Under the pieces are notes generated by a model. That model saw nothing but the letters and a program-made list of their open reading frames with translations. It ran no database searches and was not told the DNA's origin. Positions 1 to 42,330 of a stretch of 42,330 nt of DNA are shown one piece after another; within the stretch, counting starts at the first letter, position 1; each line of letters starts with the position of its first letter. Source of the DNA: a virus; IMG/VR virus record IMGVR_UViG_3300009168_000067, positions 1 to 42,330 of that record. One strand, written 5' to 3'. The position numbers and the translations under genes were made by a program.

Positions 1-120
1 CTCCCCGATCCCGGCCTCCCCGATCCCGGCCTCCCCGATCCCGGCCTCCCCGATCCCGGCCTCCCCGATCCCGGCCTCCCCGATCCCGGCCTCCCCGATC
101 CCGGCCTCCCCGACCTCAGG
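1..120. repeat. 15-bp tandem repeat array
   Basis: Seven perfect back-to-back copies of a 15-bp unit (CTCCCCGATCCCGGC) run from 1 to 105, and an eighth degenerate copy fills 106-120. There are no spacers, so this is not CRISPR. The unit is a multiple of three, so it would encode a pentapeptide repeat (LPDPG on the + strand, AGIGE on the - strand) if translated. No start codon or ribosome site is visible nearby. The array touches the window edge, so its true length is unknown. Confidence 0.97.
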
Positions 121-151
121 CCGGCGTGGCACCTGGGGTCAATTGGAAGGC

Positions 152-184
152 GACGAAACCACGGGAACTTGACGAAACCACGGG
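152..184. repeat. 14-bp direct repeat upstream of the early operon
   Basis: GACGAAACCACGGG occurs at 152-165 and again at 171-184, with a period of 19 bp, just ahead of the first promoter-like element at 202. Two exact copies nearly two helical turns apart suggest a protein-binding site such as an operator or iteron. No binding protein can be assigned from sequence. Confidence 0.85.
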
Positions 185-201
185 CTTATTGTAACCTCAG
201 C

Positions 202-236
202 TTGACACCGATTGCGCAGCGTGGGACAAATATGAT
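202..236 (+). promoter_or_regulatory. possible early promoter (weak)
   Basis: A perfect TTGACA lies at 202-207 and a good -10 hexamer, TATGAT, at 231-236. The spacing is 23 bp, longer than normal for a sigma-70 promoter. Either only one of the two boxes is used or an activator is needed. The position directly ahead of the first + strand gene is right for an early promoter. Confidence 0.35.
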
Positions 237-257
237 AACCAAAAACGGAGACAGAAA

Positions 258-377
258 ATGACAGAGGTACTTGCGTTTCTGATCGGCATTCCAGCACTAC
301 TTGTAGGCATGGTGGTGACGATGGCTATCATCGGTGTCATCGACACCGTGGTCAGAGGCATTAAGGAGCTTATGTAA
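258..377 (+). CDS. 39-aa single-span membrane peptide
   Basis: This is a 39-residue frame starting at ATG 258 behind an ACGGAG ribosome site, the same leader style as the genes at 638 and 924. Residues 4-28 are almost all hydrophobic (Leu, Ile, Val, Ala, Gly, Met), with charged residues only at the ends, so it should be one transmembrane helix followed by a short basic tail (VVRGIKELM). The stop at 375-377 overlaps the ATG of the next gene by one base (TAATG), which supports real translation and coupling. I do not recognise a family. As the first gene of the early operon it could modify the host envelope or act in superinfection exclusion, but that is only a guess from topology. Confidence 0.7.
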   Translation: MTEVLAFLIGIPALLVGMVVTMAIIGVIDTVVRGIKELM

Positions 378-583
378 TGACTTACTGGTTTGTGAGGGGT
401 AGAGACGGGGCGTACGCAATCGGCCGTGGCGATCATGTGCTGGTGCATGTGCTACCGCCTTCTGAGATGGACGATACCGATGGTGCGCATTGGGCACAGC
501 AGACAGCGCAGTACCTCTGCACCATGCTCAACGACCGCGAACGAAAAATGCGCAAGCTCGCAGAAGAAATTGATGTTGAGTAG
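377..583 (+). CDS. small hypothetical early protein (68 aa)
   Basis: This 68-aa protein starts at an ATG overlapping the stop of the membrane peptide upstream, so the two are translationally coupled. The N-terminal half looks like a small beta structure (YWFVRGRDGAYAIGRGDHVLVHVLP). The C-terminal half (about 38-68) is a charged helix with RERKMRKLAEE. No family or catalytic motif is recognised. A promoter-like TTGACA begins right after its stop, so it may close the first short transcription unit. Confidence 0.65.
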   Translation: MTYWFVRGRDGAYAIGRGDHVLVHVLPPSEMDDTDGAHWAQQTAQYLCTMLNDRERKMRKLAEEIDVE

Positions 584-612
584 TTGACATGGCATTCGTG
601 CTGTGCCATATA
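584..612 (+). promoter_or_regulatory. early sigma-70-type promoter
   Basis: TTGACA at 584-589 is followed after 17 bp by CATATA at 607-612, a standard spacing, and it ends 25 bp before the ATG at 638. The first 19 bases (584-602) match, with two differences, a - strand site at 37253-37235 ahead of the capsid gene. The fit to host RNA polymerase consensus agrees with no phage polymerase gene being visible. Confidence 0.6.
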
Positions 613-637
613 GGGGTGGTCAACACGGAGAACGAAC

Positions 638-904
638 ATGGTGGACGTACTAGAGACGCTTTCCAAATTGCCAGAACAAGTGTTCGTACCTTTAAACACG
701 GACCCTTGCGTGGTTACTGCCCTTCACAGAGGCATACCCGGTTATACGCCAGTGATACGCCATAACACAGCTGAAGCAGCACAGGCGCAGTGCAATAGGC
801 TTAACGATGCTACCATTACCCCGGCACAAATTGAGGCAATGCAGGTGGGTGCTATGTTTGGGTGGCACGTACCCGGTGCCGATCCTGACACGTACAACAC
901 CTAG
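638..904 (+). CDS. small hypothetical early protein (88 aa)
   Basis: This 88-aa protein starts at ATG 638 with CACGGAG about 10 bases upstream, and it is the first gene behind the promoter at 584-612. It has a predicted alpha/beta composition: an N-terminal helix (VLETLSKLPEQ), a middle beta part and a helix rich in Ala and Gln (AEAAQAQCNRLND), ending in GWHVPG. No known domain is recognised. The neighbouring tiny genes and the promoter suggest an early host-takeover role, but nothing in the protein shows this directly. Confidence 0.65.
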   Translation: MVDVLETLSKLPEQVFVPLNTDPCVVTALHRGIPGYTPVIRHNTAEAAQAQCNRLNDATITPAQIEAMQVGAMFGWHVPGADPDTYNT

Positions 905-923
905 CAAAAACGGAGCAACGAAC

Positions 924-1148
924 ATGGACAACATTACCACCAGCTACGATGATGTGTGGCGCGAATGGATCGCGTTCGAGGGCGACTACGACCTTGATGT
1001 GCCAGTTGGCTACGGCAAGACCAAGAAAGAGGCCATTGACGACCTGAAAGAGCAGCTTGGCGAGCCAACCGACTACCTCGAAACGACACGCGATAAGTGG
1101 GACGCGCACGCTGACCACGACTGCCTCCCCGAACACTACGACGATTAA
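924..1148 (+). CDS. small acidic hypothetical protein (74 aa)
   Basis: The frame is open further upstream, but ATG 924 is chosen because CGGAG at 911-915 precedes it and the leader copies that of the gene at 638. The 74-aa product is strongly acidic, with many Asp and Glu. It contains a short stretch (VGYGKTKKEAIDDLKEQL) that resembles the strand-turn-helix of HicB-like folds, where a GxT/K-x-EAI turn leads into a helix. The resemblance is local and weak. Its acidity would also suit a DNA-mimic inhibitor of a host DNA-binding protein, but this is inference only. Confidence 0.65.
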   Translation: MDNITTSYDDVWREWIAFEGDYDLDVPVGYGKTKKEAIDDLKEQLGEPTDYLETTRDKWDAHADHDCLPEHYDD

Positions 1149-1161
1149 AATTTTTACACGC

Positions 1162-1190
1162 TTGACAGGTGCGATGATACCCCGTAACTA
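1162..1190 (+). promoter_or_regulatory. early sigma-70-type promoter
   Basis: TTGACA at 1162-1167 and TAACTA at 1185-1190 are separated by exactly 17 bp. An A/T-rich tract at 1144-1157 sits immediately upstream, where an UP element would lie. It feeds the gene at 1231, which has its own terminator, so this looks like a strong single-gene unit. Confidence 0.65.
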
Positions 1191-1230
1191 GGACATGCCT
1201 ACACGGCATTCACAACAAGGAAACAAGACA

Positions 1231-1686
1231 ATGACTGACTTTCAGCTTCCCGACCTTGAGACGGTTGACGAGCTTCCCGAGATTGCCCTTCGCGGTGGTC
1301 GTTCCAAGGGTGCGAACCCGCTGGTCGAATTCATGGCTGGCATGCAGGCTCCTGTTCCTGTCGGCACCAAGCAGGGCAAGAACACCACCACCAAGCCGCA
1401 GTACCAGAGCTTTTTCATCCCGATTGAGCCGCTGCCCGAGACACTGACGGGCGACAAGGAGCGTGCCAAGGAAGCACGCGACCGCGCCAACAAGCTGGTC
1501 AACAAGTTTGCCAGCCTCGTGCGTAGGGTGGTCAACAATGACGAGACGGACACGGTGGATTTTGCTCTGCGCAAGCAGCAGACGGACGCCAACGATCCTA
1601 CCTCGCTGGGCCTCCGGGTCTACCGCACCACCCTGACTGCCGACAAGAAGGCCAAGAAGATTGAAGCCCGTAACAAGGCCAAGTAA
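1231..1686 (+). CDS. hypothetical early protein, stand-alone unit (151 aa)
   Basis: ATG 1231 is chosen over an upstream in-frame ATG at 1195 because AAGGA at 1217-1221 precedes it and the upstream ATG lies very close to the promoter -10. The 151-aa protein has an acidic N-terminus (about 1-20), a central region, a highly charged helical stretch (about 72-100: GDKERAKEARDRANKLVNKFASLVRRVV) and a very basic Lys/Ala-rich tail (last 20 residues). The basic tail suggests nucleic-acid contact, but no family is recognised. A dedicated promoter and a strong terminator on either side suggest high expression early in infection. Confidence 0.75.
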   Translation: MTDFQLPDLETVDELPEIALRGGRSKGANPLVEFMAGMQAPVPVGTKQGKNTTTKPQYQSFFIPIEPLPETLTGDKERAKEARDRANKLVNKFASLVRRVVNNDETDTVDFALRKQQTDANDPTSLGLRVYRTTLTADKKAKKIEARNKAK

Positions 1687-1706
1687 CCGGCCTACCCATT
1701 ACTAAC

Positions 1707-1748
1707 ATAAAGCCGGCGAGGCAACACCTCGTCGGCTTTATGCGTTTT
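1707..1748 (+). terminator. rho-independent terminator
   Basis: A 15-bp stem with one G-U pair (1707-1721 with 1727-1741) encloses a 5-base loop CAACA and is followed by GCGTTTT. It lies 21 bases after the stop of the 151-aa gene and ahead of the next ribosome site, so it separates the first strong early unit from the long operon downstream. Confidence 0.9.
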
Positions 1749-1765
1749 AACCTGGAGGAATGACA

Positions 1766-1981
1766 ATGGCAAATGCAACGGACGTGACAGAGCTTGTTGA
1801 CACCGCTGGTTCTCAGGGCGTGCTTACGGACTTGCGACAGGCCGGCAAGATCGAACTGGTTACAGGCGCTGGCGGTGCTGTGTGGATCAACGTCGATGGC
1901 ACCATGCTGCTGCGGATCATGAAGTGCGATGTTGTGGCCGTCGATACCACTAACGCCCTTAGCACCGACCTGAGGCTCTAA
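1766..1981 (+). CDS. small hypothetical protein (71 aa)
   Basis: A perfect GGAGGA at 1754-1759 abuts an ATG at 1760. The next in-frame ATG at 1766 has the usual 6-base spacing and is therefore taken as the start. The 71-aa product has a helical N-terminus and a beta-rich centre (KIELVTGAGGAVWINVDGTMLLRI). It is not recognised. Its TAA overlaps the ATG of the large polyproline protein by one base, so the two are likely co-translated and may work together. Confidence 0.65.
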   Translation: MANATDVTELVDTAGSQGVLTDLRQAGKIELVTGAGGAVWINVDGTMLLRIMKCDVVAVDTTNALSTDLRL

Positions 1982-3225
1982 TGCTTTCAATTGCTCTTGT
2001 GACAGGGGGCAAAGAGGTAGTCCTAGACGCCCTCTATGCTGACCCCATGTGGCGACGGATGACAGCCAAGGGGCCTGTCACCGTCGCTGCGATGCTGGCG
2101 GCAAAAGCGCAAGAGCTTGCGCTAACAGACCTCAGGGGCATGCTAGGCCCAGAGCTTGAGCACACCTACAACAAGTATCTCGAAACCAATGGCGAGCGTG
2201 ATCCCAACGACGCGGGCGAATGGGACGAAGGGCTTGATGACGCCATTGCCAATGTTTTCGAGCCTTACGAGAAGTATCTATCTGCTAGCTGGATGGGCGT
2301 TCATCTCATCGATACGCGAGCGCATATCGAGGGCGAAATGGATCGGCTGGTCGATTTGTTTGGTCAAGAGGTATGGACGCAGTTGACGTATGAACGAACC
2401 AACAATCAGATATTAGCAGGCGTAGGCATTGTTGAGGCTGATCTGCTGGCACTGTGTGATGCACCACCGCCACCCCCACCGCCACCTAAGGAGTATAACT
2501 CAATGAGCGTGAATGCAGTGCTTAACATCATCATGCGGAGCTTTCCCGACATGATGCAGCTACCAGACGATCTTGACATGGTTTCGGACACTGACGATCT
2601 GCTGGCAGAAGGTGCGGCAGGCAGGCTTGGCATTCAGTGGGAGGATGTGCTGGTGCTCCGTGACGCACGGTCGCGGTCTAGTGCAGCCCTTGACGCTTGG
2701 TTCAACGCCATTGATGCTGGCATTGCGCTGGAAGAGAACAAGGTGTTTGTCGATCTAACGCCGCCGCCTGTGCCCCCGCCTCCCACAGCCGATCTTGGTC
2801 CCGATTTGCCGGCGACCTTGCGCCGATCCGCGCCACCTCCGCCGCCACCGCCTCCGCCGCCTCCTAGCGTGACCGCCAGCGCCGGCGTTCCACCTCCTCC
2901 GCCCCCACCTAGCGCGGTCAAAGGCGGAAGCTCTGGCGAGGCTCCCAGCCCACCCAACACGGGCAGGGGTGGAGCGCGGGCCAAGGCGGGCGATGCACCA
3001 CCTCCCGGCGCGATCCCGGCTGAACTGTTGCAGACGATCAAGGATCGATCTGGTATGACTGACGTGCAGATGGCCGAAGCATTGGGCATCAGCCGGCCAA
3101 CCTTTGCCAACTACCTCAAGAACAAGGGTTGGTGCGTGCCGACGCCGCAGCAGCGGTTGTTATTCAAGAACAAGATAGCTGAGACGATCAACGTACTGAC
3201 AGAGGCGCACAACGCAATCGAATGA
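1981..3225 (+). CDS. polyproline protein with C-terminal helix-turn-helix (414 aa)
   Basis: The N-terminal part (1-160) is helical and acidic with no recognised domain. It is followed by four proline tracts: 8 Pro at 162-169, PPPVPPPP at 261-268, 11 Pro at 285-295 and 7 Pro at 304-310. The C-terminus holds a helix-turn-helix, MTDVQMAEALGISRPTFANY at about 359-378, of the XRE/Cro type, where the second helix begins at SRPTF. A second in-frame start with its own ribosome site lies at 2503. I infer a DNA-binding regulator or architectural protein whose Pro-rich linkers act as spacers or partner-binding sites. Eukaryotic formin FH1 regions have a similar composition, but that similarity is not evidence of actin binding. 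Long Pro tracts normally need EF-P for translation. The overlapping flanking genes (stop/start at 1981 and 3222) place it in the early operon. Confidence 0.8.
   Translation: MLSIALVTGGKEVVLDALYADPMWRRMTAKGPVTVAAMLAAKAQELALTDLRGMLGPELEHTYNKYLETNGERDPNDAGEWDEGLDDAIANVFEPYEKYLSASWMGVHLIDTRAHIEGEMDRLVDLFGQEVWTQLTYERTNNQILAGVGIVEADLLALCDAPPPPPPPPKEYNSMSVNAVLNIIMRSFPDMMQLPDDLDMVSDTDDLLAEGAAGRLGIQWEDVLVLRDARSRSSAALDAWFNAIDAGIALEENKVFVDLTPPPVPPPPTADLGPDLPATLRRSAPPPPPPPPPPPSVTASAGVPPPPPPPSAVKGGSSGEAPSPPNTGRGGARAKAGDAPPPGAIPAELLQTIKDRSGMTDVQMAEALGISRPTFANYLKNKGWCVPTPQQRLLFKNKIAETINVLTEAHNAIE
2488..2505 (+). promoter_or_regulatory. internal ribosome-binding site and start inside the polyproline gene
   Basis: AAGGAG at 2488-2493 is followed, 9 bases on, by an in-frame ATG at 2503 (residue 175). 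The Shine-Dalgarno begins at the codon directly after the 8-Pro tract. Initiation here would give a separate 240-aa protein holding the last three proline tracts and the helix-turn-helix, without the acidic N-terminal domain. Confidence 0.6.
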
Positions 3226-3440
3226 CGACAAGATGGCCCGTGTGGTGCTTTGGCGTTCATGACAACATAGCCATTGTCGGCTTGTTTCATAGTTCCACAC
3301 GGGCAATCTACATCCCAAGCGAGAGGTTTGAATTCGCGAGACACTTACACCCCGACCAGAATGGTTACGCAGACCTAACAAGCGACGAGATTAGGAGACT
3401 GCAAGATGACTACAAGCGAACACACCCAAGTAACACGTAG
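3222..3440 (+). CDS. small hypothetical protein (72 aa)
   Basis: The ATG at 3222 overlaps the TGA of the polyproline gene (ATGA). The 72-aa product has an aromatic, hydrophobic N-terminal half (WPVWCFGVHDNIAIVGLF) and a polar helical C-terminal part (LTSDEIRRLQDDYKRTH). It is not recognised. Its 3' end overlaps the next gene by 35 bases, which is a larger overlap than is usual in this operon but still compatible with coupled translation. Confidence 0.55.
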   Translation: MTTRWPVWCFGVHDNIAIVGLFHSSTRAIYIPSERFEFARHLHPDQNGYADLTSDEIRRLQDDYKRTHPSNT

Positions 3441-3648
3441 TGGTGATATGTACTACTGTGCCCACTGCCATCGTAGTTGGCAGATAGACACGCAGAACAT
3501 ACCACCATGCCTATCCCTGCAGGAAGAGCTAGCGCGTTGGCGTGAGGATCGCGAGCCAAGCAAGCCTGCACCACCTCTGACGGGCTGGCGTGGTGGCGAC
3601 CTGTATAGAGGCGGTAGTAAGCATGGCCGTAAACAAACCGGACAATGA
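3406..3648 (+). CDS. small putative zinc-binding protein (80 aa)
   Basis: This 80-aa frame carries a compact Cys/His cluster near residues 18-35 (YYCAHCHRSW followed by PPC), the pattern of a small zinc knuckle with a CxxC pair, a His and a third Cys. The C-terminal part is basic, Gly-rich and probably unstructured. Small zinc-binding proteins of this kind are common in phage early regions and often touch nucleic acid or host proteins. The exact partner is unknown. ATG 3406 lies within the end of the previous gene. Confidence 0.55.
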   Translation: MTTSEHTQVTRSGDMYYCAHCHRSWQIDTQNIPPCLSLQEELARWREDREPSKPAPPLTGWRGGDLYRGGSKHGRKQTGQ

Positions 3649-3916
3649 CTTTCTGACGCGCATTCAGCTAGCGCTCAACATGACGAGCCGGGATATCGCG
3701 CATGCACTCCATATCTCGCTTGACGAGGTGGCAGACAGGCATGGTGACAGCAGCGAGCAGTCCAGTGGTTACAGTGATCCGTTCTGGACTGCCCTGTCCC
3801 ATGTGGTTGACGAGCGAGTGGGCGTGCTGATGGGCGTGCGCGAGGAATTAAACCGTAAACTGCGGCTTGACCTAGATCGGCGCAACATGCTCAGGCGCAA
3901 GACATTGGAGCGGTAA
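3623..3916 (+). CDS. small helical protein with possible HTH (97 aa)
   Basis: ATG 3623 is chosen because it overlaps the end of the previous gene by 26 bases and follows GAGGCGG at 3609-3615. An upstream in-frame start at 3590 is also possible. The product is all-helical. Residues about 16-36 (LNMTSRDIAHALHISLDEVADR) have the spacing of a helix-turn-helix (SRDIAHAL-HIS-LDEVADR). The C-terminal half is very basic (LNRKLRLDLDRRNMLRRKTLER). A DNA-binding regulatory role is plausible. No specific family is assigned. Confidence 0.55.
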   Translation: MAVNKPDNDFLTRIQLALNMTSRDIAHALHISLDEVADRHGDSSEQSSGYSDPFWTALSHVVDERVGVLMGVREELNRKLRLDLDRRNMLRRKTLER

Positions 3917-3917
3917 C

Positions 3918-4298
3918 ATGGCCGTCAAGAGTGTTGTCATCAGCAGTAATTTAGGACCGTGGTTGTCGGTTGACTACGACTTTGTTGAGTTTCTGCCGAA
4001 TTTCTTAGGCGTGTATACCGAGGCAACGGACCAGCGAATGTACTATTCGTGGGGTGAGCCAATCCTCCATAAAGTGACTGTAAGCCCGGTTGGTGTGCCA
4101 TACCCCGGCGATGCCGTACCAGGAAACGGAAGTAAGAGAGTAACCGTCAGCCTTATTCCCGGCGGTGGTTCAGTTGTGACTATGACGTTGGTTGACAATG
4201 TTGACTTTAGTACGGGTTGGGTAATCATAACTAAAGGCGATCACGTTGTTGCTTATGCCCCTGATGCAGTCAATTCCGTAGCCGTGGAGCCAAACTAA
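3918..4298 (+). CDS. hypothetical beta-rich protein (126 aa)
   Basis: This 126-aa protein starts one base after the preceding stop, with GGAGCGG as ribosome site. It is rich in Val, Thr, Gly and aromatic residues and reads as a beta-sandwich: alternating strands such as KVTVSPVGV, KRVTVSLIP, SVVTMTLVDN and GWVIITKGDHVVAY. Such composition is typical of phage virion proteins, yet this gene sits among early replication genes. No known domain is recognised. Confidence 0.65.
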   Translation: MAVKSVVISSNLGPWLSVDYDFVEFLPNFLGVYTEATDQRMYYSWGEPILHKVTVSPVGVPYPGDAVPGNGSKRVTVSLIPGGGSVVTMTLVDNVDFSTGWVIITKGDHVVAYAPDAVNSVAVEPN

Positions 4299-4663
4299 TG
4301 ACAATCATAATGGACGATCCGACCACCTACCTCGTGCGTGATGCCAACGACGTGTGCATTATGCTGGCATCTAGCGTTGAAGAAGCCATGTTTCAGGCCA
4401 AGCAATATGGCTGTAGCATTCAGGTCAACATGGCTGGTGGCATTGGCATTCGATGCGTGGTGTCGATTGCTGACGCTCTGGCAATGTCGGGCCTACCAGT
4501 CAATACGCCGTGGTGCATGGCCCATGACGTGATGACGGATCGCGAGGCGTGGTTGGTCCTGCGAGCGCGTTTTGGCCCGCCTGTGACGGTGGACAAGGCT
4601 TTGCGTGTCGAAACCAAGGGCATTGCATGGCGACCGGGCCAATTCAGGCGGGGAATGGTATGA
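4298..4663 (+). CDS. hypothetical protein (121 aa)
   Basis: Its ATG overlaps the TAA of the preceding gene (TAATG at 4296-4300). The 121-aa product is mixed alpha/beta. It has an N-terminal strand and helix (TYLVRDANDVCIMLASSVEEAMFQAKQYG), where the pattern of a strand followed by SVEEAMFQAKQYG is typical of small domains that bring a helix against a sheet. The C-terminus is basic (WRPGQFRRGMV). No catalytic motif is recognised. It is coupled by overlap to the next gene. Confidence 0.6.
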   Translation: MTIIMDDPTTYLVRDANDVCIMLASSVEEAMFQAKQYGCSIQVNMAGGIGIRCVVSIADALAMSGLPVNTPWCMAHDVMTDREAWLVLRARFGPPVTVDKALRVETKGIAWRPGQFRRGMV

Positions 4664-4935
4664 AGGGCGACATACGGGTTACAGCGAGAAAGCCACGCGT
4701 TTTTGATGTCAAGGCTGTCGTGGATGCATACTTGCCGTCCGATATCGACGCTTGGCCTGACAACGCAAAAGACATGCTGTATGAGTGCATAGAGAATATC
4801 ATCCAGCAGACGAATATCAAAAGCCTAGAGATAATTGGTGTGTATTGTCTGAATGACGGCACACTCTGGCGTTTGCATGTCGTGCTGATGGAGAAGCTAG
4901 GCGTTGAGGATATAGAGGTGGTCACATTACAGTAA
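4660..4935 (+). CDS. small acidic hypothetical protein (91 aa)
   Basis: ATG 4660 overlaps the stop of the previous gene (ATGA) and follows GGCGGGGAA, so it is preferred over the longer frame that starts at 4549. The 91-aa product has an alpha/beta layout with a long central helix (DAWPDNAKDMLYECIENIIQQ) and two strands after it (SLEIIGVYCL and LWRLHVVLME). It is not recognised. It ends at 4935, and the frame of the RuvC-like resolvase begins inside its last codons, so the two appear linked at translation level. Confidence 0.6.
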   Translation: MKGDIRVTARKPRVFDVKAVVDAYLPSDIDAWPDNAKDMLYECIENIIQQTNIKSLEIIGVYCLNDGTLWRLHVVLMEKLGVEDIEVVTLQ

Positions 4936-5498
4936 TTGGCGTCGATCCCGGCCTTGGTGGTGCGCTGGCATACTACGACAAGGACTTAGACTACCTCGAC
5001 GTGGTGGACATGCCGGCCTACCTGACCACCGTTGGCAAGAAGAAGCGCAAGAGAATTGATGCTGTCGATCTGCTACGGTATTTCGAGGAAAAGGCGCTGA
5101 TGAATGTCGATCTGGTGGTCATCGAGGAAGTTGGCGGCAGACCTAAGCAGAGTGCTAGTGGTGGCTTCGTTTTCGGCTATACTGTTGGTCTTATTATGAT
5201 GGCGTCCATTAGCTCGCGCATTCCCGTAGAGACGGTAAGCCCCGTGGTGTGGAAAAAGATGCTGCGCGTGCCGGGGGGTAAGTTTGCTGACGATGAAAAG
5301 ATCATGGTGCGTGCCGACGAAATGATGCCAAGACATCGTGACAAGTGGCGCGGACCCCAAGGTGGCAGGCGGCTTGACAGGGCAGAGGCGGCAATGATCG
5401 CCTACTACGGCGAGACGTATTGCCTAGACAAAGTGACCAGCAGAGTAGGTGCGGAGTTTAACATGGTCTATCGTAAAGCCCTTGGCGATGCAGAGTAA
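4926..5498 (+). CDS. RuvC-like Holliday junction resolvase (ATT start proposed)
   Basis: This RNase H-fold endonuclease would cut four-way junctions during replication and recombination. The first acidic motif, IGVDPGLGGAL (Asp at 4944-4946), opens the protein. VVIEEVG supplies the second catalytic acid near residue 67, and LDRAEAAMIAYYGE the C-terminal Asp and Glu. The only ATG or GTG starts, at 5001 onward, fall after the first motif and would delete the catalytic Asp. The frame is open back to 4908. ATT 4926, in ATT-ACA-GTA-ATT-GGC, lies 4 bases after GAGGTGG (4915-4921) and sits where an ATG is expected, giving 190 aa, normal for the family. It overlaps the end of the preceding gene. A sequencing or assembly error (ATG read as ATT) is the main alternative. 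Confidence 0.85.
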   Translation: MTVIGVDPGLGGALAYYDKDLDYLDVVDMPAYLTTVGKKKRKRIDAVDLLRYFEEKALMNVDLVVIEEVGGRPKQSASGGFVFGYTVGLIMMASISSRIPVETVSPVVWKKMLRVPGGKFADDEKIMVRADEMMPRHRDKWRGPQGGRRLDRAEAAMIAYYGETYCLDKVTSRVGAEFNMVYRKALGDAE

Positions 5499-6846
5499 TA
5501 TCCCGCCGCCATTCCCCTTCCAAGTCACAGGTGGTCACTATCTCGCGGCTCGTGGGCGTGTCGGCCTGCATGACGAAATGGGATTGGGCAAGTCGCGCCA
5601 ACTAGTGATGGCGGCAAACGAGATAAATGCCAAACGCGGCATTGTGATTGGGCCTGCCAAGCTGCGACGCAACTGGCACAAGGAATTCCGCAAGTGGTCG
5701 AACGTCCAGTACAAGATTACAGAGGGTCGGACGATCCATGACTTTCTGGCGTGGGAAAGAGGGCGGTTTCACATATTGTTAACGAGCTATGAGCAAGCAA
5801 CCAAGTGGGCACAGAGCATTTATAACACGGGCGAATTCATCGATTTTGTCGGCTTTGATGAAGGACATTATCTCAAGAATGGGGAAGCCAATCGAACAAA
5901 AGCAATACTGGGTCCAACGTATGACGGCACCGGAGGGCTTATCAACTGGGCAGAACACGTCTGGCACCTATCAGGTACTCCAATGGCGAATGACCCCATC
6001 GACATTTATACATTTCTACGAATGGCAGGGGCAACTACATTGCCGATTGGTAAATTTGTTAAAAAATACTTCTACTCCAATCCCAGTGCCTATGGTAGCC
6101 GGCAAACCAGCAGGCCAGAAGCCGAAACAGAGCTAAAGGCGTTGATTGATGCATTCCGCATACGGCGTACGCTGCCAGAGGTAGGAATTCAGTTACCACC
6201 GTTGATGCTAGACATGCTGGAGGTGGATGGCGACACACGCTATATCGTGGACTTGCTCAAGGAGTATCCCGGCCTTGACGTGGCAATTGTGCGAGCCGTG
6301 CGTGAGGGTGGTCTAAGCTTTCTGGACGCGCAACATGTGATGACGTTGAGACGGCTACTCGCAGAAGCCAAGGCCCCGGCTTATGCTCACATCCTGTACG
6401 AAGAGCTAAAAATCAACGGCTACCAGAAGCGGATTGTGATGGGCTTTCATGTTGCGGCATTGGAGTTTATTTACAAGTTCCTGAGTGCTCGCAATATCCC
6501 GGCTGTGCTAGTCAATGGCACAATTAGCGATGCACAGGCTCAGGCTCGCATTGACATGTTTCAGGACGATCCCAACTGCATCGTGTTTTTAGGCAACTTT
6601 ACATCGGCTGGCATTGGCACCACCTTGCATGCGTCCAGTTGGACCGACATGCTTGAAAGCTGGTGGGGACCGGAGAAAAATGCTCAAGCGATCAAGCGCA
6701 TGCACCGGATCGGCCAAACGCAGCCGTGTCGTGCGCGTTTCATTGCCCTAGCCAACACATTTGACATTGCTGTAAACCAACTCGTGGCCGATAAGGTCGA
6801 AGCAATAGCACCGTTTGACGGCAGAATGACCGCAATGGCGACTTGA
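5488..6846 (+). CDS. SNF2/DEAD-like superfamily 2 helicase
   Basis: This is a two-lobe SF2 ATPase of the SNF2 group with 452 aa. Walker A is DEMGLGKS (29-36), the Walker B box is DEGH (124-127), motif III is LSGTPMAND, and the second lobe has GIGTTLHA and QAIKRMHRIGQT (motif VI, arginine finger). These residues bind and hydrolyse ATP and drive movement on double-stranded DNA. In phages this gene sits in the replication cluster, as here, between a resolvase and a Cas4-like nuclease, so a role in fork remodelling or recombination is likely. ATG 5488 overlaps the resolvase stop by 11 bases and begins just before the domain. Upstream GTG 5449 is the alternative. Confidence 0.92.
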   Translation: MQSNIPPPFPFQVTGGHYLAARGRVGLHDEMGLGKSRQLVMAANEINAKRGIVIGPAKLRRNWHKEFRKWSNVQYKITEGRTIHDFLAWERGRFHILLTSYEQATKWAQSIYNTGEFIDFVGFDEGHYLKNGEANRTKAILGPTYDGTGGLINWAEHVWHLSGTPMANDPIDIYTFLRMAGATTLPIGKFVKKYFYSNPSAYGSRQTSRPEAETELKALIDAFRIRRTLPEVGIQLPPLMLDMLEVDGDTRYIVDLLKEYPGLDVAIVRAVREGGLSFLDAQHVMTLRRLLAEAKAPAYAHILYEELKINGYQKRIVMGFHVAALEFIYKFLSARNIPAVLVNGTISDAQAQARIDMFQDDPNCIVFLGNFTSAGIGTTLHASSWTDMLESWWGPEKNAQAIKRMHRIGQTQPCRARFIALANTFDIAVNQLVADKVEAIAPFDGRMTAMAT

Positions 6847-6862
6847 CCGTATCTCAGAAATC

Positions 6863-6887
6863 TTGTAACCCTAGAGTGTTGTAACCC
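6863..6887 (+). repeat. TTGTAACCC direct repeat
   Basis: TTGTAACCC occurs at 6863-6871 and 6879-6887, 16 bp apart, in the 56-bp gap between the helicase and the next gene. A related TTGTAACC lies at 188-195 before the first early genes. The location fits a small operator or a weak promoter. No function is established. Confidence 0.6.
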
Positions 6888-6902
6888 AACCAAGGATGGA
6901 TC

Positions 6903-7283
6903 ATGTCAATCTCTATTACCTTTACAGACCTCACGCCTGCGGAGGCTGTCGCCCTCTTAAACGGTGGTGCTCCTGCCACCACACAGGCCGGCACGCCAAT
7001 GGCACCGCCAACGGCCCCGCCCATGCCACAGGCACCCGCACCCGTGCCTGCGCCCACGCCAGCCCCACCGCCTGCCGCCGCTCCCGCCGCCCCGGCCGTG
7101 TCGGGCAAGCTTGGACAATGCTTGTCCACGATGGACGCCTATGTGAAGGCACGCGGTGCGACCGGCGTTGCCGATGCCAAAAAGGTTTTAGCTCAGGTGC
7201 AGCTACAGCGACCGCAGGACGCCAACGAGGCGCAGCTTGACTGGCTGATTACGGCATTCGCAAATACGCAGTGGGTTCCGTAG
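6903..7283 (+). CDS. Pro/Ala-rich linker protein (126 aa)
   Basis: ATG 6903 follows AAGGATGG. Residues 1-20 form a small start segment (ITFTDLTPAEAVALLNGG), residues 23-66 are a low-complexity Ala/Pro/Thr linker with repeated PAP and APP units, and residues about 67-126 form a compact helical domain (GQCLSTMDAYVKARGATGVADAKKVLAQVQ, then LDWLITAF). The linker is probably an extended tether. Its place between helicase and nuclease suggests an accessory replication factor. Which partner it holds is unknown. Confidence 0.7.
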   Translation: MSISITFTDLTPAEAVALLNGGAPATTQAGTPMAPPTAPPMPQAPAPVPAPTPAPPPAAAPAAPAVSGKLGQCLSTMDAYVKARGATGVADAKKVLAQVQLQRPQDANEAQLDWLITAFANTQWVP

Positions 7284-7284
7284 C

Positions 7285-8580
7285 ATGACAGAGCAAACCG
7301 GCCGTGCGCATAGCATCTATGCGGCTTCTGCTTCCGAGAGGTGGTTGAATTGCACGGGGAGTATCCCCGCCACGGCCGGTTTGCCCGAGGGCTTGGGATC
7401 GTCCTACGCAATGGACGGCACCGAGGCCCACGAATTGCTGTCCTACGCATTGCTGAACGGCTACAAGTCTGCCTACGCGGCTCACATGGCATTGCAGCCA
7501 GAATGGTTCTACCGGCACGACACCGAAGAAATAAGACTTGAAAGTGTGCAAGAAGGTTTGGACCACATTTGGGATTTGATTGACGCTTATGGTCCCGGCA
7601 ACAACGTATGGCTGGAAACGCAATTCCAATTCCCAAGCACTGTCACTGACGATGTCGGTGGCACGACTGATGTGGCGATTTATATCCAAGATTTCGACAT
7701 GTTGGTTATTGCCGACTATAAACATGGCGCTGGTGTGATGGTAGACGTGCATGACAACACACAGATGCTTACGTACGCTGTAAGCGTAAGGCACGAGTTA
7801 CGCAAGCAAGGCATGCCACTCACCGGCAAGACGGCATACCGATTGATCGTGATCCAACCGCGGGCTTTCAGCAAGTGGGGCCATATCCGCGAGTGGGTTA
7901 CGGATGATAATCGGCTAGACCTTTTCATCGGTGAGGTTGACATCGCTGTCCGCAAGTCGCGCTCGCCCACGCCAGAGCTAGTACCGGGCAAGTGGTGCCG
8001 GTGGTGCCCCGCCTTTTCGACCTGTCCCGCTGCCGAAGAGAAGCGCGTGCGGTCGATCCCGCTCCCACAATTCCAGAGCCTCGAAATGGTGCAGCAAGCA
8101 GGCTTGCCAGAAGCCAAAGCCATCGACTTGAACCGGCTGGCAACGATCCTCGCAGCAGAGGATATGCTGATGGAATGGTTCAAGTCGGTGCGAAGCCATG
8201 CGATGGAGCTAGCCAAGAACGGCGTCAACATTCCCGGTTTCAAGCTAGTGGAAGCGCAAGCTAGGTCGAAGTGGCGCGGTGAACCACGGGCTATCGCGGT
8301 GCAGCTAGCACATATCATCAGCTACCCCGACCCTACGGTATTCATGCCGCCCTCGCTGGTGACGATCACAGAGGCAAAGCGGTTCATCAAGGAACAGATT
8401 TACGAAGCCGTTGGCAAGGGCAGCAGTAAGAAGCTGGTGGAAGAAGCCAACAAGGCAATTGCAACGCTGGTGACAAAGGAGAGTAGCGGAAACCTGACAT
8501 TGGTGCCGATAGATGATGCAAGACCTGCTATTATCAATCCTAGCAGGATTGAATTCAACCCCGTAGAAGGTGCGAAATGA
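7285..8580 (+). CDS. Cas4/RecB-like PD-(D/E)XK nuclease (DUF2800)
   Basis: This 431-aa nuclease matches the DUF2800 group of phage exonucleases. Visible motifs are SASERWLNCTGS with Cys23, GTEAHELL with His49, the metal-binding Asp129 in GTTDVAIY, ADYK (Asp144, Lys146), and the Gln160/Tyr164 motif in NTQMLTYA. Cys238, Cys241 and Cys247 (WCRWCPAFSTC), together with Cys23, form the four-Cys iron-sulfur cluster typical of Cas4 and AddB. The protein should resect DNA ends for recombination, working with the single-strand binding protein encoded just downstream. ATG 7285 is one base after the previous stop. The C-terminal part (about 300-431) is less conserved. Confidence 0.9.
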   Translation: MTEQTGRAHSIYAASASERWLNCTGSIPATAGLPEGLGSSYAMDGTEAHELLSYALLNGYKSAYAAHMALQPEWFYRHDTEEIRLESVQEGLDHIWDLIDAYGPGNNVWLETQFQFPSTVTDDVGGTTDVAIYIQDFDMLVIADYKHGAGVMVDVHDNTQMLTYAVSVRHELRKQGMPLTGKTAYRLIVIQPRAFSKWGHIREWVTDDNRLDLFIGEVDIAVRKSRSPTPELVPGKWCRWCPAFSTCPAAEEKRVRSIPLPQFQSLEMVQQAGLPEAKAIDLNRLATILAAEDMLMEWFKSVRSHAMELAKNGVNIPGFKLVEAQARSKWRGEPRAIAVQLAHIISYPDPTVFMPPSLVTITEAKRFIKEQIYEAVGKGSSKKLVEEANKAIATLVTKESSGNLTLVPIDDARPAIINPSRIEFNPVEGAK

Positions 8581-8780
8581 GAGAAGGACCAACACAGCTT
8601 ACTGCTTTGCTGCTTGGCAAGGCCGAAGTGGTGAGCTTGGTAATCTATGACCTTGGTCATATGCTTATGTCTGTAAACATATCAGACGAAGCATTTACCA
8701 AGGCTGTGCGTGGCTTGGTGGAACAGGCTAAAGCCTTTCCCGAAAGCTCGCTAAACTCCATCAAGGTAGGAGACGAGTGA
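8577..8780 (+). CDS. small hypothetical protein (67 aa)
   Basis: ATG 8577 overlaps the TGA of the nuclease gene (ATGA). The 67-aa product is helical, with a hydrophobic middle (LLLGKAEVVSLVIYDLGHMLMSV) that is too polar for a membrane span and a C-terminal helix (FTKAVRGLVEQAKAFP). It is unrecognised. It is wedged between the Cas4-like nuclease and the single-strand DNA-binding protein and could be a small cofactor of either. Confidence 0.6.
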   Translation: MREGPTQLTALLLGKAEVVSLVIYDLGHMLMSVNISDEAFTKAVRGLVEQAKAFPESSLNSIKVGDE

Positions 8781-9679
8781 TGACAACAACGATCATGCGT
8801 AACTCAACGGTTGGTGATGATTGGATTAGGCAGATTTGCGCTGCCAACCCGACCACCATCATGCCCAAGAGCAAGCCAGACGATCCGCGCCTGATCCAGA
8901 CGGGTCCATGCCGGCTGGCGTTCCCCGTGTTGTGGGAGCCAAAGGCACCCTACTCGCGCAAGGATGATCCGACTGCCAAGCCGGTGTATTCGGTCACGGC
9001 TCTGTATACGCCGTATACAGATAAGAACGTCTTTTATGGCGAGTATTACACCCGTGCCGGCGAGACGTTCAGCGACCACTATAACCCTCAGACACAGCAA
9101 TACTATGGACTTGAAAACCCGTTTCATGACGGTGCGGACAAGTCGATGAAGTTTGAGGGTTACACTGCCGGCCTGATGTATATGAACCATAGCAGCCAAT
9201 TCAAGCCGACACTGGTCACAAGCCAGCCTGACGGCAAGGGTGGTTATGTGCCGGTCACGCGAGAGGAACAGATTTACCCCGGCGTGTGGGCGATCTTGGT
9301 GCTCAACACCTACCCCTACGGCAAGACACCACCAAGGCCGAAGAAGGGTGTTGGCTTTGGCATTTCTGCCGTGATGATTATTGGTGACGACTACAACCTG
9401 TCGGGCGGCTCCATCGACGCGGCGCGAGCGTTTGCCGGCGTCAAGGTCGCCCCGCCGACGATCAACCCGGCCGCTCTGGCCGGCATGGTCCCACCGCCCT
9501 CAGGAGGCGTGCCCGGAGGGCAAACGATGCCTCCCCTTGGTATGGCACCCGGCTACCAGTTTGCGCCGCCTGCGGGGTCCGCAGGGGCCTTCGTGCCGCC
9601 ACCCCCGCCCGTGCCGATGGCGCACGGCATGGGAGGCACCATGCCTGCTGATGACGATAGGTCTAGCATAGGACTGTAA
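8780..9679 (+). CDS. single-stranded DNA-binding protein (DUF2815, gp2.5-like)
   Basis: This 299-aa protein has a DUF2815 OB-fold region at about 35-215 (RLAFPVLWEPKAPYS, then KPVYSVTALYTP and GVWAILVLNTYPYG), the family of phage single-strand binding proteins related to T7 gp2.5. The family coats ssDNA and contacts polymerase and helicase. Residues 230-285 are a Pro/Gly/Met-rich linker (many PPP and GGxP steps) that ends in an acidic tip, ADDDRSSIGL, the usual partner-docking tail of SSBs. ATG 8780 with GGAG 8 bases upstream is chosen over GTG 8777. The position between nuclease and polymerase fits. Confidence 0.85.
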   Translation: MTTTIMRNSTVGDDWIRQICAANPTTIMPKSKPDDPRLIQTGPCRLAFPVLWEPKAPYSRKDDPTAKPVYSVTALYTPYTDKNVFYGEYYTRAGETFSDHYNPQTQQYYGLENPFHDGADKSMKFEGYTAGLMYMNHSSQFKPTLVTSQPDGKGGYVPVTREEQIYPGVWAILVLNTYPYGKTPPRPKKGVGFGISAVMIIGDDYNLSGGSIDAARAFAGVKVAPPTINPAALAGMVPPPSGGVPGGQTMPPLGMAPGYQFAPPAGSAGAFVPPPPPVPMAHGMGGTMPADDDRSSIGL

Positions 9680-9685
9680 AAAAAA

Positions 9686-10036
9686 ATGAGCCACGCCAAG
9701 AGACAAGCTGAAATGCTCGATCCGTTGCCGGTACATGGCTACAAGCCGCAGAACCAAGATGCGATTGACCAGATCAATCGCAACAAGGAAATTGAGGAAG
9801 TCGTTTTGCGGCTATGCGACAGAATGAAAGTCGGCCGTGACGAATACTCGCCGTTTGACCAGCGTTGGTTGAGCATCGCAGTCACGCATTTCGAGCAGGG
9901 CTTTATGGCCTTGAACCGGGCTATATCTAAGCCGGGTCGGGTCAAGCTTGACGTTGACGAAGCTTTCGACCGTATCATGGAAGCCGAGTTGGAGAACATG
10001 ATTGGCACGACAGAAGGCCGCGACAACGGGGTTTGA
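9686..10036 (+). CDS. Acb2-like cyclic-nucleotide sponge (DUF7681)
   Basis: This 116-aa helical protein matches the Acb2/Tad1-hairpin (DUF7681) pattern. A long helix (residues 26-48) leads to FDQRWLSIAVTHFEQGFMAL, then NRAISKP, at about 54-80; the motif RW-(L)-xI-xxTxxxxGFMAL-RA-x-xP is the family signature. Acb2 is known to assemble as a hexamer and sequester the cyclic di- and trinucleotide signals of CBASS and Thoeris immunity. The first 25 residues and the acidic C-terminus extend beyond the usual 90-100 aa core. The start sits at the end of an A9 tract right after the SSB stop with no good Shine-Dalgarno, and it is in the same frame as SSB. Confidence 0.75.
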   Translation: MSHAKRQAEMLDPLPVHGYKPQNQDAIDQINRNKEIEEVVLRLCDRMKVGRDEYSPFDQRWLSIAVTHFEQGFMALNRAISKPGRVKLDVDEAFDRIMEAELENMIGTTEGRDNGV

Positions 10037-12291
10037 TGCTAGCTGATCTGATCCTTGACGTAGAGACGCGCTCCTGCCTTCCGTTAAAGAAGGTGGGAGC
10101 GCACCGCTATTCGTTAGACAATTCCACGCAATGCTTTATCGCCTGCTACGGACAGCACAGCAAAGACATTAAGCGCTGGCGTCCGTTGGTTGAGCCGCCA
10201 CCCTACGATCTGGTGACGCACATTGCCGATGGCGGCAAGGTGGTGGCCCATAACGCGCAGTTCGAGCGCGTGATCTGGAACAACACGATCCGGCGCGACT
10301 ACCCGTTCCTGCCACCCATGACGATTGAACAAATGTCATGCACAATGGTGCGTGCGTTCAGTTGCAATTTGCCGGGTAAGCTGGAGCAATTGCTCAAGGT
10401 GCTTGGCCTGCCCGAGAAAGACATGAGTGGTCATGCTGTCATGCAGCGGATCACGCGACCTCGCAAGGTGGCTGCTGACGGCACTGTCACATGGTGGGAG
10501 GATGAAGATCGGATCGGCGTGGTCGAGGATTACTGTGAGCAAGACGTATACAGCGAGGGCTTTATCCACGCCACATTGCCAGAGCTATCGGAGGAAGAGT
10601 TAGCCCTCTGGCGGCTTGACCAGTACATCAATGAGCGTGGTGTGCCGATTGATATGGCATTTGTCAATCGTGCTGCCGAGTTAGTCGAATACGCCAAGCG
10701 TCGCGCCCATGACGAGATATGGAAGCTAACGGGCGGTGAAGTTAGTAAGACCACCGATGTGCAAGGTTTGACACGCTGGCTCAACAAGCGAGGCGTCACC
10801 ACGGGTAGCTTACGCGCAGGCGACAGGGCACGCCTGATTGCAATGGCGGAATTCCTTGGCGACGACGAAGCCGAAGGCGTCATAGAGACGCGGATGACAG
10901 GGGCCAAGACCAGCACGGCCAAGTACAAAGCGCAGCAGCTTACGGTTTGTGCTGACGGCTACGAGCGCGGATCGCTGCAATTCGGCGGTGCGCAGCAGAC
11001 AATGCGATGGGCCGGCAGGCTCACGCAGAAACAGAATTACCCGCGCGTTGCCGACGACAACGAGGAACAGATCGTCGCTTTCGTAGTCGGGTTGACCAAG
11101 GATACCACCCGGCCGCTTTCACAGATTTACGACATGATCGAAGCCATAGGCCCGCCCAACCTCGCCAACGGCGACAGACAGGACGGCCTTGCGACGTTGA
11201 CGTGGCTGTCCAGAAGCCTGCGCAGCACGATAGGGGTGGTTGATCCGCGCGACACGCTAATTGGTGGTGACTTTAGCAACATCGAAGGTCGCGTCAATGC
11301 GTGGCTATCCGACGAGCACTGGAAGCTGCAAGCTTTTCGTGCGTATGACACCGGCACCGGACCAGACTTGTATAACTTGGCATTCGCCCGGTCCTTTAAC
11401 GTGCCAGTCGAAAGCGTTACCAAGCCCCAGCGACAGATCGGCAAGGTGGAAGAGTTAGCATGCGGTTATCAGGGCGGTGTTGGTGCTTTCGTGACGATGG
11501 TCAACACCTACCTCATCAAGCTAGTCGGTTTGGCAAAGGCTATTCAGCAGACCACGCCTGCCGACCAATGGGATGCTATGGCAGCGAGGTATCAGCGAGC
11601 CACGGACAAATTCGACCTTGACGAATTCGTGTGGACGGCAGTCAAACTGGCGGTGGTTGGCTGGCGCAAAGTAAACCCGCAGATCGTCAGTAACTGGTGG
11701 GAGCTACAGGATGCGGCGATTACCGCAACGCTCTACCCCAGCAGCGTTGTCCCCGTGTATGGCGGTAGGTGTAAGTACGTCTCGGACGGTAACTTTCTCT
11801 ACTGCGTTGTTCCAAGCGGCGGCGCTCTAATGTACTGCCAGCCTCACGTTGTTGAGGAAACCAAAGAGGTAATCTACGATGGTGCGCAGTATATAACCAC
11901 GGACACTTTACTGCCCGAAGAGCTTGACGCGCTGGTTTCTCAAGGTTACAAGGTTACACAACGCAAATCACGCGGCGTCCGGTTCTACGGGTTAAGCGAT
12001 ACAAAGCAGTGGGTTAGGAAAGCTTTGTACGGTGGGTACCAGTGCGAGAACATCGTGCAGCGCGTAGCACGTGATGTAATGGCGGCGGCAATGCGACGTG
12101 CCGACGCTGCCGGCTTCTCGTTACGCCTCACAGTACATGACGAGCTTTTGGCTTTGACTAGGCTTAACTGGTACGAACGGCCCGCTGACCGGGAGAGGCA
12201 ATTTAAATGTCTGATGGAGCAGCCGTTGACGTGGGCACCGGGTCTACCAGTGGTAGCCAAAACATGGTCGGGACCAACGTACACCAAGTGA
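10036..12291 (+). CDS. family A DNA polymerase with 3'-5' exonuclease
   Basis: This 751-aa replicative polymerase has an N-terminal DnaQ-like exonuclease (Asp8 and Glu10 in LILDVETRS; AHNAQFERVIWNN; EDYCEQDV). The polymerase region has motif A GGDFSNIEGR with Asp412, motif B in the helix before ACGYQGGVGAF, and motif C TVHDELL with His701-Asp702. The metal-binding Asp residues are all present, so it should be active. The form GDFSNIEGR with GYQGG belongs to a distinct phage PolA group that usually neighbours DUF2800 and DUF2815 genes, as here. ATG 10036 overlaps the previous stop (TGATG). Confidence 0.93.
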   Translation: MLADLILDVETRSCLPLKKVGAHRYSLDNSTQCFIACYGQHSKDIKRWRPLVEPPPYDLVTHIADGGKVVAHNAQFERVIWNNTIRRDYPFLPPMTIEQMSCTMVRAFSCNLPGKLEQLLKVLGLPEKDMSGHAVMQRITRPRKVAADGTVTWWEDEDRIGVVEDYCEQDVYSEGFIHATLPELSEEELALWRLDQYINERGVPIDMAFVNRAAELVEYAKRRAHDEIWKLTGGEVSKTTDVQGLTRWLNKRGVTTGSLRAGDRARLIAMAEFLGDDEAEGVIETRMTGAKTSTAKYKAQQLTVCADGYERGSLQFGGAQQTMRWAGRLTQKQNYPRVADDNEEQIVAFVVGLTKDTTRPLSQIYDMIEAIGPPNLANGDRQDGLATLTWLSRSLRSTIGVVDPRDTLIGGDFSNIEGRVNAWLSDEHWKLQAFRAYDTGTGPDLYNLAFARSFNVPVESVTKPQRQIGKVEELACGYQGGVGAFVTMVNTYLIKLVGLAKAIQQTTPADQWDAMAARYQRATDKFDLDEFVWTAVKLAVVGWRKVNPQIVSNWWELQDAAITATLYPSSVVPVYGGRCKYVSDGNFLYCVVPSGGALMYCQPHVVEETKEVIYDGAQYITTDTLLPEELDALVSQGYKVTQRKSRGVRFYGLSDTKQWVRKALYGGYQCENIVQRVARDVMAAAMRRADAAGFSLRLTVHDELLALTRLNWYERPADRERQFKCLMEQPLTWAPGLPVVAKTWSGPTYTK

Positions 12292-12527
12292 TGCAATATC
12301 CCGCAGCCAAGCTTGACGGGCTGCTGCACCACATGCTGGCGATTGGTCTGAATGTTGACGTGCCCACGTCAGCAATTGTTGACGTACTAGGTGCAACGAC
12401 AGGCAAGACACCGGAGCACTTAGGCCCGTATGTCGGCCGGTTTAACCTCTACATGCAGCGCCGTGGTTATTCCCACCGGCTTGTGGTTGGTAATGCGTTC
12501 AAGTCCTATCGCCTCATATCGTTGTGA
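12291..12527 (+). CDS. small hypothetical protein (78 aa)
   Basis: The start at 12291 is chosen because it overlaps the polymerase stop (TGATG), the same junction style as at 10036. The frame is open further upstream inside the polymerase gene, but those starts would create an 85-bp overlap. The 78-aa protein is small and helical, with a basic C-terminus (RGYSHRLVVGNAFKSYRL) and a middle segment (SAIVDVLGATTGKTPEHLGPYVGRF) like a winged-helix or HTH part. I assign no family. Confidence 0.6.
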   Translation: MQYPAAKLDGLLHHMLAIGLNVDVPTSAIVDVLGATTGKTPEHLGPYVGRFNLYMQRRGYSHRLVVGNAFKSYRLISL

Positions 12528-12536
12528 GGTTGAGCT

Positions 12537-14636
12537 ATGCCAACCGGGGCGGAAGCGGCTGCATTAGCCACACTAGGCTTTCGGGTTTTTAGGATACGGG
12601 AGCGTGATAAGAAACCCGCCATCAAAGCCTTTCCAGAGCTTGCTACGTCAGACGCTAGCGTTATCAGGGCTGAATGGGGTAGCGATGGTGCTTACAATAT
12701 TGGCATCGCTACTGGTAATGGCTACGTTGTATTCGATCTTGACCTCCATAAGCATCTTGGAATTAAAGAAGCCTTCACCAAAGCCGGCGGTCATTTTGAG
12801 ACGAGAATACATGTAAGCCCGCAAGGTGGTTGGCACGTATTTTACAGGCTCAAGCCTGACGATCATTTTATGACAGTGCAGAATGTGATTTCTGGTATCG
12901 ACGTGCGATGTGACGGTGGCTATGTCGTTGGTCCCGGCTCGATGATTATCGATATGGTGAAAGGCATTGCCGGCTTCTATGAAGTTAGGTCCGATCTGCC
13001 GATGGCCGATCTTCCTGATGCTCTGCGTGGTATCCTCAAGCCAGCCAAGAGCCGAAGGGAACGGCTCAACGGTCATGCTGACAGCGAGAAGTCCATCCCT
13101 CTGTACCGGGACTATCTGCTACGCCTTGCCCCGCCTGCCATCGAGGGACAAGGAGGCAATCAAACCACCTATGGCGTAGCCTGCATGGGGGTTAGAGACT
13201 ATGGGCTGACGCCCATAACCGTATGGAACCTGATGCTGGAAGATTATAACTTCCGTTGCGTACCGCCGTGGGACAGAGACGATCTGGAACGGATCGTAGA
13301 GAATGCCGACAACTACGCCATAGGCGACTTGGGATCACGCGACCCCGACGTGGTGTTGAGCGAATTTCGATTTAATCCGATACCGCCGCCAGTTGCCGAT
13401 CCAGGCTTGTTCGATACAGCGGCTTTCGACCCTGACAACATACCGGCACAAGACTGGCTGATGCCGCACTTCCTCCTGCGAGGCGAGCTAACCATACTGG
13501 CAGGCCCTAGTGGTGTAGGCAAGTCAAGCCTTATGCTGACGGCAGCGGCGCATGCTGCCGTAGGCCGACAATTCGGCATACTGGAACCACGCTATGCCTT
13601 TGATAGTCTGGTGGTCAATGCAGAGGATAGCGTTGCCGTGATGCAAGGCCGCTTGTGGGCGGCGTGTAAGGTCCACCATATCGACTACGAGCCAACCATT
13701 AATGGTGGTCGCGTCAAGCTGTTTGACGACAGTCTCGGCTTGATACTGGCTGACGTACAAGGAGGAAAGATCGTCATACCTCAGGAAACAATTGCTTTCT
13801 TTGACGAGGTTATGCGTCGTCATCCCACCATCAAAGTATTTTTTCTTGATCCGCTAGGTCAGATGATGGGCAGCGGGATCAACGAGAATGACAACGGCCA
13901 GATGGGCATTGTCATGCGATTGTTGGTATGGTTGGCTAGGCGGTATAATGTTGCCCTCGTGATTGGGCAGCATGTACCGAAACGGCTGCAAGAGAGTAAG
14001 GACTTTGACCCTTCTAGCATGGACAACGTGCGTGGGGCATCAGCTATAACCGGCCGTGCGCGTATTGTGACGGTCATGTGGGGCCAGACACTAATTGAAC
14101 GGGTAGAACAAGGTACGCATCCCGACGTGGTGTCTGCGCGATTTGTGAAAAACAGCTATGGTTGGTATCCAAGAGAACCATCTTGGTTTCAGCGGAAGGT
14201 AGAGTACGTCAAAGCCAGCAATGACGGTTTGCACAGAGACAGCTACGTAACGCTTGAGCCAGTTAATGGCCGTGCGCTAATAAGCGCTGTTGAGGCTAGA
14301 CGTATAGAGATAATAGGCAAATACCTGATTGAATTTAGTATGACAGCCGTAGGACCAGAGACAGCGGCAACATGGATACTAAGTGAAGGTAGCGGTGAAT
14401 TATCACAGGATAGTGAGGTTCACGATATTGGCACACGCCGTGGCATGGCCGACAAACTGCGCAAGATGTTTGCCCGTGGTGCGAGGACATTTCAGTATAT
14501 TGCCGATAATGGTGACACATACATCATGTCATTGGACGTTAGCCAGTCACGTGCTCACCAAATTGTGATGTTGCCGACGAGCAATAAAATCGTGCTACCA
14601 ACTCCGGTGCTACCAATGGGAGGGGCTAAGACATGA
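12537..14636 (+). CDS. bifunctional Prim-Pol primase and RecA-fold helicase/ATPase
   Basis: This 699-aa replication protein starts with a Prim-Pol domain (about 1-165): VFDLDL gives the metal-binding Asp67 and Asp69, SPQGGWHVFYRL holds the His100 motif, and GIDVRCDGGYVVGPGS follows. After a linker, a RecA-like ATPase of the AAA_25/RepA type runs from about 305 to 560, with Walker A GPSGVGKS (323-330) and Walker B VFFLDPLG (Asp438). The C-terminus (about 590-699) looks like a winged-helix region. The protein should lay primers and unwind the fork for the family A polymerase. The start follows GAGGTTGAG. Confidence 0.9.
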   Translation: MPTGAEAAALATLGFRVFRIRERDKKPAIKAFPELATSDASVIRAEWGSDGAYNIGIATGNGYVVFDLDLHKHLGIKEAFTKAGGHFETRIHVSPQGGWHVFYRLKPDDHFMTVQNVISGIDVRCDGGYVVGPGSMIIDMVKGIAGFYEVRSDLPMADLPDALRGILKPAKSRRERLNGHADSEKSIPLYRDYLLRLAPPAIEGQGGNQTTYGVACMGVRDYGLTPITVWNLMLEDYNFRCVPPWDRDDLERIVENADNYAIGDLGSRDPDVVLSEFRFNPIPPPVADPGLFDTAAFDPDNIPAQDWLMPHFLLRGELTILAGPSGVGKSSLMLTAAAHAAVGRQFGILEPRYAFDSLVVNAEDSVAVMQGRLWAACKVHHIDYEPTINGGRVKLFDDSLGLILADVQGGKIVIPQETIAFFDEVMRRHPTIKVFFLDPLGQMMGSGINENDNGQMGIVMRLLVWLARRYNVALVIGQHVPKRLQESKDFDPSSMDNVRGASAITGRARIVTVMWGQTLIERVEQGTHPDVVSARFVKNSYGWYPREPSWFQRKVEYVKASNDGLHRDSYVTLEPVNGRALISAVEARRIEIIGKYLIEFSMTAVGPETAATWILSEGSGELSQDSEVHDIGTRRGMADKLRKMFARGARTFQYIADNGDTYIMSLDVSQSRAHQIVMLPTSNKIVLPTPVLPMGGAKT

Positions 14637-15073
14637 GAGACGAGGAAAGGAAGAATAAGATTTTTGCCGCATGGATGACGCTACTGCTTCTTGGCGGCAT
14701 TCTGCTGGTGGTGCTGTCATGGGCCAGCAAGAGCAAGGCCGAAGAGTACAGCATGGTCAGTGATGCCAGCAAGACGTACTGCTACGAATATGCCCAGCGT
14801 GAAGTGCAGAGGGCGACTGACAAGATGGGGGCTTTGGTGGTGGCCTACAGCGATTGCATCAGCGTCCTGCCGGAACGCCTGCCTCTCGCAGAGCTTCAAG
14901 GCACCGCGCCGGCCGCAGATCGGCCCGCCTCGAACGATGACGGTTGGAGCGAAGCTTGCGAGCGTGAGTATCGCTCGTGGGATAAGGCGACGGGCACGGT
15001 GGTCCGTAGAGGCTCGCCAGACCGCGTAGAATGTCCGCTGGTCATGGAGGGCGGGGAGTGGGTTGTTCCCTGA
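14633..15073 (+). CDS. membrane-anchored four-Cys protein with BA14K-like motif (146 aa)
   Basis: The basic N-terminus (RDEERKNK) and the hydrophobic residues 11-31 (FAAWMTLLLLGGILLVVLSW) form an N-in membrane anchor. The rest should lie in the periplasm, with four cysteines (50, 75, 109, 134) that could form two disulfides. Residues 109-134 (CEREYRSWDKATGTV, then RRGSPDRVEC) follow the BA14K pattern C-x3-YRS-x-D-x2-TGT, a domain known from alphaproteobacterial surface proteins. The ATG overlaps the primase-helicase stop (ATGA). It is the last early gene. Possible roles are superinfection exclusion or envelope remodelling; a spanin role is less likely because of its early position. Confidence 0.75.
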   Translation: MRDEERKNKIFAAWMTLLLLGGILLVVLSWASKSKAEEYSMVSDASKTYCYEYAQREVQRATDKMGALVVAYSDCISVLPERLPLAELQGTAPAADRPASNDDGWSEACEREYRSWDKATGTVVRRGSPDRVECPLVMEGGEWVVP

Positions 15074-15110
15074 TGGCGGGGCCTCCACGCCTCACGGCGA
15101 AGCCTTGTAA

Positions 15111-15147
15111 ACGAAAAGGCCGGGGCGCTGGTGGCAACCCCGGCCTT
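15111..15147. terminator. bidirectional hairpin terminator between the arms
   Basis: A 10-bp perfect GC-rich stem (15116-15125 with 15138-15147) has a 12-base loop. On the - strand the stem is followed by TTTTCGTTT, so it works best for leftward late transcription. On the + strand the tail is poor in T. It lies between the convergent arms. Confidence 0.75.
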
Positions 15148-15229
15148 CTGACCCCGCTCCGGTGCGACGAGAACGAGACAAGACAACAACAAGCCACGCT
15201 AGCTAGCCCGCGATCCGGGGCAGTGTCAA

Positions 15230-15284
15230 GAAAAAGGGAAAGCCGGGTCCGGTCACTTGTGACAGTTAGCGCCTTAACCGGCTC
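15230..15284 (-). terminator. late-operon terminator candidate
   Basis: Read leftward, AGCCGG at 15283-15278 pairs with CCGGCT at 15246-15241, enclosing an inner perfect hairpin GTCAC-AA-GTGAC (15263-15252). The stem is followed by CCCTTTTTCTT (15238-15228). It follows the stop of the last late gene (15291), the correct place for the end of the leftward operon. Confidence 0.6.
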
Positions 15285-15290
15285 TCCAAG

Positions 15291-15464
15291 TCAGATAGCA
15301 ATTATGCCCAACCTTTGCAGGCATATCAGCAGCCCAATCAGAATGACAATCAGAATGATTATGTTAAGAAAGGGCTGCGGCACTGGAAGGTAGGTACTGA
15401 TTGCCCATACCAATACGCCGAAGATTGCGACAATCAGTAAAATGATTATCAGTGTCTCGATCAT
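15291..15464 (-). CDS. 57-aa double-span membrane protein (Thivi_2564-like)
   Basis: This 57-aa protein is almost wholly hydrophobic: MIETLIIILLIVAIFGVLVW, a short polar turn with PVPQP, then a second span from about 33 to 51 (FLNIIILIVILIGLLICLQ). It resembles the Thivi_2564-type small membrane proteins found in alphaproteobacteria and their phages. The ATG overlaps the stop of the 112-aa gene (ATGA), a sure sign of coupled translation. It ends the late operon, near lysis genes, so it could be a second holin, antiholin or membrane modulator. The function is unproven. Confidence 0.8.
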   Translation of the reverse strand: MIETLIIILLIVAIFGVLVWAISTYLPVPQPFLNIIILIVILIGLLICLQRLGIIAI

Positions 15465-15799
15465 TTGGTTTTCCTTCCTCGCTTCACTTGCCTAGCCGTC
15501 GTACCGCGTTCGGTGACTGGTTCACTCCATGTCAGCTTGGCCGCGTTGTAGGCGTCAATGTCTTCCTGATTAGGAACCTCAGGGGTTCCAAAATCCCATG
15601 TCTGTTCCGGCGTCGGCTCGCCCGGTATCGTGCGGTCGGCCAGAAAGTCCATCAGGTCAACATTAGCCGGATCGGTTATCACGTCCTCGGGCAACCAGTA
15701 GCTACCGTCTTTAAGTGGCGCTGGCTCCAACGCACTGTACGAATGCGTTGGCGACACGCCCAGCACATACTCGGCGTCGGCTCGATTGAGGCTAATCAT
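15461..15799 (-). CDS. hypothetical late protein (112 aa)
   Basis: This 112-aa protein has no membrane span or signal. The N-terminal part (about 1-45) contains YVLGVSPTHSYSALEPAPL. The middle is acidic and Pro-rich, and the C-terminus is basic (RQVKRGRKTK). Its start overlaps the stop of the LamG-like gene and its stop overlaps the small membrane protein, so it belongs to the late operon. No family is recognised. Small proteins at this position are often tail-fibre assembly or attachment factors. Confidence 0.6.
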   Translation of the reverse strand: MISLNRADAEYVLGVSPTHSYSALEPAPLKDGSYWLPEDVITDPANVDLMDFLADRTIPGEPTPEQTWDFGTPEVPNQEDIDAYNAAKLTWSEPVTERGTTARQVKRGRKTK

Positions 15800-17319
15800 G
15801 GCACTCCCACTCCTGTCAGGTAAGCGCGTTTAGCGTTGTAAAGGGCGGTCACGTCAGCCGCAGTCAGGTTACCGCCAAAGCCGCCACCGGCCATAACCCC
15901 GCCGGTCCAATACTCAGTCGTGCCCGACAGGCCGAAGCGGAAAGTAGCATTACCCGGAGCGACAGAAGCACCGGCATTGGTCCCGATGGATACCGCGTTA
16001 CGGTAGGCCGTCATGCTGGTTGATGACGCGCGACAGGCCGTCGTCAAACCCAAAGCATCGGCAATTGCCGCGACTACGCCCTGCCCGTTAACAATTGCAT
16101 AGACGTTGTTGTTAAAGGCGCTTTTGGGGTAGATGTAGCTGGTGGTGGTCGCGTTAAGAATGCCCCCGGTAATAGCCGTAGCCGTCAGGCTCCATGCGAA
16201 CAGGCTGGCATCGTTCTGTGTGAACTTAGGCGTTGGTGCCGTTGTTGGGTTAAACCCAGTGTCAATGTATTTTGAAGCTGCGCCGGTGAAACCTTGATCG
16301 GCCGTGAACGCCGGACTGTTAACCAGCGTACCATTGTAGGTTCCCGGCTTGACCCAGTTGACCAACGCCGCCTGACTGTCCGCCGCTGCATGCTCTTGGT
16401 ATTCGTCCAGCTTGTCCCATACACCAGCCTTGACCAGATCAAACACGCAGGCCCGGATAAGCGCAACACGGCCAGCCGTTGGTGGCGTGGTGAACGCAGC
16501 AACAATCTTCTCGACGGCTATGTCGGCGATATAACCAGCAAGAGCGTTGTAAAGGGCAGTGTGTTCCGCAGCACTAAGGCTTTGTCCAAAGCCGCCAGCC
16601 GCGATCTGCCCGGTCCAGAACGTGCCCTGTCCCTTGAGGAACGACAGTTTGAAGTTGGCAAGCGTAGTGGATGCCGCCGCGTTCGTACCTTGGCTAACGC
16701 CGTTTCGATACAGCGTTGTCAGGACTGACGATGACCTATCATCCGCCCACAAGCCTGTAGCATCGGTGCTCGCCACGCTGATATTGGTCGTGCCCTGATG
16801 CATGCGAACGATGTTGACATTGCTAGTCCGACGAGGCTGGAACGCTATCGCCGCACTGGTATCCGCCCCTGCAATGTCCGCATCTATGCCCGTGCTAGTC
16901 AGGCTCCATGCGAACAGGTTTGCGCTGTCGAGCACGTATTTTGGGGACGGTGCAGTCGTCGGCAGGAAAAGGCTGTCGATGTAGGCCGTATTGGCTCCAG
17001 TGAAACCCCTGTCAGCCGTAAACGCCGGACTGTTGATCAGTACACCGTTATACGTTCCCGGCTTGACCCAATTGACTAGCGCCGCCTGACTATCGGCCGC
17101 AGCGTGAAGCTGCAATTCGTCCAACTTGTCCCACACGTTAACCGGCAACTTGAGTGCCTTGACGCATGTATCGATGCTGGTCTTACGGGCTTCGGTTGGT
17201 GGTATGGTGAAGCCAGCAAAGATTGCATCGGATGCCGGGTCGTACGGAGATACAGGACCGCCACCGCCAGCACCAGACTGGCGTGCTTTCATGTCCAGTC
17301 CAATGCTGAGCGAAGTCAT
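15796..17319 (-). CDS. tandem-duplicated LamG-like adhesin/tail protein (507 aa)
   Basis: After a Gly-rich leader (residues 1-30) the protein consists of two homologous halves, about 32-268 and 271-507. Both carry VWDKLDE, then EHAAADSQAALVNWVKPGTYNG or a close variant, then a beta-rich region ending in ALYNA. The DNA of the halves is also similar, for instance around 16305-16390 and 17015-17100, so the duplication is fairly recent. The beta-rich halves look like concanavalin A/LamG-type carbohydrate-binding domains, often found in phage fibres and accessory adhesins. It probably decorates the virion or binds host glycans. It sits with the spike-base gene just upstream in the operon. Confidence 0.7.
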   Translation of the reverse strand: MTSLSIGLDMKARQSGAGGGGPVSPYDPASDAIFAGFTIPPTEARKTSIDTCVKALKLPVNVWDKLDELQLHAAADSQAALVNWVKPGTYNGVLINSPAFTADRGFTGANTAYIDSLFLPTTAPSPKYVLDSANLFAWSLTSTGIDADIAGADTSAAIAFQPRRTSNVNIVRMHQGTTNISVASTDATGLWADDRSSSVLTTLYRNGVSQGTNAAASTTLANFKLSFLKGQGTFWTGQIAAGGFGQSLSAAEHTALYNALAGYIADIAVEKIVAAFTTPPTAGRVALIRACVFDLVKAGVWDKLDEYQEHAAADSQAALVNWVKPGTYNGTLVNSPAFTADQGFTGAASKYIDTGFNPTTAPTPKFTQNDASLFAWSLTATAITGGILNATTTSYIYPKSAFNNNVYAIVNGQGVVAAIADALGLTTACRASSTSMTAYRNAVSIGTNAGASVAPGNATFRFGLSGTTEYWTGGVMAGGGFGGNLTAADVTALYNAKRAYLTGVGVP

Positions 17320-17320
17320 G

Positions 17321-17578
17321 TTAGTTCCACCCTACGATCAAGGTTGCCGTTGTGCCGGTCGCCATCACCTTCTGCACTTGCACAGGTAATACCCCTATTG
17401 GCACGGCCTTGTGCAGCACTGGTACGGTATCGCCAACCAGCAACACGTTTACGTCGCCTGCACCGCCGATATACAGGCTACGAAAGTTAACGATGGTGGC
17501 ATCGCTAGGAACCACCAATCGGGCACTCGCTGCTGGCGTAGTCGAACCACTCATTCCGGGAACGAATGTATCAGCCAT
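17321..17578 (-). CDS. spike base protein, RCAP_rcc01079-like (85 aa)
   Basis: This 85-aa protein matches the small spike-base family known from the Rhodobacter gene transfer agent and alphaproteobacterial phages: PSDATIVNFRSLYIGGAGDV, then PIGVLPVQVQKVMATGTTAT. It should form the beta-structured base that attaches a head spike or adhesin to the capsid. ATG 17578 follows AGGAGG. The in-frame sequence further upstream has no ribosome site and overlaps the endolysin gene. Its neighbour, the LamG-like protein, is a good candidate for the spike it holds. Confidence 0.8.
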   Translation of the reverse strand: MADTFVPGMSGSTTPAASARLVVPSDATIVNFRSLYIGGAGDVNVLLVGDTVPVLHKAVPIGVLPVQVQKVMATGTTATLIVGWN

Positions 17579-17579
17579 G

Positions 17580-18272
17580 TCATCCTCCTGAAAAGTTAAG
17601 AACGTGCTCGCGCCAAAGGTCATTAACCTCTGACTTGTCCAGTCCGGGCGACCACGGCAGTCGATTGATATCCCACTTGCCTGCCTGCGGTACGCCCATA
17701 GTCGATTGCCACTCACCATGTGACAGCATCTTGGTGCGATCTACTGGTATGTCGTACTTCTTGCCTAGTTCAGCCGCGACCTTTGCCGCTATGCGCCACT
17801 GAGTTTCAGTCAACGGATACTTGCCCGCGTCAAAAGGGCTTTCAACTGCACCAGCCATGCAAGCACAACTGATACCGATGTTCTTGGTGTTGGCTTGGCT
17901 AGTGTGGGCAGCATAATTGTCATCGCCAGTGGACACGTTGTCGCTGATAGGGTGGTCGCCGCGTATCAACTTGCCATCACTCTCAATGATAATGTGATAG
18001 CACTCCTTGTCGTGGTCGCTGGCTACGTACGCACCGGCTGTCCAATGGAGGGTAATATACGTCATGTCACAGTCTGGCATCCACGCTGCGGGGACAATGT
18101 TGCCCATATCCTCAGGCGGCACGACTGGCACTAACAGGTCAATGCCATCGTCAAACCAGCCTTCACACGCACCAGCCGTTGCCTTGCCCCAGTAACCGTC
18201 AGCCCCATAAGGGCCGCAGCTATAACCGTGGTCGATAAGCAACTTCTGGAAGTCAACCGGCGTGAGTGTCAT
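17580..18272 (-). CDS. N-acetylmuramoyl-L-alanine amidase endolysin
   Basis: Amidase_2-type peptidoglycan hydrolase, 230 aa, cutting the bond between muramic acid and L-alanine. Residues 1-45 (VDFQKLLIDHGYSCGPYGADGYWG) look like a peptidoglycan-binding module; residues about 60-215 are the catalytic domain with likely zinc ligands His76 (ITLHWTAG), His185 (LSHGEW) and Asp201 (KWDINRLPW). There is no signal peptide, so export probably relies on a holin. ATG 18272 follows AGAGG on the - strand; the longer frame has only a basic, low-information extension. It overlaps the end of the holin candidate by 20 bases, a typical lysis-cassette arrangement. Confidence 0.88.
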   Translation of the reverse strand: MTLTPVDFQKLLIDHGYSCGPYGADGYWGKATAGACEGWFDDGIDLLVPVVPPEDMGNIVPAAWMPDCDMTYITLHWTAGAYVASDHDKECYHIIIESDGKLIRGDHPISDNVSTGDDNYAAHTSQANTKNIGISCACMAGAVESPFDAGKYPLTETQWRIAAKVAAELGKKYDIPVDRTKMLSHGEWQSTMGVPQAGKWDINRLPWSPGLDKSEVNDLWREHVLNFSGG

Positions 18273-18507
18273 CCTCTTTCTCCGTTGTCGCCGTCTTGTG
18301 TGGAGATAGAATTTCCTTGGCATTCATTCCCATGTACGTCGCCATTGCGCCAACCAGTACGCCACCTAACGCTATCAGCACGTCACCACCGACCTCGCCA
18401 AGCTTCCAGCCTATCAACACTCCAAGAGGTACCAGTACGAATATGCCAACCGCACCACATGCTGCAATGACTAGTGCCGCTACGCCACGATAGTCAGGCT
18501 CTTTCAT
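18253..18507 (-). CDS. holin candidate, two membrane spans (84 aa)
   Basis: This 84-aa protein has two Gly/Val/Leu-rich spans (about 9-33 and 36-60), an N-terminal MKEPDYRG and a long charged tail with KTATTEKEDD. Two spans, small size and direct overlap with the amidase gene fit a class II-like holin that forms membrane lesions to release the endolysin. No sequence family is identified. The 57-aa protein at 15291 is a second candidate. Confidence 0.65.
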   Translation of the reverse strand: MKEPDYRGVAALVIAACGAVGIFVLVPLGVLIGWKLGEVGGDVLIALGGVLVGAMATYMGMNAKEILSPHKTATTEKEDDTHAG

Positions 18508-18508
18508 A

Positions 18509-20821
18509 TTAGCCCGTCAAGAATGCTTCGACACGATGGATGGTCATTACGTCGGCGGCATTGGCTAGTGTCACGCGCACATTGAGCGGTTGGTCGATAG
18601 TCGTCGCCGCAAGTGAACCACTCGCGCCAACTCGCGGAGTGGCGAGGTTCTGTTCTAACTTACTAGATGTACGCTGGTTACTACGGCCATTACAGAACAC
18701 GTCAAACTCAGCACGAAAAGCCGTGCCCGCCGCTGGTGTTCCGACCACGCCCAAGGTCGCCAAGCTGACAGAAGTCATAGCTAGCTCTATGGTCGCGCCG
18801 GCACTCACACTATCCATCAAACCATGCACGACCACCCTTAACTTAGACTGTGTGTTCTCAAACCGATAGGCTGGTACGGTGTACGGCGTGCTGACTGTCG
18901 TCTTGACTGCCGTTCCCGTATGCACCAACGCGCTGGTGTCCAGCCCAACTCGTACTTCCGAAAACTCGTCGCTATCAATGTTGGCTGTTACACTAGAGTA
19001 AGCATTGACTAGGTATTTTACGTCGTTCTCGATGCCTGCGCCATCATTGTAGTTGTTAGTGAAATCCTCTGAATAAACACCTCCGGTTTGCACCACCACG
19101 GCTGTTGTATTGTTTTTGAAATTATTGCCGACAGGATGCACACGTGACACATTGTCCACGTGGACACCAATCACACAGTTATCAAACGTACACCAATCGA
19201 CGTGGCCTTGCGCACCACGTGACCAGTAGACGCCGCTCTGTGTGCAATTGATAAACTGGCAACCACCGGCCAAGCTGGTCGCACCGTAGCCTACGCTTGC
19301 CTCGCTGGTATTAACAGCCACGCCAGAACGGCAACCCGTGAATATGCCGCCAGCTACCCGGAGCATGCTGGTGTTGAAGCCGTATATACCTGTCCAGTCA
19401 CAGTTAACGCAGTGAACGTTGATGGCATACAAGTCTGCGCCCATCTCGGCCGACAGACCAATACGGGTAGAGTTGGAGGCGAAATTCTGAAATTTAATAT
19501 TCTCAACCTGAACGTATACGCCGGGTCCGATCACTCTGATGCCGTGGTCATAGTCACCGCCACCTGTACCGCTGATTATGGTGGTCGGCACGGCAGGATG
19601 TGTAGCAGCAGCACCTTTTATGACCGCCCGGTTACGGGATGGCGTGTCAAATACCGCTGCACTGGTTAGCGTGTATGTCCCGGCAGCAATGTTGATAACC
19701 CAAAAGCCACCAAGCATGGGCAATTGCTTGTCGACAATATCGAAGGCTTTTTGGATTGTCAGAACGGGCAGACTTAACGTCAATCCGTGATTGTTGTCAT
19801 TGCCAGTGGTTGCCACATACACATTATAGGTGTCAGCTAGATTATCCCTGACATAATCGAGAACGTTAATGCTGCCAGTGCTATCCTGCATGACCAATGC
19901 ACGGTCGCCAACTTGTGTCTGTATGTTGGCTGCACCGGGTAGCTTTAGCGTGGTCGAATGCAGCAGGATCGGCGTACCGCTAAATACCAGCCATGCTGTG
20001 CGACCATTATGTGGTGTAGCAAAGCTAATGGCAGAGATTGTTACAGTACCAGTTACGTAGAATAATCCACCATAATCAAGCACCACACTGGACGCTGACG
20101 CTATGTTGGCAGCAGCGCGTTCCCACATGGACGCCAGCGCGTCTGGCGTGACCACCTTTACCGTGTCAACACCAGTCAGCACTTCGTCCTTGGTGGCGAC
20201 TGCTGGCGTTGCTCCCGCTGGTCCCGTCGCACCTGTTGCGCCCGCCAGCCCCGTCAGTCCGCGCGGCCCCTGCAAGCCTTGAGGCCCCTGCGGCCCCTGC
20301 GATCCTGCTGGCCCCGTAGGGCCTGCTGGACCCCCCGGCGTTCCTGCTGGTCCTGCTGGCCCCTGCGCCCCCGGAGCACCGTCCGCTCCCGCTGGTCCTG
20401 CTGGTCCGGGCGGTCCCGGCTCCCCACCACCGCCACCCGTGCCGCCGCCTAGCTCCTGAACCTGTTGCAGCCCCATCCAGAGGCGGTCTGTTTCTCGTAC
20501 GATCTTGTCGCGTACGAATGCGTCGTCATTATCAAAGTCAGACAGGAACGGCATGCCCCTGCCAACCTTGATCCGGTTCAGACCGGCGCCAATCTTATCC
20601 AGCAGAGCCGTTGTCGGCGTGACGATGACTGTTAGATAGGACGGGTTAACTGGATCGTCCCACGTTACGCTATAGTCCACGCTAGGTACGGCTATGCTAT
20701 CAGCCCCACCATAAAGTACATACGCATCCGATAGCTGATACATCGGAATAGGCACGCTAATGGGCACGTTAGCAACAACACCAACGAACTCTAGCTCGAC
20801 AATGGTGGTGGCTATGCTCAT
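18509..20821 (-). CDS. tail fibre with collagen-like stalk and beta-helix tip (770 aa)
   Basis: The N-terminal module (1-122) ends in [23 protein letters not shown] and is shared with the fibre at 21051. Gly-X-Y collagen repeats run from about 133 to 204, with one GTPGGPAG interruption. A region [21 protein letters not shown] follows, then a right-handed beta-helix at about 335-600 with short repeats such as [20 protein letters not shown] and [18 protein letters not shown]. The C-terminal part (about 620-770) is beta-rich and probably trimerising. A pectate-lyase-like beta-helix is typical of receptor-binding or polysaccharide-degrading tailspikes. Active-site residues cannot be assigned. It should be a trimer on the tail. 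Confidence 0.85.
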
Positions 20822-21051
20822 CGCCGTTTCGCCTTTTCAAGCACTTCAATCCGTTGCATCAGGTCGCCAAGCGTTGGCGCAGTTGGTTCCGGCATCTTGG
20901 ACTGGACAATACGCTGGTTGTAATATTCCTCGAAGGTCAGCGGCGGCGTCAGCGTGATAACCCCATACTCAGGGTGGTCAAGAACCGCCCAGCGGGTCGG
21001 CTCAATCTCAACCCAGTCTTCAACCGCACCGGGGATTGGCTCATTATCCAT
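20818..21051 (-). CDS. small protein between two fibre genes (77 aa)
   Basis: This 77-aa protein has an acidic N-terminus with [25 protein letters not shown] and a C-terminal helix ([17 protein letters not shown]) like a short coiled coil. Both ends overlap neighbouring genes by a few bases. It lies between the two fibres with matching N-termini and may help fibre trimerisation or attachment. No family is recognised. Confidence 0.6.
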
Positions 21052-21998
21052 TACAGCACCTGATAGCTGAACTGAAAGCTGATATTACGATTTACCGTTG
21101 TGATCGAAGTCCAAGTCAAGTTAGCCGTGTCATTTGTGAAATTGGCAGACATATAAACGGCAATGCCGTCCGATGTTGCGCCAGCGCCGCCAAGCTGGGG
21201 TAAAGATGCTAAAGCACTAGGTATGGGCAAGCTCATAGTTATTTGGGTGGCGACTGGTGCAGCCGCCGAGCCTGCTGTCGCATCAGCCGATAGATTGCCA
21301 AAAACCGTCACCCTGTTCAAAACTCTATACCAGCCAGTAATGTTAGCTGTCGAAGCATCCATATTTGCAACGTGGACAATGGTAGGCGTATAAGTACCTT
21401 CTGTCTCATTTACTGGTCCTGCGGGTCCGGTTGGACCTGTCGCACCGGCTGGTCCTGTTGGCCCGACTGATCCGGCTGTACCGGCTGGTCCTGTCGGACC
21501 AGTGCTACCCGGAATGCCCTGTACGCCTTGTGGGCCTTCCGCACCGGGCGTTCCGGCTGGTCCCGTTGGTCCCGTTGACCCCGGCACACCCGGCACGCCT
21601 TGTGGCCCAATTGGCCCCGGCTCGCCTGCTACACCAGCCTGTAGCTGCTGTAGGCCCATCCATATTTCATCAATCTCGCTGACGATCTTCTCACGCACGA
21701 ATGCGTCATCGTTGTCGAAATCCGTAGTCAGCGGCAGTCTACGAATGACATAGATGACATTAGGACCACTGGCAGCGATCTTGTCCAGCAAAGACACTGT
21801 AGGCGTGAGCGTGAACGACAACAGGTCAGATGCCAATTCAACGATGTAGTCCAGACCGCTCGTCGCGAGCCGTCGCAAATCACCATAGGCGACATAGATG
21901 GTGGATGGATCACCATTGGTCTGCATGGCCACGGAGATAGGCACGCCTGCAACGACATTCATAAAGCCGATTTCGACAGTGGTTGCGGCTACGGTCAT
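21051..21998 (-). CDS. short collagen-like tail fibre (315 aa)
   Basis: Residues 1-120 are a homologue of the N-terminal module of the 770-aa fibre (same [15 protein letters not shown], then [13 protein letters not shown]), residues about 125-195 are Gly-X-Y collagen repeats ([13 protein letters not shown] onward) and residues 200-315 are a compact beta domain that begins [14 protein letters not shown]. The C-terminal domain is about 115 aa and may trimerise the stalk or bind receptor. Shared anchors suggest both fibres attach to the same type of site on the tail. Confidence 0.85.
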
Positions 21999-24544
21999 TG
22001 CGTAAATATCCCCTGATCCGGCTCAAACCCTCTGCGGTATGGCGTACCCGTCTCTTTCGCTCGCTTGATCCTGTTCCGGTTACGTGTCCTTGCACCAGCA
22101 GGATCAATCGTCTCGTTGAAGAGGTTGATAAAATCACGCTCAATGATCGGCTGTAACCAGAACGTTTGCGGGAGCACATATCTCTGCGCAAGGCTTAGTA
22201 TCTGTGAGCCATACTCACCAGCCGTTAGCTCGCCCGTCCGCTCTGTCAGGCCAAGCCATTGCAACGGCGAGGCCAGCCCCGCGTCAATGGCACTACCCCA
22301 CGCGTTCGCCAGTGGTCCAGCCATCTGACTAGAGATACGATTGCCCGTATCGTTCTGTATGGCCGCTCCAACATAATCCGATGCAATACTAAACACCCCG
22401 CCCGTCAAAGCCGATTTCATCCAGAAATTTCCGTCCTTCATATCGGCAAATTCCTTGCCGGCAATCAGGTTGCGTAGCTGCTGCGATATGGCACCAGCCA
22501 TCAGGCCGGTAAACATCAACGCCGTAATCAATTGCCCCTTGCGCATTTTGCTATCCATGCCAGCAAACATGCGAGAATAGACCATCAGATATGTCAGGGG
22601 ATAGCCGCCAAACATCGAGGCCGAATGCTGGAAAGCACCACGGGCAGTATCAGGTCTTGTGCCGCCCTTCATCCACACACCGGCTTCTAGCGAGGTGGCA
22701 ATCACCATGCGCCTGCCCTCGTTGTAGAGCATCGCCTGAAACTTCTGCGCAATCTCTGGCGCATCCTCGTGCTTGAGCTTGTATATATCCATTGGCTTGA
22801 GGAAACCAGCACTACCGTCACCTCGTGGTCTATAAGTCTCTGTCTCGTGCCGCACGATATCCCATTCGCGCTCCGTGATACCGGCACGCTCAAACATTTC
22901 TCTTGTCGCCAAGCTATTAAAGCTCTTGTCGCGCAGCCGGTGCAGCGACCCCATCATTTCTTTCTGGTTAGCAGCACGCAAAGCGTTGGTGTGACGGCTC
23001 ATAAAGTTGGCACGCATGGCCGTATCGCTGACGCGCTTCGACCACTCGTAGCCATACGTCTCAAATGGCCCAAACCTCGTAGCCGAAAAGCCTGAGGATA
23101 TAATCTCGTCAGTGGCGATAGCGCTCTGTATCAAGAACTCTTGGCTACGGCGGTACTGCACCAAGTTTGCCAAGTAATGGCCCATGAAGCGTAGCACAGG
23201 CTGATGGTTGGCCCACCTCGTAATCATGGTGGTCGCCAAGTCACTCGGCACCGCCGTAAAGATTGCCTTGGCGAGCATGGCGGCAGAAGCAAGGTTGGTG
23301 GTTACGCCCGATACCGTCGCAATACGACTGTTGGGATCGATAGGATTGTTGCGCAGGATATTCCTAGCCATGTTGTCAAACGTCTGGTTCAACACAGCCT
23401 TGGTATCGTCAACGGCTCGCGCGGCGTTCACCGTCTTGCCCTCGGCCTGTACGTCCGAAGCGTGCTTGAGTGCCAAACCCTTGATAACGTCGATCATAGC
23501 CTCAGGATTAGGGCCAAGCACCTTAATCATCGCGACCTTCCACGCCATCCTGTCTAGGTCGCGGACCATCACGTCAAATATGGTGCTGTTCTTATCGCCG
23601 TATTTCTTGTTAGCAGCCTCCCACGATACTGCGTCCTTAAACACCAGCATCTGGTTCATATCGAGCATGTCGCCAATTGCGGCACCCTGCCCACCACCTT
23701 TTCCCGGTGTGTATTCGTTATTGCCATCGCTGGCGCGGAACAGCTTTACGTTCTTGAGAAAGTCCTCACGCTCGCCGGGTTCAATCAAGCGACCTTCCGG
23801 CCACGTCTGGCTGTTCCAGTCGATCCAATTCATGTAGTCGGCAACAAAGTCCTGTATTGGAGCCATAGCAGCCTGCGTGGACCCCAGCGTATCCGGCAGT
23901 ATGTTAAGGCCCTTCGGCTTACGGATGGCACCACCGACATGATTGAAGTCGTCAAGCGCCACGTCTTTAACGCGCCTGTAGGCATCGGCAATCTGCTTTG
24001 CTGCCGGATCGTGCGTGTTGATACCGTCAAGCTCACGAATGATGTTGGGAAAGTGTGCCTTGCCGATCTGCCGGCCGAATGCACCCTTGCTAAAACTGTC
24101 CAGCACGTTCTCAAAGAAGCTTTGGTATCGCCCTTTGTAGGTCGCGTACTCTGTCGTGACATTCGGACCGACAATGGCCTCGTGATCCTCTAGGAATGAC
24201 TTGGCACCTCGTGCGATCTTGCGTCCTACACGCTTGCCAAACCCTGCCTTGACCTCTGCCTGCTGCATCCGCTCCACAACGTCAGCAACCACCGCAACCT
24301 TCTTTTGCGCCATTCGAGCGCGGGCGTCAGTCTTTTCCTGCATCTGGCTAAGAACCGTCTCAACGGCGCGGTCAGCAGCTTCGGCGGGGTTGCTGCCCTC
24401 ACGGATGTACTGTTCCTTGTACCTGTCGTAGACCGCAGTCGCTTCCTCGATACCCTTCGGCCCAATAGCCTTCTTCTTAGCTTCCTTGAGCTTCACGTTC
24501 TCCGCTTTGATATTGTCAACGAGGCATTGCACATACTTATCCAA
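21995..24544 (-). CDS. large internal virion/ejection protein (849 aa)
   Basis: This long helical protein has charged coiled-coil regions at about 10-100 and hydrophobic segments at residues about 415-440 ([18 protein letters not shown]) and 680-700 ([16 protein letters not shown]). It sits at the place of T7-like internal core genes and should be ejected to form part of the channel across the envelope. The only in-frame start near the 5' end is a TTG at 24544 (AGGGG about ten bases upstream); the next in-frame ATG is near residue 68. The start overlaps the previous stop by 8 bases. Confidence 0.7.
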
Positions 24545-26540
24545 CTGCGCATACCCCTATGATGTTTAACACGGTGCTATCGTCGTCAACATCCTCAAGC
24601 AGTTTCCTTAGGGTGGTCCCGTCTCTTTCTACAGGCACGTCAAGTATCTTGCGAATGTCAACGTTGGTCCCGCTAACCCTAAAGTCCATGCCCTTCTCAA
24701 GCTCTGTCGTATCTTCGCCAGCAGCCTTAGCCTTCTCAAGCCTGTCAATGTTGCTCAACACCTTGGACACTTGCGTACGTGTATCGTCAGCACGTTTTGC
24801 CAAGCCGGCATTGGCCTGCTTAGTGTTGCGGTTAGCCACGTCGGTCAGAAGATCGTTAGGACCAGCATCCTTAGCTTCCGGCACCCCTCGTGTCTTGCTC
24901 TGTGCCGTTGACGCTGGTGCGCTGTCGGGAACGTTGTCCAGTATGCCCCCAACTTTCTGGTTTGGCGACACCAGCTTGGCGACGTTGGCCCACAAGGCGT
25001 CTTTCTGCTGCGGAGATATTCTGTAGGTCCGCTGTGCCCGTGCCAGAGCAAGCTCAACGGCAGGCATATGTTCGTTGATCTTCGTCATCAAATTCAGAAT
25101 GCGCTTGTGGACGCCTAGCTCGTCAAGCGGCTCACTAGCACGTATTGTCGTCGGCACTGGCTCGCGCCGTTCCACCAACTCCTGTAGCTTTGCCGCAGCT
25201 AGACCTTTGTCTTTTGGCTTGGCACCAGCTAAAGCAGCCTGTGCCCTCTTAATCTCAGCTTCCAGCGTTGTCGTAACGCCAAGCTTCTTCTGCTCATTGA
25301 TGGCACGATTGGTCTTTAGTTGTTCCTGTGCCTCTGCTAGCTGACGCCGCAAGTCGTCAAGAGTTTCAAACGTGGTGCGGTCAAGCGCACGGGCAGCATC
25401 CCCTAGCGTGGCAAAGCCATCAACGCCAAGCTTCGTCACAGCACTCGGCTTTAAGTCACCGCTACCGGGCCTGTAAGGCCGCACGTTGACAGAGGAACCG
25501 ACCGGCACCGGCTCTGGTGACATGTTCTCGGGTTGGCTGGCCCATGTGTTGTGCATCTTGTCCGCTTCGTCAATCACGCCAGCAGCACGCTTGGCGTATG
25601 ACGGACTGAAACGCTCTAGCACTTCGCGCTCGCCGGATGACAGCGGCTCGAACTCCCGGATCGGCGGTGCTACAGCCTCCCCACCGGGAACGGCCTCAGG
25701 AGGCCCAAGGATGCCTCCGGGCGGTGCTGGTGGGGGTGGAGTAGCCGGCTTGGGCAAAACGCGCCGTACGCCCGCCCTGAGGCCCCGGAGGGCAGCATTG
25801 AACGCAATAGGAGCCGCCGCACCAAAGGCAATATTGGTTACAGTGCCCATCGTCGTTGGCTCAACCCCGAAATACCGCATGTTCTCGCGGACGCCGGTAA
25901 ACTCGTCAATTGCAGCCGTCGCCATGCCCAAGCCGGCCTCTGTTGCGATCCGCGCAATTGTGGTCCTAGCAAAACCTGTCGGCAACAAATTCAACGCAAA
26001 AGCCGGATTGACTACGGGATCAAACGCCCGGACCGTTCCAGCTGCAAACTCGGCAACACCCGGCACAAAACCACTGATACGGGAGGCACGCTTTTGCGCT
26101 TGCTGTCCGCGCTGATACACAGCCGACAGCAATTCCTCGGTGTCAAGAATGCCAGCGTCGGGATACCGCTCTTTCAGATTTTTGTACTGTAAGTCCAGTC
26201 CGCTCTTGTTAATTGCCCTCGTACGTCGTGCATCGGCACCGAGCATCGGCACATCGTCAGTACCATAAACCTCACGGATGAAGCTTGTGTAATCCTCAAG
26301 ACCTACCCCGCCACCAATGCTCTTTAACGTTGGCAGAGCTTCCCCGCCTGCTGCCACGATCCGCTGGTTGTTCTGGTACTCTTCCTCTTTGTACGCAAAC
26401 TCAAAGCCATGCGTGCTGTAGATCATACCCTCTTGTTCCAGCGCCGCCAAGAACGACGACACCGTACCTAACGGCCCACCGCCTCGCGAGCCGTTGTTAA
26501 GCGAGATATCCGATGTTGTCCTGCGGAGCGAAGCAACCAT
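24537..26540 (-). CDS. internal virion protein (667 aa)
   Basis: This 667-aa protein has a Gly/Ser-rich start, a hydrophobic Ala-rich stretch at about 165-260 (FALNLLPTGFARTTIARIATEAGL and TNIAFGAAAPIAFNAALRG), a Pro-rich linker near 268-285, and a long coiled-coil/helical C-terminal half (about 370-600). The amphipathic and hydrophobic stretches suit an ejected protein that crosses the inner membrane. Its start overlaps the stop of the 1398-aa gene (TAATG). Confidence 0.65.
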   Translation of the reverse strand: MVASLRRTTSDISLNNGSRGGGPLGTVSSFLAALEQEGMIYSTHGFEFAYKEEEYQNNQRIVAAGGEALPTLKSIGGGVGLEDYTSFIREVYGTDDVPMLGADARRTRAINKSGLDLQYKNLKERYPDAGILDTEELLSAVYQRGQQAQKRASRISGFVPGVAEFAAGTVRAFDPVVNPAFALNLLPTGFARTTIARIATEAGLGMATAAIDEFTGVRENMRYFGVEPTTMGTVTNIAFGAAAPIAFNAALRGLRAGVRRVLPKPATPPPPAPPGGILGPPEAVPGGEAVAPPIREFEPLSSGEREVLERFSPSYAKRAAGVIDEADKMHNTWASQPENMSPEPVPVGSSVNVRPYRPGSGDLKPSAVTKLGVDGFATLGDAARALDRTTFETLDDLRRQLAEAQEQLKTNRAINEQKKLGVTTTLEAEIKRAQAALAGAKPKDKGLAAAKLQELVERREPVPTTIRASEPLDELGVHKRILNLMTKINEHMPAVELALARAQRTYRISPQQKDALWANVAKLVSPNQKVGGILDNVPDSAPASTAQSKTRGVPEAKDAGPNDLLTDVANRNTKQANAGLAKRADDTRTQVSKVLSNIDRLEKAKAAGEDTTELEKGMDFRVSGTNVDIRKILDVPVERDGTTLRKLLEDVDDDSTVLNIIGVCAVG

Positions 26541-29500
26541 TAACGTTTCTCGTAATTCCTAATCGCCTTGCCAATGTCCGGTATTAGCTTGCTCGCGTCT
26601 CTTTCCGTTCTTTCCTGAAATTCACCCGTCTTTCGGTTAAACACCAACCTAATCCGAGACGTTGACCTGTCCTCTTTTGGTGCAGGCCCACCATCAGCTA
26701 GCAGCTTGTCTACCCACGCAATTACGTCTGGATCGTTAGCAGCTATCGCAGCTTGAATTTCCGGTAAGAACTTTCCGTCCTCTATGATGGCTGACAACAT
26801 TTCACCGGGACCGGCTATTTCAGGTAAGTCAGCAGGGTCAATAAGCCCTTTCACCTTCTCCCAGCCCGCTTTTACGTTATTCGGTATATCCCTCGACGTA
26901 TCAAATTCGTCATTTCTGCCAATAGCCCCACCATACAAATCATTCATCATGGTCATAAACCAACCGCGACTTTGATCGTCAATGTTGGTCGAAAGCTTAT
27001 CCCCGCCAATGAAGCCTTTTATGTCGTTACTGCCGCTATTACCACCCTCTGGCGTTCCATTGCCGGGGTAGTACGTGTCCATGTAGTCTTTCAGCAGATT
27101 GTCTTTCGTCTCTTGGTCAAAGTCCATGCCGTCAAGCACGGTCTTATAACCCTCGTAGGCTATCGCAGCAGCACGCGCGTCAATCTCGTCTTGCGTGATT
27201 GGCTTGACCTCCTTACGAGGAGTAGATACTGGCGGCACGTAGTCGTCTCTAGGCTCCCGCCCGCCTGTCCTCAGATACATGTTCCGCATCCGCTCCGCAC
27301 GCATGCGCAAGCGATTGAGTGCTATCGGATCGTCCTGCCCGACTGGCATACCCATGCCCGTGATCGGTGGCGGCACGGGTGGTCCGATTGTCGCCTTGGT
27401 GGCCCTGCCAGATCGTGTCACGGACGGAGGTGGTGCTACCGCTGGCGCGGCAGGGTCATTACGCCTGCCACCCCACGCTTCGGCGGGGTATATTGGAGGC
27501 TGGGAAGTCTCATTTGTCGGCAACACTTGCAGGGGCGTATCCTGCCCAACTGGCATGCCCATACCGCTAACTGGTGGTGGCGCGGGCTTCGGCAATCCCT
27601 CTATGTAGTCAAGAGTAGACTGATCCATCGCATCAGGCTGCACGGTCGGCGTCTGGTGAATGCCCGTGATCGGGTCAACCACCGTGCCTTCCGGTAGCTC
27701 AACACCGTCTGCCCTTGCTTCGTCCAAGCCCTCTTGCACCATCTTGCTCGTGACGTGCATGATGAAAGGTTGTGGCACCTGTCCCGGCTCTGGCGGAATA
27801 CCGGAGAATAGCTCGCCATCAGGCAGGGCAACCTTGTAATCCCCTAAATTGTTGATGGCGAAGAACTGAGCGCCAGCCAAGTCCTCCATGTCAACCGGAT
27901 CACCATTGGCATCGACAGGGAATGATTTGTCCTGACTGTTCGCCGCCCAGTCAACGTCACGGGCAACTGTCGTCCACGTCTTTAGGTCTGCTGCCGGAAC
28001 GTCCTTGGGCAACCATGTCTCAACACCATTCACCACGTCAACCGTCATGCCCATAGACTGAGCAATAGCTTCTTTGAGTGTTGCTGTATTTAGCTCTGCG
28101 TATGGCGTACGCCGCGTCATGTCGGCATAAATAGCCTTTGCTATGTCAGGCAATAATTTTCGCGTCTCTTGGTCAAGCATGGCGTCGGCACCACCGACTA
28201 TATTGGCGTATTCTGTCAAGAACTCATCGTTAGTAACACCCCAGCCTTTCACCAAATCCGGGTTGGCGGCTAGGGCCTTGCTGCCACGCAGAATGCTCAG
28301 AGCCACGTTTGCGCCATCGGGGTCCCTATACCTGTTACCAGCAATGGCGAATGACGGGTTTTTGGTGCCTAGCTGTTCATAAGCAGCATCCTGCATATTG
28401 CTGGACATACCACTGATCGCACCTAGCAGAGCCAACTGCTGCGCTTCGTCATCACCGTTCATAACGGTCTGCATGAACGTCATTTCCTCGCTGCTGAAAG
28501 GCTTAACGTCTTTCGGCGCGACGTTCTGGTACTGAGCGTACTGTTCGGCATATTGGCTACGGGCGGCAAAATCCTCGGGCGTGATGTTGGTAGGGCCTAG
28601 CAACGTCGGAACGCCAAGCATCGGCGGTGGATTGGTGAAAGCATAACCAATCATGTCGCTATTAATAGCGGTGGTCTGAGTGCCAATTACACCGTTAAGC
28701 GTATCATACACAGTAAACTGCTGGTCCGTCATGGTAGGACCACCGGGGCCGCTTGCGGGCGTGTTGGCAGCACCTTCCCACCCGCCACCTTGCACCTTGG
28801 CCAAGTAGTCTTTTGTCTCTGTTGGCACGCGCGATGGATCGGCACCCGTCTCAAGCCACTGCTTAACGTTCCCCTCACCCCAGTTGTACGCCATAATGGC
28901 AAGGCGTTCGTCGCCATTGATCCAAGGACGCTCTTTCAAGTATTTCATGTAAAAAGACGCGGCTTCAGCAGCTTGCTCAAAATTTTCCGCGTCAAATTCC
29001 TTACCCATAAGCTTTTCGATATAAGCTTCTGTCTTAGGCAAAATCTGAAACGGACCTCTGGCACCGCTGTCCTTGTTCGTGCCGGGATTTAAGCTGCCAC
29101 TGCTTTCCGCATACCAGATACCGCCCATCAAGGCCGGCGAATGCCCGTAGGCACCGGCCGTACGCTGGATCACAGGCGCTACGCTAGCTGGGAGGCTAAC
29201 ACCTCCCCCGCCACCGCCACCGCCACCGCCGCCGCCACCGCCGCCCTTTGCCGTTCCGCCACGAGCTTCAACAATTTCAACATGCCACGGCTCGTTAAGG
29301 CTGTCCTTGAGCGGGAATGCCAAACCAAATTCGCCGGCATGGGCATGCATCCACTGCGCCGCCGCCTTCGGCATGCTGGTGAATGAGCCACCATTGTAGC
29401 CAAGGTCCGCCGCCATCTTCTGGACGTGCTTGGAACCTGTTGCACTACCGACTGTCGGGCGAGGCCCACCACCAGCGCGAATGATCCGTTCTTGATCCTC

Positions 29501-30736
29501 CTTGGTGCGAGCACCCGAAAAGATCGACATGCCGGGAAAGCCTGCCGCCTCTGCCGCCTGAAACATGGCAGCAAGCCTTGTCTGCAAGCGACTATCCATA
29601 TTCGTGATGTAGTAGTCTGGCTTTCCCTTGGTCAAACGATTACGCAAATACTCTGTAGCACCTGTGATATTGAGGGCACCGTTAGCCGTAGTATCCCGTG
29701 CAGCTTTCAAGTCAGCAGTGCTCATACCCCTAGCACTACGGTATGTCTCTTGCTTCCACACCATTTGGGCGTAGTCGCCCCTGTCCGTCGCATCGCCATA
29801 CTTGGCGATGTTCTCACCAAGGCGGGCAATCTCACCGGGAGATAGCAACGCACTTTCGGGCATGCTGGTGGTGTAGGCTTCCGTGCGGGATTTAAAATCT
29901 GCTAGCTGGCCCTTATACATGGCTCGCAGGGCACCACCGGCTTGCGTGATGTTGCTGTCAACGGCCTTGACTAGCGCCTCATAGTGCGGTGCCAGAAACC
30001 GCTTTTCCCATGTGTCGGTGCCTAACTCCTGCCGAATGGCCTCCATCGCTGCTATGGGATCGGCGGCAGTCTCGGCAGCATGCAGCTTGCCCTCAAAGTA
30101 TGAACTCGCTGCCTGCGAGGTGAAGGTGGCAATACCGTCTTTCTTGGCGACAGCATTGTACCCCGGCCGGGAATTCAGCAGATCAATACCGGCTTGCAGG
30201 CGCGTGTTGAAATTGGCTTCTGACGGATCGGTACGGATGGAGTTAAGCGACGTGTCCAACCCGGCTTGAGCGTCAAGCTTAGAGTTGTTGACAGCCATTG
30301 TCTGCTGATCTTCCCACGATCCAGCAGCAATCTGTCGCCTCTGTTCCAGCATCTTTAGCCGGATAGCATCGGCACCCTTTTTATCACCGGGATAGAGCTT
30401 GTTGTATTCGGCAATCTTCTCGTCGGTGAAGGTGTCGTAACGCTCAAGCACACCATCAGTATAGCCTTCACCCCCTAATGGCGCATTGTTGAAGGCGTCG
30501 ATCTGCTGCGGTGCGAAGTCAGTCTTGGCCCAAAACTCGGCTGTCCGCATGGTGCGGGCATTACGCTCGCTTTCCTCGTTGGCTCCGGCCAGAGCACCAC
30601 CAACGTTCCCTAGCGTAGCGCCAAGACCTTGCACGGCACGGCCGATGCCAGCACCAAACGCCTCGCCCGACGCATTAGTCTGCGGGGGTGCCTGCCTCGC
30701 TGTCTCAGTCGTCTGTGTGACCGGAATGAAAGGCAT
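26540..30736 (-). CDS. ejection protein with M15 peptidase and lytic transglycosylase domains (1398 aa)
   Basis: This giant virion protein combines two peptidoglycan-cutting domains. Residues about 378-490 are an M15/VanY-like D-Ala-D-Ala peptidase with the metal site SKHVQKMAAD (His437, Asp444) and EPWHVE (His485). Fifteen glycines (498-512) form a linker. Residues about 516-650 are an SLT lytic transglycosylase with catalytic Glu544 (WYAESSG), GPFQILP, and AYNWGEGNV. The remaining 750 residues are long helical and Pro-rich regions (about 1040-1150). It should cut both peptide and glycan parts of the wall during DNA entry, like T7 gp16 but with an extra enzyme. It sits in the internal-protein block. 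Confidence 0.9.
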   Translation of the reverse strand: MPFIPVTQTTETARQAPPQTNASGEAFGAGIGRAVQGLGATLGNVGGALAGANEESERNARTMRTAEFWAKTDFAPQQIDAFNNAPLGGEGYTDGVLERYDTFTDEKIAEYNKLYPGDKKGADAIRLKMLEQRRQIAAGSWEDQQTMAVNNSKLDAQAGLDTSLNSIRTDPSEANFNTRLQAGIDLLNSRPGYNAVAKKDGIATFTSQAASSYFEGKLHAAETAADPIAAMEAIRQELGTDTWEKRFLAPHYEALVKAVDSNITQAGGALRAMYKGQLADFKSRTEAYTTSMPESALLSPGEIARLGENIAKYGDATDRGDYAQMVWKQETYRSARGMSTADLKAARDTTANGALNITGATEYLRNRLTKGKPDYYITNMDSRLQTRLAAMFQAAEAAGFPGMSIFSGARTKEDQERIIRAGGGPRPTVGSATGSKHVQKMAADLGYNGGSFTSMPKAAAQWMHAHAGEFGLAFPLKDSLNEPWHVEIVEARGGTAKGGGGGGGGGGGGGGGVSLPASVAPVIQRTAGAYGHSPALMGGIWYAESSGSLNPGTNKDSGARGPFQILPKTEAYIEKLMGKEFDAENFEQAAEAASFYMKYLKERPWINGDERLAIMAYNWGEGNVKQWLETGADPSRVPTETKDYLAKVQGGGWEGAANTPASGPGGPTMTDQQFTVYDTLNGVIGTQTTAINSDMIGYAFTNPPPMLGVPTLLGPTNITPEDFAARSQYAEQYAQYQNVAPKDVKPFSSEEMTFMQTVMNGDDEAQQLALLGAISGMSSNMQDAAYEQLGTKNPSFAIAGNRYRDPDGANVALSILRGSKALAANPDLVKGWGVTNDEFLTEYANIVGGADAMLDQETRKLLPDIAKAIYADMTRRTPYAELNTATLKEAIAQSMGMTVDVVNGVETWLPKDVPAADLKTWTTVARDVDWAANSQDKSFPVDANGDPVDMEDLAGAQFFAINNLGDYKVALPDGELFSGIPPEPGQVPQPFIMHVTSKMVQEGLDEARADGVELPEGTVVDPITGIHQTPTVQPDAMDQSTLDYIEGLPKPAPPPVSGMGMPVGQDTPLQVLPTNETSQPPIYPAEAWGGRRNDPAAPAVAPPPSVTRSGRATKATIGPPVPPPITGMGMPVGQDDPIALNRLRMRAERMRNMYLRTGGREPRDDYVPPVSTPRKEVKPITQDEIDARAAAIAYEGYKTVLDGMDFDQETKDNLLKDYMDTYYPGNGTPEGGNSGSNDIKGFIGGDKLSTNIDDQSRGWFMTMMNDLYGGAIGRNDEFDTSRDIPNNVKAGWEKVKGLIDPADLPEIAGPGEMLSAIIEDGKFLPEIQAAIAANDPDVIAWVDKLLADGGPAPKEDRSTSRIRLVFNRKTGEFQERTERDASKLIPDIGKAIRNYEKR
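29201..29245 (-). repeat. 15-codon poly-glycine tract
   Basis: Fifteen consecutive Gly codons (mixed GGC, GGT, GGG and GGA) link the two catalytic domains of the 1398-aa protein. The mixed codons limit slippage, but repeats of 3 bp can still change in length without breaking the frame, so the linker could vary between isolates. Confidence 0.97.
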
Positions 30737-31191
30737 CAGGCCCTCGTCAAAATGTTGGCAGCACCACCAAGCCCGCCAAGGATCGATGAAGCAGCACTAA
30801 TTGTCCCGGCCGTACGGGCGGCACTCGCGCTCATAAGCTCAAGGGTCGCTGTGTCCTCTTGCTCTAGCTCTAGCAGTTGACCTTTGTACTCAATGCGACG
30901 GACGTTAAGGGCTTGTGTGCGCATGCTATCAGCCATCACGTCCATAGCCGATCCTGTCATGCCAAGGTTATTGGCAGCATACTTGGCACGAATGCCCCAT
31001 TTCTCGCGTCTGTTGTCAAGCTTGGTATCTTTCTTGACCTGATGTGTCTGCTGAGCAATCACCTTCTGGTTACGCTCGGCAACGGCAGCATTGTACTCAT
31101 GGGAGGCAGCTACGGCTTGGGCCTCTTGCATAGCACCAGCGGCACCGACGACACCGCCGACAACTGACAGGCCCGCCGACAGCATACTCAT
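30736..31191 (-). CDS. internal virion protein B-like (gp14-like, 151 aa)
   Basis: This 151-aa protein has a Gly/Ala/Val-rich hydrophobic N-terminus (LSVVGGVVGAAGAMQEAQA), a charged helical middle (about 35-120), and a Gly/Ala-rich C-terminus (ISAASSILGGLGGAANIL). Layout and position between the GNAT-like protein and the large wall-cutting protein match the T7 gp14 role: an ejected protein that forms the outer-membrane pore. Sequence identity is not expected in this family, so the call rests on layout and context. Its ATG overlaps the preceding stop. Confidence 0.7.
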   Translation of the reverse strand: MSMLSAGLSVVGGVVGAAGAMQEAQAVAASHEYNAAVAERNQKVIAQQTHQVKKDTKLDNRREKWGIRAKYAANNLGMTGSAMDVMADSMRTQALNVRRIEYKGQLLELEQEDTATLELMSASAARTAGTISAASSILGGLGGAANILTRA

Positions 31192-31619
31192 GGCTGTGTC
31201 CTCGCGTAGAGGTATGCCGTCGATCCGTCCGGGTAGAAGGAAGCCATGCCGTGGGGCGTCTCGCAGCGGAAGCCCAAAACCCTCGCCAACCTACACCCGG
31301 CCGCGAATTCGGCGCGTACGGTCATTTCTATGCGTTTGGCGGGGTATGTATCGAGGGTGAACCGAAGTTGACGGACGATGGCGGTCATCGCCGGCCGCGC
31401 CCGGTCGCTAAACAGCGCCCACGCCACCGCCCGTCCACCCCACACCGGCATGACCCCTCCTGCCGCCACACAAAGCTCGTTGACCCAAGCCGACAGTGCT
31501 ACCGACTGATCTATCATATCAGCCGTCACGACCGGGTTGTACTTCACCTCACACTGCTGCGCCTCTTGCGCTTTGATAAGCTCAATGTGATTGGCGTAGC
31601 AGGGACGGAAGTAGATCAT
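31188..31619 (-). CDS. GNAT-like internal protein A (gp13-like, 143 aa)
   Basis: The order of strands and helices, the hydrophobic WALFSDRARPAMTAIVRQLRF segment and a closing RVLGFRCETPHGMASFY match the acetyltransferase-like T7 gp13 group (internal core protein A). An active acetyltransferase function is not shown, and the acetyl-CoA loop is not clear. It lies between the nozzle gene and the gp14-like gene, exactly as in T7-like phages. The ATG overlaps the nozzle stop. Confidence 0.7.
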   Translation of the reverse strand: MIYFRPCYANHIELIKAQEAQQCEVKYNPVVTADMIDQSVALSAWVNELCVAAGGVMPVWGGRAVAWALFSDRARPAMTAIVRQLRFTLDTYPAKRIEMTVRAEFAAGCRLARVLGFRCETPHGMASFYPDGSTAYLYARTQP

Positions 31620-34600
31620 CTATCGTCCGATACCATCGTTTGTGGTAGTACGGCTATGACATTCATCGGTAGAGGATCGACCTGTCTAAACCGTATGGTG
31701 CCTTCTTTGTCATAGCCCATTGGCACCACTGTCGTGTCGCTGGTGGCTGTCACAAGTGTTATCTCTGGTACGTTGGGGTTAAGGGCCGTGTGGTACAGGA
31801 TCGGCGTCCATTCGGATAAGCCGGTATCCTCGTTGAACCGGCCAACCTCACCGCGAGCACTCTGCCAGAATGACATGACCACACTATGCGGGCGCTGGCT
31901 CTTGCCGTGGTTAGTACCCTCACGAGACATAATATTCGGGCTGACGATTTCACCCTCTGTCACAAAGGGCTTGCCGATAACGATATGCAAGGCCGGACGC
32001 TCCAACGTCAGAGCACCATTCACAACTGGCCCACGGTCATTGTAGATGATGTTATCGGCCAGATACGTGACTAACTGACCCTCTAAGTGCCACAACCCAT
32101 ACACTACGCTGGTTTCTACAGTACCATAATACCGCAGAGCGCTATCCACGTAAGTAGCGTCATCCTCTAGCAAATCGCCAAAATCCCAAAACCGGAATAG
32201 TCTCTCTATATACCTACGCCATTGACCATTAACAAACCTTTGAACCACCATCCATAACTGATCCGACTTGTCCGTGGGGGATGGGCATACGCACATATCC
32301 TCCACTACAGCACCAAAGTCATGCCGGTGCCCGCCTTTTACGTCAAACTCGTTGTTGTATGTTGCAGCGACCACGCTGCCGTCTGTACGTCTAGCCCACA
32401 CGACAGTGTGCGGCTCCTGCTGGTACACGATTTGCTCAAGCGCTGGTTCTAGTAGATGCTGACCTAGCGCCGACATGGTGACGCTAGAGTACGCACCGGG
32501 CTGTGTCTCACCGCCCGGCTGCCAGCTATAGTCATATAGCGTGCGGCCATTGCCACTGAGCATAAGTACGTGGTTGTCGGCTAGCACAGGCTCGTGATCG
32601 ATTGAGCCGCGCTCTGTCGTCTTTCTGATTTTGGCGTTGCGAGCACTCAGTGCTTCGTCAACTGGCGTCGTCAGAATGAATTCCTCTTTACCCGTACCAA
32701 GTAGCAAAGCCTCTTGTGCCGACTTGACCCACTGTATCTGCGACATATACCGGCTATTGGCGCGGATCACGATTGCGTGAGTATCGGCAACCACCTCTTG
32801 CGGACTGATCTGCCGAAAGTTGGTATGATTGCCCGTGCGTGAGCCAATGACATGATCGGGAAAGCCTGAGGCCCCAACACACCATAGCCTGTCCTCGTGG
32901 ATCACGCCGGCAATGGGCCACCCTGTCGTGTCCGACCACACGCCTAACCGGAAGAACTGCACACGCTTGTTGAGCACCAGCGGATCGTTGCTCGGTAGTT
33001 GGAGCGTTATAGTGCTGGTGCTGACGACTGTTGCGATCCAGCCCCAACGCCACGTCAGGTCTGCGTCCTTGAGCCTGATAACCCGGCCTACATCGGTCGG
33101 CAAAAAGCCCTGCCCATCGTTGAGGCTGGTTTTGCTGTTTGCCGTCAGTGTGATGCTCGGTGCGTCTGGTGACGACATGAGCAACTTGCCAATGCGCGGA
33201 TTAGTGTCGCCGTGGTCCACGCACTCTTTAATGCGTATCCGGTATTTCTTATGCTTTGTTGGGTTTTTGATAGGAAAGAACTCAGAACGGTATTCGTCCC
33301 AATCCTTATAGTCCTGTTGGCTATCTAACAAATCCCAGTTATCGCCATCCCACCCCTCGAAATACCACGTCTTGGGAGCGTGGCCTTTTACCTCTTTGCC
33401 CTTGGCGTATCGGCCAAGATAGATAGTGTACCCGTCAACCACCCTGGCGTTGCTGCTACTAACCGCGTCCATTTCCACGGACGAAAAGCCGGCACGATTA
33501 TCCGTCTTGACCGTATGGGTTATGCGCGGAGTGTAGTGTTTACCACCCTTTTTCTTATTCTTGGGAACCTTATGGTCCTTAACGATTTCGCCTTGACCAT
33601 TATATTTCTCGTCACTAGCAAGCTGGTCAACGATAACCTTGTTTTTACGATTTACCTTTGTCACCACTATGCGAATGAATGTGCCGGCAGTGTGGGACTG
33701 AACCGTAAAGCCCTTTTCTTCGCCACTTTCCCACTCATGCCCCGTGCGTGTATCAACTATCGTCCAAGGTCCACCTGAGGCGTTAGCAACCTCTACTGTC
33801 CAATCGCGCGGCGCAAATTCCTCTTTGTCCTTGGATGCTCTTAGCCTGTATGTCTTAACGTCCTTGGACACACCCCACGCCAGCATCCACCACTGGGGTA
33901 ATGTTCCACTAGACCGCCAGTCCGTGCCATTATCACGATCTGCCGCCTTCCAAGCTTCCTCACCTGATGACTGCGACAATGCGCTTATCGTCATGCCACC
34001 ACTGGTGCTTGAGGTAAACTTGGGAATGTCGTTGACAATACCAACGTCGAAGTTGAATTCTAGCCAACCTTCCTGCGATGCATTACCTTCCCAATAACTG
34101 TCAATGTCGCCGTCGAAAGCCCTCCACGCTTCGTGATTGGGAACGGCAGAGCTAGCAGAGCACGCAGCCGGCGCGGGCGCTGTGTTACTCGTCATCGTCG
34201 GCATCCATGTGCCGTTACCGTTAGGCACAAGATAGTTGGTAGAGGTGTCTACATCGAGGTAAGGCCCATCACTCTTGGGGAAAGGCGATAACCTCCAGTC
34301 GAAGGTGTCGTACCGCTTGAGTATCTGAGGCCGATAGCCCTTGCAGAATAGATAGACCGTATTGAGGTTCTGGACGGCACGTATGTTGCGCACGTCGTCA
34401 CGGTGGTACGGCGTCGTCACCTCGTATACTATCGAGCCTTTCTCGTTGCCAGACAGGGCAGCGGCACCACCTGTGACATTCGTAAATGTGCTAAGAGTTA
34501 CGTTATTGCCTGCTACAGCCGATATAACGCCAAAACGATTGCCCAAGTTACGGGCAGGATCGAAGCCTTCAAAGACGACACGTTCACCTATCTCCCAGTC

Positions 34601-34978
34601 GTGACCGGGAACCGTCAGGACAAGAGGCGATACCGTAACGATTGCCGTAACGTCAAACTCACGATATGTCGCTGCCTGCTGGAACTCGTAGTGAAAGAAA
34701 AGCTTTTGGTGGGCAAACTCCAATACCAGCGTTTCGACTTCATTAAACACGAAAGGTATGAGCTTGCTGTAGTACGGCGTCTGACCATCTATGTCCTGAA
34801 ACGCCGCCCAACTCTCCAGCATGGTGCCAGAACGACCTAAGAACGGGCCTGTACGGCTCGCCACGGCATTCTGCATAAATCGCATGGCACGGGCGTAACG
34901 ATCAATGTCGAAGCGCCCTAGAGCAAGTGGAGACCACTCACCCTCAAACTTGTTCTGGTAGGGAGACGATGTGACCAT
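31616..34978 (-). CDS. tail tubular protein B / nozzle with inserted discoidin-like domains (1120 aa)
   Basis: The N-terminal 240 residues and the C-terminal half carry the gp12-like nozzle pattern (SPLALGRFDIDRYARAMRFMQN; GRSGTMLESW; HEDRLWCVGASGFPDHVIGS). An insert at about 265-605 contains what look like three F5/8 type C (galactose-binding, discoidin) modules, for example EAWRAFDGDIDSYWEGN, AWKAADRDNGTDWRS and the TWYFEGWDGDNWDLL region. Such modules bind sugars and suggest an extra receptor-contact role on the tail tip. T7 gp12 is about 790 aa, so the insert explains the extra length. The start at ATG 34978 is preferred to TTG 34987 because it gives the TAATG overlap with the gp11-like gene. 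Confidence 0.85.
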   Translation of the reverse strand: MVTSSPYQNKFEGEWSPLALGRFDIDRYARAMRFMQNAVASRTGPFLGRSGTMLESWAAFQDIDGQTPYYSKLIPFVFNEVETLVLEFAHQKLFFHYEFQQAATYREFDVTAIVTVSPLVLTVPGHDWEIGERVVFEGFDPARNLGNRFGVISAVAGNNVTLSTFTNVTGGAAALSGNEKGSIVYEVTTPYHRDDVRNIRAVQNLNTVYLFCKGYRPQILKRYDTFDWRLSPFPKSDGPYLDVDTSTNYLVPNGNGTWMPTMTSNTAPAPAACSASSAVPNHEAWRAFDGDIDSYWEGNASQEGWLEFNFDVGIVNDIPKFTSSTSGGMTISALSQSSGEEAWKAADRDNGTDWRSSGTLPQWWMLAWGVSKDVKTYRLRASKDKEEFAPRDWTVEVANASGGPWTIVDTRTGHEWESGEEKGFTVQSHTAGTFIRIVVTKVNRKNKVIVDQLASDEKYNGQGEIVKDHKVPKNKKKGGKHYTPRITHTVKTDNRAGFSSVEMDAVSSSNARVVDGYTIYLGRYAKGKEVKGHAPKTWYFEGWDGDNWDLLDSQQDYKDWDEYRSEFFPIKNPTKHKKYRIRIKECVDHGDTNPRIGKLLMSSPDAPSITLTANSKTSLNDGQGFLPTDVGRVIRLKDADLTWRWGWIATVVSTSTITLQLPSNDPLVLNKRVQFFRLGVWSDTTGWPIAGVIHEDRLWCVGASGFPDHVIGSRTGNHTNFRQISPQEVVADTHAIVIRANSRYMSQIQWVKSAQEALLLGTGKEEFILTTPVDEALSARNAKIRKTTERGSIDHEPVLADNHVLMLSGNGRTLYDYSWQPGGETQPGAYSSVTMSALGQHLLEPALEQIVYQQEPHTVVWARRTDGSVVAATYNNEFDVKGGHRHDFGAVVEDMCVCPSPTDKSDQLWMVVQRFVNGQWRRYIERLFRFWDFGDLLEDDATYVDSALRYYGTVETSVVYGLWHLEGQLVTYLADNIIYNDRGPVVNGALTLERPALHIVIGKPFVTEGEIVSPNIMSREGTNHGKSQRPHSVVMSFWQSARGEVGRFNEDTGLSEWTPILYHTALNPNVPEITLVTATSDTTVVPMGYDKEGTIRFRQVDPLPMNVIAVLPQTMVSDDR

Positions 34979-35580
34979 TAGCGCCAATTAGCGTCGTATT
35001 CGGACATATGTCTGCCCATTACCCAGTCAAAGTCAGTATCGTCGTTATCGGTGGTTTGAGGGTCAAGGATGAAGGCATTAAGCCTTGCCGCCTCTGTCAA
35101 GGCATCCTTATACATCACAATAGCATCACGTCGCTTGCCGGCGTTCTGCGTCGCTGGCTCGGCTAGCTCCATCGCTATCCGGCTCTCAAGCACGTCTATG
35201 AACTGAGGATCGGTAAGCTCGTTGTCCGGTTTCTCAGCGATATACTCAAGGATCAATGAACCGGAGTTAGAGCTATAAAGAAACTGCCCACGCTGCACCC
35301 ATTCCGTCTGATTGTTACGAATGGGCCTGAGCATATCACCGGGGAGGTTATAGGCATGGTTAAGCCCGTCACCCAATTCCGATATCGTACCACTCGGAAA
35401 TATCCTAGCAACCGTCGTGGCAAACACCCAGCGGCGCTTACGTAGCTCTGACCGCTTCCATTTGGGGTATCCCACCGCAGCAAGGTTCTCAATCACGCTG
35501 ACAGGTGGTGTGATGGTGTTAACACGGGAGGCACCTATTTTGCCTAAACCGCCATTGATGATATCTTTGGCTGTCGGCAT
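34978..35580 (-). CDS. tail tubular protein A (gp11-like, 200 aa)
   Basis: This adaptor between portal and nozzle has 200 aa. The start (AKDIINGGLGKIGASRVNTI), the helix with ELRKRRWVFAT and the middle (NLPGDMLRPIR) are typical of the phage tail tubular protein A/gp11 fold. ATG 35580 follows GGGAGGTG. It lies directly before the gp12-like gene, as in T7-like phages. No missing core region is seen. Confidence 0.88.
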   Translation of the reverse strand: MPTAKDIINGGLGKIGASRVNTITPPVSVIENLAAVGYPKWKRSELRKRRWVFATTVARIFPSGTISELGDGLNHAYNLPGDMLRPIRNNQTEWVQRGQFLYSSNSGSLILEYIAEKPDNELTDPQFIDVLESRIAMELAEPATQNAGKRRDAIVMYKDALTEAARLNAFILDPQTTDNDDTDFDWVMGRHMSEYDANWR

Positions 35581-35623
35581 TTAAGCACCTCCCGGTTACA
35601 AGATCGTGGGGGGACCAGCGATC

Positions 35624-36100
35624 TTATTCGTACAGATACGTAAGCAAGCATTCCATCGTGAAATTCAGCGGTACTACAGCACCCTGCGCCGTAGCAATCA
35701 CATTCACGCCGGCAAGACTAAAGAAATCGTACTTCATCGAGGTAGCGTCAAGCACCGTTCGAGCCGCCGCAACCGCGCTGAAATCGTTAACAATGCCATT
35801 GGCACTACCAGCTTCGATACCGTCATTGGCGGCGGCTTCGTCCTGCTTGTACCGATACGCCGAATAACCAATGTCCAGCAGCAAGCCAGCGCCACCGGCA
35901 CTGCACTTGATGAACGACAGAGGGTAGAGCAACCGCACGGCACCGGGAGGAAGTGTCCCCAGCGCAAACGTGCTGTTGATATCGCCCTGCACAGCAGCAA
36001 CAAACTTGGTGTACAAGCACCGTAGCTTGCCGTGACTGTCAATTGGCCGCTTACGAAAGTTCGCGGCGGAACTGAGTGGTACGTATGACTCAACTGCCAT
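35624..36100 (-). CDS. structural protein candidate after the capsid gene (158 aa)
   Basis: This 158-aa protein is mostly beta-rich and hydrophobic with short motifs (LPPGAVRLLYPLSFIKC, AGLLLDIGYSAYRYK). It sits between the major capsid and gp11-like genes, after a hairpin. Position and fold suggest a head decoration or head-completion protein. No family is identified with certainty. ATG 36100 has AGGAGAG about 6 bases upstream. It might be a capsid-stabilising protein. Confidence 0.6.
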   Translation of the reverse strand: MAVESYVPLSSAANFRKRPIDSHGKLRCLYTKFVAAVQGDINSTFALGTLPPGAVRLLYPLSFIKCSAGGAGLLLDIGYSAYRYKQDEAAANDGIEAGSANGIVNDFSAVAAARTVLDATSMKYDFFSLAGVNVIATAQGAVVPLNFTMECLLTYLYE

Positions 36101-36128
36101 TTCACTCTCCTGTTGTGTTGGACAAACA

Positions 36129-36152
36129 CTGACGGGGCGAATGCCCCGTCAG
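36129..36152 (-). terminator. hairpin after the capsid gene (attenuator or terminator)
   Basis: A perfect 10-bp stem (CTGACGGGGC with GCCCCGTCAG) with a GAAT loop lies 22 bases past the capsid stop. On the - strand the next bases are TGTTTGT, a weak U tract. It may lower transcription of the genes beyond the capsid or protect the capsid mRNA. Confidence 0.7.
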
Positions 36153-36173
36153 CAGCCCAGTGCCACGTACGCC

Positions 36174-37067
36174 TTACTCAATCCAGTCGACAGCAAACAC
36201 CTTGTCCTCTTCCAGTCGGGTCGCCCCAGCCGTGAAGGTGCCGTGTATCTGCTTGATGTTGTTCTTGTCAGGACGGTTGCTGATCGTGATGACCAACTCC
36301 TGCCAAGCACCGTAATGCATCCCGTCAGGCACCCACGCTGGTGACGACCTCGTGGTGCTGGCAATCGGAATGCCTCTGCCGTTGTAGTCCTCGAAGGGGA
36401 TGAAAGTGAAGCCCATGAAGCCACTGACTTCACCTTCAACAAGTGCCTTCACAGCAGCGTAGTCAGACGAAATGACTTGCGTCTCACCAAGCAGATCGTC
36501 AATGGCTTCGCCATTAACGAGGATGAGCGGCTTCGTTGACCGTAGGTCAAGGTTCCGCTTCTTCATCAGCTTACGCAGCGACCGCAGCTTGGCGACCGTA
36601 AAGCCGGTGGCAGCAGCAGGAACCGTATTCGCCGCCTTGTAGCTGACATTCACGTCACCGGCCTTGCCGGTCTTAGCGACGGCAAAGAAGGCGTCCATGA
36701 TAATGTCGTCACGCTTCCGCTCGTGTGCCTGCCGGAACCGTTCGACGTACGGGTTGGTCGGATCGTAGATCATCTTGAGGGTATCAAGCCGATCCACCAG
36801 CACAGCCACGTCAAACTCACGACCGCTGATCCATCTGCTGGTGTGCTCAAGTTCCGTCAGCTTGGTATCGCTATACGGAGTATCACGTTCGATAAACTCG
36901 ACCGGACCGATGAAGTTGACTACCTGTACCTTTTCGCCACTGTAGGAACCATGCGTGACATACGGGTAGATAAGTCCACCATTCCGCGTGATGACATTCC
37001 GCACATTCGATGTAAACATCGCCACGTGATGTTGTGGGATGGAATAACTGGCAACTGTTTCTGCCAT
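36174..37067 (-). CDS. major capsid protein
   Basis: This 297-aa protein fits the phage major-capsid group (Phage_capsid_2/HK97-related): MAETVASYSIPQHH then FTSNVRNVITRNGG at the N-terminus, a spine-helix region FRQAHERKRDDIIMDAFFAVAK (residues about 115-140), and a C-terminal beta region (GATRLEEDKVFAVDWIE). It forms the shell with the scaffold encoded upstream. AGGAG lies 8 bases before the ATG. The gene has its own leader, a terminator in front, and a hairpin behind, as expected for the most abundant virion protein. Confidence 0.9.
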   Translation of the reverse strand: MAETVASYSIPQHHVAMFTSNVRNVITRNGGLIYPYVTHGSYSGEKVQVVNFIGPVEFIERDTPYSDTKLTELEHTSRWISGREFDVAVLVDRLDTLKMIYDPTNPYVERFRQAHERKRDDIIMDAFFAVAKTGKAGDVNVSYKAANTVPAAATGFTVAKLRSLRKLMKKRNLDLRSTKPLILVNGEAIDDLLGETQVISSDYAAVKALVEGEVSGFMGFTFIPFEDYNGRGIPIASTTRSSPAWVPDGMHYGAWQELVITISNRPDKNNIKQIHGTFTAGATRLEEDKVFAVDWIE

Positions 37068-37122
37068 GAGAGTGCTCCTGATGCAGCCCCGCGGGGATGC
37101 GTTGATGGGCAGGAGCGGGATG

Positions 37123-37218
37123 GGGTTGTCCGGTTAGGCCCCAAGGCCCCTGTTTCCCGTGGAAAACCAGCAACTTGCTGGTACGTCACAAAGAGACAGG
37201 GTTGTCCGTGTAGGCCCC
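37123..37218 (-). promoter_or_regulatory. capsid-gene leader with 20-bp repeats and a hairpin
   Basis: Two near-identical 20-bp units (GGGTTGTCCGGTTAGGCCCC at 37123-37142 and a two-base variant at 37199-37218 on the + strand) lie 76 bp apart in the untranslated leader. Between them is a palindrome ACCAGCAACTTGCTGGT (37166-37182). They occupy the gap upstream of the major capsid gene and could bind a regulator or fold the leader. Confidence 0.65.
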
Positions 37219-37234
37219 GTTAGTGCGTGTAAAT

Positions 37235-37253
37235 AGCACGAATTCCTTGTCAA
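37235..37253 (-). promoter_or_regulatory. possible capsid promoter -35 region
   Basis: On the - strand TTGACAAGGAATTCGTGCT is identical in 17 of 19 positions to the early promoter at 584-602. No convincing -10 follows at 17 bp (ACACGC). It starts inside the U tract of the terminator at 37251-37293, so termination and re-initiation may be paired here. Confidence 0.45.
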
Positions 37254-37293
37254 AAACAAGAGGGCGAGCCAAGGACCATTTGGCCCGCCCTCT
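37251..37293 (-). terminator. rho-independent terminator ahead of the capsid gene
   Basis: A 14-bp stem (37280-37293 with 37259-37272, one mismatch) has a 7-base loop. Reading leftward it is followed by TGTTTTTG. It lies just after the stop of the acidic coiled-coil gene at 37337 and so splits the packaging genes from the capsid unit. Confidence 0.8.
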
Positions 37294-37336
37294 GCAACCG
37301 ATCCAGTGACGTTGCGGCGGGCTGGATCGGTGTCCG

Positions 37337-37870
37337 CTAAGCCGTCGAAATCGGCTGCTTCAACGCCTTCTCGAACTCGGGATTTGGCTCGCCAGTGGAC
37401 AGCACCTCGTTGGCGACCAGCTTGGGGTTGGTGGCAGAAGCCCCCTCAGTGCCCGTCTGCGTCCGGTTATCGTCAACCGGACTGCCCTTCATCTCACCAT
37501 CGGCATCTAACTCGGCATTCGACAATCTGCGAGCCGCCGTCCGAATTGGCGGTCCATTGACACGTTCCTTGTCGGCGTCAATCTCGGCCTGCGCCTTAAT
37601 CTTGCCCTCACGCTCGGCAGCTTCAAGGTCGGCACGTGCCTTTTCCTCGGCACGAGCTTCGCGTTCTTCCTTCTCGCGCCGTTCCTTATCTTCTTTTTCT
37701 TCTTCCTCAGTCAGACCGGCAGTATCATCCCGCTTGCCTGCCGTACCCACACCCGGATCAACGTTCTCGGGATCGTAGTTAGGATCATACTCAGCATTGT
37801 CAGGGTCCATGCGCGGCTCATAGTCAGGGCTATCGTAGTCAAGCCGGCTGTCTTTCACCTTCTTTGCCAT
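37337..37870 (-). CDS. acidic charged coiled-coil protein (177 aa)
   Basis: This 177-aa protein is nearly all charged: an Asp/Pro/Tyr-rich start (DSPDYEPRMDPDNAEYDPNY), a run of Glu/Lys/Arg (EEKEDKERREKEEREARAEE) at about 55-100 that should be a long helix, and a polar tail. It sits between the scaffold and the capsid genes. This location and composition suggest an assembly chaperone, a second scaffold or a head-internal protein. No family is recognised. AAAGGAG precedes the ATG. Confidence 0.65.
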   Translation of the reverse strand: MAKKVKDSRLDYDSPDYEPRMDPDNAEYDPNYDPENVDPGVGTAGKRDDTAGLTEEEEKEDKERREKEEREARAEEKARADLEAAEREGKIKAQAEIDADKERVNGPPIRTAARRLSNAELDADGEMKGSPVDDNRTQTGTEGASATNPKLVANEVLSTGEPNPEFEKALKQPISTA

Positions 37871-37909
37871 GTCAATCTCCTTTGGGGTTGCAGCTAACGC
37901 GCAATAACG

Positions 37910-38836
37910 CTACGTGGTGATTAAGGTTCCAGCCTTGGCATAAAGCGCCTCCATGTGCTTTAACGCTTGCTCGTGACCAGCATCGGTCTTTGTCAAGTAC
38001 CGTGTCTGGAAATCCTTGTCCGAAGTCAGCCGCTCAATCTCACCCTTTGCCTGTTCCGGCGACAACTGTGAGGGATCGCGGAAACTACCGCCGGGAGTCT
38101 GTTCCATAAAGCCTGCTTCTCCTGTCATCTTGCCGATGGTCGCCATAAGCTTGACCACGGTTGCTACACCAACATGTTGCTCTAGCTTCGCTATGTCTTC
38201 GTTAGCAAAGCCTGCCTTTTCGAGCGCCTTGACCACCCTATTGCCGGCAGCGAGGTTGGCGTCGAAATCGCCTTTCCAGTTGGTTTTTAGATCGGCAATG
38301 ACTTGCTCGTTGGCTACCCTGTCCGTCTCGGCACCTTGCGTATTCTGTGCTGCGACGAATTCATTCCACTTGCTGGCAAGCACCGTTTCAGCAAGCTTTG
38401 GCGAAAGGCCAAGCTCATATGCGATCTTCTTGCCGAATTCGACAAGCGCCGGGTCGGCATTTTCGCCCCACTTGACCTCTTGATACCCTTCCACACTGTC
38501 TGGCCTACCGAGTTTCTTATGGAAGGCTTGCCAATCCTCAGGCTTGGCATTTTCATCGGGTATCCGTACTGACTTCGTTGGATCAAAGCTAGATCGTTGA
38601 CGGTCAAGCTCAAGATACGATTTCGCGAGTACGCCCGGATGGGCGAAGTTTTTCGCTTTAAGTGCTTCACCATCTGGCCCATCGACCACCACCTCGTACC
38701 AAGGCTTCTCTCCGATCTTCCACGGCCCGTCACTGACACCAGCCCACGGCAACTCACCATTAGCTGCCGTGGCCGGGGCGGGCGTTGGCGCTGGTGACGG
38801 TGCCGGGGCTGGTGCTGGTTGTCCACCTGTACTCAT
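37910..38836 (-). CDS. capsid scaffolding protein
   Basis: This 308-aa protein has a Pro/Ala-rich N-terminal linker (2-30), the known scaffold segment IPDENAKPEDWQAFHKKLGR (about 92-111) followed by PDSVEGYQ, and a long helical C-terminal half (about 130-308) that interacts with capsid. It directs head assembly and leaves before packaging. Its order (portal, small proteins, scaffold, capsid) is standard. ATG 38836 overlaps the Bbp19-like stop (ATGA). Confidence 0.88.
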   Translation of the reverse strand: MSTGGQPAPAPAPSPAPTPAPATAANGELPWAGVSDGPWKIGEKPWYEVVVDGPDGEALKAKNFAHPGVLAKSYLELDRQRSSFDPTKSVRIPDENAKPEDWQAFHKKLGRPDSVEGYQEVKWGENADPALVEFGKKIAYELGLSPKLAETVLASKWNEFVAAQNTQGAETDRVANEQVIADLKTNWKGDFDANLAAGNRVVKALEKAGFANEDIAKLEQHVGVATVVKLMATIGKMTGEAGFMEQTPGGSFRDPSQLSPEQAKGEIERLTSDKDFQTRYLTKTDAGHEQALKHMEALYAKAGTLITT

Positions 38837-39195
38837 AGCTCTAGCTTTCCTGTGTATTTATCGACCAATTCATCAAAGGTAAGGTCGATGTGATCGAGAA
38901 TGCGTCGTCCTACCTCGTAGCGCCCCGTCAGCAAAGCATGTACGCGCGGATCGGCATCCCACGGCGCGTAGTCAAGTCGGCAGAATTTGCGCAAGTCAGC
39001 AAACACCTTTTCCCCGTCCGGTGTGTTGAACATGCGCAAATAGCTCTCACGTCTGTTCCTCAGAAAAGTCGTAGCTTCATCCTCTGCCAGTGCCTTTTCA
39101 GCGGCCCGTTCTTTCGCAGCCCGCGCACGATCTGCTGGGTCAAACAGGTCGGAATGATCGTCAAATGTTGGTTCTAGCTCGTTTTCGTCTACCAT
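38833..39195 (-). CDS. Bbp19-like phage protein (120 aa)
   Basis: The 120-aa product matches the Bbp19-like family first described in the Bordetella phage BPP-1 group: FLRNRRESYLRMFNTPDGEKV, then FADLRKFCRLD and a C-terminal GRYEVGRRILDHID. The exact role is unknown; it sits between portal and scaffold, so a head-assembly role is likely. ATG 39195 begins MVDENELEP; the upstream in-frame ATG at 39234 would overlap the 62-aa gene more deeply. It overlaps that gene by 35 bases. Confidence 0.8.
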   Translation of the reverse strand: MVDENELEPTFDDHSDLFDPADRARAAKERAAEKALAEDEATTFLRNRRESYLRMFNTPDGEKVFADLRKFCRLDYAPWDADPRVHALLTGRYEVGRRILDHIDLTFDELVDKYTGKLEL

Positions 39196-39349
39196 TACGT
39201 ATTTCCTTACTAACCAACTCCCAAGCCTGCTCAACGGTAAAGCCCATTTCCACGTACTTGTCTTTCATGTCTTGCACACGTTCCATATACATGTACTTGA
39301 CAGCTTCCGGGGCTTCATCCCACGACTTGGCTTTGGGAGTATACTTCAT
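39161..39349 (-). CDS. small hypothetical protein (62 aa)
   Basis: ATG 39349 overlaps the portal stop (TGATG), which supports it over the GTG three bases earlier. The 62-aa product is helical and charged (KYMYMERVQDMKDKYVEMG, then WELVSKEIRNGRRKRARTNI). The basic C-terminus may bind DNA. It is unrecognised; similar short genes often lie between portal and scaffold genes. Confidence 0.6.
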   Translation of the reverse strand: MKYTPKAKSWDEAPEAVKYMYMERVQDMKDKYVEMGFTVEQAWELVSKEIRNGRRKRARTNI

Positions 39350-41115
39350 CACGCTGCCGGCTGTTGTGCCTTCTGGCTGGTTGCTGCGATCTGCGCGATT
39401 GCTGGCGCAGCCTGAGTAAGCTGCTGCGCCTGCTGCTGCTTGGCCCGATCCGCCCGTAGAGCCTCGATATCCTCAGGCGACCGCATCCACCTCGTCGGAA
39501 CGCTCTGATGCTCTGCTATCTCGGGAATTGCCGCGTCAAAGTCGAACGGGTCCAGCACTTCGGGGTTTTGCGTCACGTTGGCAACTTCTATCGCCATTTC
39601 CGTCACACGCATAAAACCGCTGTCCTCTTCGGCATGCAAACCTTTTGCCAAAGGTGAAGTGTATATAATCTCAAACTCCCCTTGAGCCTCGATAAGCTCT
39701 GGCGGCATTTCGGGCATCATGCGTGGTGCAAATTCCGTCATAATCTCGATGGCCCGTTCGACCTCTGGACCAAGGAAGCCACTTTGCAGCCGCGCCATCG
39801 CTGGTGCAGCAAGTGCTGCCTTTTCCGACGTGCGTTCAATCACCTCCGTTGCCGTCATTTCTGGCGTTTCCACCAGTATTTGGAAGAGCGTCACCAGAAA
39901 TGCGTCATTAATGTCGGCACGTTCGTCCGTCAGCAAATTCTCGGCAGGCCGGAAATTACCCGGAGGCAATGCGTGGATCAACGCATTACCTTGTGCATTG
40001 ACGGCTCCGAAATTGACGTATCCGGGCGTCAATCCCACCCTCCCCGACAAAATGCCGTCGTCAGAGGCCAGCAGCGGCGGATCAACGGCTTTCTGGCCTT
40101 GCCGCAACAGCGTCCGTTTCATTTGGTTGACAGAGCCAGCAGCAGGCATGGCCTGCATCATTGGCGAATATCCGTAAAGCTCACCCGGCTCTGTCGCCGT
40201 CCGTGGCACCAAGAAGGGAAAGTTACGATAACCACCCTCTGGACCGACATATTCACCGTCCTGCACGACAATCATGTGCGAGCAATAGGGATGCCGCTGT
40301 ACCATGATACTGTCAGGATCGTAGGTTTTTTCATCACGCGGGTAAACCGCATGCACAATCTCAAAATACGTCGTATTGCTCGGGTTAGGCTTCTCAAGCT
40401 CGTTAGCAATGCTACGGCTCGGCGTCCATTTCGGGTATTTACGTCTGAACTGGATAGCCGTCATCCACTGACGGTGAAATCCCGTGTCAACCACCCCATC
40501 GGCATTAACAAGGAAAAACATGTCCTTGAGTGGCATGGCCTTGTAGCCGAAACCACCCCGTCTATCCGTCACTTTTGGGGTTCGCCATCCGAACCGGACT
40601 GGCGCTGTACCATAGCATCCAAGTCCGACGTACATTTCATCAACTGCTTGGCTAAAGGTAGCACGCGGATCGTACCTGAGCTTGAACAGGATGTCATTAA
40701 GCTCGTCAAAATATGCTCGAACACGATACGATTTGCGTAGATTGGGGTCAGATGCTTGTAATCTTTCCCAACGGTGTCCATCAGGCGTAGCAAGGCGTCG
40801 CATAATTGCAGCAAATTTCGGTAGCGCTCGTGCACAGGTGCTGTCATAGGCGTACCTCTTAGCACCGCCCTGATTTGGTGCAGTCATCGTCGGCCCATCA
40901 GACCCCCAGCCACTGTAGTGGCGGGGTAATGCGTAGGCTGCACACATACGAAAATCATTCTCGTATGGTGATTTCAGCGTTTTGGCCTCGTCGTACATAT
41001 ACAGCACGTCACGAGGGTCTGGCCTGCCTTGGCCTGAGAATGGAATGATGTTGGAACCGGGCTTACCAGCAGGCGCATTGGCCTGTTTGGCATCACTTGA
41101 ATAGACCACCGACAT
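39349..41115 (-). CDS. portal (head-tail connector) protein
   Basis: This 588-aa protein belongs to the T7-like head-to-tail connecting protein family (PF12236). Visible parts include DVLYMYDEAKTLKSPYENDF near the start, PLKDMFFLVNADGVVDTGFHR, GELYGYSPMMQAMPAAGSVN at about 305-325, and the C-terminal helical region with TATEVIERTSEKAALAAPA. It forms the dodecameric ring through which DNA is packaged and ejected. It lies after two short genes and TerL. The length is normal for the family. Confidence 0.93.
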   Translation of the reverse strand: MSVVYSSDAKQANAPAGKPGSNIIPFSGQGRPDPRDVLYMYDEAKTLKSPYENDFRMCAAYALPRHYSGWGSDGPTMTAPNQGGAKRYAYDSTCARALPKFAAIMRRLATPDGHRWERLQASDPNLRKSYRVRAYFDELNDILFKLRYDPRATFSQAVDEMYVGLGCYGTAPVRFGWRTPKVTDRRGGFGYKAMPLKDMFFLVNADGVVDTGFHRQWMTAIQFRRKYPKWTPSRSIANELEKPNPSNTTYFEIVHAVYPRDEKTYDPDSIMVQRHPYCSHMIVVQDGEYVGPEGGYRNFPFLVPRTATEPGELYGYSPMMQAMPAAGSVNQMKRTLLRQGQKAVDPPLLASDDGILSGRVGLTPGYVNFGAVNAQGNALIHALPPGNFRPAENLLTDERADINDAFLVTLFQILVETPEMTATEVIERTSEKAALAAPAMARLQSGFLGPEVERAIEIMTEFAPRMMPEMPPELIEAQGEFEIIYTSPLAKGLHAEEDSGFMRVTEMAIEVANVTQNPEVLDPFDFDAAIPEIAEHQSVPTRWMRSPEDIEALRADRAKQQQAQQLTQAAPAIAQIAATSQKAQQPAA

Positions 41116-41354
41116 TATATGCCCCCTGCCATCAACTGTGCCGCTTGGCTCTTGGTAGGCGCTGGCGCACCGCCTGTACCCCCACTTTCGTACAGCAATG
41201 CCCTAGCTACGCTGTTGGTCTTTTGCGCCCGCTTGTACTGCTTTGCCGCCATAGCCTGCGTCTTGGCATCGTCACGTCCGGGAGCCTTTGGGGCTGCTCC
41301 GGGGGTCGCTGTAGCCTCTGAACCCCCCGTCAAGCCACCTATCAAGCCCGACAT
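41115..41354 (-). CDS. small hypothetical protein (79 aa)
   Basis: ATG 41354 is chosen because GGAGGTATATAAC precedes it; an in-frame start 27 bases upstream has no ribosome site. The 79-aa product is Ala/Gly/Thr-rich with a short basic helix (DDAKTQAMAAKQYKRAQKT) and ends at the portal start by overlap. It has no recognised family. It may be a minor head protein or an assembly cofactor. Confidence 0.6.
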   Translation of the reverse strand: MSGLIGGLTGGSEATATPGAAPKAPGRDDAKTQAMAAKQYKRAQKTNSVARALLYESGGTGGAPAPTKSQAAQLMAGGI

Positions 41355-41355
41355 G

Positions 41356-41625
41356 TTATATACCTCCACCACCGCTAGCAAAGATACCAGCAGCTTTGCT
41401 TAACTGCTTCTCAGTCGGATTTTTGGTAAAATGCTTTGCAAACCGTGCAAAACTGGCAAATCCGTCACCTTTGCCACCGCCACCGTCAGCCATCGCCCTG
41501 TCCAGCTTTCCGCGCGTGATCGGATTAGCAAGGATCGCCGTGGCGTTGGTCAGGCCCTTGACAGGGGAGAGCCGCAACGGCGTCTTGCCGCCGACCACGT
41601 CCTTGTCCGAAGCGCCGTAGCTCAT
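41356..41625 (-). CDS. small hypothetical protein with a Gly-rich end (89 aa)
   Basis: ATG 41625 follows GGAGGCTTCT. The 89-aa protein has a polar start (MSYGASDKDVVGG), a basic helix (KGLTNATAILANPITRGKLDRA) and Gly runs (GGGGKGDG; SGGGGI). It lies between TerL and the 79-aa gene. No family is seen. It could be a minor head or packaging-associated protein, but the evidence is only positional. Confidence 0.6.
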   Translation of the reverse strand: MSYGASDKDVVGGKTPLRLSPVKGLTNATAILANPITRGKLDRAMADGGGGKGDGFASFARFAKHFTKNPTEKQLSKAAGIFASGGGGI

Positions 41626-41700
41626 AGAAGCCTCCGTGGCGGGGCAGAGCGGCCCGCTGGCGCGTTCTTTTGAGGTGGGGGCTACCACCCTACCCGACGA

Positions 41701-42330
41701 TCACATGATGGCCTGAGAGTACCCGTCCCGCCTGATCTGGTCAATCGGTGAAGCCGCAGGGTCGAATTCGTCGTATTGGACGCTTGCTTGCTCGCGGATC
41801 GCCCGGTTGTAGAGCGCGTTGTCCCTACGAAGCACTTTTACGCCAAAAGACAGCACGAATGCGTCGGCACGATCCGGTGAATGCTCCTGCGTCCGTTCCT
41901 TATACAATTCCTTGCTTTCGATGCGTAGCTTCCCCGAAAGCTTATCATAACCAAACAAAATGCCAGTTAGCTGCTTATGGAATTCGGGATCGTCGTCAAG
42001 GCAACCGCCGTCAATCACCCAGTCGCGAGCCAAAGCCCATATTTCGTCGCGTTTACGGTAGAAATGCCCCTGATCTGCCGCCAGAGCACCCGGCCAGAAT
42101 TCCACCACCTTCAGATGCTTAATCTCCCGACAAATGTCGATAATGCCCTCGCCGCCACCCGGTGCTTCGATAATTATGGCATCTGGACGGTATTTATGGG
42201 CCATATCGGCAATTACGTCGGCTAATTTGACGTTTGAGAGGCCCTTAAACACCATTCTTGGCCTTGACCGTGCATCTTTGCCTTGTCTGAACGCAATTAC
42301 GGCCTCGTCCACTCCAAACCGGGCGCAATC
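41701..42330 (-). CDS. terminase large subunit, C-terminal nuclease domain (partial)
   Basis: The frame is open to the window edge, so the 5' part with the ATPase is missing. The visible 209 residues start at DCARFGVDEAVIAF, the first acidic motif of the RNase H-fold nuclease, followed by DAIIIEAPGGGEGI (second motif) and SPDRADAFVLSFG (third motif, Asp). This domain cuts concatemeric DNA during packaging. A GTG at 42312 is not the start, because it would remove the first catalytic Asp. TerL is the first gene of the visible late operon. The small terminase subunit is not in this window and probably lies beyond the edge. Confidence 0.9.
   Translation of the reverse strand, partial: DCARFGVDEAVIAFRQGKDARSRPRMVFKGLSNVKLADVIADMAHKYRPDAIIIEAPGGGEGIIDICREIKHLKVVEFWPGALAADQGHFYRKRDEIWALARDWVIDGGCLDDDPEFHKQLTGILFGYDKLSGKLRIESKELYKERTQEHSPDRADAFVLSFGVKVLRRDNALYNRAIREQASVQYDEFDPAASPIDQIRRDGYSQAIM

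Follow-up and report, generated by a model that had tools for sequence, protein, structure and literature searches.

In the genome fragment analysed here, an internal start is conserved across a divergent protein family and the gene at positions 1981-3225 therefore very probably makes two proteins, a 44-kDa form and a 25-kDa form that lacks the N-terminal domain. The fragment, referred to below as the window, is the whole linear IMG/VR record IMGVR_UViG_3300009168_000067 (42,330 bp). Standard gene callers would report one protein at this position, whereas comparative evidence points to two. The features of the locus are as follows.

1195..1686, plus strand: gene for a basic protein, upstream; the companion gene of the locus, present in 25 of the 25 loci compared
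1981..3225, plus strand: full-length open reading frame, a single ORF of 414 aa (44.3 kDa)
1981..2460, plus strand: predicted N-terminal domain, all-helical and acidic (residues 1-160; AF2 pLDDT mostly >90)
2464..2487, plus strand: 8-Pro tract in linker 1 (residues 162-169)
2488..2493, plus strand: internal Shine-Dalgarno (SD) sequence AAGGAG, with a spacing of 9 nt to ATG 2503
2500..2730, plus strand: predicted middle domain of five helices (residues 174-250; AF2), starting at the internal Met
2503..3225, plus strand: candidate short product from the internal in-frame ATG 2503 (Met175), 240 aa (25.1 kDa), with the middle domain, the Pro-rich linker and the helix-turn-helix (HTH)
2761..2910, plus strand: predicted disordered Pro-rich linker 2, with the tracts PPPVPPPP, P11 and P7
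3010..3222, plus strand: predicted XRE-like HTH plus a long C-terminal helix (residues 344-414; PF20432)

Gene layout and predicted domains

The gene begins at ATG 1981, which overlaps the stop codon of an upstream 73-aa gene (TAATG). An earlier reading of the sequence alone (hereafter the sequence-only reading) had described it as an ORF with four proline tracts, the longest of 11 residues, and an XRE-type HTH, and both the sequence and the PF20432 match bear this out; the tracts are a run of eight (residues 162-169), PPPVPPPP (261-268), a run of 11 (285-295) and a run of seven (304-310). The AAGGAG and the in-frame ATG at 2503, from which a second product of 240 aa had been proposed, are also laid out as described. 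However, this ATG does not follow directly on the 8-Pro tract, as had been stated, but is the sixth codon beyond it: the five codons for K-E-Y-N-S intervene and separate it by 15 nt from the end of the tract. The window alone does not establish an internal start at 2503, because six of the 294 internal ATGs in its 25 genes reach SD energies of -8.5 kcal/mol or lower.

An AF2 model computed with 26 sequences contains confident folds at residues 1-160, 174-250 and 344-413, with low confidence for linker 1 (around residues 161-173) and linker 2 (about 257-343). Structure prediction was among the checks suggested by the sequence-only reading, and AF2 does start a second folded domain at residue 174; in a second run limited to residues 1-252 (mean pLDDT of 91.8) the first helix of this domain again starts at that residue. 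In these models, the short product corresponds to the complete middle domain plus the HTH. The N-terminal domain carries a net charge of between -7 and -20 in all 26 homologs. Foldseek searches with the N-terminal and middle domains gave no significant match, the helical hits being meaningless.

The HTH (residues 344-380) scores 26.1 bits against PF20432, above the curated cut-off of 25.8 bits, and 17 of the 26 family members match the same profile. A Foldseek search aligned it with XRE-fold DNA-binding proteins with a probability of 1.00, though with E > 0.1. Profile and model suggest that the C-terminal HTH resembles those of XRE-type regulators, with DNA binding as its putative function. 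Like XRE/Cro-C1-type HTH proteins (PF20432, PF01381), the protein has at its C-terminus an HTH whose size and fold agree with theirs; unlike them, it also contains a long disordered linker and two helical domains for which no match was found.

Conservation of the internal start

Homologs were collected by profile scans seeded first by the neighbouring helicase gene and then by the family itself. Including the window's own protein, the scans recovered 28 distinct homologs, every one in a viral contig of IMG/VR; 26 were analysed in full, and L064 and L067 are later additions. No match to the window protein or to distant family members was found among GenBank phages, and no relative was obtained from a single-sequence scan of IMG/VR with the window protein or from a search of GTDB genomes with a four-member profile. 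Searches of Pfam, PHROG and the PDB likewise gave no relative of the family outside the HTH. Sequence identity to the window protein is approximately 21-46% for the 25 homologs aligned with it, and the homologs form several deep, well supported clades; they are not independent observations, and close pairs were removed only in the SD recoding test described below.

An ATG is present in the variable linker between the N-terminal and middle domains in 24 of the 26 homologs, and in 23 of them an ATG whose SD is at or below -5.5 kcal/mol falls within a single 11-column window of this linker. When the whole alignment is scanned in the same way, the annotated start reaches 18 of 26 and the next-best internal position five of 26; any tendency of the alignment program (MAFFT) to place Met residues together would apply equally to every other stretch. 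The second linker is equally variable and, like all other stretches of the 26-homolog alignment, shows no such conserved SD/ATG. Elsewhere in these genes, SD sequences of this strength accompany 8.4% of 215 other internal ATGs (Mann-Whitney p = 1e-12). For L002, a second upstream ATG was used in this last comparison and the aligned ATG in the recoding, mRNA-structure and codon-phase tests.

With the later homologs included, 24 of 28 possess both SD and ATG at the site; the distant homolog L064 has the ATG there with a weaker-looking SD. The internal site is thus not essential everywhere, since four of the 28 (L031, L047, L046 and L067) are without it. As L031 and L047 are sisters among these four, loss of the internal SD/ATG, or its replacement by a separate source of the short form, has probably happened more than once.

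The SD sequences are stronger than expected from the residues that they encode. Synonymous recoding of the same residues with the codon usage of each locus gave a z score of -4.4 for the observed SD, or -3.6 when one member per close cluster was kept. The SD core occurs in all three codon phases (16/6/1) and its residues vary accordingly (K-E, Q-E, V-E, T-E, G-E, G-D, E-D, K-G or R-K), while its spacing to the ATG is nearly constant, at 5-9 nt in nearly all homologs; in L015 the core chosen by the script is just 3 nt from the ATG and an upstream GGAG (CCG GAG) gives a longer spacing. Because codon phase and amino acids change while the spacing is maintained, selection appears to act on the nucleotides. 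The residue directly after the internal Met is Ala, Ser or Thr in 17 of 24 cases, against 22% for other Met residues. The 50-nt mRNA window at the site lies near the gene-wide minimum of structure (mean rank of 0.10, p = 3e-11), with the clearest exceptions in the gene analysed here (0.36, a modest dip), L026 (0.62) and L047 (0.52), the last being without the SD. The statistics are weak for each homolog taken singly and the support is comparative; taken across the family, these patterns support an internal initiation site under nucleotide-level selection.

No conserved open alternative frame that would indicate a frameshift or overlapping-frame product was found at the site. A separate internal promoter is not indicated either: the sole σ70-like match near the gene lies on the minus strand at 1174-1201 and is no more than expected by chance.

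Alternative explanations

The sequence-only reading had explained the arrangement by ribosome pausing on the eight prolines, which EF-P would relieve and which would gate the internal start so that the ratio of the two isoforms reports on translation state. Long Pro runs do stall ribosomes in the absence of EF-P (for example, PMC11611912), and the tract lies close upstream of the internal ATG. However, a Pro tract stands beside the start in only one of 26 homologs, that of the window; the other 25 have no run of at least four Pro residues before the internal start and nevertheless keep that start. The mechanism that the family conserves is thus not pausing at this tract, and a ribosome paused there would cover the SD and ATG and so be more likely to block initiation than to expose the site. 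We consider gating of this kind very unlikely, and give equally little weight to a form of it confined to the window's lineage, in which the new tract would create an EF-P-sensitive switch, with paused ribosomes blocking the internal start and the short form falling when translation is slow. The tract is probably a lineage-specific embellishment of the linker and not part of the mechanism. A double Pro tract before the HTH is kept only in the seven-member clade of the window and falls in both products. Of the earlier proposal, the two products are strongly favoured by conservation of the start across the divergent family, while the role given to the tract finds no support. The proposal had looked to homologs for conservation of both elements and would have been given up on the loss of both; the relatives have lost the tract and retained the internal site.

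The SD-like element lies exactly at the AF2 domain boundary and might act as an elongation pause that aids co-translational folding, with no internal initiation. This is improbable, as a pause would not call for the in-frame ATG, spaced as at a start, that 24 of 26 homologs have, and predicts neither the preference for Ala, Ser or Thr after the Met nor the dip in mRNA structure. The same domain layout suggests two modules joined at an old start and could be the relic of a two-gene fusion, the start of the second gene surviving without function. A non-functional SD/ATG would have decayed over the 21-46% identity spanned by the family, whereas this one is better kept than the true start; furthermore, no split-gene relative was found, L064 and L067 being single ORFs and L069 matching weakly, and we regard a mere relic as highly improbable. 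Composition deserves consideration, since a linker rich in Lys, Glu, Gln and Gly yields SD-like codons and the score expected from its residues is indeed raised (a mean of about -4.3 after recoding). The observed SD sequences nevertheless exceed this same-residue null and no other stretch of the alignment, the second linker included, has a comparable site, leaving chance an extremely unlikely source of the pattern.

Proposed function, parallels and genomic context

Independent initiation at 1981 and 2503, together with a role for the isoform ratio, is the likely overall explanation. Initiation at ATG 1981 would give a protein of three modules: the acidic helical N-terminal domain, the middle domain, and the XRE-like HTH at the end of a flexible linker. 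From ATG 2503, which lies in linker 1 between the first two modules, independent initiation would give the 240-aa form without the N-terminal domain. Both forms would accumulate. The middle domain and/or the HTH would mediate oligomerization and DNA binding, and the short form may then either compete with the full-length protein for the same DNA sites or co-assemble with it, such that the isoform ratio would set the number of DNA-bound complexes carrying the N-terminal domain. By analogy with the systems discussed below, competition or autoregulation between the isoforms is a plausible but tentative proposal, which we place slightly ahead of co-assembly because the short form would keep the DNA-binding domain; co-assembly is only a little less likely and it too has precedents, in gp1/gp11 of M13 (PMC5408679) and Cas8b/Cas11b (PMC11899642).

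Nested genes with internal starts are already known, and the family described here is without known relatives outside the HTH. It has in common with such genes an in-frame SD and start, conservation of the site and a short product made up of complete predicted domains. In plasmid pIGRK, the repR locus similarly yields two products in the same frame, a DNA-binding protein and a version of it that begins at an internal start and so lacks the N-terminus, and it also lies near replication functions; experiments showed that RepR and RepR' dimerize, have opposing effects on replication and autoregulate (PMC6854812). RepR is, however, a Rep initiator of an unrelated family, and such isoform effects are only proposed for the present gene. 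Gene I of filamentous phage (M13) also has a conserved in-frame internal start and an N-terminally truncated product (gp1/gp11), but encodes a membrane assembly ATPase with no sequence or fold relation found to the present protein (PMC5408679). In Cas8 and Cas10 an internal start likewise frees a C-terminal helical module, Cas11, extra copies of which co-assemble with the long form; unlike the present protein, these are CRISPR effector subunits without a DNA-binding HTH, and their short form occupies the last third of the gene (PMC11899642).

The most likely role of the gene is to regulate early genes or replication, given its position within a conserved early/DNA-metabolism block. Downstream, across 25 loci, the block includes an HTH-like protein (24 loci), a protein of ∼109 aa (23), a RuvC-like resolvase (23) and an SNF2 helicase (21), together with small Cys-rich/Zn-ribbon-like genes. 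Xre-type antitoxins are accompanied by an adjacent toxin gene; in the general annotation of the conserved neighbours here, no toxin match was seen. The homologs of the upstream basic protein are 120-180 aa in length with a net charge of +3 to +20, and some, such as those of L018 and L019, have a histone-like Lys/Ala-rich N-terminal tail. PHROG 7597 (unknown function) was matched by five of the 12 that were scanned, and no match to this partner was found among GenBank phages. It is tempting to speculate that the acidic N-terminal domain may contact this conserved basic neighbour.

As a candidate for the tuning of DNA-binding isoforms by a phage through internal initiation, the locus is open to direct test. 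More dual-start genes in metagenomic phages could be found with the comparison applied here, which looks for an SD that is maintained within a variable linker while its codon phase shifts.

The gene set of the window is annotated as podovirus-like. Genes for a head-tail adaptor, the major head protein and tail proteins are on the minus strand, and those for an SNF2-type helicase, a Holliday-junction resolvase, exonuclease-type and ssDNA-binding proteins, a DNA polymerase and a primase/helicase are on the plus strand. The record is probably incomplete at its right end, since the terminase large subunit there (41701-42312) matches only part of its profile. The left end may also be truncated; a metallopeptidase/VWA-like gene lies upstream of the region in L002 (2-1159) and L004 (181-915), judged by eye only, and no counterpart was seen in the window.

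Pro-rich linkers are frequent in the DNA-metabolism proteins of this phage group. A small protein beside the helicase (6903-7283), with homologs in L002, L003, L004, L010 and L019, has a long Pro/Ala-rich central linker. An ssDNA-binding/annealing-type gene (8777-9679) encodes a Pro/Gly-rich tail and contains two internal ATGs (codons 251 and 289) whose SD-like sequences are very strong, at -10.0 and -9.6 kcal/mol, and probably stem from GGAGG-like Gly/Pro codons.
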